Source: Thioalkalivibrio thiocyanoxidans ARh2 (lineage in GTDB: Bacteria; Pseudomonadota; Gammaproteobacteria; Ectothiorhodospirales; Ectothiorhodospiraceae). From it: a stretch of DNA of 47,685 nt. Numbering within the stretch: the first letter of the stretch is position 1; each line of letters begins with the position of its first letter. The position numbers were made by a program, and so were the translations under genes. The stretch spans positions 1-47,685 of the forward strand of contig NZ_ARQK01000037.1 in the NCBI RefSeq assembly GCF_000385215.1, given 5' to 3'. Under the pieces are notes generated by a model, which was not told the DNA's origin, made no database searches, and saw only the letters and a list, made by a program, of their open reading frames with translations. Shown one piece after another: positions 1 to 47,685 of this stretch.

Positions 1-513
1 TATGCGCACCTGTACCAGCTCCCGGTGACGGGGCTGCGCTTCTTTACCGTCTACGGCCCGTGGGGCCGTCCGGACATGGCGCTGTTCCTGTTCACGAAGA
101 AGATCCTGGCGGGCGAGCCCATCGACGTCTTCAACTACGGCCATCATCGGCGCGACTTCACCTACATCGACGATATCGTCGAGGGCGTGATCCGCGCGTT
201 GGATCGTCCGGCACGGGCCAATCCCGCGTGGACCGGGGCCGAGCCCGACTCGGCGACGAGTGCGGCACCCTACCGGCTGTACAACATCGGCAACCACGAG
301 CCGGTGGAGCTGATGCGCTACATCGAGGTGCTGGAAGACTGCCTGGGCAAGAAGGCCGAGAAGAATCTTCTGCCGCTGCAGCCGGGGGACGTGCCGGACA
401 CCTACGCCGACGTCGAGGCTCTGCGCGAGGACGTGGGCTATGCCCCCGCGACCGCGGTGGAAGACGGTATCGCCCGCTTTGTCGAGTGGTATCGCGAGTA
501 CTACCGCGTCTGA
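1..513 (+). CDS. NAD-dependent nucleotide-sugar epimerase, likely UDP-glucuronate 4-epimerase (3' fragment)
   Basis: The reading frame is open from the first base, so the 5' half lies outside the window. The visible 170 residues are the C-terminal, substrate-binding half of an extended short-chain dehydrogenase/reductase. The run [19 protein letters not shown] and the later [19 protein letters not shown] are hallmarks of the UDP-glucuronate 4-epimerase (CapI/LpsL) group, which makes UDP-galacturonate for capsule or LPS. The Rossmann NAD motif and the YxxxK catalytic pair belong to the missing part. Full-length members are about 330-340 residues, so roughly half is present. The end is normal (TGA at 511-513). 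The next gene converges on it from the minus strand only 30 bp away, so it is the last gene of whatever operon lies to the left. Related UDP-sugar epimerases are possible, but the PWGRPDMA signature favours this subgroup. Confidence 0.85.
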
Positions 514-543
514 TCAGTCACCCGTGCGCGCCGTGCTGGCGCG

Positions 544-2166
544 CTACCCCCAGTAGCCCTGCCGGAACCACTGGCCGCTGCGCAGGCAGCGGTACAGCCA
601 CAGTCTGCGACCCTGCCGGTCGCGCGTGACCGCGTAATCGCGGCGCACATCCTGCCCGCGGTCCCACCAGCCATCCTCCAGTCGACCCAGCCCGTGCGTA
701 TGCAGCGGGGGCGGGATCGGTTGCGGGTCCTCTAGCCAGAGCGCCGTGCCGCAGATCATTTGCGCGGGTGTCGGCGGCGGAGGCGAGGCCGCCGCGTCGA
801 GATCGTGTCGCGCGTCCTGGGCGGCCTCGGGGCGCGGGATGCCGCTGGCGGTGAGCCGGACGATCGCCTGCTCGCCCAGACGCGCGCTCAGACGGGCCAG
901 CACGGCCGGCAACTGCGCGTCCGCCGGCGGGTGGCCCGGGGTCTCGGCCAGCAGGCTGGCGCCCTGCGCGGGCGGGTCGAGCAGCCGCGCGGCCCGCAGG
1001 CGCAGCCCGATGACCGGTGCGGGCAGGGCCTCGCGCTCCAGCCGGGTCTGCCACAGGGGCAGCCAGTCCTCGGCGCGGATACCGGGGTGGCCGCGCTCCA
1101 GCGTTATTCGGGTAGGGGTGATCCGGGTATGTTCTTCGCGGTGTTTCAGTTCCAGCGTCATGCCCTGCAGGCTGCGGTTCAGGCCGCGCAGCTGGGCCTC
1201 GGCCTGGCGCAGCAGGCGCTTGAGCGGGAAGGCCAGGGCCCCGGTCGCGTGAATCTCGTGTTCCAGGCGCAGCGACAGGTCCAGTTCCGGGGGCGGATCG
1301 AAGCGCGGCAGGGTCTCCGTGCGCCGCCCCAGCAGCCGATCCAGCAGTACCAGCAACTCCGGGCCATGGCGACGCGCGAGCTCGGGGCGCGCCAACCGCA
1401 GCAGGTCGCCGAGCTGGCGCAGGCCGATGGCCCGCAGGCCCTCCCGGGTCGCGGCGGACAGTGGCAGGGCCTCCAGCGGGACGGGTGACAGGGTGCGGCG
1501 CAGGGCCTCGCTATCGTCGGGGATTGCGGGATTGCGCAGGGTGGCCAGCAGACGCGCGGCGGCCGGGCTGCGCGCCACGCCGATGCGCGGGTGGAAGCCC
1601 AGCCCCTTCAGGGTCTCCCGTACCCGCTCCCGCAGGGTGGCGAGCCCGCCGAACAGGCGCCGGCTGCGTCCGACCTCCAGCAGGATGCGCCGGGCCTCCG
1701 GCTCCGGGTGTACGTGATCGGAGAACTGCAGCAGTACGCCGGCCAGCATGGCGATCTGCGCGGTCTGGGCCTGCGGGTCGTGCTCGACGAGTTCCGGGGT
1801 GTCGAGGATGGCGAGGGCATCGGCCAGCGCCATGCCCGGCCGGGCCCCGGCGCGCCGCGCTGCGCGGTTGGTGGCATGCACGCGCGGCGCAGCGCCGGCC
1901 TCGACCACCAGCAGGGGGCGTTCGGTCAGCCGTGAACGGTCCGCCTCGGCACGCGCCAGGGTCTCCAGCGCCAGATGCGGCAGCTCGACCGCCATCCACT
2001 GTTCGTCTGCCGAGCATGGTTCGATCCGTGGGGCAGGGCCGGGCGCTGCCGGAGCCTGAGGGGGGGCAATCGAGGGCGGAATCAGGGCTGGCTGGCGCCA
2101 TGCGCGGGCCGGGCGAGACGTCTGCTGCGGGTGCGGGACGGCTTGTGGTCGCTCGGGATGGCCCAT
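544..2166 (-). CDS. imuB: ImuB, inactive Y-family polymerase homologue of the mutasome
   Basis: A 540-residue protein with the fold order of Y-family DNA polymerases. The palm start MAVELPHLALETLARAE (from residue 58) lacks the acidic metal-binding residues of DinB/UmuC, which is the known mark of ImuB. A helix-hairpin-helix-like stretch follows near residue 250 (REGLRAIGLRQLGDLLRLA), then a little-finger region. In the family ImuB is an adaptor bridging ImuA, the beta clamp and the DnaE2 polymerase in damage-induced translesion synthesis. The first 57 residues are Pro/Ala-rich and not typical of the family. A start at Met58 (base 1995) would give a more usual length, but the ATG at 2166 sits one base after the imuA stop (TGAGATG), which supports coupling and the longer form. 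It is the last gene of the lexA-imuA-imuB operon. Confidence 0.85.
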   Translation of the reverse strand: MGHPERPQAVPHPQQTSRPARAWRQPALIPPSIAPPQAPAAPGPAPRIEPCSADEQWMAVELPHLALETLARAEADRSRLTERPLLVVEAGAAPRVHATNRAARRAGARPGMALADALAILDTPELVEHDPQAQTAQIAMLAGVLLQFSDHVHPEPEARRILLEVGRSRRLFGGLATLRERVRETLKGLGFHPRIGVARSPAAARLLATLRNPAIPDDSEALRRTLSPVPLEALPLSAATREGLRAIGLRQLGDLLRLARPELARRHGPELLVLLDRLLGRRTETLPRFDPPPELDLSLRLEHEIHATGALAFPLKRLLRQAEAQLRGLNRSLQGMTLELKHREEHTRITPTRITLERGHPGIRAEDWLPLWQTRLEREALPAPVIGLRLRAARLLDPPAQGASLLAETPGHPPADAQLPAVLARLSARLGEQAIVRLTASGIPRPEAAQDARHDLDAAASPPPPTPAQMICGTALWLEDPQPIPPPLHTHGLGRLEDGWWDRGQDVRRDYAVTRDRQGRRLWLYRCLRSGQWFRQGYWG

Positions 2167-2167
2167 C

Positions 2168-2791
2168 TCAGGGTACCGGGATGTGCAGGGTCTGGTCGGA
2201 ACGGGCCCAGTCGCCGATGCCCTTCAGGCAGTGCAGTTCGAGGCCGTCGGTGGCGGGCTGCCAGCGCAGGCGCTGATGGGCCGGGGAGGGCTGCTCCGCG
2301 GCGCGCGGCGGGCGGTACAGGATGGCGCAGGCCTGGCTTTCGGCTGCGGCCAGGCGCAGCCGGCGCAGCAGCGCGGTTTCCACCGGGCCGCCCAGCCAGG
2401 CCAGCAGGACGCCGAAGGCCGGGTCACGCAGGCACTGCTCGCCGGCCCAGAGGGTGTCGCGGGCGTGTTCGGTGCGGATCAGCAGCACCCGTTCCTGCGG
2501 GATGCCAAGCGGCTGCCAGCCGGGCAGCCAGGGCGTGGCGGGCGGCGCCAGCAGCGCGATCCAGTACCCTTCGCGGCCACAGGACGCGAGCATGGGGACC
2601 AGCAGGCGGGTCTCGCCGCAGCCAAAGGGGGCGCCCAGGAGTTCGATCAGCTGGCCGCGCGGCCAGCCGCCCCCCAGGGCGCGGTCCAGCGCCGGGTGGC
2701 CGCTCGGCCAGACCGGGGCATTCGCGGCAGGGGCGGCGCTGCGCCCGCGCCACAGCGCCGGATGATCGAGCAGGGCATCAATGCCGGGCAT
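2168..2791 (-). CDS. imuA: ImuA, RecA-like mutasome protein
   Basis: A 207-residue protein of the ImuA family (often labelled SulA-like or RecA-like). Residues 28-60 (VWPSGHPALDRALGGGWPRGQLIELLG) align with the start of the RecA core. The position of the Walker A loop is degenerate (GAPFGCGET), so ATP binding is doubtful. In characterised cassettes ImuA works with ImuB and DnaE2 in SOS mutagenesis. The gene overlaps the lexA stop by one base (TAATG at 2793-2789) and ends one base before imuB. It is therefore co-transcribed from the lexA promoter and should be induced by DNA damage through the LexA box at 3426-3441. Confidence 0.85.
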   Translation of the reverse strand: MPGIDALLDHPALWRGRSAAPAANAPVWPSGHPALDRALGGGWPRGQLIELLGAPFGCGETRLLVPMLASCGREGYWIALLAPPATPWLPGWQPLGIPQERVLLIRTEHARDTLWAGEQCLRDPAFGVLLAWLGGPVETALLRRLRLAAAESQACAILYRPPRAAEQPSPAHQRLRWQPATDGLELHCLKGIGDWARSDQTLHIPVP

Positions 2792-3405
2792 TACTGCAGT
2801 TCAAGATCGCGCAGTACGCCGACCCCGATACCCTCGATTGCCAGCTCCTGGCGCTCCAGGTCGATCTCGATCGGGGCAAAGTCGGGGTTCTCCGGCAGCA
2901 GGCGCACGCGGGGACCGTCCTGCTCGAAGCGCTTGACCGTCACCTCGTCCTCGATGCGGGCCACGACGATCTGGCCAGGGCGGGCCTCCGGGGTCTGGCG
3001 GACGGCCAGTAGGTCGCCATCGAGGATGCCGGCGTCGCGCATGCTCTCGCCATGCACGCGCAGCAGGTAGTCCGGGCGGGCCCGGAACAGGCTGTCGTCG
3101 ATCCGGTAGTGGCGTTCGATATGCTCGGTGGCGAGTATCGGCGAGCCGGCGGCCACGCGCCCGACCAGGGGCAGTTCGGCCGGTCGGGCCGCATGCGTAC
3201 CGGCCAGGCGGATACCGCGCGCGGCCCCGCCCACCAGCTCGATCGCGCCCTTTTTCTCCAGGGCCTTCAAGTGGCATTCGGATGCATAGGGCGAGCGAAA
3301 GCCAAAGGCACGGGCGATCTCGCTGCGCGTCGGGGCCGTGCCCTGGGTGGCGACGGTCTCGGTGATGTAGTCGAGGATGGCCTGCTGGCGCGCGGTCAGG
3401 GACAC
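2791..3405 (-). CDS. lexA: LexA repressor
   Basis: A 204-residue SOS repressor of normal length. The N-terminal winged-helix DNA-binding domain (residues 1-68) is followed by the self-cleavage site Ala86-Gly87 (GRVAAGSPI). The S24 peptidase dyad is Ser121 (HGESMRD) and Lys158 (VTVKRFE). It represses SOS genes until RecA filaments stimulate its autocleavage. The start is a GTG at 3405 with GGAG 8 bases upstream. A perfect LexA box lies 20 bp before this start, so it is autoregulated. It heads the lexA-imuA-imuB operon. Such cassettes often carry a second LexA (LexA2), so a housekeeping lexA could exist elsewhere in the genome. Confidence 0.95.
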
Positions 3406-3425
3406 GGCGAATACTCCACGGATGA

Positions 3426-3441
3426 CTGTTTATAAATACAG
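3426..3441 (-). promoter_or_regulatory. LexA (SOS) box upstream of lexA
   Basis: CTGT-TTATAAAT-ACAG is a perfect match to the gammaproteobacterial consensus CTGT-N8-ACAG with an A/T-only spacer. It lies 20 bp upstream of the lexA GTG, where it would cover the core promoter. It should control the whole lexA-imuA-imuB operon. The divergent antiporter gene starts 152 bp away, so regulation of that gene is less likely. Confidence 0.93.
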
Positions 3442-3593
3442 TATCCCGTGGCCGGGGCCGAGGCAAGTGCGAGGACTTGTCGCGCGCATTGAGAACGGCG
3501 GATTCTTGTCCGGGGGCACCCCCTGGAGGTCGGTTCCAGGGTGATCATGCGATGATGGCCCGCATGTGGGTCCGAAGGACATAAAGGGGTTCG

Positions 3594-5390
3594 ATGGACT
3601 GGATTTTTCCGCTGATCCTGATTGGCGCCGGGCTGATCGTGGTCTCGGTGCTGACGTCGGCGCTGTCGTTCCGGCTGGGTGCACCGCTGTTGCTCGTGTT
3701 CCTGGGCATCGGCCTGCTCGCCGGCGAAGACGGCCTCGGGCTCGAGTTCGACGACCCCAATACCGCGTTCCTGATCGGCAGCCTTGCGCTGGCCGTGATC
3801 CTGTTCGACTCCGGCTTTGGCACCCGGCTGCGGACCCTGCGCCGGGCGGCGGGTCCAGCCATTGTGCTGGCCACGGTCGGAGTCGCCCTGACCACGCTGC
3901 TGCTGGGCGCGGCGGCCCACTGGCTGCTGGATCTGCCCTGGGGCTATGCGCTGTTGCTGGGGGCCCTGATCAGCTCCACGGATGCCGCGGCGGTGTTCTT
4001 CCTGCTGCGGGTGGGCGGGGTGAAGATCAACCGCCGCGTGCGCTCCATCCTGGAGGTGGAGTCGGGCTCCAACGACCCGATGGCGATCTTCCTGACCGTG
4101 GTCTTCATCGAGTGGATCCTGTCCGGCACCACGGTCGGTGGCCTGGCCACACTGTTCGCCACGGAATTCCTGTGGCAGATGGGGCTAGGTCTCCTGCTCG
4201 GCGTGGTGGGCGGCTATCTGCTGGTGGAACTGGTCAATCGCCTGCCGCTGGAGGAGGGGCTTTACCCGATCGCGGTGATGGCCGGCGCGGTAAGCCTGTT
4301 TGCCCTGGCCGGCTGGCTGGGGGGCAGCGGGTTCCTGGCCGCCTATGTGGCGGGCATCGTGGCGGGCAACCGCAAGATGCGGGGCGCGGCGAAGCTGCAC
4401 CGACAGCAGCAGGGGCTGACCTGGCTGGCGCAGATCAGCATGTTCCTGATCCTGGGGTTGCTGGCCACGCCCTCGGAGTTTCCGTCGCTGGCGCTGCCGG
4501 CCCTGGCGCTGGGCCTGGTGCTGATCCTGCTTGCCCGGCCACTGGCGGTCTGGCTCTGTCTGCTGCCCTTTCGGCAGGACTGGCGGAGCACGGCGTTTGT
4601 CTCCTGGGTGGGCCTGCGCGGGGCGGTGTCGATCCTGCTGGCGATCCTGCCGATGGTGGCCGGTGTCGAGGGCGGAGAGGTGTTCTTCAACATCGTGTTC
4701 ATGATGGTGCTGGTCTCGCTACTGGTGCAGGGCTGGACGATTCGCCCGGTGGCTGAGCGGCTCGGGCTGGTAGTGCCGCCGGAGATGGGCCCGGTGGAAC
4801 GCGTGCAGCTGGAACTGCCCGGCAGTCCGCGGCATGAACTGGCGGTGTACCGCGTGATCGAGGACAGTCCAGTCCTGCGCGGGGCGCGTCTGCCACGCTG
4901 GGCGCGCCCGTCGCTGGTGGTGCGCGAGGGGCGTTCGGTGCGCTATCAGCAGGCCGGGCGCCTGACGCCGGGGGACTATCTCTACATCTTCGTGGTGCCG
5001 GAGTACGTGCCGCTACTGGACCGCCTGTTCGCCAGCCCGCGTATCCCGGGTCATGACGATCCCGAGTTCTTCGGCGAGTTGCCGTTGAACTCGGAAAAAT
5101 CGCTGGCCGATCTGTGCCAGATATACGGGGTGTCCTGCGAAGAGGTGGATGCGCAGCTGACCATCGGCGAATATCTGGCGCAGGAGCTCCCGGGAGAACC
5201 GGTCGTGGGTGACCGGGTGAGCTTCGGTTCCGCGGACCTGATCGTGCGCGAGGTCGACGAGGCCGGGCAGGTCACGCAGGCGGGGCTGGCCTTTCTGCGC
5301 CATGGGGCCGGGGGGGACGGGCTCACTCTGCCCTGGTACGGCTGGTGGCGGGCACTGCGCGGGCGTCGTGCCCCGAAGAGCCAGGGCTAA
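3594..5390 (+). CDS. Potassium/proton antiporter of the CPA1 family, NhaP2/CvrA-like
   Basis: A 598-residue inner-membrane protein. Residues 1 to about 390 form the hydrophobic Na+/H+-exchanger domain with some 12-13 membrane segments. The transport motif is GALISSTDAAAVFF near residue 125 and is followed by VESGSNDPMAIFL near residue 155. The C-terminal 200 residues are soluble: a TrkA-C/RCK-C-like region (about 400-490) and a CorC/HlyC-like tail, as in NhaP2. In the family this exports K+ (or Na+) in exchange for H+ and limits cytoplasmic K+ at low salt. AAGGGG lies 5 bases before the ATG. It is divergent from lexA and converges on two small PII-like genes, with only 28 bp between the stop codons. 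Substrate preference (K+ or Na+) cannot be read from sequence alone. Confidence 0.88.
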   Translation: MDWIFPLILIGAGLIVVSVLTSALSFRLGAPLLLVFLGIGLLAGEDGLGLEFDDPNTAFLIGSLALAVILFDSGFGTRLRTLRRAAGPAIVLATVGVALTTLLLGAAAHWLLDLPWGYALLLGALISSTDAAAVFFLLRVGGVKINRRVRSILEVESGSNDPMAIFLTVVFIEWILSGTTVGGLATLFATEFLWQMGLGLLLGVVGGYLLVELVNRLPLEEGLYPIAVMAGAVSLFALAGWLGGSGFLAAYVAGIVAGNRKMRGAAKLHRQQQGLTWLAQISMFLILGLLATPSEFPSLALPALALGLVLILLARPLAVWLCLLPFRQDWRSTAFVSWVGLRGAVSILLAILPMVAGVEGGEVFFNIVFMMVLVSLLVQGWTIRPVAERLGLVVPPEMGPVERVQLELPGSPRHELAVYRVIEDSPVLRGARLPRWARPSLVVREGRSVRYQQAGRLTPGDYLYIFVVPEYVPLLDRLFASPRIPGHDDPEFFGELPLNSEKSLADLCQIYGVSCEEVDAQLTIGEYLAQELPGEPVVGDRVSFGSADLIVREVDEAGQVTQAGLAFLRHGAGGDGLTLPWYGWWRALRGRRAPKSQG

Positions 5391-5418
5391 TCAAAAGCCT
5401 TGCACTGGGCAGCGCTTT

Positions 5419-5769
5419 TTACGGCGAGCCCTGCTCCAGTGTCTTGCGCAGGTGTTCGATCTGCTCCGGCTTGATGCCGGCGATGTCCTTGATCGGCAGG
5501 GTAAACGCGAAGCCGTTCCCCACCTCGCTCAGCGCGAGTTCTTCGTCCAGGCGCTTCAGCAGGCGTTCGGCGAGACTGGCCTCCAGGACCATCAGCAGTA
5601 CCGTGCGGGCCGCGGAGTCCTTCAGGTCCATGATCGGTGTGCGGCGCAGCTGGGCAATGCCCTGGCCCTCCAGCAGCGTCAGGCCGGCCGCGCCCTCGCG
5701 GCGGACGGTCTCGATGGCGCGGTCGGCCCGGTTGCGCGGGACCACGGCGGCGAGCAGTACGAATTGCAT
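5419..5769 (-). CDS. Small PII-like protein (first of a pair)
   Basis: 116 residues, starting at MQFVLLAAVVPRNRADRAI with GAGGA upstream. A longer in-frame start exists at 5853 but would overlap the neighbouring gene. The fold pattern is that of PII signal proteins. A first strand and helix are followed by EGAAGLTLLEGQGIAQ, which matches the GVQGITVTEVKGFG segment of GlnB. A second strand-helix repeat (TVLLMVLEASLAERLLKRL) and EVGNGFAFTLPIKDIAGI follow, matching GDGKIFVFDLEQAVRI. The T-loop is short and has no uridylylation Tyr, so this is a PII-like protein and not GlnB/GlnK. Known PII-like proteins bind nucleotides and often regulate a neighbouring transporter. The antiporter next door is the obvious candidate partner, but the genes are convergent and that link is inference. 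It ends 28 bp from the antiporter stop. Confidence 0.68.
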   Translation of the reverse strand: MQFVLLAAVVPRNRADRAIETVRREGAAGLTLLEGQGIAQLRRTPIMDLKDSAARTVLLMVLEASLAERLLKRLDEELALSEVGNGFAFTLPIKDIAGIKPEQIEHLRKTLEQGSP

Positions 5770-5800
5770 GGCGTTCCTCGCGCAGGAGATCAGTGTTTCC

Positions 5801-6127
5801 TTAGGGTTGGGCAGGGCCACCGACGAACTGCATGCCCGCCAGGGCCTGGGCATCCAGCGTGAAGGCCAGACCGTTGTAGGGCTGCAGCAGGTCCAGTTCC
5901 AGGTTCAGGCGGCGGGCGATGCGCTCGGCGCGTTCCTCGTCCAGCTCCCAGATGCAGATCGACTCACGACCCTGGTAGGTCACGCCGAGAAAGGTCATGT
6001 GGTCCGGGAAGCCGAGCCCCGCACCGTGCATCACCGTGCCGTCCATGCTGCCTTCCTCGGCGGCGATCGCCAGCGCCAGATCCTCGCGGTCCTGATCGAC
6101 GATGGCTACCAGAAATGTTTCGGCCAT
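5801..6127 (-). CDS. Small PII-like protein (second of a pair)
   Basis: 108 residues from MAETFLVAIVDQDREDLAL. It is 31 bp upstream of the previous small gene and in the same orientation, so the two form one operon. The pattern is a strand, a helix, a strand, then ICIWELDEERAERIARRL followed by PYNGLAFTLDAQALAGMQ. This parallels the second half of the neighbouring PII-like protein (GNGFAFTLPIKDIAGI), so the pair may derive from an old duplication. It contains no CxxC or other metal site and no T-loop Tyr. No function can be named. Its 5' end faces the divergent methyltransferase gene across 165 bp. A longer in-frame start at 6403 is unlikely because it runs into that gene. Confidence 0.55.
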   Translation of the reverse strand: MAETFLVAIVDQDREDLALAIAAEEGSMDGTVMHGAGLGFPDHMTFLGVTYQGRESICIWELDEERAERIARRLNLELDLLQPYNGLAFTLDAQALAGMQFVGGPAQP

Positions 6128-6292
6128 TAGGTGACCCCTGTTTGTTGGGTTCGCGTGCCTGGTGCCAGTGAGTATCTCAGCAACGCCTGCCGGGTGCCCA
6201 GACCCATGCCGTTGATCCGGCAGCGACTGCAGACGAAACGAAGTCCTGTTCGCCGTACCATACCCGGAATGTCGCAAGGGAGACACGGATCC

Positions 6293-7531
6293 ATGTACGA
6301 CCCCTTTGCCTGCCCGGGCCGTACGCCACCGACATCGAGCATGCCGCACAAGGCGCTGGATGTCGGTTTTACGCTGGATTGGGCCAGTGCCGAGGCCCGG
6401 CATCGCGACTGTCTGTTTCTGCCGTGGCTGATGCCGGTACAGGACGCCTGGCCGGGTGCCGTCGGGTCACAACTGGCCGGCGCGAAGGTTGGCGAGGCAG
6501 TGGAAGTTCCGGGGGAGCCGCTGGTCCCGGGGTGGGACCCGGCAGGGGAGGTAGAACTGCCGTCGGTGGCCTTCAATCAGCGCCTACGCCGGCGTCGGGT
6601 GGTGGAACCCCGTGCCGGGCGTTTCTATCCGCGGGCGTTCATCGCCGGTCACGCCGGCATCGAGGCCGGTGACCGCGAGCTGTTCCGCATCGGCGCGCTG
6701 GAGGACGCGCGGCTCATCGCGGACCTGAACCACCCGCTGGCGGACGCAGACCTGCAGCTGCGCGCTAGGGTAATGGCGTTTCACGAGCAGGGACGCGACG
6801 ACGATCGGGCGATGGACGTTACCCGGATGCTGACGGCGCGCGGCCCGGGGATGCAGGCGCGCTGGCACGGGCGGCCGACGGCCTTCTGGTCCGGAGATGC
6901 CTGCGAGCGCGAGGATTCCGCGCCCGATCGCGACTTCTACGCCAGTCCACGACTGGTGCATCACCTGGATGCCACGGCCCGCGCCCGGATCGCGGCGCTG
7001 TACGCCACGCTGATCCCCTCGGGCGCGCGGGTGCTGGACCTGATGAGCAGCTGGGCATCGCACCTCGATCAGGTGCGAGAACCCGAGGCCGTTGTCGGGC
7101 TGGGCATGAACCACGAGGAGCTGGCCGCCAACGCGACCCTGGATCAGGCCCTGGTGCACGACCTGAACCGGCAGCCGGCGATTCCGCTGCCGTCCGCGAG
7201 TTTCGACGCGGTGGTGTGTACCGCCTCGGTGGAGTACCTGACGCGCCCACAGGCGGTATTCGCCTCGGTGCGCGAGTTGTTGCGCCCGGGCGGGGTGTTC
7301 GTGGTGACGTTCTCCGATCGCTGCTTTCCGACCAAGGCGATCGCGGTCTGGGAGCAGTTGTATGACTTCGAGCGCATGGGGCTGGTGCTCGATTTGTTCC
7401 TGCGCGCAGGATTCGGCGACCTTTCCACGCTCTCGTTGCGCGGCCTGCCGCGCCCGCCGGACGATCCGTATGCCGGGCGGCTGGAACATGCCGATCCGGT
7501 TTTCGCGGTCTGGGGTTGTCGGCGGGACTGA
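6293..7531 (+). CDS. FKBP (SlyD-like) domain fused to a SAM-dependent methyltransferase
   Basis: 412 residues from the ATG at 6293, which has AAGGGAGA 9 bases upstream. Residues about 23-163 resemble the SlyD/FKBP peptidyl-prolyl isomerase fold. LAGAKVGEAVEV corresponds to the SlyD LEGHEVGDKFDV segment, and DLNHPLADADLQLRARV corresponds to the DGNHMLAGQNLKFNVEV segment. Residues about 215-412 are a class I methyltransferase. Its atypical motif I is RVLDLMSSWASHL (246-258), followed by PLPSASFDAVVCTASVEYL and LLRPGGVFVVTF. The DLMSSWxSHL form is shared with a little-studied methyltransferase group also found in plants and cyanobacteria. The substrate is unknown. The fusion suggests a protein or peptide substrate presented by the FKBP part (inference). 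The gene is monocistronic and followed by a dispersed repeat and ftsK. Confidence 0.75.
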   Translation: MYDPFACPGRTPPTSSMPHKALDVGFTLDWASAEARHRDCLFLPWLMPVQDAWPGAVGSQLAGAKVGEAVEVPGEPLVPGWDPAGEVELPSVAFNQRLRRRRVVEPRAGRFYPRAFIAGHAGIEAGDRELFRIGALEDARLIADLNHPLADADLQLRARVMAFHEQGRDDDRAMDVTRMLTARGPGMQARWHGRPTAFWSGDACEREDSAPDRDFYASPRLVHHLDATARARIAALYATLIPSGARVLDLMSSWASHLDQVREPEAVVGLGMNHEELAANATLDQALVHDLNRQPAIPLPSASFDAVVCTASVEYLTRPQAVFASVRELLRPGGVFVVTFSDRCFPTKAIAVWEQLYDFERMGLVLDLFLRAGFGDLSTLSLRGLPRPPDDPYAGRLEHADPVFAVWGCRRD

Positions 7532-7537
7532 GGGAGC

Positions 7538-7561
7538 TTCGCGGGCAAGCCCGCTCCCACA
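7538..7561. repeat. Dispersed REP-like palindromic repeat, copy 1
   Basis: The core GCGGGCAAGCCCGC is a perfect short dyad followed by TCCCACA. The same unit recurs inverted at 14180-14203 and 14314-14337, and directly at 33284-33308. A variant lies at 11063-11088. All copies are intergenic. Such short palindromes are typical REP elements and here lie between the methyltransferase gene and ftsK. Confidence 0.7.
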
Positions 7562-7714
7562 ATGGCGGGGCTCACTGTGTGTGGGCAAAAAGGCAACCGG
7601 ACCGGACTCGGTTCTCAGGCTTGGCTGGCCTGGCACCACGAACGCTGTTTTAACCGGTAAACTGCGCGATGATTCGCAATGCCCGCGTCGCGGGCCGAAC
7701 ACGATGGGGAGCGC

Positions 7715-10048
7715 ATGGCCGCAAGCAAGGCCAAATCCGGGGGCAAGGGCAGGAAGACGGCAGAGCCGGCCGCGGCACCGAGCCTGAGCGGGCAGCTGCT
7801 GCGCGGGCTGCGCGAGGGTGCGCTGCTGATCTTCGGCATGCTGGCGCTTTATCTGCTGGTCGCCCTGGTCAGCTATCACCCGGGCGATGCGGCCTGGTCC
7901 ACCACCGGCGATGGCGAGAGCCTGCGCAACCTCGGCGGCACCACTGGCGCCTGGTTTGCGGATATCGCGTTTCACCTGCTGGGCTATCTGGCCTATCTGG
8001 TTCCGCTGGCGGTCGGCGGCATCGGCTGGTGGCTGTTCCGGCATCGCCGCGAGGCGCGGATCGCCAGCCCGATGGAGCTGACGGTGCGCGGGGTCGCGCT
8101 GATCGTGGCACTGATCTCGGGCGCGGCACTGGCTGCGCTGCATCTGCTCCCGGGCGGGATGCCGGTGCACGCGGGCGGCATCCTCGGGGACCTGTTCGCC
8201 GGCTGGGCCGTGGCCGGGCTGAGCCTGGTCGGGGCGACGCTGGTGTTGCTGGCGCTGTTTCTGGCCGGGGTGACGCTGTTTACCGGGCTGTCCTGGTTCC
8301 TGCTGATGGATCGACTGGGTCAGTTGACGATTCGTGGCTTCGAGCGGCTGCGCGCCCAGCTGGATTCGGCCCGGGATCGCCGCATCGGCGCGCGCGAGCG
8401 CGCCGAACGCGAGACGCGGGTGGAGAAGGAGCGCAAGCGCACCGAGAAGCGCGCCCCCTCGCGTGTGGAGCCGCGCATCGAGGCGCCGGCGCCCAGCCCG
8501 CGCGTACAGAAGGAAAAGCAGGTCCCGCTGTTCACCGAAGGGTCCGGGGCCGATCCGCGTCCACCGCTGTCCCTGCTGGACGAGCCGCCGCCCCCGCCGG
8601 ATGGCTTTTCGGAGGAGTCGCTGCAGGCACTCTCGCGCCTGGTCGAGCTGAAGCTGAAGGACTTTGGCGTGGAGGTCGAGGTGGTCGCGGTGCAGCCGGG
8701 CCCGGTGATCACGCGCTTCGAGCTGCAGCCGGCCGCCGGGGTCAAGGCCTCTCGCATCTCCGGGCTGTCCACCGATCTGGCGCGTTCGCTGTCGGTGATC
8801 GCAGTGCGCATCGTCGAGGTGATCCCGGGCAAGTCCACGGTGGGCCTGGAGATCCCCAACGAGAACCGCGAAATCGTGGCGCTCTCGGAGATCCTGCGCT
8901 CCGAGCTGTTCGACGCGAACAAGTCGCCGCTGACGATGGCGCTCGGCAAGGACATCGGCGGCGGCCCGGTGATGGCGGATCTGGCGAAGATGCCGCACCT
9001 GCTGGTGGCCGGGACGACCGGCTCCGGGAAGTCGGTCGGCGTGAACGCGATGCTGCTGTCGCTGCTGTACAAGTCCACGCCGGACGACGTGCGCCTGATC
9101 CTGATCGACCCGAAGATGCTGGAGCTGTCGGTGTACGAGGGCATCCCGCATCTGCTGTGCCCGGTGGTCACCGACATGAAGGATGCCTCCAACGCCCTGC
9201 GCTGGGCGGTGGCGGAGATGGAGCGGCGCTACAAGCTGATGTCGGCGATGGGTGTGCGCAACATCGGCGGCTTCAACAAGAAGGTGCGCGATGCCGAGGC
9301 CGCCGGCGAGCCGCTGAAGGACCCGCTGTTCAAGCCGGAGGAGGCGTTGACCGAGACCGAGGCGCCGGACCTGGAGCCGTTGCCGTTCATCGTGATCGTG
9401 GTCGACGAGTTCGCCGACATGATGATGGTGGTGGGCAAGAAGGTGGAGGAGCTGATCGCACGCCTGGCGCAGAAGGCGCGCGCCGCCGGTATCCACCTGA
9501 TCCTGGCCACCCAGCGCCCGTCGGTGGACGTGATCACCGGCCTGATCAAGGCGAACATCCCCAGCCGTATCGCGTTCCAGGTCTCCTCGCGCGTGGACTC
9601 GCGCACCATCCTCGACCAGATGGGGGCCGAACACCTGCTGGGTCACGGCGACATGCTCTACCTGCCGCCGGGCAAGGCGATGCCGGAGCGCGTGCACGGC
9701 GCCTTCGTCGGCGACAACGAGGTCCACCAGGTGGTGGAGTACCTGAAGTCCACCGGCGAGCCGGACTACAACGAGGCGATCCTCGACGAGCCGGAGGCCG
9801 GGGCTGCCGCGATCCCGGGCCTGGAGGCGCCGGGCGAGGGCGAAGCGGAGAGCGATCCGCTTTACGACCAGGCCGTGCAGATCGTGATCGAGTCGCGCAA
9901 GGCCTCGATCTCGTTTATCCAGCGCCGCCTGAAGATCGGCTACAACCGTGCCGCGCGCATGGTCGAGGACATGGAGGCCGCCGGGCTGGTCAGCCCGGTG
10001 CAGTCCAATGGCAACCGCGAGGTCCTGGTTCCGGGACCGAACGACTGA
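7715..10048 (+). CDS. ftsK: DNA translocase FtsK
   Basis: 777 residues. About four membrane segments in the first 200 residues anchor it at the division septum. A short charged linker (roughly 205-290) is followed by the alpha/beta motor. Walker A is GTTGSGKS at residues 433-440 and Walker B is the [11 protein letters not shown] segment. The C-terminal gamma winged helix (about 715-777, [21 protein letters not shown]) recognises KOPS and activates XerCD. It clears and unlinks chromosome ends at division. The linker is much shorter than in E. coli, as in many non-enteric species. The start at 7715 has GGGGAG upstream; an alternative ATG at 7679 would add 12 residues. lolA follows after 118 bp, the usual ftsK-lolA order. 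Confidence 0.97.
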
Positions 10049-10068
10049 CGCTCGGCCGGGTCCATGTA

Positions 10069-10133
10069 CCGGATCCTGTGATCCGGCTCGCTCTTTCACT
10101 TGTGACATTCACGCCCGGTTAAGCCACCGGGCG
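10069..10133. repeat. Two small hairpins between ftsK and lolA
   Basis: CCGGATC-CTGT-GATCCGG at 10069-10086 and CGCCCGGT-TAAGCC-ACCGGGCG at 10112-10133 are perfect dyads. Neither has a clean run of Ts, so they are not convincing intrinsic terminators. They may trim or stabilise the ftsK-lolA mRNA. Confidence 0.4.
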
Positions 10134-10166
10134 CAGGATCATCGTAAACACCCAACCGGAGTCCGC

Positions 10167-10826
10167 ATGACTGTTCGACTTGTTCCCCGTCTGTTGCTTG
10201 CCCTGGTCGCGACGACGATGTTCCTGTTCGCCGGGCCGCTGGCGGCCGAGCGCGGCCCGGCACCGGACGCGCGTGCCGCGCTGGATCGCTTTGTCGAGGG
10301 ACTGGAGACCTTCACCGCCGAATTCACGCAGACGGTGCGCGACGAGACGGGGTACGTGCTGCAGGAGTCGGATGGTTCGATGCAACTGGGCATGCCGAAC
10401 CGGCTGCGCTGGGAGGTGACCGAGCCCTTCCCGCAGACGATTGTCTCCGATGGCGAGGACCTGTGGACCTACGACCCGGACCTGGCGCAGGCGACCGTGC
10501 GCCCGCTGGGGGATGCCTTTGATGCGACACCGATCGCGGCGATCACCCAGCCCGAGCGGCTGGATGAGCACTTCCGCATGGATGTGCTGCCGGTAGGCGA
10601 TGCCTCGGCCCTGCGCCTGCTGCTGATCCCGCGCAACGAGCAGGCGGACTTCACGCATCTCGAGTTGGACCTGACGCCGGATGGCGACCTGACCCGTATG
10701 GCCTTTCGCGACATCTTTGGTCAGGAGACCGAGATTCACTTCGAGCGAAGCGAGCGCAATGCACCGGTCGACGAGGCTGCGTTTACCTTCGATCCGCCGT
10801 CCGGGGTGGATATCTATCGGCCGTAG
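10167..10826 (+). CDS. lolA: Outer-membrane lipoprotein carrier protein LolA
   Basis: 219 residues with an N-terminal Sec signal (basic start, hydrophobic LLLALVATTMFLFAGPLAA, cleavage near residue 27). The mature part has the LolA pattern: ARAALDRFVEGLETFTAEFTQ, then the repeated strands of a half-barrel (GSMQLGMPNRLRWEVTEPFP, DGEDLWTYDPDLAQATVR) and a C-terminal DIFGQETEIHFERS strand. LolA shuttles lipoproteins through the periplasm from LolCDE to LolB. The ATG at 10167 has CCGGAG upstream. Its position after ftsK is the conserved gammaproteobacterial order. A repeat array, not an obvious terminator, follows it. Confidence 0.93.
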   Translation: MTVRLVPRLLLALVATTMFLFAGPLAAERGPAPDARAALDRFVEGLETFTAEFTQTVRDETGYVLQESDGSMQLGMPNRLRWEVTEPFPQTIVSDGEDLWTYDPDLAQATVRPLGDAFDATPIAAITQPERLDEHFRMDVLPVGDASALRLLLIPRNEQADFTHLELDLTPDGDLTRMAFRDIFGQETEIHFERSERNAPVDEAAFTFDPPSGVDIYRP

Positions 10827-10862
10827 AGACGTGCCTCCGTCTGGGGCGTGAACGCTACCTGA

Positions 10863-11063
10863 CGTAGGGTGCGGTTGAGCATCGCGAAACGCACCACTCG
10901 CCGCGGCCGTGGGTTCCCTTGATGGGATTCGCTTGGCTCATCCCATCCTACGGCGCGGGGTGGGGGCAGGAGTAGGGTGCGGTTGAGCACCGCGAAACGC
11001 ACCATGCCCGACGCCGTGGGAACCCTTGATGGGGTTCGATTGGCTCATCCCATCCTACGGCGC
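10863..11063. repeat. Tandem pair of about 93-bp imperfect direct repeats
   Basis: Copy 1 is 10863-10956 and copy 2 is 10972-11063. Both begin GTAGGGTGCGGTTGAGCA and end GGCTCATCCCATCCTACGGC. Each copy is itself a loose palindrome: its GTAGG start pairs with its CCTAC end and its inner TTGAGC pairs with GCTCA. The middle of each copy is more variable. A shorter related unit lies at 14241-14276. No coding potential is seen. Confidence 0.75.
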
Positions 11064-11088
11064 TGTGGGAGCGGCCTTGGCCGCGAAC
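11063..11088. repeat. Variant REP-like element abutting the zapA stop
   Basis: TGTGGGAGCGGCCTTGGCCGCG is a diverged copy of the REP unit at 14180-14203 (GCCTTGGCC in place of GGCTTGCCC). It ends at the zapA stop codon. A hairpin here could end or trim zapA transcripts. Confidence 0.5.
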
Positions 11089-11089
11089 T

Positions 11090-11392
11090 TCAGGAGCGGG
11101 GCGTTCCCAGCGACTGCTCGATGCGGTCGGCAATCGCGGTGATGCGGGCCGGGCCAGTCTGCTCGGCGCGCTTGAGCTGCTCCTGGCATTCGAGCATCTC
11201 GTGCGCGAGGTTCAGCGCCACCATCACGGCAATGCGCTCGGCGCCGACCACGCGGCCGGTGTCGCGCAGCTCGCGCATGCGTTCGTCGATCAGGGAGGCG
11301 GAGGCGAACAGGTCGGCGCGTTCCTCGGGCGGGCAGGCGATCTGATATTCCTTGCCCAGGATCGACACGCGTACGGGTTCGGACTGGCTCAT
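11090..11392 (-). CDS. zapA: Cell-division protein ZapA
   Basis: 100 residues, the usual ZapA length. The N-terminal VRVSILGKEYQIACPPEE is the beta-hairpin signature of the family. A long helix follows (AERIAVMVALNLAHEMLE and the coiled coil to residue 90) that forms the tetramer. ZapA cross-links FtsZ filaments at midcell. It overlaps the upstream coiled-coil gene by 4 bases (ATGA), so the two are coupled. In many relatives the 6S RNA gene lies just after zapA; I looked for it in 10827-11089 and saw only repeats. Confidence 0.93.
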   Translation of the reverse strand: MSQSEPVRVSILGKEYQIACPPEERADLFASASLIDERMRELRDTGRVVGAERIAVMVALNLAHEMLECQEQLKRAEQTGPARITAIADRIEQSLGTPRS

Positions 11393-11613
11393 TCGCTGTG
11401 CTCCATCGACCGCAGGCGGGCGATCATCGTCTCGACCCGGTGCCGGGCCTGTTCGTTGCGTTCCTTGAAGGCCGCGCGCTCGCTTTTCAGCTGACGAATC
11501 TGCTCGTGCAGCAGATGGTTCTCTTCGCGCAGGGCGGCATGTTCATCGAGCAGCCGCGTAATCGCGGTCTCGAGGCGCTCGACGGGATCGTGGCTGGAAT
11601 CCTCGGACGACAT
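11389..11613 (-). CDS. Small coiled-coil protein, TIGR02449 family (ZapB-like)
   Basis: 74 residues, almost entirely one coiled coil: heptads run from RLETAITRLLDEHAAL through ENHLLHEQIRQLKSERAAF to ETMIARLRSME. The family is found immediately upstream of zapA in many gammaproteobacteria and is thought to act in division in the way ZapB does (inference from context and shape). The ATG at 11613 and the 4-base overlap with zapA make the assignment as a gene secure. It is divergent from the hypothetical gene at 11859 across 245 bp. Confidence 0.82.
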   Translation of the reverse strand: MSSEDSSHDPVERLETAITRLLDEHAALREENHLLHEQIRQLKSERAAFKERNEQARHRVETMIARLRSMEHSE

Positions 11614-11858
11614 GGCGACAGGCCCCGGTTCGGTGAAGGCGACCGCGCACGGCGCGCGATGCAGTCCATGGAGTCTAGGAGGCCCCCCCGCAAATCGTCA
11701 ACTTGTGTGACCTTTTTGCGGGAGCGCCTTCACTTTTGCCATCCGCGACTGCCGGCGGCGACAGGGCCAAACGCGCGCGGACACGGCGTTTTGTTGCGAC
11801 TCCTATGGCGGGCTGGTCACAATAGGCGGCATACCGTTTCTCAGGAACCGCAACGCCC

Positions 11859-12146
11859 ATGACCCAGCCGCCCGAACCCGACCCGCAGGCCACCGTGATC
11901 GAGGGCACCGCCCACAACGGCAAGCCCTGCCGCATCGTGGACAACACGGGGGCGATTCCGCGCGCGGAGCTGGAGCAGTTGCTGGAGGACCTGATCGCGG
12001 CGAAGCGCTTCGGCCTGAATGCGCTGTCGGCCACCGGGTCCAGCGCGATCAAGCTGGGCGAGCCGCAGTTCACCCATTTGCAGGTGGGTGACGACCTCTA
12101 CCGCTTCCTGCTGTTTCCGTACGAAGCCCGTCTGGAGTCCTTCTGA
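11859..12146 (+). CDS. Hypothetical protein, 95 aa
   Basis: I do not recognise this protein. It is a soluble, acidic 95-residue chain with no signal peptide or Cys motif. Its middle (RAELEQLLEDLIAAKRFGLN) is predicted helical and the end (GDDLYRFLLFPYEARLESF) looks like paired strands. It starts at the ATG at 11859. Its last base is also the first base of the ATG of the UPF0149 gene (TGATG), so it is translationally coupled to that gene and belongs to the pepP-ubiH operon. The tight coupling supports a real gene despite the lack of a known family. Confidence 0.7.
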   Translation: MTQPPEPDPQATVIEGTAHNGKPCRIVDNTGAIPRAELEQLLEDLIAAKRFGLNALSATGSSAIKLGEPQFTHLQVGDDLYRFLLFPYEARLESF

Positions 12147-12748
12147 TGGCTGCCCCCACTGGCGAATCGACCAAGGCGCGCGGCGGCCTCGAGTCCGATC
12201 CAACTGCCCTGGCGGAGCAGCTCGCCCACGGCCTGCGCCGCATGGGCTTCGCGCAGACCCCGGCCTCCGCCCACGGGCTGTTCACCGGCTGCGTGGTCGC
12301 GGACCCCGGCGCGGATGTCGAGGCGCTGGAACAAAGCCTGGGCGAGGCGCTGCCGCTGACCGATGCCGCGCCGGACGACTTCCGCGCGACGGTGGAGGCG
12401 ATCCGCCGGGCACTGCTGGCGCAGCTGTACGATGTCGAGCTCGGCTTCGGGCCCTTGCTGCCGGAGGACGAGCCGATCGAGGCGCGGGCCCAGGCCCTGT
12501 CCGAGTGGGTCGACGGCTTTATCTCCGGCTTCGGGCAGATGCCCCGGCTGCAGCAGATGAAGCCCTCGGCCGAGGCCAGCGAAATCCTGCGCGACTTCGC
12601 CGAGATCGCGCGCATCGAGCTGGAGCCGGAGGACGACGAAGACAACGCCGCCGCCTTCGAGGAACTCAACGAATACGTGCGCGTCGGTGTATTGCTGATC
12701 GCCGACGAGCTCGCCCCGGACGACCCGAAACGGATCCCGATGCAATGA
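12146..12748 (+). CDS. UPF0149 (YgfB-like) family protein
   Basis: 200 residues, all-helical and strongly acidic. It has the UPF0149 features: HGLFTGCVVA near residue 50, LPEDEPIEARAQALSEWVDG followed by FISGFGQ near 110-130, and EILRDFAEIARIE near 150. E. coli YgfB lies in the same place before pepP; in Pseudomonas a YgfB homologue has been linked to control of ampDh3 expression. The role here is not known. It overlaps the upstream hypothetical gene by one base and pepP by 4 bases (ATGA). Confidence 0.88.
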   Translation: MAAPTGESTKARGGLESDPTALAEQLAHGLRRMGFAQTPASAHGLFTGCVVADPGADVEALEQSLGEALPLTDAAPDDFRATVEAIRRALLAQLYDVELGFGPLLPEDEPIEARAQALSEWVDGFISGFGQMPRLQQMKPSAEASEILRDFAEIARIELEPEDDEDNAAAFEELNEYVRVGVLLIADELAPDDPKRIPMQ

Positions 12749-14109
12749 ATGCCCCCACGCGCCCCCCGCTGCCCGGCAAGACCCCGACCATCACCCTGGC
12801 CGAGTTCGCCCGGCGGCGTCAGCGCCTGATGCGCGGCGTGGGGGGCGACTCGATCATCGTGGTGCCCGCAGCGCACGAGCAGGTGCGCAATCGCGATGTC
12901 GACTACCCGTTTCGCCAGAACAGTGACTTCCTCTATCTGACGGGCTTCCCGGAGCCGGATGCGGTCGCCGTGTTCGTCCCCGGACGCGAGGCCGGGGAGT
13001 ACATCCTGTTCTGCCGCGACCGCGACCCCAAGCAGGAGACCTGGCAGGGGCGGCGCGCCGGACCGGACGGGGCGATGGAGCAGTACGGCGCGGAGTGCGC
13101 GTTCCCGATCGAGGACATCGACGAGATCCTGCCGGGCCTGATGGAGAACCGGCGCGTGCTGTGCGCCCCGTTCGGGCGCGACGAGGCGCTGGACCAGCGG
13201 CTGTTCGGCTGGGTCAACCAGGTCCGCGCGAAGGCGCGCAACGGCGTGCGGGCCCCGCATGAATATGTCGCGGTCGAGCACTATGTGCACGAACAGCGCC
13301 TGTTCAAGAAGGCCCCGGAGCTGCGCATGATGCGCCACGCGGCCGCAATCTCCTGCCAGGCCCACATCCGCGCGATGCAGGCGGCCCGCCCGGGCGTGAC
13401 CGAGTTCATGGTCGAGGCCGAACTGCTGCACGAATTCCACCGCCATGGCACCGAGCCGGCGTATCCCTCGATCGTCGGTGGTGGCGAGAACGGCTGCATC
13501 CTGCACTACATCGAGAATCGCGATGTCCTGAACGACGGCGACCTGCTGCTGATCGACGCCGGCTGCGAGGTGCAGGGCTACGCCTCCGACATCACCCGCA
13601 CCTTCCCGGTCTCCGGGCGCTTCAGCGACACCCAGCGCGAGGTCTACGAGTGCGTACTGGCCGCCCAGCACGCGGCCATCGAGCAGACCCGCCCCGGCAA
13701 CCACTGGAACGACCCGCACGACGCCGCGGTGCGCGAGCTGACCCGCGGGCTCAAGGAGCTGGGCGTGCTCAAGGGCCGGCTCGACAAGCTGCTCAAGGAC
13801 CACGCCTACCGGCCTTTCTATATGCACCGCACCGGACACTGGCTGGGTCTGGATGTGCACGACGTCGGCGACTACCGGGTCGGCGACGCCTGGCGCCTGC
13901 TGGAGCCGGGCATGGTGACCACCGTGGAGCCGGGGCTCTACTTCGGCCCGTACTCCGAGGCCCCGAAGGCCCTGCGCGGCATCGGCATCCGCATCGAGGA
14001 CGACGTCGCCGTCACCCGCGACGGACACGAAGTCCTGACCGCCGCCTGCCCCAAGACCCCCGCCGACATCGAAGCCTGCACGGCCGGCAACCTCCCGGGC
14101 TGGACCTGA
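12745..14109 (+). CDS. pepP: Xaa-Pro aminopeptidase P
   Basis: 454 residues. The N-terminal creatinase-like domain (1-175, with NSDFLYLTGFPEPDAVAVF) is followed by the pita-bread M24 metallopeptidase domain. The dinuclear Mn ligands are visible: the two Asp of LLIDAGCEVQGYASDITRTF, the His of HRTGHWLGLDVHDVG, the Glu of TTVEPGLYF and the Glu of RIEDDVAV. It removes N-terminal residues next to proline in the cytoplasm. The ATG overlaps the YgfB-like gene stop (ATGA). The pepP-ubiH-ubiI order is conserved in gammaproteobacteria, although a repeat-filled 259-bp gap separates pepP from ubiH here. Confidence 0.96.
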   Translation: MNAPTRPPLPGKTPTITLAEFARRRQRLMRGVGGDSIIVVPAAHEQVRNRDVDYPFRQNSDFLYLTGFPEPDAVAVFVPGREAGEYILFCRDRDPKQETWQGRRAGPDGAMEQYGAECAFPIEDIDEILPGLMENRRVLCAPFGRDEALDQRLFGWVNQVRAKARNGVRAPHEYVAVEHYVHEQRLFKKAPELRMMRHAAAISCQAHIRAMQAARPGVTEFMVEAELLHEFHRHGTEPAYPSIVGGGENGCILHYIENRDVLNDGDLLLIDAGCEVQGYASDITRTFPVSGRFSDTQREVYECVLAAQHAAIEQTRPGNHWNDPHDAAVRELTRGLKELGVLKGRLDKLLKDHAYRPFYMHRTGHWLGLDVHDVGDYRVGDAWRLLEPGMVTTVEPGLYFGPYSEAPKALRGIGIRIEDDVAVTRDGHEVLTAACPKTPADIEACTAGNLPGWT

Positions 14110-14163
14110 CCATGCACCATCATCAATACCCGGCACCGGACCACCTCCCTGTGGGAACCGACC

Positions 14164-14337
14164 TTGTAGGAGCGGGCCTTGTGGGAGCGGGCTTGCCCGC
14201 GAACAACGAAGCGCACCGATCCCCGGCCGGCGCCCACACCCCTGATGCGATTCGCTGCGCTCATCCGCATCCTACGAAGGCGCTGCGGGACCGGTCCTTG
14301 TGGGAGCGGGCTTTGTGGGAGCGGGCTTGCCCGCGAA
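14164..14337. repeat. Cluster of REP-like palindromic repeats between pepP and ubiH
   Basis: Two good copies of the REP unit (GTGGGAGCGGGCTTGCCCGC) lie at 14180-14203 and 14314-14337. Each is preceded by a half copy (TTGTAGGAGCGGGCC at 14164-14178; TTGTGGGAGCGGGC at 14298-14311). Between them, 14241-14276 carries a shortened relative of the repeat at 10863-11063. No gene is seen in the gap 14110-14368. The cluster separates pepP from ubiH and may act on mRNA stability or as a gyrase or IS target, as other REP clusters do. Confidence 0.72.
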
Positions 14338-14368
14338 CTGCCGCGCAAAGACAGGGTGTTGGGCTGAG

Positions 14369-15628
14369 ATGAGTACCCAAACCCCCGACATCGCCATCAT
14401 CGGCGGCGGCCCGGTCGGCAGCCTGGCGGCCGCGACGCTCTCCCGGGCCGGCTACTCCGTGGCGCTGTTCGAGCGGGGCGCTGCGCCGAAGCCGGACACC
14501 ATGCGCCCCGACACCCGCGGCTACGCCCTGGCCGCCGGCTCCGTCCAGCTGCTGGACGATCTCGGCTACTGGTCGTCCGTGGCCGAACAGGCCACCCCCA
14601 TCCGTTCCATCGTGGTCAGCCGCCGCGGCGGGCTGGGGCGGGTCCACCTGAACGCGCGCGACCACGGCCGCGCCGCGCTCGGGCAGGTCGTCCCGGCCGC
14701 CGCCCTGGATCCAATGCTGAGCGAGGCCTGCCGCGCGGCCGGTGTGGACCTGCACTACGACTCGACCCTGGCCGGCCTCGATCCGGCCGAGGGCGACCGG
14801 CGGACGCTGCACATCCAGGGAGCAAAGGGCGAGGCGGCCTGGTCCGCCCGTCTTATCCTCGCGGCGGACGGCGTGAGCTCCCCGACCCGCAAGGCCCTGG
14901 GTCTGCCGGTGCAGCGTCTGCGCTACGACGCCGATGCCCTGGTCTTCGACGTACGCCCGGATCGCCCGCACAACGGCCAGGCCTTCGAGCGCTTCACCGA
15001 CGAGGGACCACTGGCCCTGCTGCCGCAGGCCGATGGCCGCATGAATGTCGTCTGGGTGGCGCCGCCGCAGACCTGCGAACAGCGCCTGGAGAGGAACGAG
15101 GCCGAGCGCCTGCGCGAGCTACAGGCCCGCTTCGGCTGGACCCTCGGGCGTCTGCGTCCGGCGGGGCCGGTCGTGCGTTTCCCGCTGGAGCGCGTCCACG
15201 CCCCGGAGCCGGTCGCCGAGCGTGCGCTGCTGCTGGGCAATGCCGCGCATTCCGTGCACCCGGTGGCGGGGCAGGGGCTCAACCTGTCGCTGCGCGACGT
15301 GGCGGGCCTGCTCGGTGCGCTACGCACGGGCCGACAAGCCGATGGCACGCCCGCGTTTGCCGCCGACCCGGGTGCGGCGGCCGTGCTGGAGGCCTATGCG
15401 AAAGATCGGCGACAGGATGTGGGCAGCGTGGTTGCGGCCACCGATTTCCTTGCCCGGGGCCTGTTGCATGCCGCCGGGCTGCGCGGCCACGGGCTGGGGG
15501 CCGGCATGATGGCGGTCGATCGCCTGCGCCCGGCGCGCGATGCGCTGGCCCGCTCCGCAATGGGGCTGGGACCGCTGCCGCGTCATACGCTCGCCCATCT
15601 ACCCGCACCCGGGCAAAGCACGCCATGA
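14369..15628 (+). CDS. ubiH: 2-octaprenyl-6-methoxyphenol hydroxylase, UbiH-type
   Basis: 419 residues of the UbiH/UbiF/COQ6 class A flavoprotein hydroxylases. The dinucleotide-binding GGGPVGSLAAATLSRAG lies at residues 11-27, the RLILAADGVSSPTRK segment (DG motif) near 165-179, and the second FAD motif LLLGNAAHSVHPVAGQGLNL near 290. It hydroxylates the ubiquinone ring. The start is the ATG at 14369 after the repeat cluster. The stop overlaps the next hydroxylase by 4 bases (ATGA). Assignment as UbiH and not UbiF or UbiI rests mostly on gene order after pepP. Confidence 0.88.
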   Translation: MSTQTPDIAIIGGGPVGSLAAATLSRAGYSVALFERGAAPKPDTMRPDTRGYALAAGSVQLLDDLGYWSSVAEQATPIRSIVVSRRGGLGRVHLNARDHGRAALGQVVPAAALDPMLSEACRAAGVDLHYDSTLAGLDPAEGDRRTLHIQGAKGEAAWSARLILAADGVSSPTRKALGLPVQRLRYDADALVFDVRPDRPHNGQAFERFTDEGPLALLPQADGRMNVVWVAPPQTCEQRLERNEAERLRELQARFGWTLGRLRPAGPVVRFPLERVHAPEPVAERALLLGNAAHSVHPVAGQGLNLSLRDVAGLLGALRTGRQADGTPAFAADPGAAAVLEAYAKDRRQDVGSVVAATDFLARGLLHAAGLRGHGLGAGMMAVDRLRPARDALARSAMGLGPLPRHTLAHLPAPGQSTP

Positions 15629-16818
15629 CGAAAGACGCCCACAACGAAACGCTGGACGTACTGGTCGTAGGCGCGGGCGCCGTCGGCGGGGCGATCGCCC
15701 TGGGCGCCGCACGGCAGGGCCTGCGGGTCGGCGTGCTGGAACGCAATGCCGCGCCCCAGTTCGATCCGGAGACGACGCCGGTCACGCGGGTTGCCACACT
15801 CAACTCCGCCTCCATGGCCTTTCTCCACGAGCTGGGCGTACGCGAGGCGCTGGAGCAGCGCCGCGCCCATGCGTTCTCCGGTATGTACGTCTGGGATGCG
15901 AACGGCCCCGGCCATATCCGCTTCGAGGCCGATGCGCTGGGCGTACCCGCGCTCGGCTGGACGGTCGAGCTCGCCGCACTCGAGTCGGTGCTCTGGGGCG
16001 AACTCGAGGCCGCGGGCGTCGCCCTGTATCCGCAGACCGAATGGAAAACCCTCGATCGCCGCCCGGACCGGGTCGATGTGTACGGCGACCACCGACGGCC
16101 GATCGCCTCGGCCCGCCTGTTGGTCGCGGCCGACGGCGCGCGTTCCCGTGTCCGCGACTACGTCGGTATCCCGTTTACCGGGCACGACTACGACGCGAGC
16201 GGCATCGTCGCGACCATCACCACCGAGCACCCGCACCAGGACACGGCCTGGCAGCGCTTCGTCGAGGACCGCATTATCGCGCTCCTGCCGCTGGCGGACG
16301 GGCGCTGCTCCATCGTCTGGTCGCAGCCCGAATGGCCGGCCGCCGAAGACACCCTGGCCCTGGACGACGCGGCCTTTTGTGCGGCGCTGGAACAGGAGAC
16401 CGATGGATGCCTGGGCGCGATTACCGCCACGTCCCCACGCGCCAGCTTCCCGCTCACCGCGCGCCACGCAAAGACCTACCACTCGGGCCGCGTGGTACTG
16501 GCCGGCGACGCCGCCCACACCATCCACCCGCTGGCGGGGCAGGGCCTGAACCTGGGCCTGGCCGACGCCCGCACTATGGTCGACGGGCTGCGCGGCCCCG
16601 CCCGCCACGACCCGGGCGCGGAGACCGTCCTGCGCGCCTACACCCGCGCCCGCCGCCCGGAAAACGCCCTCATGCAACGCGCGATGGACGGCTTGAAGCT
16701 CCTGTTCGGCACCCAGGCCGCCGGGCTTCCCGAACTGCGCGGCCTCGGCCTGCGCCTGGTCGACCAGACCGCCCCCGTCAAGCGCCGCCTAGCCCTGCGC
16801 GCCTTCGGCCTCGATTAG
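15625..16818 (+). CDS. UbiH/UbiF/VisC family FAD-dependent hydroxylase (UbiI-like)
   Basis: 397 residues, a paralogue of the preceding gene. GAGAVGGAIALGAARQG at 16-32 binds ADP of FAD. LLVAADGARSRVRDYVGI near 165 is the DG motif. VVLAGDAAHTIHPLAGQGLN near 288 is the second FAD motif. In the family it hydroxylates an intermediate of ubiquinone biosynthesis (C5 for UbiI/VisC, C6 for UbiF). Position after ubiH suggests UbiI/VisC, but regiochemistry cannot be told from this sequence. It is coupled to ubiH through ATGA and is the last gene of the operon, followed by a 29-bp perfect inverted repeat. Confidence 0.87.
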   Translation: MTKDAHNETLDVLVVGAGAVGGAIALGAARQGLRVGVLERNAAPQFDPETTPVTRVATLNSASMAFLHELGVREALEQRRAHAFSGMYVWDANGPGHIRFEADALGVPALGWTVELAALESVLWGELEAAGVALYPQTEWKTLDRRPDRVDVYGDHRRPIASARLLVAADGARSRVRDYVGIPFTGHDYDASGIVATITTEHPHQDTAWQRFVEDRIIALLPLADGRCSIVWSQPEWPAAEDTLALDDAAFCAALEQETDGCLGAITATSPRASFPLTARHAKTYHSGRVVLAGDAAHTIHPLAGQGLNLGLADARTMVDGLRGPARHDPGAETVLRAYTRARRPENALMQRAMDGLKLLFGTQAAGLPELRGLGLRLVDQTAPVKRRLALRAFGLD

Positions 16819-16842
16819 CCACACACCCCTGGCCCGACCCCT

Positions 16843-16913
16843 GTAGGAGGCCAGCCCTCTGGCCGATTGGGGGTCCGGCCAATGCCCAATCGGCCAGAGG
16901 GCTGGCCTCCTAC
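16843..16913. repeat. Perfect 29-bp inverted repeat (13-nt loop)
   Basis: The left arm 16843-16871 begins GTAGGAGGCCAGCCCTCTGG. The right arm 16885-16913 is its exact reverse complement and ends CCTCCTAC. It lies 24 bp after the hydroxylase stop and has no T-run on either side. The RNA would form a very stable long hairpin that could act as a processing or stability element. The GTAGGAG ends resemble those of the REP-like units elsewhere in the window. Confidence 0.85.
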
Positions 16914-17271
16914 GCCTCCGGTCACCCCCTCTGCATCCGCCTCGCTTCCGGACCGCTGCAACTGTCGGCTTTCCGCAACAAAAGCACCGACCTGGCCGTC
17001 CACCTTTCCTTTGTTGCACATCTGCAACGCTGTCTTGACTGCCGTATCTCATCCCCGAACCCGCCTGATCGCGTACGTTTCTACAACATAAGATCTAGCT
17101 TATATGGGGTACGGGTCACACTGGAGTGGTCGCCGCGAGGGTTCTCGTTCCCTCGTCTATTCAGGGGGTTGCGGCACCATGTTGCCCCGTCTTGCGCGCG
17201 TCTCCATGGCCTTTTTCGGGTTGCTGCGGGGCAAACTTCCAACGGCGTCGACATTTTTTCGCCACAAGGGG
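16914..17271. other. Non-coding porin upstream region
   Basis: No credible gene is seen. The stretch holds a GTTGCA dyad (17014-17029), an A/T-rich imperfect dyad ATAAG-ATCTAG-CTTAT at 17088-17103, and the approach to the porin promoter. An open frame runs through it in phase with the porin, but only because of high GC. The long leader region suggests that several regulators act on the porin. Confidence 0.5.
17014..17029. promoter_or_regulatory. Candidate operator dyad upstream of the porin gene
   Basis: GTTGCA-CATC-TGCAAC is a perfect 6-bp inverted repeat with a 4-bp centre, about 245 bp before the porin -35. The shape suits a dimeric repressor or activator. I cannot name the protein. Confidence 0.35.
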
Positions 17272-17300
17272 TTGAAATGCGACACCGTGGTGTATATAAA
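17272..17300 (+). promoter_or_regulatory. Strong sigma-70 promoter of the porin gene
   Basis: TTGAAA (17272-17277), a 17-bp spacer and TATAAA (17295-17300) form a near-consensus sigma-70 promoter. Transcription would start near 17307 and leave a leader of about 70 nt before the porin ATG. It is the best promoter-like sequence seen in the window and suits an abundant outer-membrane protein. Confidence 0.72.
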
Positions 17301-17375
17301 ACACCTGTCATTCGCGGGATACGCCCAGCGAATGCAGGCGTAGAAACACACCAATTCTCCTGGGAGATACGCAAC

Positions 17376-18455
17376 ATGAAAAAACAGATTCTCGCAGTCG
17401 CCGTTGCCGGCGCCTTCGCGGTCCCGGCCTTCGCCGCCGCGGACTCCAACGTCACCCTGTTCGGCCAGCTGCAGACGCAGATCGTCCACCACAGCGGTGG
17501 CGACCTCGATTCCGGCTTCCGTATGCACGACGGTGGCTTTGTCGGTGGTTCGCCGGAAGGTCGTCTGTTTGGCGCCAATCCGAACCGCATCGGTGTGATG
17601 GCTAGCCATGACCTGGGCAACGGCATGAAGGCCTTCCTCAAGGTCGAGCAGGACGTCGACACCCGCCAAGGCATGAACCGTGGCGCCCGTGACCAGTTCG
17701 TCGGCCTCGAAGGCGACTTCGGCCGCATCCAGGCTGGCCGCATGGCTTCTCCGTACGTGACCGCCGGCAAGGACCCGCTGAACGCGACCTTCATGCAGGC
17801 CCGTACCAACGGTGGCCGCCTGAACCCGCAGACCTTTGGTGGCCTGGGTGAAGGTTCCTACCTGAATGAAGGGATCGCGTACAGCAACAGCTTCGGCATT
17901 GTCAGCCTCAATGTTGGCGCGTTTGTCGACAACACCGACGACAGCAACAGTGCTCTGGCCGGTCGCCTGAACTTCGACCTGGATCCGGTTGAACTTTACA
18001 TCGCCCATAACCACGCGAATGACTACCGTGCGTCTCTCGGTGGTGATTTCCGTGCCACCAAGGTCGGTGTGGACTGGAGCACCGGTCCGTTCCGTCTGGT
18101 TGGCGAAGTGACCGACTTCAAGGCAGACGACGCCGCTGGCAACAACTGGCTTGATGGAAACACCTACTTCCTGTCGGGTACCTACACGATGGGCCGTAAC
18201 GACTTCGTGCTGAACCTGGGTCATACCCGTAACAGCAACGATGTGGGCGGTGACGGCAACATTGACTACGCCGCGATCGCTGTCAAGCACAACTTCAGCA
18301 ACCGTGTGATGGGCTTCGCTGGCGTGTCGTACTCCGACTATGACAACGATAGCCCGGCTATGACCCGTAGCATCGACGGCGGTGTGTTCACCGGTGATGC
18401 CGGTAGCTCCACCTCCTTCACCGGCGTGGGTGCTGGTCTTCGGGTGTCCTTCTAA
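17376..18455 (+). CDS. Gram-negative general porin
   Basis: 359 residues. MKKQILAVAVAGAFAVPAFA is a classical signal peptide cleaved after about residue 20-21. The mature protein begins ADSNVTLFGQLQTQIVHHSG, the first strand typical of 16-stranded trimeric porins of the OmpC/PhoE superfamily. LEGDFGRIQAGRMASPY near residue 115 is the strand before loop 3. The chain ends in GVGAGLRVSF with the C-terminal Phe needed for Bam recognition. The protein is rich in Asp and Asn and acidic, as in porins of salt-adapted bacteria. Codon use is more uniform than in its neighbours (many CGT, GGT), a mark of high expression. It has its own promoter and two tandem terminators, so it is monocistronic. Specificity cannot be told. 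Confidence 0.9.
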   Translation: MKKQILAVAVAGAFAVPAFAAADSNVTLFGQLQTQIVHHSGGDLDSGFRMHDGGFVGGSPEGRLFGANPNRIGVMASHDLGNGMKAFLKVEQDVDTRQGMNRGARDQFVGLEGDFGRIQAGRMASPYVTAGKDPLNATFMQARTNGGRLNPQTFGGLGEGSYLNEGIAYSNSFGIVSLNVGAFVDNTDDSNSALAGRLNFDLDPVELYIAHNHANDYRASLGGDFRATKVGVDWSTGPFRLVGEVTDFKADDAAGNNWLDGNTYFLSGTYTMGRNDFVLNLGHTRNSNDVGGDGNIDYAAIAVKHNFSNRVMGFAGVSYSDYDNDSPAMTRSIDGGVFTGDAGSSTSFTGVGAGLRVSF

Positions 18456-18506
18456 GCCCGAGCACTGCTTACAAGCGGTATAACAACAAGCATCAAGCTT
18501 GTTTTA

Positions 18507-18532
18507 CGGGGCCCCCAGGGGCCCCGTTTTTT
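18507..18532 (+). terminator. Intrinsic terminator 1 of the porin gene
   Basis: CGGGGCCCC-CA-GGGGCCCCG (18507-18526) is a 9-bp GC stem followed by six Ts (18527-18532). It lies 51 bp after the porin stop and is a textbook Rho-independent terminator. Confidence 0.9.
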
Positions 18533-18546
18533 ATGCACGACCTTCG

Positions 18547-18566
18547 GCCCCGTTTGGGGCTTTTTT
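18547..18566 (+). terminator. Intrinsic terminator 2 of the porin gene
   Basis: GCCCC-GTTT-GGGGC (18547-18560) followed by six Ts (18561-18566). It follows the first terminator directly and would catch read-through from a strong promoter. Confidence 0.85.
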
Positions 18567-18856
18567 GTGTCTGGCGTTCTCGGGTGTTGTACGGGTCCCC
18601 AGTCAACATTGGCATTCCCGCTCAACGCATCGGGTCCCTGTCATCGCTGCGGGGACGGTCGCTCTTCGTCATCCCGGCCCCAGCGAAGCGGAGAGCCGGG
18701 ATCCCCGGCATCGCGACTGGCAAACGGTGAGTTTACTCGCTAGTGGAGAGATCCCGGATAACCGCTGCGCGGTTTCCGGTATGGCGGTCAGTGGGCGTTG
18801 GGGGCAGCGTGCGGGACCCGTGCGCCATCGAAGGCTCGGCGTCCCTTGGGGGGTGC
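18567..18856. other. Intergenic stretch with one inverted repeat
   Basis: No gene is supported here. The only structure seen is ATCCCGGC (18671-18678) paired with GCCGGGAT (18695-18702), a short dispersed-type palindrome of the kind CGTCATCCCGG...GCCGGGATCC that is common between genes of proteobacteria. The minus-strand operon ends at 18857 with no clear terminator other than this dyad. Confidence 0.5.
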
Positions 18857-19693
18857 TCAGTCGACAGGGTCGACTCGTATCTGAAGGGACAGGGCGTCGC
18901 GTTCGCGGGTGGTGCGACGGGAGGCAATGCCGCGTTCCTCGAGGTCGATGGTGCGGCCGACCCCGGCGAGGTCGTGCCATGTGCCGGGCTCGATGGTGAT
19001 GGAGGACTCGACGAACTGGCGTTCCACGCGGCCCAGGGTGGCGGCGGGCGGTTGTTCGTGGAGCTGATAGATATCCACGCGGATGCGACCGTCCGGCTGG
19101 GCTTGGGGCTGCACGCGGAATCCGCGGCCGGTGTCGCGGAAAACCGGTTCCATGCCGAAGCCGGCGCGACCGGCGAATACGCGGAAGCCGTGGGCCTCGG
19201 TCTCGCCGACCAGGATCACGGCCTCGGTGCCTTCGCGCAGGCGGATCTGCTGGGTCTGGTCGTCGCGGGGGGCGGTGGTCCAGCGCCGGGCGGTACCGCG
19301 GGCCTGGGTCCCGTCCGGGCCGGATTCGATGTCGATCCCTGCTTCGGTTTCCTGGCGCGGGCGCTCGCTGCTTCGGCGTACCGACAGGACAAGATCCTGG
19401 GTGCTGTGGTCGAGCTCGGCCACGACTTCTCGGATCTGTTCGAGGGTCCGCGCGTCGGCGCGTACCAGGAGGCGGAAGCCATCGGCGCGCAGCGTGGCTG
19501 CATTCCCGAACAGGCCCTGTAGCTCGGGCAGGATTTCGGCGGCCGGTCTGTTCTGCAGGGGGAGCACAGCCACATCGGCCTGCGGGTCACGGGCCAGGGC
19601 GGGTGCCGAGGCTCCGGCCAGCAGCAGGCTCCCCGCCAGAATGCGCAGGGTGTGGCGTCTAGACCATGAGCCGGCGCAGTACGATCGCTTCAT
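18857..19693 (-). CDS. Secretin N-domain-like periplasmic protein, no secretin pore
   Basis: 278 residues with a signal peptide (RRHTLRILAGSLLLAGASAPALA, cleavage near 35). ADVAVLPLQNRPAAEILPEL, then GNAATLRADGFRLLVRAD and TLEQIREVVAELD, is the NolW/secretin_N (N1-like) module of PilQ and GspD. The rest (about 110-278) is beta-rich with no membrane-spanning secretin domain. It is therefore a stand-alone relative of secretin N-domains and its partner is unknown. The start has GGAG 8 bases upstream and overlaps the end of the upstream gene by 35 bp, so the two are translationally linked. It could be a pilotin-like or peptidoglycan-facing accessory, but that is a guess. Confidence 0.65.
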   Translation of the reverse strand: MKRSYCAGSWSRRHTLRILAGSLLLAGASAPALARDPQADVAVLPLQNRPAAEILPELQGLFGNAATLRADGFRLLVRADARTLEQIREVVAELDHSTQDLVLSVRRSSERPRQETEAGIDIESGPDGTQARGTARRWTTAPRDDQTQQIRLREGTEAVILVGETEAHGFRVFAGRAGFGMEPVFRDTGRGFRVQPQAQPDGRIRVDIYQLHEQPPAATLGRVERQFVESSITIEPGTWHDLAGVGRTIDLEERGIASRRTTRERDALSLQIRVDPVD

Positions 19694-20141
19694 CGCTTAG
19701 ACTCCAGTTCGCCTCGAAATCCAGGGCGGCTCGTTGGGTGCCCGCGCGATCATCGACGTCCCCGCGAAGGATCCGTTGCCCGCCGGCCTGAGTCAGCTGC
19801 ATCCAGCCGCTGTGATCCGCGATCGCGGTCAGCGTGAGGGGGCTCTCCTCGGCGGCATCCAGCCGTCGCACGGTCACGGCGGTGGGCAGGCGCTTGATGC
19901 TCTCCACCAGTCCCGGGATGCGCTCGCGCAGCGCCAGATCGTCATCGACCAGGATGCGGATATCGGTGTGGCGGTGGCGCTGGGCGATGTTGGCCAGGTG
20001 CGAGCCCAGCTCCAACGCGCGGAACTCCGCCAGCAGCTCCACGCGCGCATGGAGCCAGAAGCGCCGCCGGGTCTGGTCGAGCAGTTCCCCCAGCAGGGCA
20101 GCCGCATCTTCTATTACGGGATCGGTGGTCGGTTCGGCCAT
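19659..20141 (-). CDS. DUF7931-like protein
   Basis: 160 residues, soluble, with no signal peptide. HTDIRILVDDDLALRERIPG and AVTVRRLDAAEESPLTLTAI resemble the phospholipase-D-like alpha/beta pattern of DUF7931 proteins, but no HKD catalytic motif is present. The end RAALDFEANWSLSDEA matches the usual C-terminal segment of that group. GGAGGCGA precedes the ATG at 20141. The last 35 bp overlap the secretin-like gene in another frame. The function is unknown; co-occurrence with a secretin-N-like protein is the main clue. Confidence 0.6.
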   Translation of the reverse strand: MAEPTTDPVIEDAAALLGELLDQTRRRFWLHARVELLAEFRALELGSHLANIAQRHRHTDIRILVDDDLALRERIPGLVESIKRLPTAVTVRRLDAAEESPLTLTAIADHSGWMQLTQAGGQRILRGDVDDRAGTQRAALDFEANWSLSDEAIVLRRLMV

Positions 20142-20360
20142 GCAGTCGCCTCCGGGCAGGGTCTCTACTCAGCATAGGCAACTAGTGCCCTTCACGCATC
20201 TAGCCCGGGGTGCATGTCGAGAAACGAGCGACCATCGCGGCACGATTGGAGACACGATGCGGTATTTCCCCTGGCCATTGCATGCCGAGGGGGCGCTTGT
20301 TCATTCAAGGGCTCGCGTTGGGGTGCAGGGCAAGGCGGCTTGCCTGACGGACGCACTGAC

Positions 20361-20384
20361 CAGGCGGGCTTGAAAGCCCGCCTG
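20361..20384. repeat. Hairpin at the 3' end of the GNAT gene
   Basis: CAGGCGGGCT-TGAA-AGCCCGCCTG is a perfect 10-bp stem directly after the stop codon of the minus-strand acetyltransferase gene. It has no T-run on that strand, so it is more likely an mRNA 3'-end stabiliser or part of a repeat than a complete intrinsic terminator. Confidence 0.5.
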
Positions 20385-20843
20385 TTAACCGGCCCGGGCC
20401 TGGGCCAGGGGCTGGCGGATGCGGCGGAGCATGCGACGGTGGGGGATGCCGGCGTCCTCGAAGGTGTCGGAGATGATGAAGAAATCGTGCTGGGCGTAGA
20501 AGCCCAGGCGGGTGTTCTGGGCGTTCAGCCAGACCTCGCGCCAGCCATGGCGGATGGCCGCCTCGACGGCGTAGTCGAGTAGGCGCGAGCCGATCCCGTG
20601 GCCGCGCCAGGGCTCGCGTACGGCCATGCGCCCGATCTGGCCGGAGGGCAGCATGCGGAGGGTGCCGATCGGTTCGCCACCGGGGCCGATGGCCAGCCAG
20701 TGCAATGCGGTTGCATCCAGTCCGTCGAACTCCAGGGCCTTTGGGACACCTTGTTCCTCGATAAAGACCTCGCGACGTACTGCGGAGATCGCTTCGGCGT
20801 CTGCGGGCCAGCTGGCCTCCCGGAACTGAATGCGATGTTGCAT
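20385..20843 (-). CDS. GNAT family N-acetyltransferase
   Basis: 152 residues from the ATG at 20843, which has an excellent GGGGAGG 5 bases upstream. A longer in-frame start at 20978 is not supported. The GNAT fold is clear: AVRREVFIEEQGVPKALEFD at the N-terminus, then IGRMAVREPWRGHGIGSRLL, which contains the acetyl-CoA pyrophosphate loop (RGHGIG). VWLNAQNTRLGFYAQHDF is the C-terminal strand-helix. It is closest in pattern to the ElaA-like acetyltransferases. The substrate is unknown. It stands alone, 204 bp downstream of the CFA-synthase-like gene and in the same direction. Confidence 0.88.
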   Translation of the reverse strand: MQHRIQFREASWPADAEAISAVRREVFIEEQGVPKALEFDGLDATALHWLAIGPGGEPIGTLRMLPSGQIGRMAVREPWRGHGIGSRLLDYAVEAAIRHGWREVWLNAQNTRLGFYAQHDFFIISDTFEDAGIPHRRMLRRIRQPLAQARAG

Positions 20844-21047
20844 GGTGACCTCCCCAACCATTCGGGATTGTTGTTGAGCAAGCGCCGGTTTGCGCGAAGC
20901 CGGAAATTCGGATTCTAGTTCACGACTCTGGAACCGTCCTGTGAATTGCGTCCCAAGAAACTGGTGATTGAGTACCAAATTTCGCTCATCGGTGGGGAAA
21001 GATCGAACGATGATTGGACGATTAGCCGTTCAAGTGGGGCGCGATGT

Positions 21048-22271
21048 TCAGTGGTCGTGATGCCACAGAACGACCTGCATGAGGTCGACCCGCTGCTGCT
21101 CGAAGCCCACCTCGCAGTAGGCAAGGTAGTAGCGCCACATGCGCAGGAACTCGGGGGTGTATCCCAGTGCCTCGATGACCGGTTCTGCCTGGCGCACTTC
21201 GCGATCCCAGCGGCGCAGGGTCTCGGCATAGTCCAGGCCGAAGAACCGCTGATCGCCGATCGCGAGGCCCGCTCTGCGCGCCGCCTCGTTGAAGCGGGGG
21301 ACCGAGGGCAGCATGCCGCCCGGGAAGACATAGAGCTGGATGAAATCCGCATTGTTGCGGTAGTAGTCGAACGCGGCCTCGTCGATGGTGATGACCTGCA
21401 TTGCGGCGCGCCCGCCGGGGCGCAGGCAGGCGCGAACGGTCTCGAAGAAGCTGGGCCACCACTGCTGCCCGACGGCTTCGAACATCTCGATCGACACGAC
21501 GTGGTCGAACTGGCCGCGCAGATCGCGATAGTCCTGCAGGCGCAGCTCGACACGGTCGGCGAGGCCGGCGCGCTCGATCCGCTCGCGGGCATAGTCGAGC
21601 TGCTCCTGCGACAGGGTGATGGCCGTGACCCGGTGACCGCGGCGCGCGGCCAGCTCGGCGAAGCCGCCCCAGCCGCAGCCGATTTCGAGGATGTGCGTGC
21701 CCGGGGCCGCGTCGAGTTGCTGCAGCAGCCGCTCGTACTTGCGCTGCTGGGCGCTCTCCAGCGCCTCGTCGCCACGACTGAACAGGGCGGCGGAGTAGCT
21801 CATGCCCGGATCCAGCCAGAGCCGGTAGAAGTCGTTGCCGAGATCGTAGTGGAAGCGGATGTTGGCACGACTGCCGCGGCGACTGTTGCGGTGCCACCAG
21901 TGGCGCAGGGCGTCGAACTGGCGCTGGATGACGGGGCGGGCCGCGAGATCGGCCAGTGCGGCCTCGTTGTCGGTGGCCAGGTGCAGCAGGCCCTTCAGGT
22001 CCGGCGTGCCCCAGTCGCCGGCGATGTAGCCCTCGGCAAAGCCGAGATCCCCGTGGCGCAGGATGCGCAGCAGCGCTCGCCAGGGCCGCTTGAGGTGCCA
22101 GATGGACTCGCGGCCGGGGCGCGCGCCCCGCACGACCTCCCGTTCCCCGCGAGGGCCGACCAGCGTCAGTTGTCCCTGTTCGAGACCGCGCAGGGTCCGG
22201 GCGATCAGCTGCAGGGCCCAGTGCCGGCGGGTGGCGAACTCGGTGGTCGCGCTTCCTTGTTCGACGGACAT
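21048..22271 (-). CDS. Cyclopropane-fatty-acid-synthase-like methyltransferase
   Basis: 407 residues of the CFA synthase family. The N-terminal lipid-binding region (1-110, with LGFAEGYIAGDWGTPDLKGL) is followed by the SAM domain. HYDLGNDFYRLWLDPGMSYS near 140 is a family signature. LEIGCGWGGFAELAARRGH near 195 binds SAM, and QEQLDYARERIERAGL follows. The C-terminal WRYYLAYCEVGFEQQRVDLM is also typical. The family methylates the double bond of unsaturated acyl chains in the membrane; related enzymes take part in furan-fatty-acid synthesis. Always paired here with a DUF1365 protein and an FAD oxidoreductase, it is unlikely to be a plain housekeeping CFA synthase. Its ATG overlaps the DUF1365 stop by one base (TGATG). 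Confidence 0.9.
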   Translation of the reverse strand: MSVEQGSATTEFATRRHWALQLIARTLRGLEQGQLTLVGPRGEREVVRGARPGRESIWHLKRPWRALLRILRHGDLGFAEGYIAGDWGTPDLKGLLHLATDNEAALADLAARPVIQRQFDALRHWWHRNSRRGSRANIRFHYDLGNDFYRLWLDPGMSYSAALFSRGDEALESAQQRKYERLLQQLDAAPGTHILEIGCGWGGFAELAARRGHRVTAITLSQEQLDYARERIERAGLADRVELRLQDYRDLRGQFDHVVSIEMFEAVGQQWWPSFFETVRACLRPGGRAAMQVITIDEAAFDYYRNNADFIQLYVFPGGMLPSVPRFNEAARRAGLAIGDQRFFGLDYAETLRRWDREVRQAEPVIEALGYTPEFLRMWRYYLAYCEVGFEQQRVDLMQVVLWHHDH

Positions 22272-23041
22272 CAGTGTATCTCCTGTTGCGGCGGCGCGGG
22301 GCGCGCGTGATAGCGCCCGCCACGCAGCCAGATCTTGAGCGCCTGCCAGTGGATCAGCGGCAGGACCTTGAGGGTCATCCAGGGCTGGTGAAGCAACGCG
22401 GCCAGCAGCGTTCGGTCGCTGAAGGTACGCAGGCGGCCGTGCTGGGTCGCGACCAGGAACGGTGAACCCGCCCGGGTCTCGCGGATTGCCAGCCGCACCC
22501 TGGCGCCGCGTTCGAGCCGCGCGGGCGAGATGGCGAAGGCGTAGCGCGCATCCATGTCGATGAACGGGGACACGTGAAAGGCCTTGTCCTTCTCCTGGCG
22601 TACCGGCGTGGTCATGGCGCGACCGTCTTCGTGCAGCAGGTAGTGGTGGTGCTCGCCGAAGGTGTTGCGGACTTCCAGCAGTACGCCGCGCAACCCGCCA
22701 TCCGCGTGATAGGCGAACCAGACGCTGAGCGGATTGAACGCGTGTCCGAATACGCGCGGCATCGCGAGCAGGTGGATCGCGCCGCCCGCGAGCTCGATGC
22801 CGTGCTCGGCGAGAGAGGACTCGATCCAGGGCCGCCAGGGGCGTCCATCGCGGGGACCATGGTCGCGGGTATGCAGGCTGAACAGGTTGAAACGGTCCAG
22901 CGAGAAAAGCCGGCAGCGCGCCGCGGTGGCGTCCAGCCGATCGATGTCGAACAGCGCGGCGGTGACCGGATAGCGAAAGCGGTACGCCGGCGGCGCGATG
23001 CGCTGATGCATGACCGATGTGTAGACCAGGGCCGCATCCAT
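22271..23041 (-). CDS. DUF1365 family protein
   Basis: 256 residues of the DUF1365 family. YTSVMHQRIAPPAYRFRYPV at the N-terminus, AMPRVFGHAFNPLSVWFAYH near 115 and the VSPFIDMDARYAF segment near 165 are family hallmarks. The biochemical function is not established. The gene is almost always found between an FAD/NAD-binding oxidoreductase and a CFA-like methyltransferase, as here, so a role in modifying membrane fatty acids is likely. It starts 9 bp after the oxidoreductase stop and is coupled to the methyltransferase (TGATG). Confidence 0.9.
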   Translation of the reverse strand: MDAALVYTSVMHQRIAPPAYRFRYPVTAALFDIDRLDATAARCRLFSLDRFNLFSLHTRDHGPRDGRPWRPWIESSLAEHGIELAGGAIHLLAMPRVFGHAFNPLSVWFAYHADGGLRGVLLEVRNTFGEHHHYLLHEDGRAMTTPVRQEKDKAFHVSPFIDMDARYAFAISPARLERGARVRLAIRETRAGSPFLVATQHGRLRTFSDRTLLAALLHQPWMTLKVLPLIHWQALKIWLRGGRYHARPAPPQQEIH

Positions 23042-23050
23042 GCCGATGCC

Positions 23051-24436
23051 TCAGATATCCTCGGGTCGTGCGGCGGGTGCCGCGGCCGGCGTTGCCCCGC
23101 CCCCGTTGATCGGCTTCGGGCCTTCGGGCATCGCAGCGGGTCTAGCGGTGGCCGGTCCCGCAGGCGTGGAATGCCATGGCGGTGCGATGCCCATCGCCTC
23201 GCCGATGGCGACGGCGGAGCGCAGGCCGTCCTCGTGGAAACCGTCGCCCATCCAGGCCCCGGCGAAATAGAGCCCGTCCTGTCCCTGGCGAGCCATCAGA
23301 CGCTGGCGGGCGGTCTCGGCGGGGGCATCCATCACCGGGTGTTCCCACAGGTGCTCGCCGAGCACCGTGGTGGGGTGGGGTTCGCGCCAGGGGTTCAGGC
23401 TGATCACGTAGTCGCGGCGGCGTTGCAGGTCATGCAGGCGGTTCATCCAGTAGGAAACCGAGACCCGTTCGCCGGGCTGTGTGGTGCGCCCGCTCAGGTA
23501 GTTCCAGGAGGACCAGACCCGGCGCGAGCGGGGCATCAGGGTCGGGTCGGTATGGACGACCGCGCGGTTCTCCTGGAAGCGGCAGTCGGCCAGCAGGCGG
23601 TCGAGCGAGGGCATGGCCCGCCCCAGGAGGCGGCGGGCGTCGTTGGCATGACAGGCAAAGACGACCTGATCGAATCCCTCGGAGCGTTCCGCGGTCAGCA
23701 CGCGCCACTGTCCGTCTTCGGGAATCACGGCGCGGACGGCCTCGTGGACCACGCTTCGTGGTTCGAGCCGCGCCGCCAGGCGTTGCACGTATTCGCGGCT
23801 GCCCCCGCGCACGGTGCGCCACTGCGGGCGGTTGCGCAGGTCCAGCAGCCCGTGGTTGCGAAAGAAACGCAGGAAGCTTGCGGCCGGGAATTCGCGGATG
23901 GATTCCGGCGGCGCGGACCAGATCGCGGCGGCCATCGGCAGCAGGTAGTCCTCGATGAAGCCCCGGCCGAAACGGTGCCGCGAAAGGAAGCGATTCAGGG
24001 TGCCTGGCGGCACCTCGCCGCGCTCGAACAGCCGGTGGCCCAGGCGGTTGAAGCGGAGGATGTCGGCTCCCATGCGCAGAAAACGGGGGCTGAGCAGGTT
24101 GCGCCGCTGGGCGAACAGGGTGTTCAGGTCGCTGCCGGCGTACTCCACACCATGGGGCTGGCGGGAACAGGAGAACGACATGTCAGTGGGCTGGGTTGGC
24201 ACGTCCAGGTCGCTGAACAGCCGGGTCAGCAGCGGATAGTTGCGCTCGTTGTACACCACGAACCCGGTGTCGATCCGGGCAGGGCCTTCCGGATCGGACA
24301 CCTCGATGGTGTGCGCATGGCCTCCCAGTTCCGGGGCCGCCTCGAACAGGCATACCGGGTGGCGCGACTGCAGGATCCAGCTGCTGGCCAGCCCGGCGAT
24401 GCCGCCACCGATTACGGCGATGCGAGAGGTGCTCAT
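23051..24436 (-). CDS. FAD-dependent oxidoreductase (COG2907-type, amine-oxidase/desaturase fold)
   Basis: 461 residues. RIAVIGGGIAGLASSWILQ at 5-23 is the FAD-binding Rossmann motif and FEAAPELGGHAHTI at about 31-44 is its second part. IDTGFVVYNERNYPLLTRLF near 54 is typical of COG2907. YFAGAWMGDGFHEDGLRSA near 405 is the C-terminal FAD motif. A Pro/Ala-rich tail of about 35 residues is unusual. The protein probably oxidises or dehydrogenates an acyl chain in the pathway of the two genes downstream, but the substrate is not known. It is the first gene of the minus-strand operon, and its start lies 31 bp from the direct-repeat operator at 24468-24504. Confidence 0.88.
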   Translation of the reverse strand: MSTSRIAVIGGGIAGLASSWILQSRHPVCLFEAAPELGGHAHTIEVSDPEGPARIDTGFVVYNERNYPLLTRLFSDLDVPTQPTDMSFSCSRQPHGVEYAGSDLNTLFAQRRNLLSPRFLRMGADILRFNRLGHRLFERGEVPPGTLNRFLSRHRFGRGFIEDYLLPMAAAIWSAPPESIREFPAASFLRFFRNHGLLDLRNRPQWRTVRGGSREYVQRLAARLEPRSVVHEAVRAVIPEDGQWRVLTAERSEGFDQVVFACHANDARRLLGRAMPSLDRLLADCRFQENRAVVHTDPTLMPRSRRVWSSWNYLSGRTTQPGERVSVSYWMNRLHDLQRRRDYVISLNPWREPHPTTVLGEHLWEHPVMDAPAETARQRLMARQGQDGLYFAGAWMGDGFHEDGLRSAVAIGEAMGIAPPWHSTPAGPATARPAAMPEGPKPINGGGATPAAAPAARPEDI

Positions 24437-24467
24437 GGCGGCGACTCCGGTTCGATACAGGGGGTGA

Positions 24468-24504
24468 TGTACAACTTATACAGTACCTGTACAATGCCTG
24501 TAAA
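24468..24504. promoter_or_regulatory. Divergent promoter with 11-bp direct repeats (CarH/LitR-type operator)
   Basis: TATACA (24477), TGTACA (24488) and TGTAAA (24499) recur at exactly 11-bp steps. A fourth TGTACA lies at 24468, out of phase by 2 bp. The T-n-n-A-C-A direct repeats at 11-bp spacing are the arrangement described for operators of the B12-dependent photoreceptor-repressor CarH and its LitR relatives. The segment also overlaps likely promoters in both directions: TGTACA-N16-TACAAT on the plus strand, and TTTACA-N18-TATAAG on the minus strand. It sits between the FAD oxidoreductase operon and the glutathione peroxidase operon and could switch both. The repressor gene is not in the window. 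Confidence 0.6.
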
Positions 24505-24568
24505 TGGTAGCGGTCCTGATTACGGCGTACGGTGGGGCTCAAGGGCCCCGGACGTGGAGGGTGTGACG

Positions 24569-25141
24569 ATGCGTTCAGGTAGTCGGTTGCTGGGAGTGGT
24601 GTTGCTGGTCTGGGCTGGTGTGTGGTCCCACGTGGCGGCGGGCGAGGCTGGGGCGTCATGCCCCGCCAGTCTGGACTTCGAGCTGCGCCCATTGGCGGCC
24701 TCGGAGCCGGTGCGCCTTTGCGATCGCCATGCCGGGCAGGTGCTGCTGGTGGTCAATACGGCCAGCCAGTGTGGCTTTACGCCTCAGTACGAGGGTCTGG
24801 AGGCGCTGGATGCAGAGCTGCGGGATCGGGGGTTCCACGTGGTCGGTTTCCCCTCCGGTGACTTTGCCGGGCAGGAGTACGAGGACGAGGCGGATATCGC
24901 CGAGTTCTGCCGGTCCAATTACGGGATCCAGTTCCCGATGTACGAGAAGGTGCACGCCTCGCGGCGTCACGCGGTGCCCGGCACGCTTTATCACTACCTG
25001 GGGACGGCCGCCGGCGAGTTTCCGTCCTGGAATTTTCACAAGTACCTGATCGGGCGCGACGGCGAGGTGCTGGCCTCGTTCGGCACGCGCGTGACACCCG
25101 AGGACCGGCGCCTGCGCGCCGCGATTGAGGCGGCGCTATGA
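24569..25141 (+). CDS. Exported glutathione peroxidase family protein
   Basis: 190 residues. The N-terminus ([20 protein letters not shown]) is a signal peptide, so the enzyme probably works in the periplasm. [19 protein letters not shown] carries the peroxidatic Cys. [10 protein letters not shown] supplies the Gln of the active site, and [15 protein letters not shown] supplies the Trp and Asn. The Cys found in the FPCNQF motif of many bacterial peroxidases is Ser here, so the resolving step must differ. It reduces peroxides or lipid hydroperoxides with a thiol partner. GTGGAGG precedes the ATG. It heads the plus-strand operon, 64 bp after the direct-repeat operator, and overlaps the DUF3429 gene by 4 bases. 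Confidence 0.9.
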
Positions 25142-25953
25142 ACGACACCGCACAGGGCATGAGCAGCTGGCCCAGGGAGTTACGCGAGGCACTGGAGGGG
25201 CACGAGGTCGTGGCGATCACCTCCGCGTTGTCCGACGTGCGCGAGGCCGAGGCCCTGCTGGATGCGATGCTGCCCGGTCAATGGGTGCGTCTGGAGTGGG
25301 GGATGGGATCCGCGCACAACCGCGAGCAGTTCCACGTCCTGCAGCAGGCGACAGGGGCCGATGTGCTGCCGTTTTTCGTGGCGCGGGACGGGCCGGTCGG
25401 AGGGCTCCCCGAGTTGCGCGAGTATCTGGGCGCGCGGGCGGTCGCGGCCGGCGCCAGCCGGGGGCGTCACGGCGTGGCCGAAGAGGTACCGTCATCGCAG
25501 CAGGCCGCGGAAGGTTCGGCGCCGGTGCTCCAGGTGCTTGGATACGGTGGTCTGATCCCCTTTGTGGCGCTGGGCTTCGGCGCCTGGATGGCCCAGCCGG
25601 AATGGCAGGTTTTCGCGCTGGAGGCCCTGGCGTTTTATGGTGCGGTGATCCTGTCGTTCCTGGGGGCCATCCACTGGGGGCTTTATCTGGCGGATCGCGG
25701 CCACCGGGTGGGGCCCCTGTCGGCACCCGTGTGGGCGGTGGTACCGGCGATCCTTGCCTGGCTGGCGTTGCTGCAGCCCCTGCCCGAGGCGCTGATGACC
25801 CTGGCCGCCCTGTTTCTGGGCGTGCTCTGGGTGGATCGCCTGAGCCTGCGCGGCAGGTGTCTGCCGCGCGGCTATATGGGTCTGCGCATGGCGCTGACAG
25901 CGGTGGCCATCGTGTCGCTGGCCTCCGGACTGGCCGTTATTATGGCGGGCTGA
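25138..25953 (+). CDS. Glutaredoxin-like domain fused to a DUF3429 membrane protein
   Basis: 271 residues in two parts. Residues 10-100 look like a glutaredoxin fold: [19 protein letters not shown] occupies the position of the first strand and active site, and [20 protein letters not shown] matches the VPQIFIDGKHIGGCDDL segment. The CxxC motif is absent, so it is not a dithiol enzyme. Residues 130-271 are a DUF3429 domain with four or five membrane segments ([37 protein letters not shown]). DUF3429 proteins are usually about 150 residues and stand alone. The gene overlaps the peroxidase by ATGA and precedes folE by 53 bp. A membrane-bound partner of the peroxidase is a reasonable guess and no more. 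Confidence 0.72.
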
Positions 25954-26006
25954 CACGCCTGCGCCCCCAACGAACGCCGAAGATGGCACACAACAAGGAC
26001 CTATCC

Positions 26007-26636
26007 ATGCAAGCAGATCCCCGAACCGTGGATGAGCCCGAGGCCAGCAGTGCCGACGGGCGTCCGCTGCCGGCCCCCGAAGCGCTGGCCCGTCATTACC
26101 GCGAGATCCTCGCCGGCCTGAACGAAGACCCGAACCGGGAGGGCCTGCTGGATACGCCGATGCGGGCGGCCAAGGCGATGCAGTACCTGACCCGCGGGTA
26201 TCACCAGGACCTCGACACCATCGTCAACGGGGCGTTGTTCAGTTCCGACAATGACGAGATGGTGCTGCTGCGCGACATCGAGCTGTATTCGCTGTGCGAG
26301 CATCATCTGCTGCCGATCATCGGCAAGGTGCATGTCGCCTATCTGCCCAATGGCAAGGTGATCGGGTTGTCCAAGATCGCGCGGATTGTCGATATGTACG
26401 CCGCGCGTCTGCAGATCCAGGAAAACCTGACGCGACAGATTGCCGAGGCCCTGATGCAGGTCACCAATGCCAAGGGTGTGGGTGTAGTGGTGGATGCCAA
26501 GCACATGTGCATGACCATGCGCGGGGTGGAAAAGCAGCACTCGTCGATGGCGACCTCGGTGATGCTGGGTGCCTTCCGCGAGGATGCGCGCACCCGCCGC
26601 GAGTTCCTGAATCTGATCCACAGCTCCCGCGACTGA
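26007..26636 (+). CDS. folE: GTP cyclohydrolase I (type IA)
   Basis: 209 residues from the ATG at 26007, which has AAGGA 7 bases upstream. An ATG at 25983 would add 8 residues. [20 protein letters not shown] near 100 provides the Zn ligands Cys and His, and [15 protein letters not shown] near 170 provides the second Zn Cys. These mark the canonical FolE. It converts GTP to dihydroneopterin triphosphate for folate. It is the third gene of the operon with the glutathione peroxidase and DUF3429 gene. A folE copy in a stress or light regulon may serve extra pterin demand (for example photolyase chromophore), but that is an inference. Confidence 0.95.
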
Positions 26637-26669
26637 ACCCCGCCGGCTGCATTTGCCCGGAACACGGGC

Positions 26670-26698
26670 AAAAAAATGGCCCGGTGGGAGTCCGGGCC
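26670..26698 (-). terminator. Intrinsic terminator reading leftward (minus strand)
   Basis: On the minus strand GGCCCGG-ACTCCCA-CCGGGCC (26698-26678) is followed by A and seven Ts (26676-26670). This is a clean Rho-independent terminator, but both flanking genes are on the plus strand. It therefore implies a minus-strand transcript that begins to the right. Confidence 0.65.
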
Positions 26699-26820
26699 GA
26701 ACGTTCAGACAACCGTGTGATGGAGTCTTCTAGTCTGAACGGCGGACCTGCGGCTTCCGTTGCCAGGAACCGCTCTATCCGCTCTTGCCTCCATGGACAG
26801 GGGTGTGATGCACAGGTTCC
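26670..26820 (-). ncRNA. Candidate minus-strand small RNA
   Basis: The intergenic region 26637-26879 has no plus-strand gene. On the minus strand the segment from about 26820 folds into three hairpins in order: GGAACC/GGTTCC arms (26820-26815 with 26771-26766), CGTTCAGAC/GTCTGAACG arms (26741-26733 with 26710-26702), and the terminator at 26698-26670. A transcript of about 150 nt with an intrinsic terminator fits a trans-acting small RNA. I found no convincing promoter and recognise no known RNA family, so this is a hypothesis. It is not 6S RNA as far as I can see. Confidence 0.3.
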
Positions 26821-26879
26821 GTTCGGATCCGGGTATCACGTCAACGCGTTCACATTTTGCGCCGCGTACAATGATTCTT

Positions 26880-27482
26880 ATGCGCGGAGTGGAACAGATT
26901 CCCTGGCTTTATGACGCCCTGATGGGGCTGGCGGACGCGCTTGGATTCCGGGGCTGGCGCCGGCGTCTCGTCGCGGGGGTGCGTGGAGGCGTGCTCGAGA
27001 TCGGTTGCGGCACGGGGCGCAATGTCCCTCTTTATCCGGACGCGGCGCAGGTCGTTGCGCTTGATCCGGATCTGGCGGCCCTGCGTCGGGCGCGCAAGCG
27101 CGTCCCCGAAGCCTTGTTTGTGGTCGCGCGGGCCGAGGCATTGCCCTTTGCCGATGCGCAGTTCGACACGGTCGTCTCGGGGCTGGTGTTCTGTTCGGTT
27201 CAGGATCCGGACCGGGGACTGGGGGAGATCCGCCGTGTGTTGCGCGCCGAGGGGCAGTTGCGCATGCTCGAGCACGTGCGGCACCGGTGCCCGAGCCTGG
27301 CCTGGGTGCAGGATCAGGTGCAGCCGGCCTGGACCTGCGTGACCGGCGGCTGCTACCCGAACCGCGACACCGAGGCAGCGGTGGAGCGCGCCGGGTTCGT
27401 GATCGAGGCAGAGGACCGCGAGGCGCGCGGGGTCATGCGGCGGTTCGCGGCCCATCCCCGCTTGCCGCGGGACACTGGCTGA
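26880..27482 (+). CDS. Class I SAM-dependent methyltransferase
   Basis: 200 residues from the ATG at 26880; an ATG at 26871 would add three residues and neither has a clear ribosome-binding site. GVEQIPWLYDALMGLADALG is a typical start of this subgroup. GGVLEIGCGTGRNVPLYPDA at 36-55 is motif I for SAM. ALPFADAQFDTVVSGLVFCS and LRAEGQLRMLEHVRHR give motifs II and III. The C-terminus has GGCYPNRDTEAAVERAGF, the substrate-proximal segment of the UbiE-like/phosphatidylethanolamine methyltransferase-like group. The substrate is unknown; a small lipid or quinone-type acceptor is possible. The gene stands alone downstream of folE. Confidence 0.85.
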   Translation: MRGVEQIPWLYDALMGLADALGFRGWRRRLVAGVRGGVLEIGCGTGRNVPLYPDAAQVVALDPDLAALRRARKRVPEALFVVARAEALPFADAQFDTVVSGLVFCSVQDPDRGLGEIRRVLRAEGQLRMLEHVRHRCPSLAWVQDQVQPAWTCVTGGCYPNRDTEAAVERAGFVIEAEDREARGVMRRFAAHPRLPRDTG

Positions 27483-27612
27483 GGCGGTCAAAAAAATTTT
27501 CAGCGGACCCTAAAGTCTGCGCGCGTCTGGTCGTCACTCCAGGGGAGTCAGGCCCGAAATCGCATCGCGAATGCCCGGCGGGCCGGCTCCACATTCGAAT
27601 CAGGAGTGAACG

Positions 27613-27825
27613 ATGGATGCCAGTGCGATTGCCAGCCAGGCCACGCAGATGAGCCAGCAGAATATTGCCGCGCAAAAGGACGTCGCGGTGCAGAAGAAGG
27701 CCATGGAATCGGAAGAGATGGCGGCACAGGGCCTGTTGCAGGCCATGCCGAACATCAGCGAGATGCAGGCGACCTCCCAGGGCCTGCCCGACCACGTGGG
27801 CAATCACGTCGATACGAAGGCCTGA
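27613..27825 (+). CDS. YjfB-like putative motility protein
   Basis: 70 residues. MDASAIASQATQMSQQNIAA is the start of the YjfB_motility family (small proteins linked with flagellar genes). KDVAVQKKAMESEEMAAQGL continues its conserved helix. It lacks a signal peptide and Cys. CAGGAGTGAACG places GGAG just before the ATG. Upstream, TCAAAAAA (27488) and GACCCTAA (27506) weakly resemble a sigma-28 flagellar promoter (10-nt spacer where 11 is usual). No other flagellar gene is in the window. A strong terminator follows, so it is a single-gene unit. Confidence 0.75.
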   Translation: MDASAIASQATQMSQQNIAAQKDVAVQKKAMESEEMAAQGLLQAMPNISEMQATSQGLPDHVGNHVDTKA

Positions 27826-27841
27826 TCGCCCATACGGTCGC

Positions 27842-27874
27842 CGCCCCGCCGGATTTCCCCGGCGGGGCGTTTTT
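27842..27874 (+). terminator. Intrinsic terminator after the YjfB-like gene
   Basis: CGCCCCGCCGG-ATTTCC-CCGGCGGGGCG is an 11-bp perfect stem (27842-27869), followed by five Ts (27870-27874). It separates the YjfB-like gene from the convergent rsx operon. Confidence 0.92.
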
Positions 27875-27902
27875 CGTTATGGGTTCTGCGTGATGCGCGG
27901 GA

Positions 27903-28595
27903 TCAGGCGGTTTCGGAGGCCTCGGCGCGGGATTCGTCCGTAGTGGGTTCCGGCTCGGTCGCCGTGTGCTGGTCGATCCAGTTCTTGGCGGCGATCAGCA
28001 GGCCCATGGCCATGAACGCGCCCGGCGGGAGCAGGGCGAGCAGGAAGCCGTGCTCGGATGGGTAGATCTGGATGGTCAGGTTATGGCCCCACTCGCCGAA
28101 CAGCAGGTGGGCGTTGTCCATCAGCGTACCCTGGCCGAGGATCTCGCGCAGCGCGCCCAGCGCGATCAGTACACCGGTAAAGCCCAGGCCCATCATCAGC
28201 CCGTCCAGCGCGGCGCGCGGGACCGAGTTGCGCGAGGCGAAGGCCTCCGCGCGGCCGATGATCGCGCAGTTGGTCACGATCAGCGGGATGAAGATACCGA
28301 GGATCAGGAACAGGCCGTGGAACCAGGCATTCATCGCCAGTTCGATTGCGGTCACGATGGAGGCGATGATCAGCACGTAGACCGGGATGCGGATCTCCGG
28401 GCGGGCGTGGCGGCGGATGGTCGAGACCAGCACATTCGACAGCAGCAGCGTCAGGGTAGTCGCGATGCCCAGCCCGATGGCATTGACCATGGTCCCGGAG
28501 ATTGCCAGCAGCGGGCACAGGCCGAGCAGCTGGACCAGGCCCGGGTTGTTGTTCCACAGGCCGTCGCGAATGATATCGGTCAGGGTCGGGTTCAT
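27903..28595 (-). CDS. rsxE: Rnf/Rsx electron transport complex subunit E
   Basis: 230 residues, an integral membrane protein with six segments. [20 protein letters not shown] near 16 and [20 protein letters not shown] near 102 are RnfE/NqrD signatures. These carry the conserved Cys pair (LGLCP and TNCA) now known to hold an intramembrane iron centre with the RsxA subunit. Rnf couples NADH/ferredoxin electron transfer to ion movement across the inner membrane, and in E. coli it resets SoxR. The acidic tail from about 212 is variable. It is the last gene of the operon (A-B-C-D-G-E) and overlaps rsxG by ATGA. No nth gene follows, unlike E. coli. Confidence 0.95.
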
Positions 28596-29275
28596 CGGTC
28601 GTCCTGTTCCGGTTCAGCGATTGGTTCGACCATCGCGCCTTCGTCTTCCTTCGGCGCGCTCGCAAGCAGGTCGTCGCGGTAGTCGTCGAAGTATTCCAGT
28701 GTGCGGCGTACGGCGCGAACCACCGCACGCGGGGTAATGGTGGCCCCGGTGAACTGGTCGAACACGCCGCCATCGCGGCGCACGGCCCAGTTGTCGGGCT
28801 CGGGGTCGTTGAGCGAGCGGCCCTCGAAGCCGTGGATCCAGTCGGAGCGTTCGGCCTCGATGGCGTCACCCAGCCCCGGTGTCTCGCGGTGGCTGGAGAC
28901 GCGCACGCCCAGCAGTTCGCCGTCGCGGTCCACGCCGATCAGCAGATGGATGTCGCCGCTGTAGCCGTCGCGTGCCACGGCCGAGAACACGATACCCATG
29001 ACGTTGTCGTCCGCGTCGCGGGCGAACCAGGCGGGCAGCTCCTTCCCGCCCAGCCGGTCGCTGCTGAGCGCCGCCGTATCGTGCACCGGGTCGTTCGCAT
29101 AATCGAGGTCCCCTGTGAGATCCGCGATGCGGCTGCGGTTGACCTCCATGCGGTTGTCCGCGATGCGTGCCTCCGTGCCCTCCTGTACCAGCGCGACCAG
29201 CCCCGCGCCGGCCGCCGCGAAGCCGGCCAGCAGGACGGTGGCGATCAGGATATCGCGCGGCTTCAGGTCAAGCAT
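28592..29275 (-). CDS. rsxG: Rnf/Rsx electron transport complex subunit G
   Basis: 227 residues. One N-terminal membrane helix ([21 protein letters not shown]) is followed by a periplasmic FMN-binding domain. The covalent FMN site is the Thr of TGAT (176-179, in [13 protein letters not shown]). [18 protein letters not shown] near 123 is the other signature. The acidic C-terminal tail is longer than in E. coli. The ATG overlaps the end of rsxD by 8 bases (ATGCTTGA). Confidence 0.93.
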
Positions 29276-30329
29276 GGCCGTCCCCTGGCGGCGGCCCGCC
29301 GCGAGTGCGACCGAAGACGCGCGGTCGCGTCAGGTGGTCGAGCGTCGGGGCGACCATGTTCATCAGCAGTACGGCGAAGGCCACCGCATCCGGATAGCCG
29401 CCCCAGGTGCGGATCACGAAGATCAGCACGCCGATCCCGGCCCCGTAGAGGATGCGCCCGAGCGGGGTGGTGGAAGCGGAGACCGGATCGGTGGCGATGA
29501 AGAACGCGCCGATGATGACCGCCCCGGAGAACACGTGGAAGGCCGGCGAGGCGAACGAGTCGGGGTCCAGCAGCCAGAAGAAGCCGGCCGGGATGGCCAC
29601 GCCCAGGATTACGGCCACCGGGATGTGCCAGTGGATGATGCGGCGGAACAGCAGATACAGCCCGCCCAGCAGGAAGAAGTTGCCGACCCATTCCCAGCCG
29701 GTCTCGGTGAAGGTGCCAAACAGCGGGCTGGCCGTGATCTCGCCCACCGTGCGCCCGGAGACCAGTCCCTCGCGCATGGCGTCCAGTGGTGTCGCGCGTG
29801 TGACGGCGTCCCACTCCTGGGCGCCGGGGAGGCTGCCGGTCAGCACGGTCTGCAGGCTCTGCCAGAGGGTGAGCGGGGATTCCGGCAGCGTGGTGGCGGC
29901 CGGCCAGAGGGCCATCTCGCGCGGGAACGAGACCAGGACGACGACATAGCCGACCATCGCCGGATTGAACGGGTTGTAGCCCAGCCCGCCGTAGAGGTGC
30001 TTGGCGACGATGATCGCGAACGCAATGCCGATCAGCGTGACCCAGAAAGGCGCCAGCGGCGGGATCGCCAGTGCGAACAGCCAGCCGGTCACGATCGCGG
30101 AGTTGTCCGCCAGCGTGGCCATGACCGGCCGCTTGCGCGCGGCGACCATCGCCGCCTCGAAGGCCACCGCGAACAGCACGCCCAGCAGCACGTTGACCAG
30201 CACGCCCCAGCCGAAGAACCAGGTCATGGCCAGGGTGCCGGGCACCAGCGCCATCAGCACCTGCCGCATCACGCCGCCCACGGAGTGCGCCGGGATCACA
30301 TGGGGGGAGGATTGCGTACGAAAGCGCAT
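29268..30329 (-). CDS. rsxD: Rnf/Rsx electron transport complex subunit D
   Basis: 353 residues with about nine to ten membrane segments. GGLGYNPFNPAMVGYVVVL near 114 and FFIATDPVSASTTPLGR in the C-terminal third are RnfD/NqrB signatures. The likely FMN attachment Thr is Thr180 in TRATPLDAMREG. The start ATG at 30329 shares one base with the rsxC stop (TGATG). It forms the membrane core of the complex with RsxA, E and G. Confidence 0.95.
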   Translation of the reverse strand: MRFRTQSSPHVIPAHSVGGVMRQVLMALVPGTLAMTWFFGWGVLVNVLLGVLFAVAFEAAMVAARKRPVMATLADNSAIVTGWLFALAIPPLAPFWVTLIGIAFAIIVAKHLYGGLGYNPFNPAMVGYVVVLVSFPREMALWPAATTLPESPLTLWQSLQTVLTGSLPGAQEWDAVTRATPLDAMREGLVSGRTVGEITASPLFGTFTETGWEWVGNFFLLGGLYLLFRRIIHWHIPVAVILGVAIPAGFFWLLDPDSFASPAFHVFSGAVIIGAFFIATDPVSASTTPLGRILYGAGIGVLIFVIRTWGGYPDAVAFAVLLMNMVAPTLDHLTRPRVFGRTRGGPPPGDGHA

Positions 30330-31957
30330 CAGCGGTCGTCCCCGTCCCGGGTGTTGTCTGTCGTGGAGGCTTCCTCGCCGGTGTTCGTCTCCGGGCCGGA
30401 TGCCTGATCGCTGTCCTTCGCGGACCCTTCCGCGCGGGCGGCCTTTTTCTTCTGCGCGCGTTCCAGCGCCGCCTGGATCGCGGCCTGCTTGTCGCCGTCG
30501 CTTTCCTTGTTCTTCAGCGCGGCCTTCTTCTTCGCCAGGCGTTCGGCCTTCTCGCGCTCCTCGCGCTCGATGCGCTCCTGGCGGAATTCGTAGCGCTCGC
30601 GCGCGATGTCCGACTTCTGGCGTTCCTTCTCCCGCGCCCAGATCTCGTTCTTGGCATAGCGGTAGTACTGCACCAGCGGGATGTTGCTGGGGCAGACATA
30701 GGCGCAGCAGCCGCATTCGATGCAGTCGAACAGCCCGTAGTCCTGGATTGCGTCGAAGTCCTTCGCCTTCGCCTGCCAGTAGAGTTGCTGCGGGAGCAGC
30801 TGCGCCGGGCAGACGGCCGCGCACTCGGCGCAGCGGATGCAGGGCATGACCGGGCCGGGCGAGGGCGTGTCCTGGGGGCGCGTGGCGAGCAGGCAGTTGG
30901 TGGCCTTGATCACCGGGATGGAGTCGTCATGGACCGCAAAGCCCATCATCGGACCGCCCATGACCAGCCGGTCCACGCCTTCGGCATAGCCGCCGGCCGC
31001 CTCGATGACGTCGGCGAACGGGGTGCCGAGCAGGGCCTCCACGTTGCGCGGGTGTTTCACCCCGGGGCCGGTGACAGTGACGATGCGCGACAGCAGCGGG
31101 CGGCCCTGGATCACCGTGTCGCAGATTGCCTTGAAGGTGCCCGGGTTGTGGCAGACCATGCCGAGGTCCGCGGGCAGCCCGCCGCTCGGGACCTCCTGGC
31201 CGGTCAGCACCTTGATCAGCTGGCGTTCGCCACCCGTGGGGTAGATCGAAGGGACCGACACCAGCTCGATCAGGTCGCGCAGCTCGGTCGGCAGGGTCTC
31301 GGTCAGTGCCCGCATGGCCTCGGGCATGTTGTCCTCGACCGCGAACAGCACCCGCTCCACACCCAGCAGGCGGGCGGTGATGCGAATGCCTTCGAATACC
31401 GCCTCCGGCGCGGTGCGCAGCAGCATGTCGTCGGCACTGATATAGGGCTCGCATTCCGCCCCGTTGACCACCAGCGTATGGATGCGCTGGCCGGCGCGCG
31501 GGTTCAGCTTGACCGCCGTGGGGAAGGCCGCGCCCCCCAGCCCGACAATCCCGCCGGCGCGCAGGCGCTGGCGCAGCGCGCGCAGGTCGCGGGTATCCCA
31601 GTCCAGCCAGGGCTCCATGCGGGCATCGCCCCATTCGTCGCGCCCGTCGGGTTCGATGACCACGCAGGGGGCATTGAGGCCCGAGGGGTGGGGTACGGGG
31701 TAGAGGTCGATGTCGACCACCTTGCCGGAGGTGGGCGCGTGCACATGCGCGGCGATGTAGCCCTTGGACTGGCCGATGCGCTGGCCCTTGGTTACGTGAT
31801 CGCCGACCTGGACACAGGCCTCGGTCGCCTCGCCGATATGCTGGCCGAGCGGTACCGTCAGCTTTGCGGGCACGCCCATCACCAGCACCGGCTCGGCGGT
31901 ACTGGCCTCGGTCTCGTCGGCCAGTTTCAGGCCTCCATGGAAGCGGTGCAGCTGCAT
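30329..31957 (-). CDS. rsxC: Rnf/Rsx electron transport complex subunit C
   Basis: 542 residues. A biotin-like N-terminal fold is followed by the flavin/NADH-binding region (GGIVGLGGAAFPTAVKLNP near 134) and two 4Fe-4S clusters, CIRCAECAAVCP near 372 and CIECGCCAYVCP near 411. The C-terminal 100 residues are a charged coiled coil rich in Lys, Glu and Arg, shorter than the long repeat tail of E. coli RsxC. It is the entry point for NADH or ferredoxin electrons on the cytoplasmic side. The gene starts 32 bp after rsxB. Confidence 0.95.
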   Translation of the reverse strand: MQLHRFHGGLKLADETEASTAEPVLVMGVPAKLTVPLGQHIGEATEACVQVGDHVTKGQRIGQSKGYIAAHVHAPTSGKVVDIDLYPVPHPSGLNAPCVVIEPDGRDEWGDARMEPWLDWDTRDLRALRQRLRAGGIVGLGGAAFPTAVKLNPRAGQRIHTLVVNGAECEPYISADDMLLRTAPEAVFEGIRITARLLGVERVLFAVEDNMPEAMRALTETLPTELRDLIELVSVPSIYPTGGERQLIKVLTGQEVPSGGLPADLGMVCHNPGTFKAICDTVIQGRPLLSRIVTVTGPGVKHPRNVEALLGTPFADVIEAAGGYAEGVDRLVMGGPMMGFAVHDDSIPVIKATNCLLATRPQDTPSPGPVMPCIRCAECAAVCPAQLLPQQLYWQAKAKDFDAIQDYGLFDCIECGCCAYVCPSNIPLVQYYRYAKNEIWAREKERQKSDIARERYEFRQERIEREEREKAERLAKKKAALKNKESDGDKQAAIQAALERAQKKKAARAEGSAKDSDQASGPETNTGEEASTTDNTRDGDDR

Positions 31958-31989
31958 CGGCGTATTCTAACGTTTCGCGCAAAAGCGGC

Positions 31990-32574
31990 TTAATGGCCGC
32001 TGCGCGAGACGTCCGCAATCGCGTGTATGGGCCGCTCGATGGGCGAGGGTTCCGGTTCCTCCCAGCGCCACTCGGTGATGTCGGTCTGGATCGGCACCAT
32101 GCTGATGCAGTCGACGGGGCAGGGCTCGATGCACAGTTCGCAGCCGGTGCACTCCTCCTCGATTACGGTATGCATCTGCTTGGCCGCGCCGAGAATCGCA
32201 TCCACTGGGCAGGCCTGGATGCACAGGGTGCAGCCGATGCAGATGTTCTCGTCGATGACGGCGACGGCCTTTTCCTGTTCCTCTTCTTCCAGGGGTGTCG
32301 GCTCGCGATCGAGCAGATCGGCCAGGGCCTGCACCGTGGCCTGCCCACCGGGCGGGCAGCGGTTGATGTCCGCCTCGCCGGCGGCGATCGCCTCGGCATA
32401 GGGGCGGCAGCCGGGATAGGAGCACTGGCCGCACTGGGTTTGCGGGAGCAGGGCATCGATCTGGTCCACTACCGGGTCTTGTTCGACGCGAAAGCGCTGT
32501 GCGGCAAAGCCGAGGATCAGCCCGAACGCGGCGGCCAGACCGCCGATCGCGAGGATGGCATAGACGACGCTCAC
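31990..32574 (-). CDS. rsxB: Rnf/Rsx electron transport complex subunit B
   Basis: 194 residues. A membrane-anchoring first helix is followed by the four-Cys cluster domain ([20 protein letters not shown]) and two ferredoxin 4Fe-4S motifs ([24 protein letters not shown]). It passes electrons within the complex. The start is a GTG at 32574 overlapping the rsxA stop as GTGA; the first residues [19 protein letters not shown] fit the family. Confidence 0.95.
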
Positions 32575-33149
32575 AGCCGCACCAGCCCGGAAAAGCCCAT
32601 GAACGCCAGCGACATCAGACCCGCGGTGACCATGGCCACCGCACTGCCGCGAAAGACCACGGGCACGTCGGCCACCGCGATGCGCTCGCGGATGGCGGAG
32701 AACAGGATCAGCACGATGGAGAAGCCGACCGCGGCGCCGAAGCCGTAGAGCGCGGATTCGACGAAGTTGTGCGCCTCCTGGACGTTGAGCAGGGCCACGC
32801 CCAGCACTGCGCAGTTGGTGGTGATTAGCGGCAGGAAGATGCCCAGCACGTTGTAGAGCAGGGGGCTGGTCTTGCGCACCACCAGCTCGGTGAACTGAAC
32901 CACGGCGGCGATCACCAGGATGAACGCGATGGTGCGCAGGTATTCGAGCCCCAGCGGGGTCAGCAGGTATTCGTTGATCACATAGGAACTGACCGCGGAC
33001 AACGTCAGCACGAAGGTCGTGGCCAGGCCCATGCCGGTGGCCGTCTCGACCTTGCGCGAGACCCCCATGAACGGGCACAGGCCCAGAAACTTCACCAGTA
33101 CGAAGTTGTTCACGAGGATCGTACTGATGAGGATCAGGACGTATTCCAC
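32571..33149 (-). CDS. rsxA: Rnf/Rsx electron transport complex subunit A
   Basis: 192 residues with six membrane segments. [18 protein letters not shown] near 16 and [18 protein letters not shown] near 104 are RnfA/NqrE signatures with the conserved Cys pair. The start is a GTG at 33149 with a weak GGA upstream. It is the first gene of the complete rsxABCDGE operon. A plausible sigma-70 promoter lies at 33180-33208. Confidence 0.95.
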
Positions 33150-33179
33150 GTTAATTCCGAGTCGTCAGGTCAACAAAAT

Positions 33180-33208
33180 AGTATCAGGGACCGCTTATCC
33201 CGACTCAA
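33180..33208 (-). promoter_or_regulatory. Likely promoter of the rsx operon
   Basis: On the minus strand TTGAGT (33208-33203), a 17-bp spacer and GATACT (33185-33180) resemble a sigma-70 promoter, 4 of 6 matches in each box. It ends 30 bp before the rsxA GTG. No SoxR-type dyad was recognised. Confidence 0.45.
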
Positions 33209-33283
33209 CCCTTCCGGGGTGCGGGTTTTGGGTGGGAGCAGGCCTGTCCGGGCCACTTCAGTGGTCGGGGCTTGGTGGAGTCA

Positions 33284-33322
33284 TTCGCGGGCAAGCCCGC
33301 TCCCACATGGCCCGCTCCCACA
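33284..33322. repeat. REP-like repeat upstream of rsxA
   Basis: TTCGCGGGCAAGCCCGCTCC (33284-33303) and the half copy CCCGCTCCCACAAG (33310-33323) belong to the same family as 7538-7561 and 14180-14337. It fills the gap between the rsx operon and the mtnC-like gene; 33150-33384 has no gene. Confidence 0.7.
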
Positions 33323-33384
33323 AGGCCTGCTCCCGGAAGGGCCCCAGTCAGGCCGATGCCCGACCGGCCCTCAAAGGGCAGAGT

Positions 33385-34080
33385 CTAGCCGCCTGCCGGG
33401 AGGAGCGCGTCCAGGCGGTATCGCGGATGCTTGTCTGCGGCAACCGGGTCGGTGAACGGGCGGGCGGTCTGCAACCAGGCCTGCTGCGCGGCGTCCAGCT
33501 CTTCGCCGCGCACCGACAGCAGCATGATCGCCTCCGGCGCGATGCCGATCTCGTCCGCCAGGCGGCGGTAGCTGCCGGCATCGCGCCGCCCGCCGATGCG
33601 GGTATCGAACAGCCCGGTCAGGCGCTGTTCCACCTCCGGGTGTGGGCCGTGGCGCAACCAGTCGCGCTGGACCGGGGCCGGGCTCGCGCCAAAGCTGTAC
33701 AGGGCCACGCCGGCATCGTCCAGCGCGATCAGCGCCTGGGCCGTGTCATCCGACAGTTCCGGCCGCAGCATCGAGGCCTCCAGCGCATCCGCCCAGATCA
33801 GGCCCTGTAGCTGGCGAAGGGGCGTGATGTCCTGTCCGCCGCGGATCCAGGCGCGGATCTGCGCGAGCAGACCGTCGACGTCCAGCTCGCGGCCCGAATA
33901 GGCGAGGATGTCCGCGAGCACGCGCTGCACCGCGGTGCTCTCCGCGTGGCGCTCGAGAAAGCCCGGCAGGGCCTCCAGCGAATAGGGCTCAAGCGTGTCG
34001 CGCAGCACGCCGGGCGGTGCCAGGACCCCCTCGAACGCGAGGATCAGGGCCTGGGGCGCGCGATTCGGTGACGTGTTCAT
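33385..34080 (-). CDS. MtnC-like (enolase-phosphatase E1) HAD protein with catalytic residues lost
   Basis: 231 residues, homologous along its length to acireductone synthase MtnC of the methionine salvage pathway. The family motif DIEGTT reads AFEGVL here, so the Asp nucleophile is Ala15. The Lys of the GxKREAxSY motif is Arg165 (GGRRDAGSY). The Asp of LSDxxxELDAA is Val190 (LLSVRGEELDAA). Glu17 and the YSFGAS loop remain. With nucleophile, Lys and metal-binding Asp changed, phosphatase activity is very unlikely. The reading frame is intact and coupled to mtnB by ATGA, so it is a maintained pseudoenzyme and not simple decay. The start at 34080 is chosen for that coupling; an upstream start at 34110 is possible. 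Confidence 0.82.
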   Translation of the reverse strand: MNTSPNRAPQALILAFEGVLAPPGVLRDTLEPYSLEALPGFLERHAESTAVQRVLADILAYSGRELDVDGLLAQIRAWIRGGQDITPLRQLQGLIWADALEASMLRPELSDDTAQALIALDDAGVALYSFGASPAPVQRDWLRHGPHPEVEQRLTGLFDTRIGGRRDAGSYRRLADEIGIAPEAIMLLSVRGEELDAAQQAWLQTARPFTDPVAADKHPRYRLDALLPAGG

Positions 34081-34697
34081 CGGCTCATCTGGTGTGCGAG
34101 CGTCTCGCACTGGAACATGAATTCGAAGGCCTCGACGCGGTGCAGCGCCAGCTCCACGCTTGCGCCCCAGGTATAGAGGCCGTGGCCGCCGATCAGGAAG
34201 CCGGCGAGATTGGGCTCGCGGGACATCGCGGCGTCGACGCGTGCGGCCAGCTGTTGCACGTCGGGTTCGTTCGCGAACACGGGAAGGTCCAGGCCCCGGG
34301 CGGGATTGTCCACGCCGGGCAGTTCCCGCAGGACCTCGTAGTCGCGCAGGGCGAGAGCGCCGGGGAACTGGCGCGACAGGACGGTCGCATGTACCGAGTG
34401 CGTATGCAGCACGGCGCCCAGCTGTGCGTCGTGACGGTACATGATGATGTGCAGAAAGGTCTCCGGGGCCGGCTCCTCGCTGCCGGCGACCACGTGGCCG
34501 TCGAGGTCGACCACCAGGAAGTCATGGCGATCGAGAAAGCTCTTCTCGCGATTGGGTGCGGTGACCGCGATATGCCGGTCATCCAGGCGCGCGGAGAAGT
34601 GTCCGGTGCGCGCGGGCAACCAGCCGCGCGCCGAGAGATCACGGCCTGCTTCGGCCAGCAGGCGTACCTGTGCCAGGAATTCGGGGCTTTGGTCCAT
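34077..34697 (-). CDS. mtnB: Methylthioribulose-1-phosphate dehydratase
   Basis: 206 residues of the class II aldolase/adducin fold. ARTGHFSARLDDRHIAVTAP near residue 30 is the MtnB substrate region. AVLHTHSVHATVLSRQFP near 95 supplies two Zn His and LIGGHGLYTWG near 170 the third. It dehydrates methylthioribulose-1-phosphate in the methionine salvage pathway. The ATG at 34697 is preferred; a TTG at 34715 would add six residues. It is coupled to the MtnC-like gene (ATGA). No mtnD is seen nearby, which is unusual for this pair. Confidence 0.88.
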   Translation of the reverse strand: MDQSPEFLAQVRLLAEAGRDLSARGWLPARTGHFSARLDDRHIAVTAPNREKSFLDRHDFLVVDLDGHVVAGSEEPAPETFLHIIMYRHDAQLGAVLHTHSVHATVLSRQFPGALALRDYEVLRELPGVDNPARGLDLPVFANEPDVQQLAARVDAAMSREPNLAGFLIGGHGLYTWGASVELALHRVEAFEFMFQCETLAHQMSR

Positions 34698-34766
34698 GCG
34701 TCCGGGTATCGGCAAAAGAGCGGCAGCTTACGCGAGCCGTGGGTGCAAATCCATGACGCGGGCGGC

Positions 34767-36803
34767 CTATTTGACCCGCATTCCGGGCCGGGCGCCGTCG
34801 TCCGGGTTGAGGATGTACAGTTCCGAGCCGCCGGGGCCGGCCGCCAGGACCATGCCCTCGGATACGCCAAAGCGCAGCTTGCGCGGCGCGAGGTTGGCCA
34901 CCATCACCGTGTGGCGGCCGACCAGATCCTCCGGCGCGTAGGCGGACTTGATGCCGGCAAAGACCTGACGCGTCTCCGAGCCGATATCGAGGGTCAGCTT
35001 CAGCAGCTTGTCCGCGCCTTCCACGTGCTCGGCACTGGCGATGCGCGCGATGCGCAGGTCCACCTTCGCGAAGGTGTCGAAGTCGATGGTCTCGGCGATG
35101 GGGTCCACGTCGGGTTCCGCTTCGGCGGTGGGGGCGGACTCGGGTTCGGGCGTGGCCAGGGTGGCCTTCGAGGCCTCCAGCAGCTTGTCGACGGTCTCGC
35201 CCTCGATGCGCGTCATCAGCGGCCTGAACTTCTCGATCGAGCGCCCGACCAGCGGTGCGCGCGTATCCCAGGCCAGGCTGTCCAGCCGCAGGAAGGCCGC
35301 GGCGTCGGCCGCCAGTCGCGGCAATACCGGGGCGAGGTAGACGATCAGGATACGGAACAGGTCCAGCCCCTGGGTGGAGATGGCCTGCACCTCGGCCTCG
35401 CGGCCTTCCTGCTTCGCTAGCACCCAGGGCTGGGCCTCGTCGATGTACTGGTTGGCCTGATCGGCCAGCGCCATGATGCGGCGGATGGCCTGGGCGTATT
35501 CGCGGTTCTCGAACGCGGCGGCGATGGCCTCGCCCTCGTCGACGAAGGCCTCGTGCAGGTCCGGACGCGGCAGCTCGGCCGCCAGCTCGCCGTTCGAGCG
35601 CTTGGTAATGAAGCCGGCGCAGCGGCTGGCGATGTTGACCAGCTTGCCGACCAGATCGGAGTTCACGCGCTGGACGAAGTCGTCCAGGTTGAGGTCGAGG
35701 TCGTCGACCCCGGCACCCAGCTTGGCCGCGAGGTAGTAGCGCAGGGATTCGGGATTCAGGTGGTCGAGGTAGTCGCGCGCGCGGATGAAGGTCCCGCGCG
35801 ACTTGGACATCTTCTGCCCGTTGACGGTCAGGAAGCCGTGGCAGAACACCGCGCTGGGCGTGCGAAAGCCCGCGCCGTGCAGCATGGCCGGCCAGAACAG
35901 CGTATGGAAGTACGCGATGTCCTTGCCGATGAAGTGATACAGCTCGGCGTCGGAGTCCGCGCCCCACCAGGCGTCGAAGTCCAGGCCCTGCTGTTCGGCG
36001 TAGGCGCGAAAGCTCGCCATGTAGCCGATGGGCGCGTCCAGCCAGACGTAGAAGTACTTGCCCGGGGCGTCGGGGATCTCGAAGCCGAAGTAGGGGGCGT
36101 CGCGCGAGATATCCCAGTCGGTCAGGCCCGCGTCGAACCACTCGTCCAGCTTGTTGCGGATCGCGTCCTGCAGGCGGCCGGAGCCGGTCCACTCGCGCAG
36201 GAAGGCCTCGAAGTCGCCGAGCCTGAAGAAGTAGTGCTCGGACTCGCGCGATTCCGGGCGGGCGCCGCTGATCGCGGAGACCGGGTCTTTCAGGTCCAGC
36301 GGGCTGTAGGTCGCGCCGCAGGCCTCGCAGGAGTCGCCGTACTGCTCCTCGGCGCCGCATCTCGGGCAGCTGCCCTTGATGAAGCGGTCAGGCAGGAACA
36401 TCCCGGCCTCGGGGTCGTAGGCCTGGTCGATGGTGCGCGTCTCGATATGCCCGGCGTCGCGCAGTGCGGTGTAGATGCGGGCAGCGAGTTCGCGGTTCTC
36501 GTCCGAGTGGGTCGAGTGGTAGTGGTCGAAGCCGACCAGGAACTCACTGAAGTCGGCCTCGTGCTCCTGGCGCACCCGTGCGATCAGCTCCTCGGGCTCG
36601 ATGCCCTCGGCGCGGGCCTTCAGCATGATCGGGGTGCCGTGCGCGTCATCCGCGCAGACGTAGATCACCTCGTGGCCGCGCGCACGCTGGAAGCGCACCC
36701 AGATATCGGTCTGGATGTACTCGACCAGGTGCCCCAGATGGATCGGCCCGTTGGCATAGGGCAGGGCGCTGGTGACCAGGATCTTGCGCGGCGTGTCAGT
36801 CAT
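34767..36803 (-). CDS. metG: Methionyl-tRNA synthetase
   Basis: 678 residues, full length. The class I HIGH motif is HLGH at 22-25 ([16 protein letters not shown]). A four-Cys Zn knuckle (CPRCG and CEACG) lies near 145-160, and the KMSKS loop reads [14 protein letters not shown] near 330. The C-terminal 110 residues ([20 protein letters not shown] onward) are the EMAPII-like tRNA-binding domain of dimeric MetRS. The start ATG at 36803 fits the family start [19 protein letters not shown]; the frame stays open further upstream but without support. It is divergent from mrp, the usual order. Confidence 0.97.
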
Positions 36804-37263
36804 CGTCGGGCTCGTGCCTCGGTAGCGGCGGGCGGCGGAATGCAGGGGCGTTATTGTCGGGGCTGCCAGCCGGGTTGTCGAGGCGCGTCGCGCTTGCCGC
36901 GGCCTTTTCCACAGAAGCTGTGGATAACTCTGTGGGCAACACGGTGGAATTCTTCGCCAGGCCTTGTTACGCAAGGACCCCGTACAGATTGGTCAAAAAA
37001 CGTTCAATTTATTTTTTGCAAGTATAAACAGCAAGATGCGGGTTCTTTGTAGAGCAGTTTCGGCGCTGTTGTCGCTATCTGGGGCGTTTGCCGGTCGTGC
37101 GAAGATTCATGTGTATAAAACAGGGCGGAAGGGTTGACAGAACGCTCGGCACCCCTCTCGAGGCATACGGCAAAGGACTGCCGACGTGTGGTGCCATTGG
37201 CGTGCCGATTTGCGCCCAGTAGAATCGCGCGATTACTCCCAACCGCTGGATGGAACGAACGCC
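36804..37263. other. Divergent metG-mrp intergenic region with an A+T-rich core
   Basis: No gene is seen in 460 bp. It holds the DnaA-box cluster at 36905-36939 and, about 50 bp further, a strongly A+T-rich run (36986-37035, with TCAAAAAACG and TTTATTTTTTGC) that stands out in this GC-rich window. TTGCTG-N17-TAAATT on the minus strand, just inside the A+T run, is a candidate metG promoter. TATAAA at 37114 may belong to mrp. These are pattern matches only. Confidence 0.5.
36905..36939. promoter_or_regulatory. Cluster of three DnaA boxes upstream of metG
   Basis: TTTTCCACA (36905-36913, one mismatch), TGTGGATAA (36919-36927, a perfect box on the minus strand) and TGTGGGCAA (36931-36939, two mismatches) lie within 35 bp. 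The consensus is TTATCCACA. The first two face each other. The cluster could mark DnaA control of metG or act as a titration site. Confidence 0.55.
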
Positions 37264-38355
37264 ATGTCCGAACTCTCGCGCGAGCAGATCGAAAACGCCC
37301 TGAAGACCGTTCAGGACAAGTACCTGGAACAGGACCTGGTGGCCGCCGGTGCGGTCAGGGATATCCGCGTTGAGGGCGCGCGTGCGGTCATCAGCATCGA
37401 GATGGGCTACTCGGCGGACGGCTATCACGACGAGCTGCGTGCCGCGATCCAGGGCGCGCTGGCCGGCGTGCCCGGTCTCGAGTCCTCCGAGGTCACCATC
37501 GGTACGAAGGTGACCGCCCACGCGGTGCAGAAGAGCCTGAAGCCGATGCCCGGCATCAAGAACATCATCGCCGTGGCCTCCGGCAAGGGCGGGGTGGGCA
37601 AGTCCACCACCGCGGTCAATCTGGCCCTGGGCCTGGCCGCCGAAGGCGCGCAGGTCGGAATCCTGGACGCGGACATCTACGGCCCCAGCCAGCCGCGCAT
37701 GCTGGGGATCAAGGATCGTCCGGAGTCGAAAGACGGCAAGTCCATGGAACCGCTGGAGCGCCACGGCGTGCAGGCGATGTCCATTGGCTTCCTGATCGAG
37801 GAGGACACGCCGATGATCTGGCGTGGCCCGATGGTCACCCAGGCCCTGGAGCAGCTGCTGAACGAGACCAACTGGAAGGATCTCGACTACCTGGTGATCG
37901 ATCTGCCGCCGGGTACCGGCGACATCCAGTTGACCCTGTCGCAGAAGATCCCGGTCTCCGGTGCGGTGATCGTCACCACGCCGCAGGACATCGCCCTGCT
38001 GGATGCGCGCAAGGGACTGCGCATGTTCGAGAAGGTCGAGGTGCCGGTACTGGGCATCATCGAGAACATGAGCATCCACATCTGCTCGAAGTGTGGCCAC
38101 GAGGAGCACATCTTCGGCCAGGGCGGTGCCGAGGGCATGGCCGAGGAATACGGCGTGGACATGCTCGGCGCGCTGCCGCTGGACATTCACATCCGCGAGC
38201 AGGCCGATGGGGGCGAGCCGACCGTGGTCGCCGCACCGGACAGCCGCATCGCCGAGATCTACCGCGAGATCGCACGTCGCACGGGCGCCAAGCTCGCGGA
38301 GCAGGCGAAGGACTACAGCAGCAAGTTCCCCAACATCGTCATCCAGAACAACTGA
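37264..38355 (+). CDS. apbC: Mrp/ApbC iron-sulfur cluster carrier ATPase
   Basis: 363 residues. An N-terminal MIP18/DUF59 domain (1-85) is followed by a P-loop ATPase with the deviant Walker A GKGGVGKS at 107-114. [17 protein letters not shown] near 130 is the switch region. [20 protein letters not shown] near 262 carries the CxxC that bridges an Fe-S cluster between two subunits. It transfers Fe-S clusters to apo-proteins. The start ATG at 37264 fits family length. The metG/mrp/dcd neighbourhood is conserved in gammaproteobacteria; dcd follows 29 bp later. Confidence 0.95.
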
Positions 38356-38384
38356 TTCGGCGACCACAACCAGGGACAGGGCAG

Positions 38385-38951
38385 ATGAGCATCAAGTCGG
38401 ACCGCTGGATCCGGGAGATGGCCGAGACGAAGGGCATGATCGAGCCCTTCGAGCCCGGTCAGGTCCGCTATCACGACGAGCAGCGCATCGTCTCCTACGG
38501 TACGTCCAGCTACGGCTATGACGTGCGCTGCTCGGACCATTTCAAGATCTTCACCAACATCAACTCGAGCATCGTCGACCCCAAGGGCTTCGACGAGGGC
38601 AGCTTTGTGGACGTGCATTCCGATGTCTGCATCATCCCGCCCAACTCGTTTGCGCTGGCGCATACGGTCGAGTACTTCCGCATCCCGCGCGACGTGCTGA
38701 CCATCTGCCTCGGCAAGTCGACCTACGCGCGCTGCGGCATCATCGTCAACGTGACCCCGCTGGAACCCGAGTGGGAAGGCCACGTGACGCTGGAGTTCTC
38801 CAACACCACGCCGCTGCCGGCCAAGATCTACGCCAACGAGGGCGTGGCACAGATGCTGTTCCTGCAGTCCGACGAGGTCTGCGAGACCTCTTACAAGGAC
38901 CGCGGCGGCAAGTACCAGGGGCAGCGTGGTGTGACCTTGCCCCGTACCTGA
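38385..38951 (+). CDS. dcd: dCTP deaminase
   Basis: 188 residues, the usual length. [20 protein letters not shown] near 30, [20 protein letters not shown] near 107 (SxxxR nucleotide-binding motif) and [20 protein letters not shown] near 125 (catalytic Glu in the HVTLE segment) identify it. It converts dCTP to dUTP to supply dTTP synthesis. It lies 29 bp after mrp and is probably in the same operon. Its ATG has a G-rich GGGACAGGGC leader. Confidence 0.96.
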
Positions 38952-38979
38952 CCCCCACCGACCCGCGAAGGAGGCCGCC

Positions 38980-39885
38980 ATCCGCATCGTGATCGCGCTG
39001 GGCGGAAACGCCCTGCTGCAACGCGGCGAGACCCCGTCGGCCGAGGCCCAGCGGCGCAATGCCCGCGCCGCGGCGCAGGCTGTCGCCGAGGTCGCCAACG
39101 AGCACGAGGTCGTCGTGACCCACGGCAATGGTCCGCAGGTGGGCCTGCTGGCCAGCCAGGCGGAGGCCGATTCCATTCACTGGCCACTGGACGTGGTCGG
39201 CGCCGAGAGCCACGGGATGATCGGCTACATCCTTGCGCAGGAGCTGCACAACGCCCTGGGACATGACCGGATCGCCAGCCTACTGACGCAGACCGAGGTC
39301 GACCCGGACGATCCGGCGTTCGCCCGCCCCGAAAAGTTCATCGGCCCGGTCTGGGATGAATCCCGGGCGCATGCCCTGGCCGAGGCACGCGGCTGGGATA
39401 TCGCCCGCGACGGTGACGGCTGGCGGCGCGTGGTCGCCTCGCCGGAGCCGCAGAAGGTGCTGGGCGTGGAGGCCGTACGGACCCTGGTCGACGGCGGATC
39501 CCTCGCGATCTGCGCGGGCGGCGGCGGCGTGCCGGTCGCGCGTGATGATGAAGGTCGGCTGTACGGCATCGAGGCAGTGGTGGACAAGGACCTGACCGCC
39601 GCACGCCTGGCGGTGGAGCTGGGCGCGGACTGGCTCCTGATGCTGACGGACGTCGACGGCGTCTACTGGAACTGGGGCGAGCCCGATGCCACGCGCCTGA
39701 AGGCATTGCTGGTCAGTGCGGTCGACCCTGAGACCTTCCCGGCCGGATCGATGGGCCCGAAGATGGAGGCCGCACGGCGCGTCGCGGAATACGGTGCCTG
39801 TGCCGGGATCGGGGCGCTCGAGGACGCTGCCGCGATTGTTGCGGGGCAGGCCGGGACGCGGGTCTTGCCGGTGGGGGTGTCGTAG
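38980..39885 (+). CDS. arcC: Carbamate kinase, probable ATC start codon
   Basis: 301 codons if the start is the ATC at 38980. IALGGNALLQRGETPSAEAQ, VVVTHGNGPQVGLLASQAEA and AESHGMIGYILAQELHNALG are clear carbamate kinase motifs; the later GGGGVPVARDDEGRLYGIEAV and DKDLTAARLAVELGADWLLM bind substrate and ADP. It transfers phosphate between carbamoyl phosphate and ADP. A perfect AAGGAGG (38968-38974) sits 5 bases before ATC and 14 before the first standard codon, GTG at 38989. Family members begin a few residues before the VALGGNA strand, exactly where ATC lies. A true ATC start or a single-base change from ATG are both possible. No arcA or arcB is nearby. It follows dcd by 28 bp. Confidence 0.92.
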   Translation: MRIVIALGGNALLQRGETPSAEAQRRNARAAAQAVAEVANEHEVVVTHGNGPQVGLLASQAEADSIHWPLDVVGAESHGMIGYILAQELHNALGHDRIASLLTQTEVDPDDPAFARPEKFIGPVWDESRAHALAEARGWDIARDGDGWRRVVASPEPQKVLGVEAVRTLVDGGSLAICAGGGGVPVARDDEGRLYGIEAVVDKDLTAARLAVELGADWLLMLTDVDGVYWNWGEPDATRLKALLVSAVDPETFPAGSMGPKMEAARRVAEYGACAGIGALEDAAAIVAGQAGTRVLPVGVS

Positions 39886-39995
39886 GGTCCGGACCCGCGC
39901 GGGAATCAGCGTCTCGCCGTGGTGGATTGTTGCCAAGCCATTGGTCTCGCGGCAAGCTCGCCCGTTCACGCCCCTGTATCGCAAGGAAGAACACT

Positions 39996-40205
39996 ATGTA
40001 TCGCCATGCCCGCATCACTGGAGTCCTCGTTCTGCCGGTTGCCGCCGCGCTTGTGCTGGCCGGCTGCGGAGGCGAGGAAGAAGAGGTGAACCCGCCGCAA
40101 GGGCTGGAACAGCAGATGGCGCCGCAGGACATGTCCAGCGACGATGCCCGCCGCCCGACCAATCCCGGTCTGCCTGCGGCGGACGTGAAGAAGTCGGACG
40201 ACTGA
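39996..40205 (+). CDS. Small lipoprotein
   Basis: 69 residues from the ATG at 39996, with AAGGAAGA 5 bases upstream. VLVLPVAAALVLAGC is a lipoprotein signal with lipobox LAGC and acylated Cys24. The mature 46 residues are acidic and Pro-rich, with no known domain (GGEEEEVNPPQGLEQQ, then PTNPGLPAADVKKSDD). An entericidin-like or other small envelope lipoprotein is possible, but no assignment is justified. It stands alone between arcC and ilvI. Confidence 0.7.
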   Translation: MYRHARITGVLVLPVAAALVLAGCGGEEEEVNPPQGLEQQMAPQDMSSDDARRPTNPGLPAADVKKSDD

Positions 40206-40354
40206 AGCCTCTGCGCCTTCTCCTGGACGGTTTCGCGTGCGCTGCGTGCTGGGAAAAATCGTCATTTCATATTAGGATGCTGGGCTATTTTGATTCCTGC
40301 TGGGTGATCCCGCCACGATCACGCACGAGCCCTTAGGTAAGGAAGTCGACCACC

Positions 40355-42073
40355 ATGTCCGAGACCGCAAATTCCTCCACCGCCATCACCGGCGCCGAGA
40401 TCTTCTGCCGCAGCCTGCAGGCCGAGGGTGTCGACGTCGTATTCGGGTATCCCGGCGGGGCGGTACTGCACATCTACGATGCGCTGTACCGCCAGGACAA
40501 GGTCTCGCACGTACTGGTGCGCCACGAACAGGGCGCGGTACATGCGGCCGAGGGCTATGCCAAATCCTCCGACAAGCCGGGGGTTGCGCTGGTCACCTCC
40601 GGCCCCGGCGCGACCAACGCGATTACCGGGATCGCCGATGCCTACATGGATTCGGTGCCGCTGGTCGTGTTCACCGGCCAGGTGCCGACCAGCCTGATCG
40701 GCAACGACGCCTTCCAGGAAGTGGATACCGTGGGGATTACCCGCCCCTGCGTGAAGCACAACTTCCTGGTCAAGGACGTGAAGGATCTGGCGACCACGAT
40801 CAAGAAGGCCTTCTACGTGGCGACCACCGGTCGCCCCGGCCCCGTGGTCGTGGATATCCCGAAGGATGTGACCGCGGCGAGCTGCGAGTTCGAATACCCC
40901 GAGTCCATCCACATGCGCTCGTACAACCCGACCTTTGGCGGTTACACCGGCCAGATCGACAAGGCGGTGGACCTGATCCTGTCGGCGAAGCAGCCGATGA
41001 TCTACACCGGCGGGGGCGTGATCCTGGGCAAGGGTTCCGAGGCGCTGACCGAGTTCACCCGCAAGCTCGGCTACCCGATCACCAACACCCTGATGGGGCT
41101 GGGCGGCTATCCGTCGTCGGACAAGCAGTTCCTGGGCATGCTGGGCATGCACGGGACCTACGAGGCCAACATGGCCATGCACCACGCCGACGTGCTGATC
41201 GCGATCGGCGCGCGCTTCGACGACCGTGTGACCGGCAACATCGAGAAGTTCTGCCCGCACGCGAAGATCGTGCATGTCGATGTCGACCCATCCTCGATTT
41301 CCAAGAACGTGAAGGTCGACGTGCCCATCGTTGGCGAGGTGGAGCCGGTGCTGCGCGCGCTGATCAAGGCGCTGGACGCCGCCAACGCGAAGCCGGACCC
41401 GGCGGCGCTGGATGCCTGGTGGAAGCAGATCCGCGAGTGGCAGTCGCAGGACTGCCTGAAATACGACCGCGAGTCCGAACTGATCAAGCCACAGTACGTG
41501 GTGCAGAAGTTCTGGGAGCTGACGAAGGGCGAAGCCTTCGTGACCTCGGACGTTGGCCAGCACCAGATGTGGGCCGCGCAGTTCTACGGCTTCGACAAGC
41601 CGAACCGCTGGATCAATTCGGGTGGCCTGGGGACGATGGGCGTCGGCCTGCCGTTCGCGATGGGCGTGCAGTTCGCCCACCCGGACGCGACGGTCGGCTG
41701 CATCACCGGCGAGGCCAGCATCCAGATGTGCATCCAGGAGCTGTCGACCTGCTACCAGTACCAGCTGCCGATCAAGATCCTGAACCTGAACAACCGTTAT
41801 CTGGGCATGGTCCGGCAGTGGCAGGAGTTCTTCTACCAGGGCCGCTACGCGATGTCCTACATGGACGCGCTGCCCGATTTCGTAAAACTGGCCGAGGCGT
41901 ATGGCCATGTGGGCATGCGCATCGACAAGCCGGGCGATGTCGAGGGCGCGATCAAGGAGGCCCTCGCGCAGAAGGAGCGCCTGGTGTTCCTGGACTTCAT
42001 CACCGACCAGTCCGAGAACGTCTATCCGATGATCCCGGCCGGCGCCGGCCAGAACGAAATGATCCTGGTCTGA
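40355..42073 (+). CDS. ilvI: Acetolactate synthase large subunit
   Basis: 572 residues with the three-domain TPP enzyme fold. VRHEQGAVHAAEGYAKSS near 50 carries the catalytic Glu, and RPCVKHNFLVKDVKDLATT follows. The TPP/Mg motif reads CITGEASIQMCIQEL ending in NLNN, so it has GEA in place of the usual GDG; GEG is seen in some relatives. It makes 2-acetolactate or 2-aceto-2-hydroxybutyrate for valine, leucine and isoleucine. TAAGGAAG precedes the ATG. ilvH follows after 22 bp and ilvC after that, the standard operon. I saw no leader-peptide attenuator. Confidence 0.95.
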   Translation: MSETANSSTAITGAEIFCRSLQAEGVDVVFGYPGGAVLHIYDALYRQDKVSHVLVRHEQGAVHAAEGYAKSSDKPGVALVTSGPGATNAITGIADAYMDSVPLVVFTGQVPTSLIGNDAFQEVDTVGITRPCVKHNFLVKDVKDLATTIKKAFYVATTGRPGPVVVDIPKDVTAASCEFEYPESIHMRSYNPTFGGYTGQIDKAVDLILSAKQPMIYTGGGVILGKGSEALTEFTRKLGYPITNTLMGLGGYPSSDKQFLGMLGMHGTYEANMAMHHADVLIAIGARFDDRVTGNIEKFCPHAKIVHVDVDPSSISKNVKVDVPIVGEVEPVLRALIKALDAANAKPDPAALDAWWKQIREWQSQDCLKYDRESELIKPQYVVQKFWELTKGEAFVTSDVGQHQMWAAQFYGFDKPNRWINSGGLGTMGVGLPFAMGVQFAHPDATVGCITGEASIQMCIQELSTCYQYQLPIKILNLNNRYLGMVRQWQEFFYQGRYAMSYMDALPDFVKLAEAYGHVGMRIDKPGDVEGAIKEALAQKERLVFLDFITDQSENVYPMIPAGAGQNEMILV

Positions 42074-42095
42074 ACCGGGTACAGGGAAGAGCCGT

Positions 42096-42590
42096 ATGCG
42101 TCATATCATCAGTGTCCTGCTGGAAAACGAATCCGGTGCCCTCTCAAGGGTGGCCGGGCTGTTCTCCGCGCGTGGCTACAACATCGAATCGCTGACCGTC
42201 GCGCCGACCGACGACCCGTCGCTGTCGCGCATGACCATCGTCACCAGTGGCTCCGACGAGATCGTCGAGCAGATCACCAAGCAGCTGAACAAGCTGGTCG
42301 ACGTGATCAAGCTGCTGGACATGACCGCGCACCCGCACATCGAGCGCGAGATGGCCCTGATCAAGGTGCGTGTGGGCGAGGCGGCCGATCGGGAAGAGGT
42401 CAAGCGCCTGACCGACATCTTCCGCGGTCGCATCATCGACGTGACCCAGCAGACCTACGTGATCGAGATCACCGGCGAGGGCTCCAAGCTCGACGCCTTC
42501 CTCGAGGCGGTCTCGCCGTTCCCGGTGCAGGAGGTCGTGCGCTCGGGTGTGATGGGCATCGCCCGCGGCGACGTCGCGCTGCAACTGTAA
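42096..42590 (+). CDS. ilvH: Acetolactate synthase small (regulatory) subunit
   Basis: 164 residues, a full-length IlvH. The N-terminal ACT domain starts RHIISVLLENESGALSRVAG and includes GLFSARGYNIESLTVAPT, the valine-binding region. The C-terminal domain has REMALIKVRVGEAADREEVK and the EITGEGSKLDAFLEAVSPF segment. It activates IlvI and confers feedback inhibition by valine. It lies 22 bp after ilvI. Confidence 0.96.
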   Translation: MRHIISVLLENESGALSRVAGLFSARGYNIESLTVAPTDDPSLSRMTIVTSGSDEIVEQITKQLNKLVDVIKLLDMTAHPHIEREMALIKVRVGEAADREEVKRLTDIFRGRIIDVTQQTYVIEITGEGSKLDAFLEAVSPFPVQEVVRSGVMGIARGDVALQL

Positions 42591-42633
42591 TCGTCTTCGC
42601 TTTCGTCCGTGTCCGCCGGGCACGGGCTGTTAA

Positions 42634-43698
<1,065 letters not shown>

Positions 43699-43712
43699 TC
43701 CGTCGGGGGCGG

Positions 43713-43732
43713 CCCGGGGCGCAGGCCCCGGG
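43713..43732. repeat. GC-rich hairpin after ilvC
   Basis: CCCGGGGC-GCAG-GCCCCGGG is a perfect 8-bp stem between ilvC and the Psd-like gene. It has no T-run, so it is at best an attenuating or stabilising hairpin, and the downstream genes may still be read from the ilv promoter. Confidence 0.4.
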
Positions 43733-43762
43733 TCGCGCACCCGCGCCCCCTCCGAGAACCCC

Positions 43763-44431
43763 ATGCTGTTTCCGCTCGCCCCCGAAGGCCGTCTGTTCGT
43801 GATCATCGCCGCCTGGATGGCGGTGATCTCGCTACTGGTCGGAGAGGCCGAGCTGGGCCTGTTCATGGTGCTGCTGACCGTGGCGCTGATGGGGGTGTTT
43901 CGGGATCTGCGGCGCAAGGCGGCGGCCCCCGCACTGGGCGTGATCGCCCCGGCCGACGGCACGGTGGAGGCGGTCGACGAGACGACCGATCCGTTTACCG
44001 GCGAGCCCGCCCGGCGCATCCGCATTCGCCAGCGGCGGCTTGGGGAATACAACGTTCATGCCCCGCAGGAATCGAAGGTGGTCGAGCGAAGCTGGCCGGG
44101 CAAAGAGACGGACAGCCCGCCGGACGGGCAGCTGGGTCACCGTCTGGCATTTGCGCTGACGACCGACGAGGGTACGCGTCTGACGCTCGCCCTGTCGGTC
44201 AATCACTGGCCACGGATGATCCGTCTGCAGAACGTGGTGCCAGGCAATCGCCTCGGGCGCGGCAAGCGCATGGGTTTTGCCGGATTCGGTGCTACCTTCG
44301 AAGTCTGGCTGCCGGCCGGGTCCCAGGTGTTGGCCCAGGTCGGCCAGAAGGTGCTGGCGGGATCGACCGTGATTGGCGGTCTGCCGGAGTCCAGTGGCGA
44401 CGAGGAAGCGACCGTGGAGGTGCTGGAGTGA
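43763..44431 (+). CDS. Phosphatidylserine decarboxylase-like protein lacking the pyruvoyl Ser
   Basis: 222 residues with the layout of the small (archaeal-type) Psd. Two N-terminal hydrophobic segments precede VIAPADGTVEAVDE near 60, YNVHAPQESKVVERSWPG near 96 and a C-terminal FGATFEVWLPAGSQVL near 175. In active enzymes the last motif is FGSRVDVYLP and self-cleavage between Gly and Ser creates the pyruvoyl cofactor. Here Ser is Ala177, and the NVHVNR motif has become NVHAPQ. Decarboxylase activity is therefore unlikely in this form. It overlaps pssA by GTGA, the usual psd-pssA order, so it is probably kept for another role, or another psd serves the cell. Confidence 0.75.
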   Translation: MLFPLAPEGRLFVIIAAWMAVISLLVGEAELGLFMVLLTVALMGVFRDLRRKAAAPALGVIAPADGTVEAVDETTDPFTGEPARRIRIRQRRLGEYNVHAPQESKVVERSWPGKETDSPPDGQLGHRLAFALTTDEGTRLTLALSVNHWPRMIRLQNVVPGNRLGRGKRMGFAGFGATFEVWLPAGSQVLAQVGQKVLAGSTVIGGLPESSGDEEATVEVLE

Positions 44432-45237
44432 CGCCGGATGACGAGGGCTCAAGCGACATCGACGAGATGAACGGGACCGACGACCGGCACGAGGGGCGTG
44501 CCCGGCGTCGCCGCGGCATCTTTCTGCTCCCCAACCTGTTCACCACCGGGGTCCTGTTCTCCGGGTTCTTCGCCATCGTCTCCGCGATCAATGGCGAATT
44601 CACGACCGCCGCGATCGCGGTGTTCGTCGCCATGGTCCTGGATACCCTCGATGGCCGCGTGGCGCGCATGACGGACACGCAAAGCGAGTTCGGTGCGCAG
44701 TACGACTCGCTGTCCGACCTGGTCTCCTTCGGGGTGGCCCCGGCCCTGGTCGTGTATCTGTGGCAGCTCCAGGATCTGGGCAATCTCGGCTGGGTCGCGG
44801 CCTTCTTCTTTGCCACTGCCGCGGCGTTGCGCCTGGCTCGCTTCAACAGCCGACTGGCCGTGGTGGACAAGCGATTCTTCCAGGGGCTGCCGAGCCCCGC
44901 CGCCGCGGCCCTGGTGGTCGGGATGGTCTGGGTGCTGGAGGACCTCGGCATTCCGGCGGATCTGGCCGACCCGTACGTAGTCGCGATCCTGATCGTGACG
45001 GTGCTCGCGGGTGCGGCGATGGTCAGCAATCTGACCTATTTCAGTTTCAAGGACATGGACTTCAAGCATCGGGTGCCGTTCCTGGCGATTGTCGGGGTGG
45101 TGGGCGCACTGATGCTGCTGGCGCTGGATCCGCCCAAGGTCCTTTGGGCGGGCTTCGTGATCTATGCCCTCTCCGGGCCCCTGCTGACGCTGGAACGCTG
45201 GCGCCGCCATCGTCGTCGTACGCCCCCGGGGGACTGA
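44428..45237 (+). CDS. pssA: CDP-diacylglycerol-serine O-phosphatidyltransferase
   Basis: 269 residues, type II membrane PssA of the CDP-alcohol phosphatidyltransferase family. The catalytic motif DG-x2-AR-x8-G-x3-D-x3-D is complete in DGRVARMTDTQSEFGAQYDS plus LSD. Six to eight membrane helices follow. It makes phosphatidylserine from CDP-diacylglycerol and serine. The acidic N-terminal 30 residues are variable. The start is a GTG overlapping the Psd-like gene (GTGA). Confidence 0.93.
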   Translation: MTPDDEGSSDIDEMNGTDDRHEGRARRRRGIFLLPNLFTTGVLFSGFFAIVSAINGEFTTAAIAVFVAMVLDTLDGRVARMTDTQSEFGAQYDSLSDLVSFGVAPALVVYLWQLQDLGNLGWVAAFFFATAAALRLARFNSRLAVVDKRFFQGLPSPAAAALVVGMVWVLEDLGIPADLADPYVVAILIVTVLAGAAMVSNLTYFSFKDMDFKHRVPFLAIVGVVGALMLLALDPPKVLWAGFVIYALSGPLLTLERWRRHRRRTPPGD

Positions 45238-45240
45238 CGC

Positions 45241-46035
45241 GTGGACCTGTCGGCACGAAAACGCCGTATCCTGGCCGACATGGGGATCCCCGTCTGGCGC
45301 GCCCGGGACGGCGCCTTCCCGGGCGTTCCGGCGGCAGCACCGGCCGCCGAGCCGTCCGCTGCGCCGCTGGTGCCCGAGGTAGAGTCCAGCCAGGTGCCCA
45401 GCGCCCCCCTCGAGTCGTCCGAAGCGCCAGCGATCCCCGCGAGCGTGCCAGCCGAGGGCGGAGTCGAGTCCCTCGACTGGTCGGAACTCGAGGCGCGCGT
45501 ACGCGACTGCACGGCCTGTGCCGAGCTCGCCGGTCAGCGTACGCAGACGGTGTTTGGCGTGGGGGATCGCCGCGCCCGCTGGCTGCTCGTGGGCGAGGCC
45601 CCCGGGGCCGAGGAAGACCGCCGGGGCGAACCCTTCGTCGGACGTGCCGGCCAGTTGCTGGATAATATGCTCGCCGCACTGGGACTCGATCGGCGGCAGG
45701 ATGTGTTTATCGCCAACGTGCTCAAGTGCCGCCCGCCGAACAACCGCGACCCCAGTCCGGAGGAATCCCGGGCCTGTCGCGGCTTCCTCAACCGGCAGAT
45801 CGCGCTGGTGCAGCCGGAGGTGATTGTTGCGCTCGGGCGTATCGCCGCCCAGCATCTGCTGGAGACCGACCAGCCCTTGGGGCGCCTGCGTGGCAGCCTG
45901 CATCGGTATCGTGAGGTCCCGCTGGTCGTGACGTATCATCCCGCCTATCTGTTGCGGAAGCCGCAGGACAAGGCCAAGGCCTGGCAGGATCTGCAGCGTG
46001 CACGGGCCTGCCTGACGAGTGCGTCCGGAGGGTAA
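45241..46035 (+). CDS. Family 4 uracil-DNA glycosylase (Fe-S type)
   Basis: 264 residues. The N-terminal 75 residues are Pro/Ala-rich, as in many bacterial members annotated as DNA polymerase-related. The core begins LEARVRDCTACAELAGQRTQ with two Fe-S Cys. GEAPGAEEDRRGEPFVGRAG is motif A and NVLKCRPPNNRDPSPEE has the third Cys. VVTYHPAYLLRKPQD is the leucine-loop/motif B. It removes uracil from DNA. The start is a GTG 3 bp after the pssA stop. Confidence 0.92.
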   Translation: MDLSARKRRILADMGIPVWRARDGAFPGVPAAAPAAEPSAAPLVPEVESSQVPSAPLESSEAPAIPASVPAEGGVESLDWSELEARVRDCTACAELAGQRTQTVFGVGDRRARWLLVGEAPGAEEDRRGEPFVGRAGQLLDNMLAALGLDRRQDVFIANVLKCRPPNNRDPSPEESRACRGFLNRQIALVQPEVIVALGRIAAQHLLETDQPLGRLRGSLHRYREVPLVVTYHPAYLLRKPQDKAKAWQDLQRARACLTSASGG

Positions 46036-46128
46036 CCCTTCGGACTGTAGGAGTTAGGGAATGCAGCGAACGCGTACACGCCTATATGCTCAGCCCAGGA
46101 ATGAACTCAGGAGAGCCAGCCCGACGCC

Positions 46129-46608
46129 ATGAGTGCCGAGCCGCAAGTACAACCCCGGATGCGCCGCATGCTGGCCGAGGATGTCGAGCGTGTAATGGCC
46201 ATCGAGCGCGAGGCCTACCACTACCCCTGGACTGCGCGCATCTTCGAGGACTGCATCCGGGTCGGCTATGACTGCTGGGTGCTGGAGGTGGACGAGCGCC
46301 AGGTGGGGCACGCGGTGCTGACCGTGGCGGCCGGCGAGGCGCATCTGCTGAATATGACGGTCGATCGGCGCTGGCAGGGGTACGGGCTGGGTCGCTTTCT
46401 GCTGCGCCGCCTGCTCGACTATGCCTGCGACCAGAAGGCCGAGGCCCTGTTTCTGGAGGTGCGTCCGTCCAATGTCGCGGCGGTGCAGCTCTATCGCTCG
46501 GAGGGCTTCGCGCACATCGGGACCCGGCCGCGCTACTATCCGCTGCACAGCGGGCGCGAGGACGCCTGGGTGCTGAGTCGCCGGTGCGATGGCCCGGCCG
46601 GGGCCTGA
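46129..46608 (+). CDS. rimI: Ribosomal protein S18 alanine N-acetyltransferase
   Basis: 159 residues of the GNAT family. IEREAYHYPWTARIFEDCI is the RimI N-terminal helix pair. HLLNMTVDRRWQGYGLGRFL contains the acetyl-CoA loop (QGYGLG). LFLEVRPSNVAAVQLYRSEG and RPRYYPLHSGREDAWVLSR are the conserved RimI C-terminal signature. It acetylates the N-terminal Ala of ribosomal protein S18. It is 93 bp after the glycosylase gene; tsaB, often a neighbour, is not seen. Confidence 0.93.
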   Translation: MSAEPQVQPRMRRMLAEDVERVMAIEREAYHYPWTARIFEDCIRVGYDCWVLEVDERQVGHAVLTVAAGEAHLLNMTVDRRWQGYGLGRFLLRRLLDYACDQKAEALFLEVRPSNVAAVQLYRSEGFAHIGTRPRYYPLHSGREDAWVLSRRCDGPAGA

Positions 46609-46763
46609 ACCCGAGGCTCTGTGACGGCCGGCACGTTTTCCCGCGTCTCGAGGCCGTTTTGCGGCCTGGGGTTCACGTCCCGCTGGCGCCGTTTTGCGCA
46701 TGGTCAGGGTGCGGTCTATGATCGTAACCGGCATTGATGCCGGAATCCCCGTGAGGTAGTCCC

Positions 46764-47567
46764 ATGTCCCGATCGCTGCGTGCCCTGTTTTTCTCGCTCC
46801 CCCTGACGCTGCCCTTGGCCTTCGGCACCGGCGTGGCACAGGCTCAGGACTATGGTTACGACGAGGTCGAACGCCAGCAGGAGCTGCTCGGCGTCTGGTA
46901 CGAGATTCGCGAAGGCAATGCCCAGCGCGGCGATACGCGTGCCATGTTCGATGTGGGGATGGCCAATTACGTTGGCCGGGGTACCGACGTGGATTACGAC
47001 GCGGCGCTGCACTGGTTCGCGCGTGCGGCGGACGACGATCATGCGGGCGCCCATTACTACCTTGGCTTCATGTTTGCCGCCGGTCGCGGGACGGCGGCGG
47101 ATGAAGACAAGGCCCTTGAGCACTACACACGTTCGGCGGAACTGGGGTACGCGGACGCGCAATACTGGCTGGGCAGCCACTACGCCCGCAACGATCAGTC
47201 GCACAGCGAGGCCCTGGAGTGGCTGGGCAAGGCGGCACAGCAGGGGCAGGTCTCGGCCAAGTACTACTATGGCTTCCTGCATGAGAGGGGGCAGGGGACC
47301 AGTCCGGATCCCGCCGAGGCAGCCCGCTGGTATACCAAGGCTGCCGAGCGCGGTGATCGCAATTCGCAGATCGGCCTGGGTCGTCTTCATCAGAACGGGC
47401 AAGGGGTGGAACGCGACCTGGTCGAGGCCTATGTCTGGTATTCCCTGGCCGAGGACAACGAACGCATCGAGGCCGTCAAGACGCGCATGAATCAGCGCGA
47501 CCTGGATCTTGCCCAGAGCCGACTGGACGAACAGTCCTCGGAGATTCAGCGGGCGGCCGCACGCTAG
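46764..47567 (+). CDS. Periplasmic Sel1-repeat protein
   Basis: 267 residues. A signal peptide (ALFFSLPLTLPLAFGTGVAQA, cleavage near 27) is followed by about five Sel1-like repeats. Each has the form xAxxxLGxxYxxGxGxxxDxxxAxxWxxxAAxxG; examples are AHYYLGFMFAAGRG and SQIGLGRLHQNGQG. One repeat, AQYWLGSHYARNDQ, has lost the GxG turn. Such solenoids bind other proteins, but the partner is not evident. It is a single gene with GTGAGG upstream of the ATG and a short hairpin near 46723. Confidence 0.85.
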   Translation: MSRSLRALFFSLPLTLPLAFGTGVAQAQDYGYDEVERQQELLGVWYEIREGNAQRGDTRAMFDVGMANYVGRGTDVDYDAALHWFARAADDDHAGAHYYLGFMFAAGRGTAADEDKALEHYTRSAELGYADAQYWLGSHYARNDQSHSEALEWLGKAAQQGQVSAKYYYGFLHERGQGTSPDPAEAARWYTKAAERGDRNSQIGLGRLHQNGQGVERDLVEAYVWYSLAEDNERIEAVKTRMNQRDLDLAQSRLDEQSSEIQRAAAR

Positions 47568-47616
47568 GGAAACACTGATCAATGTACACGCTCGCGTTGG
47601 TACCCCAGGTTTTCCG

Positions 47617-47685
47617 AGACAAGGCGCGCCGTGCAGCGGGTAGTGGTTCTACCCGCAAGCGGCGCAACGCAGGATCGGGGAACCT
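47617..47685. repeat. Nested palindromic repeat cut by the window end
   Basis: Inner arms GCGGGTAG (47636-47643) and CTACCCGC (47649-47656) flank a 5-base loop. Outer arms are imperfect: AGGTTTTCCGAGAC at 47617 pairs with GGATCGGGGAACCT, which ends at 47685. The element extends about 70 bp and may continue. It resembles dispersed intergenic palindromes of proteobacteria and could also be the end of a small mobile element. Confidence 0.5.

Follow-up and report, generated by a model that had tools for sequence, protein, structure and literature searches.

Our analysis points to three direct repeats at exact 11-bp steps, placed between two divergent operons of Thioalkalivibrio thiocyanoxidans ARh2, as the well-supported operator of a CarH/LitR-family regulator. 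We consider it likely that this regulator (LitR), which appears to have no working B12 domain, represses both operons and that a short LOV protein lifts the repression in blue light. The array lies in the window (the whole 47,685-nucleotide stretch that was analysed) within positions 24437–24568, a gap that runs exactly from the ATG of an FAD oxidoreductase gene (FADox; 24436, minus strand) to the ATG of a peroxidase gene (24569). The CarH/LitR assignment is well supported because the array is conserved, because a single long homologue of the family lies beside phrB and has 11-bp repeats of its own, and because regulator and operator are linked in sister genera. The sequence-only reading of this region had proposed a B12-dependent CarH/LitR switch of both arms by light or singlet oxygen; its regulator family, conserved repeats, further repeats at the litR promoter and target-like flanking genes stood, whereas B12 dependence and singlet-oxygen sensing through ChrR did not.

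Table 1. Features of the operator region, of the two arms and of related genes elsewhere (window positions unless a genome, contig or locus handle precedes them; G000 is the window genome)
Feature	Position	Strand	Basis
Candidate UfaM, cyclopropane-synthase-like methyltransferase (CFA)	21048..22271	-	PF02353 E 8.5e-83
Candidate UfaO, DUF1365 protein	22271..23041	-	PF07103 E 2.8e-77
Candidate UfaD, FAD-dependent amine-oxidase-like oxidoreductase (FADox)	23051..24436	-	PF01593, PF13450
Probable rightward promoter, TGTACA (-35-like)-N16-TACAAT (-10)	24468..24495	+	promoter scan
Operator, TATACA 24477-24482, TGTACA 24488-24493, TGTAAA 24499-24504	24474..24504	+	three 11-bp direct repeats
Probable leftward promoter, TTTACA-N18-TATAAG	24475..24504 (24504 down to 24475)	-	by eye
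Glutathione peroxidase family protein (GPx)	24569..25141	+	PF00255
C-terminal DUF3429 protein	25138..25953	+	PF11911 at residues 131-265
GTP cyclohydrolase I, FolE	26007..26636	+	PF01227; TIGR00063 above cut-off
LitR, 327 aa	G000:C52:80498-81478	-	PF13411 E 1.1e-17
Short LOV protein, 147 aa	G000:C55:13833-14273	-	PAS_9
Tll0287-like gene, upstream of LOV	L127:6455-7063	-	PF11845

The hexamers TATACA, TGTACA and TGTAAA, which the sequence-only reading had picked out by their 11-bp step, were borne out at their window positions, by shuffling and by their uniqueness in the genome: the three-repeat pattern gave a mean of 0.00 matches in 100 window shuffles, and its strict form occurs at a single site across 2.77 Mb, with none for the reversed control pattern. 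The array only partly fits the CarH operator consensus nAnnTnnACAn, as worded in PMC8156234: its third repeat, TGTAAA, is without the first A of the consensus. With up to two mismatches allowed, the genome search returned 25 places vs. 14 for the reversed control; 15 of the 25 made loci, among which tblastn with 12 genes matched the C37 and C52 loci only, and two of the other 10 were looked at, C55:15106 and the second site at the litR promoter. An exact TGTACA-N5-TGTACA at C29:23789 was judged by eye to be unrelated to the operator.

Homologues of FADox defined 45 loci, 20 of them in Thioalkalivibrio (best at 89% protein identity). The upstream regions of these 20 (L022–L041) were taken without selecting for the array, and every one carries it. 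Across the window and the 20 loci (21 rows), the three repeats keep the 11-bp step without exception, 22 of 29 array columns are invariant, and pairwise identity averages 0.86 within the array as against 0.39 upstream and 0.34 downstream; the repeats are thus conserved in close relatives, as the CarH/LitR proposal supposed. The invariant columns outside the hexamers are a T preceding the first, the AT that follows the second and the A at 24485, where nAnnTnnACAn, laid over the second repeat, has its first A. Four Guyparkeria/Halothiobacillus loci show, by eye, TGTATA-N5-TGTACA-N5-TGCAYA, and no array was found by eye or by regular expression at the remaining 21 FADox loci, all of which are distant. 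Searched across whole genomes, the strict operator pattern is present in 26 of 30 members of the genus and in 6 of 17 outside it (32/47 overall), and the reversed control in none.

Gene order in relatives ties the operator to litR and to phrB (photolyase), which adjoin it in two sister genera (genomes G002, G008 and G043). In G002, litR, phrB, folE and the FADox–DUF1365–CFA genes lie around one array; G043 has CFA–DUF1365–FADox, the array, GPx–DUF3429–FolE and then phrB and litR; FADox, FolE, PhrB and LitR are consecutive in G008. In five further genomes (G001, G004, G005, G006 and G010) litR, phrB, folE and FADox are still grouped, with an array of which two repeats are clear and the rest is degenerate. 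In G041 the litR–phrB pair is on a separate contig, and the LOV gene and the Tll0287-like gene sit beside the block's folE. Six relatives (L178–L183, from G016, G017, G018, G020, G021 and G025) also have an array of this form flanked by a PAS-protein gene on one side and a lipoprotein-like gene on the other. One of these PAS proteins was scanned and combines PAS with MCP-signal domains; one lipoprotein-like protein, also scanned, matched no Pfam family. The strict-pattern search of the window genome gave no such array.

Pfam searches confirmed the gene content claimed for both arms (Table 1). The left arm is a probable furan-fatty-acid pathway built of candidate UfaD, UfaO and UfaM homologues, since PMC7380195 describes DUF1365 in UfaO homologues and a predicted NAD and FAD binding by UfaD. 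The candidate UfaD is assigned from operon context and the same paper, and the candidate UfaM falls under the cut-off of each NCBIfam CFA model among the matches listed. On the right, the glutathione peroxidase family protein is probably exported, judging by eye from its N terminus, and the N-terminal part of the DUF3429 protein has no Pfam match. In 10 of the 20 Thioalkalivibrio loci (L024–L031, L038 and L040) the operator is kept although no peroxidase gene separates it from the DUF3429 gene.

A search of the genome for the carH/litR gene that the sequence-only reading called for returned one long homologue. Two MerR_1 matches exceed the cut-off and a third is weak, and only the protein on C52 has a long C-terminal part behind its N-terminal MerR helix-turn-helix. 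Its closest PDB relatives by sequence are Thermus thermophilus LitR and CarH. The AlphaFold model (mean pLDDT 83.8, pTM 0.62; input 22 of 30 LitR loci) has CarH 5c8e as its best fold match (E 1.1e-15) and reaches a TM score of up to 0.79, by target length, against CarH cobalamin-domain structures; the best NCBIfam match is likewise CarH, at 84.5 bits vs. a cut-off of 400. We assign the protein to the CarH/LitR family, MerR type, with a helix-turn-helix and a C-terminal CarH-like fold. A LitR above 200 bits is present in 27 of the 30 genus genomes, and the three without one are 58–77% complete. A plasmid search returned 215 records, none of them a closer named class II protein; six reach a coverage of 80% or more, all of them Thermus CarH with about 29% identity.

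The regulator gene, followed on the same strand by phrB, has repeats at the 11-bp step in its own promoter (plus strand, TGTACA-N5-TGTACG-N5-TGTACC). All 29 loci with usable upstream sequence, out of 30 LitR loci (L097–L126), have a pair at the 11-bp step, and 17 have three repeats; pairs at 22 bp, twice 11, occur in 17 and those at any other step from 7 to 21 bp in at most 9. A –10-like TACAAT stands close before litR in 24 of the 29 and ends exactly six bases before the ATG in 20 of these 24, which suggests that the litR mRNA is leaderless or nearly so.

Of the 36 PAS_9 matches that the genome gave, the protein encoded on C55 is the strongest. Among solved structures it is closest to short LOV proteins (5luv at E 1.3e-56; 3sw1 and others), its photoactive-cysteine motif, DCRFLQ, is identical to that of 5luv, and its Pfam content is PAS domains without an effector. 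By sequence it classes as a short LOV photoreceptor, closely related to the Pseudomonas short LOVs. It scores above 220 bits in all 30 Thioalkalivibrio genomes and, outside the genus, above 200 bits in 6 of 17, the same six that hold the strict operator pattern. We do not take this coincidence as decisive: the five genomes with the block and degenerate repeats have no LOV above 200 bits, their LOV-like matches scoring 128–134. In the window genome the LOV gene is not adjacent to litR; upstream of it lies the Tll0287-like gene, which was found in 18 of 20 loci examined (the window genome included) and has an 11-bp pair in its promoter in 16 of the 18, any other step occurring in 0–5. Because a terminator-like hairpin, seen by eye, separates this gene from the LOV gene, the latter may be transcribed on its own. 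Taken together, the short LOV appears the better sensor candidate than B12.

By analogy with Pseudomonas, we infer dark repression, LOV–LitR contact and light induction, and with them light control of both arms. In the dark, an oligomer of LitR would occupy the three 11-bp repeats, which overlie the promoter boxes of the two divergent operons, and would exclude RNA polymerase. Under blue light, the short LOV would form its flavin–cysteine adduct, bind LitR and remove it from DNA; both arms, litR–phrB and the Tll0287-like gene would then be switched on together, yielding the probable furan-fatty-acid pathway on the left and the peroxidase, the DUF3429 protein and FolE on the right. In P. mendocina, as reported in PMC9758184, blue light raises phrB and ufaM 25–33-fold and folE 1.6–3.3-fold, and the illuminated short LOV stops a class II LitR (PmlR2) from binding DNA. 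We put at about even odds the further proposal of a hybrid switch, in which a B12-free LitR would bind 11-bp repeats in the CarH mode and take its light signal from the separate short LOV. Its reach, which we hold with the same balanced confidence, would take in DNA repair, membrane-lipid and peroxide protection, the Tll0287-like protein and a PAS chemoreceptor of some relatives.

It is also conceivable that LitR sits on the array and answers to a signal other than this LOV, whether a redox cue, a chromophore carried by LitR itself or a different PAS or LOV protein. The five family genomes that keep the block without a LOV above 200 bits argue that this LOV is not always the partner of LitR, and they count against the LOV model together with the 11-bp rather than 18-bp step, the undetected PF02607, the position of the LOV gene away from litR in the window genome and the number of PAS_9 proteins there. 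Precedents exist as well: a class III LitR is reported to change its own absorption spectrum (PMC9758184), and a MerR-like regulator of Vibrio cholerae is drawn as ROS-responsive in PMC5241685. The LOV is nevertheless present in every genome of the genus, operator repeats stand at the gene next to it, and the LOV–LitR pairing was shown biochemically in P. mendocina (PMC9758184); we regard a signal other than this LOV as unlikely.

A true B12-dependent CarH, in which LitR would bind adenosylcobalamin and be switched by photolysis of the cobalt–carbon bond, is a good deal less probable. In its favour, LitR matches CarH best both in full-length fold and among NCBIfam models, the operator takes the CarH form of three 11-bp repeats described in PMC8156234, and a GGGH motif coincides with the H177 position or is off by one residue. 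However, with E values up to 5 admitted, neither PF02310 nor PF02607 matched any of four LitR homologues (most matches above about 0.1 are removed by the HMMER filters), the NCBIfam score lies well below its cut-off, and the sole B12-binding match of the genome falls in a 1311-aa frame other than LitR, probably MetH by its length. PMC11796333 gives roles to W131, E141 and H142 (the Wx9EH motif) and to H177, the cobalt ligand (GxxH). In the HMMER alignment of LitR with CarH, whose stretch here is weak and whose numbering is our own, W131 is replaced by Arg, E141–H142 fall in a gap, and Gln aligns with H177, with a His one residue before; in this weak stretch two of the three cobalamin-contact sites tested are thus lost. 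The His of the H177 region, moreover, is absent from some of 22 aligned LitR homologues. The B12-dependent photoreceptor of the sequence-only reading is left with a regulator in which no B12-binding domain was detected and the equivalents of W131 and E141/H142 are missing, and B12 dependence is not supported.

The promoter-like boxes proposed in both directions are present. The rightward box, found by scan, is weak taken alone because one was found where 0.9 is expected, and the AT that finishes its TACAAT is invariant in all 21 aligned loci; the leftward box is absent from the promoter-scan list, and its TTTACA and TATAA are invariant in the same 21. The extra TGTACA at 24468, which had been counted with the repeats, is indeed there, out of the 11-bp register: it stands 9 bp before the first repeat, and because a pair with a 9-bp step occurs in 10 of the 21 loci, it fits a –35-like element better than an array repeat. 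In sister genera (L128–L130, L157, L184 and L185) a further TGTACA lies, by eye, 32 bp after the first repeat, on the opposite side from the extra hexamer of the window. As the boxes overlap the repeats, the hexamers might be read as mere divergent sigma-70 promoter boxes, or as the site of an unrelated regulator; we give this very little credence, since promoter boxes alone do not require an 11-bp step and such arrays recur at litR, at the Tll0287-like gene and at the PAS-MCP/lipoprotein promoter of the six relatives. Scarcely credible at all is singlet-oxygen control through ChrR and its sigma factor: PMC7380195 links furan-fatty-acid genes to chrR in Rhodobacter, but TIGR02451 (ChrR family) has no match in the genome (the control search matches 1 of 14 named genomes), which leaves the supposed singlet-oxygen switch without support from ChrR.

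The preferred reading, LOV-controlled repression by LitR, has its nearest counterparts in Pseudomonas mendocina PmlR2/PmSB-LOV and P. putida PplR1–3, class II LitR proteins paired with short LOVs (PMC9758184). Shared with these, as described there, are a MerR regulator without a full B12 domain, a short LOV homologue, phrB beside litR, and an FAD oxidoreductase, ufaM and folE among the targets; the flanking genes are thus of the kinds that published class II LitR proteins control, in keeping with the CarH/LitR-type control first suggested for them. Unlike Pseudomonas, the window genome has one long LitR, a LOV gene that is not next to litR, and the peroxidase, DUF3429 and folE genes in a single divergent block. 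The Pseudomonas class II site given in PMC9758184, T(G/A)TACA-N12-TGTA(C/T)A, has an 18-bp step, whereas the promoters aligned here show pairs at 18 bp in 3/21 (FADox) and 1/29 (litR) cases, as against 21/21 and 29/29 at 11 bp; and the Pseudomonas proteins carry PF02607 (four-helix bundle), according to the same source, which was undetected in Thioalkalivibrio LitR. Passages of PMC11417400 call class II LitR B12-dependent, which passages of PMC9758184 contradict. Among the matches listed in our literature search we found no paper on LitR or short-LOV control in Thioalkalivibrio.

Rhodobacter and Rhodopseudomonas ufaM/ufaD/ufaO resemble the left arm in combining an NAD/FAD oxidoreductase, a DUF1365 protein and a SAM-dependent fatty-acyl methylase (PMC7380195), a likeness that rests on domains and operon context and makes our enzymes candidates; the Rhodobacter genes are chrR-linked in that account, whereas the Thioalkalivibrio arm is putatively under LitR. 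With class I CarH/LitR of Thermus thermophilus, LitR shares the fold and the three 11-bp direct repeats (PMC8156234) and differs in having no detected B12 domain and no equivalents of W131 and E141/H142. The combination of a CarH-like operator with a B12-free regulator is the novel part. If correct, our reading would extend LOV–LitR light control from Pseudomonas to a chemolithotrophic sulfur-oxidising genus that has just one long LitR and in which the operator is strictly conserved, predict a blue-light response of both arms that does not need B12, and imply that the 11-bp operator geometry of CarH outlived the loss of its B12 sensor.
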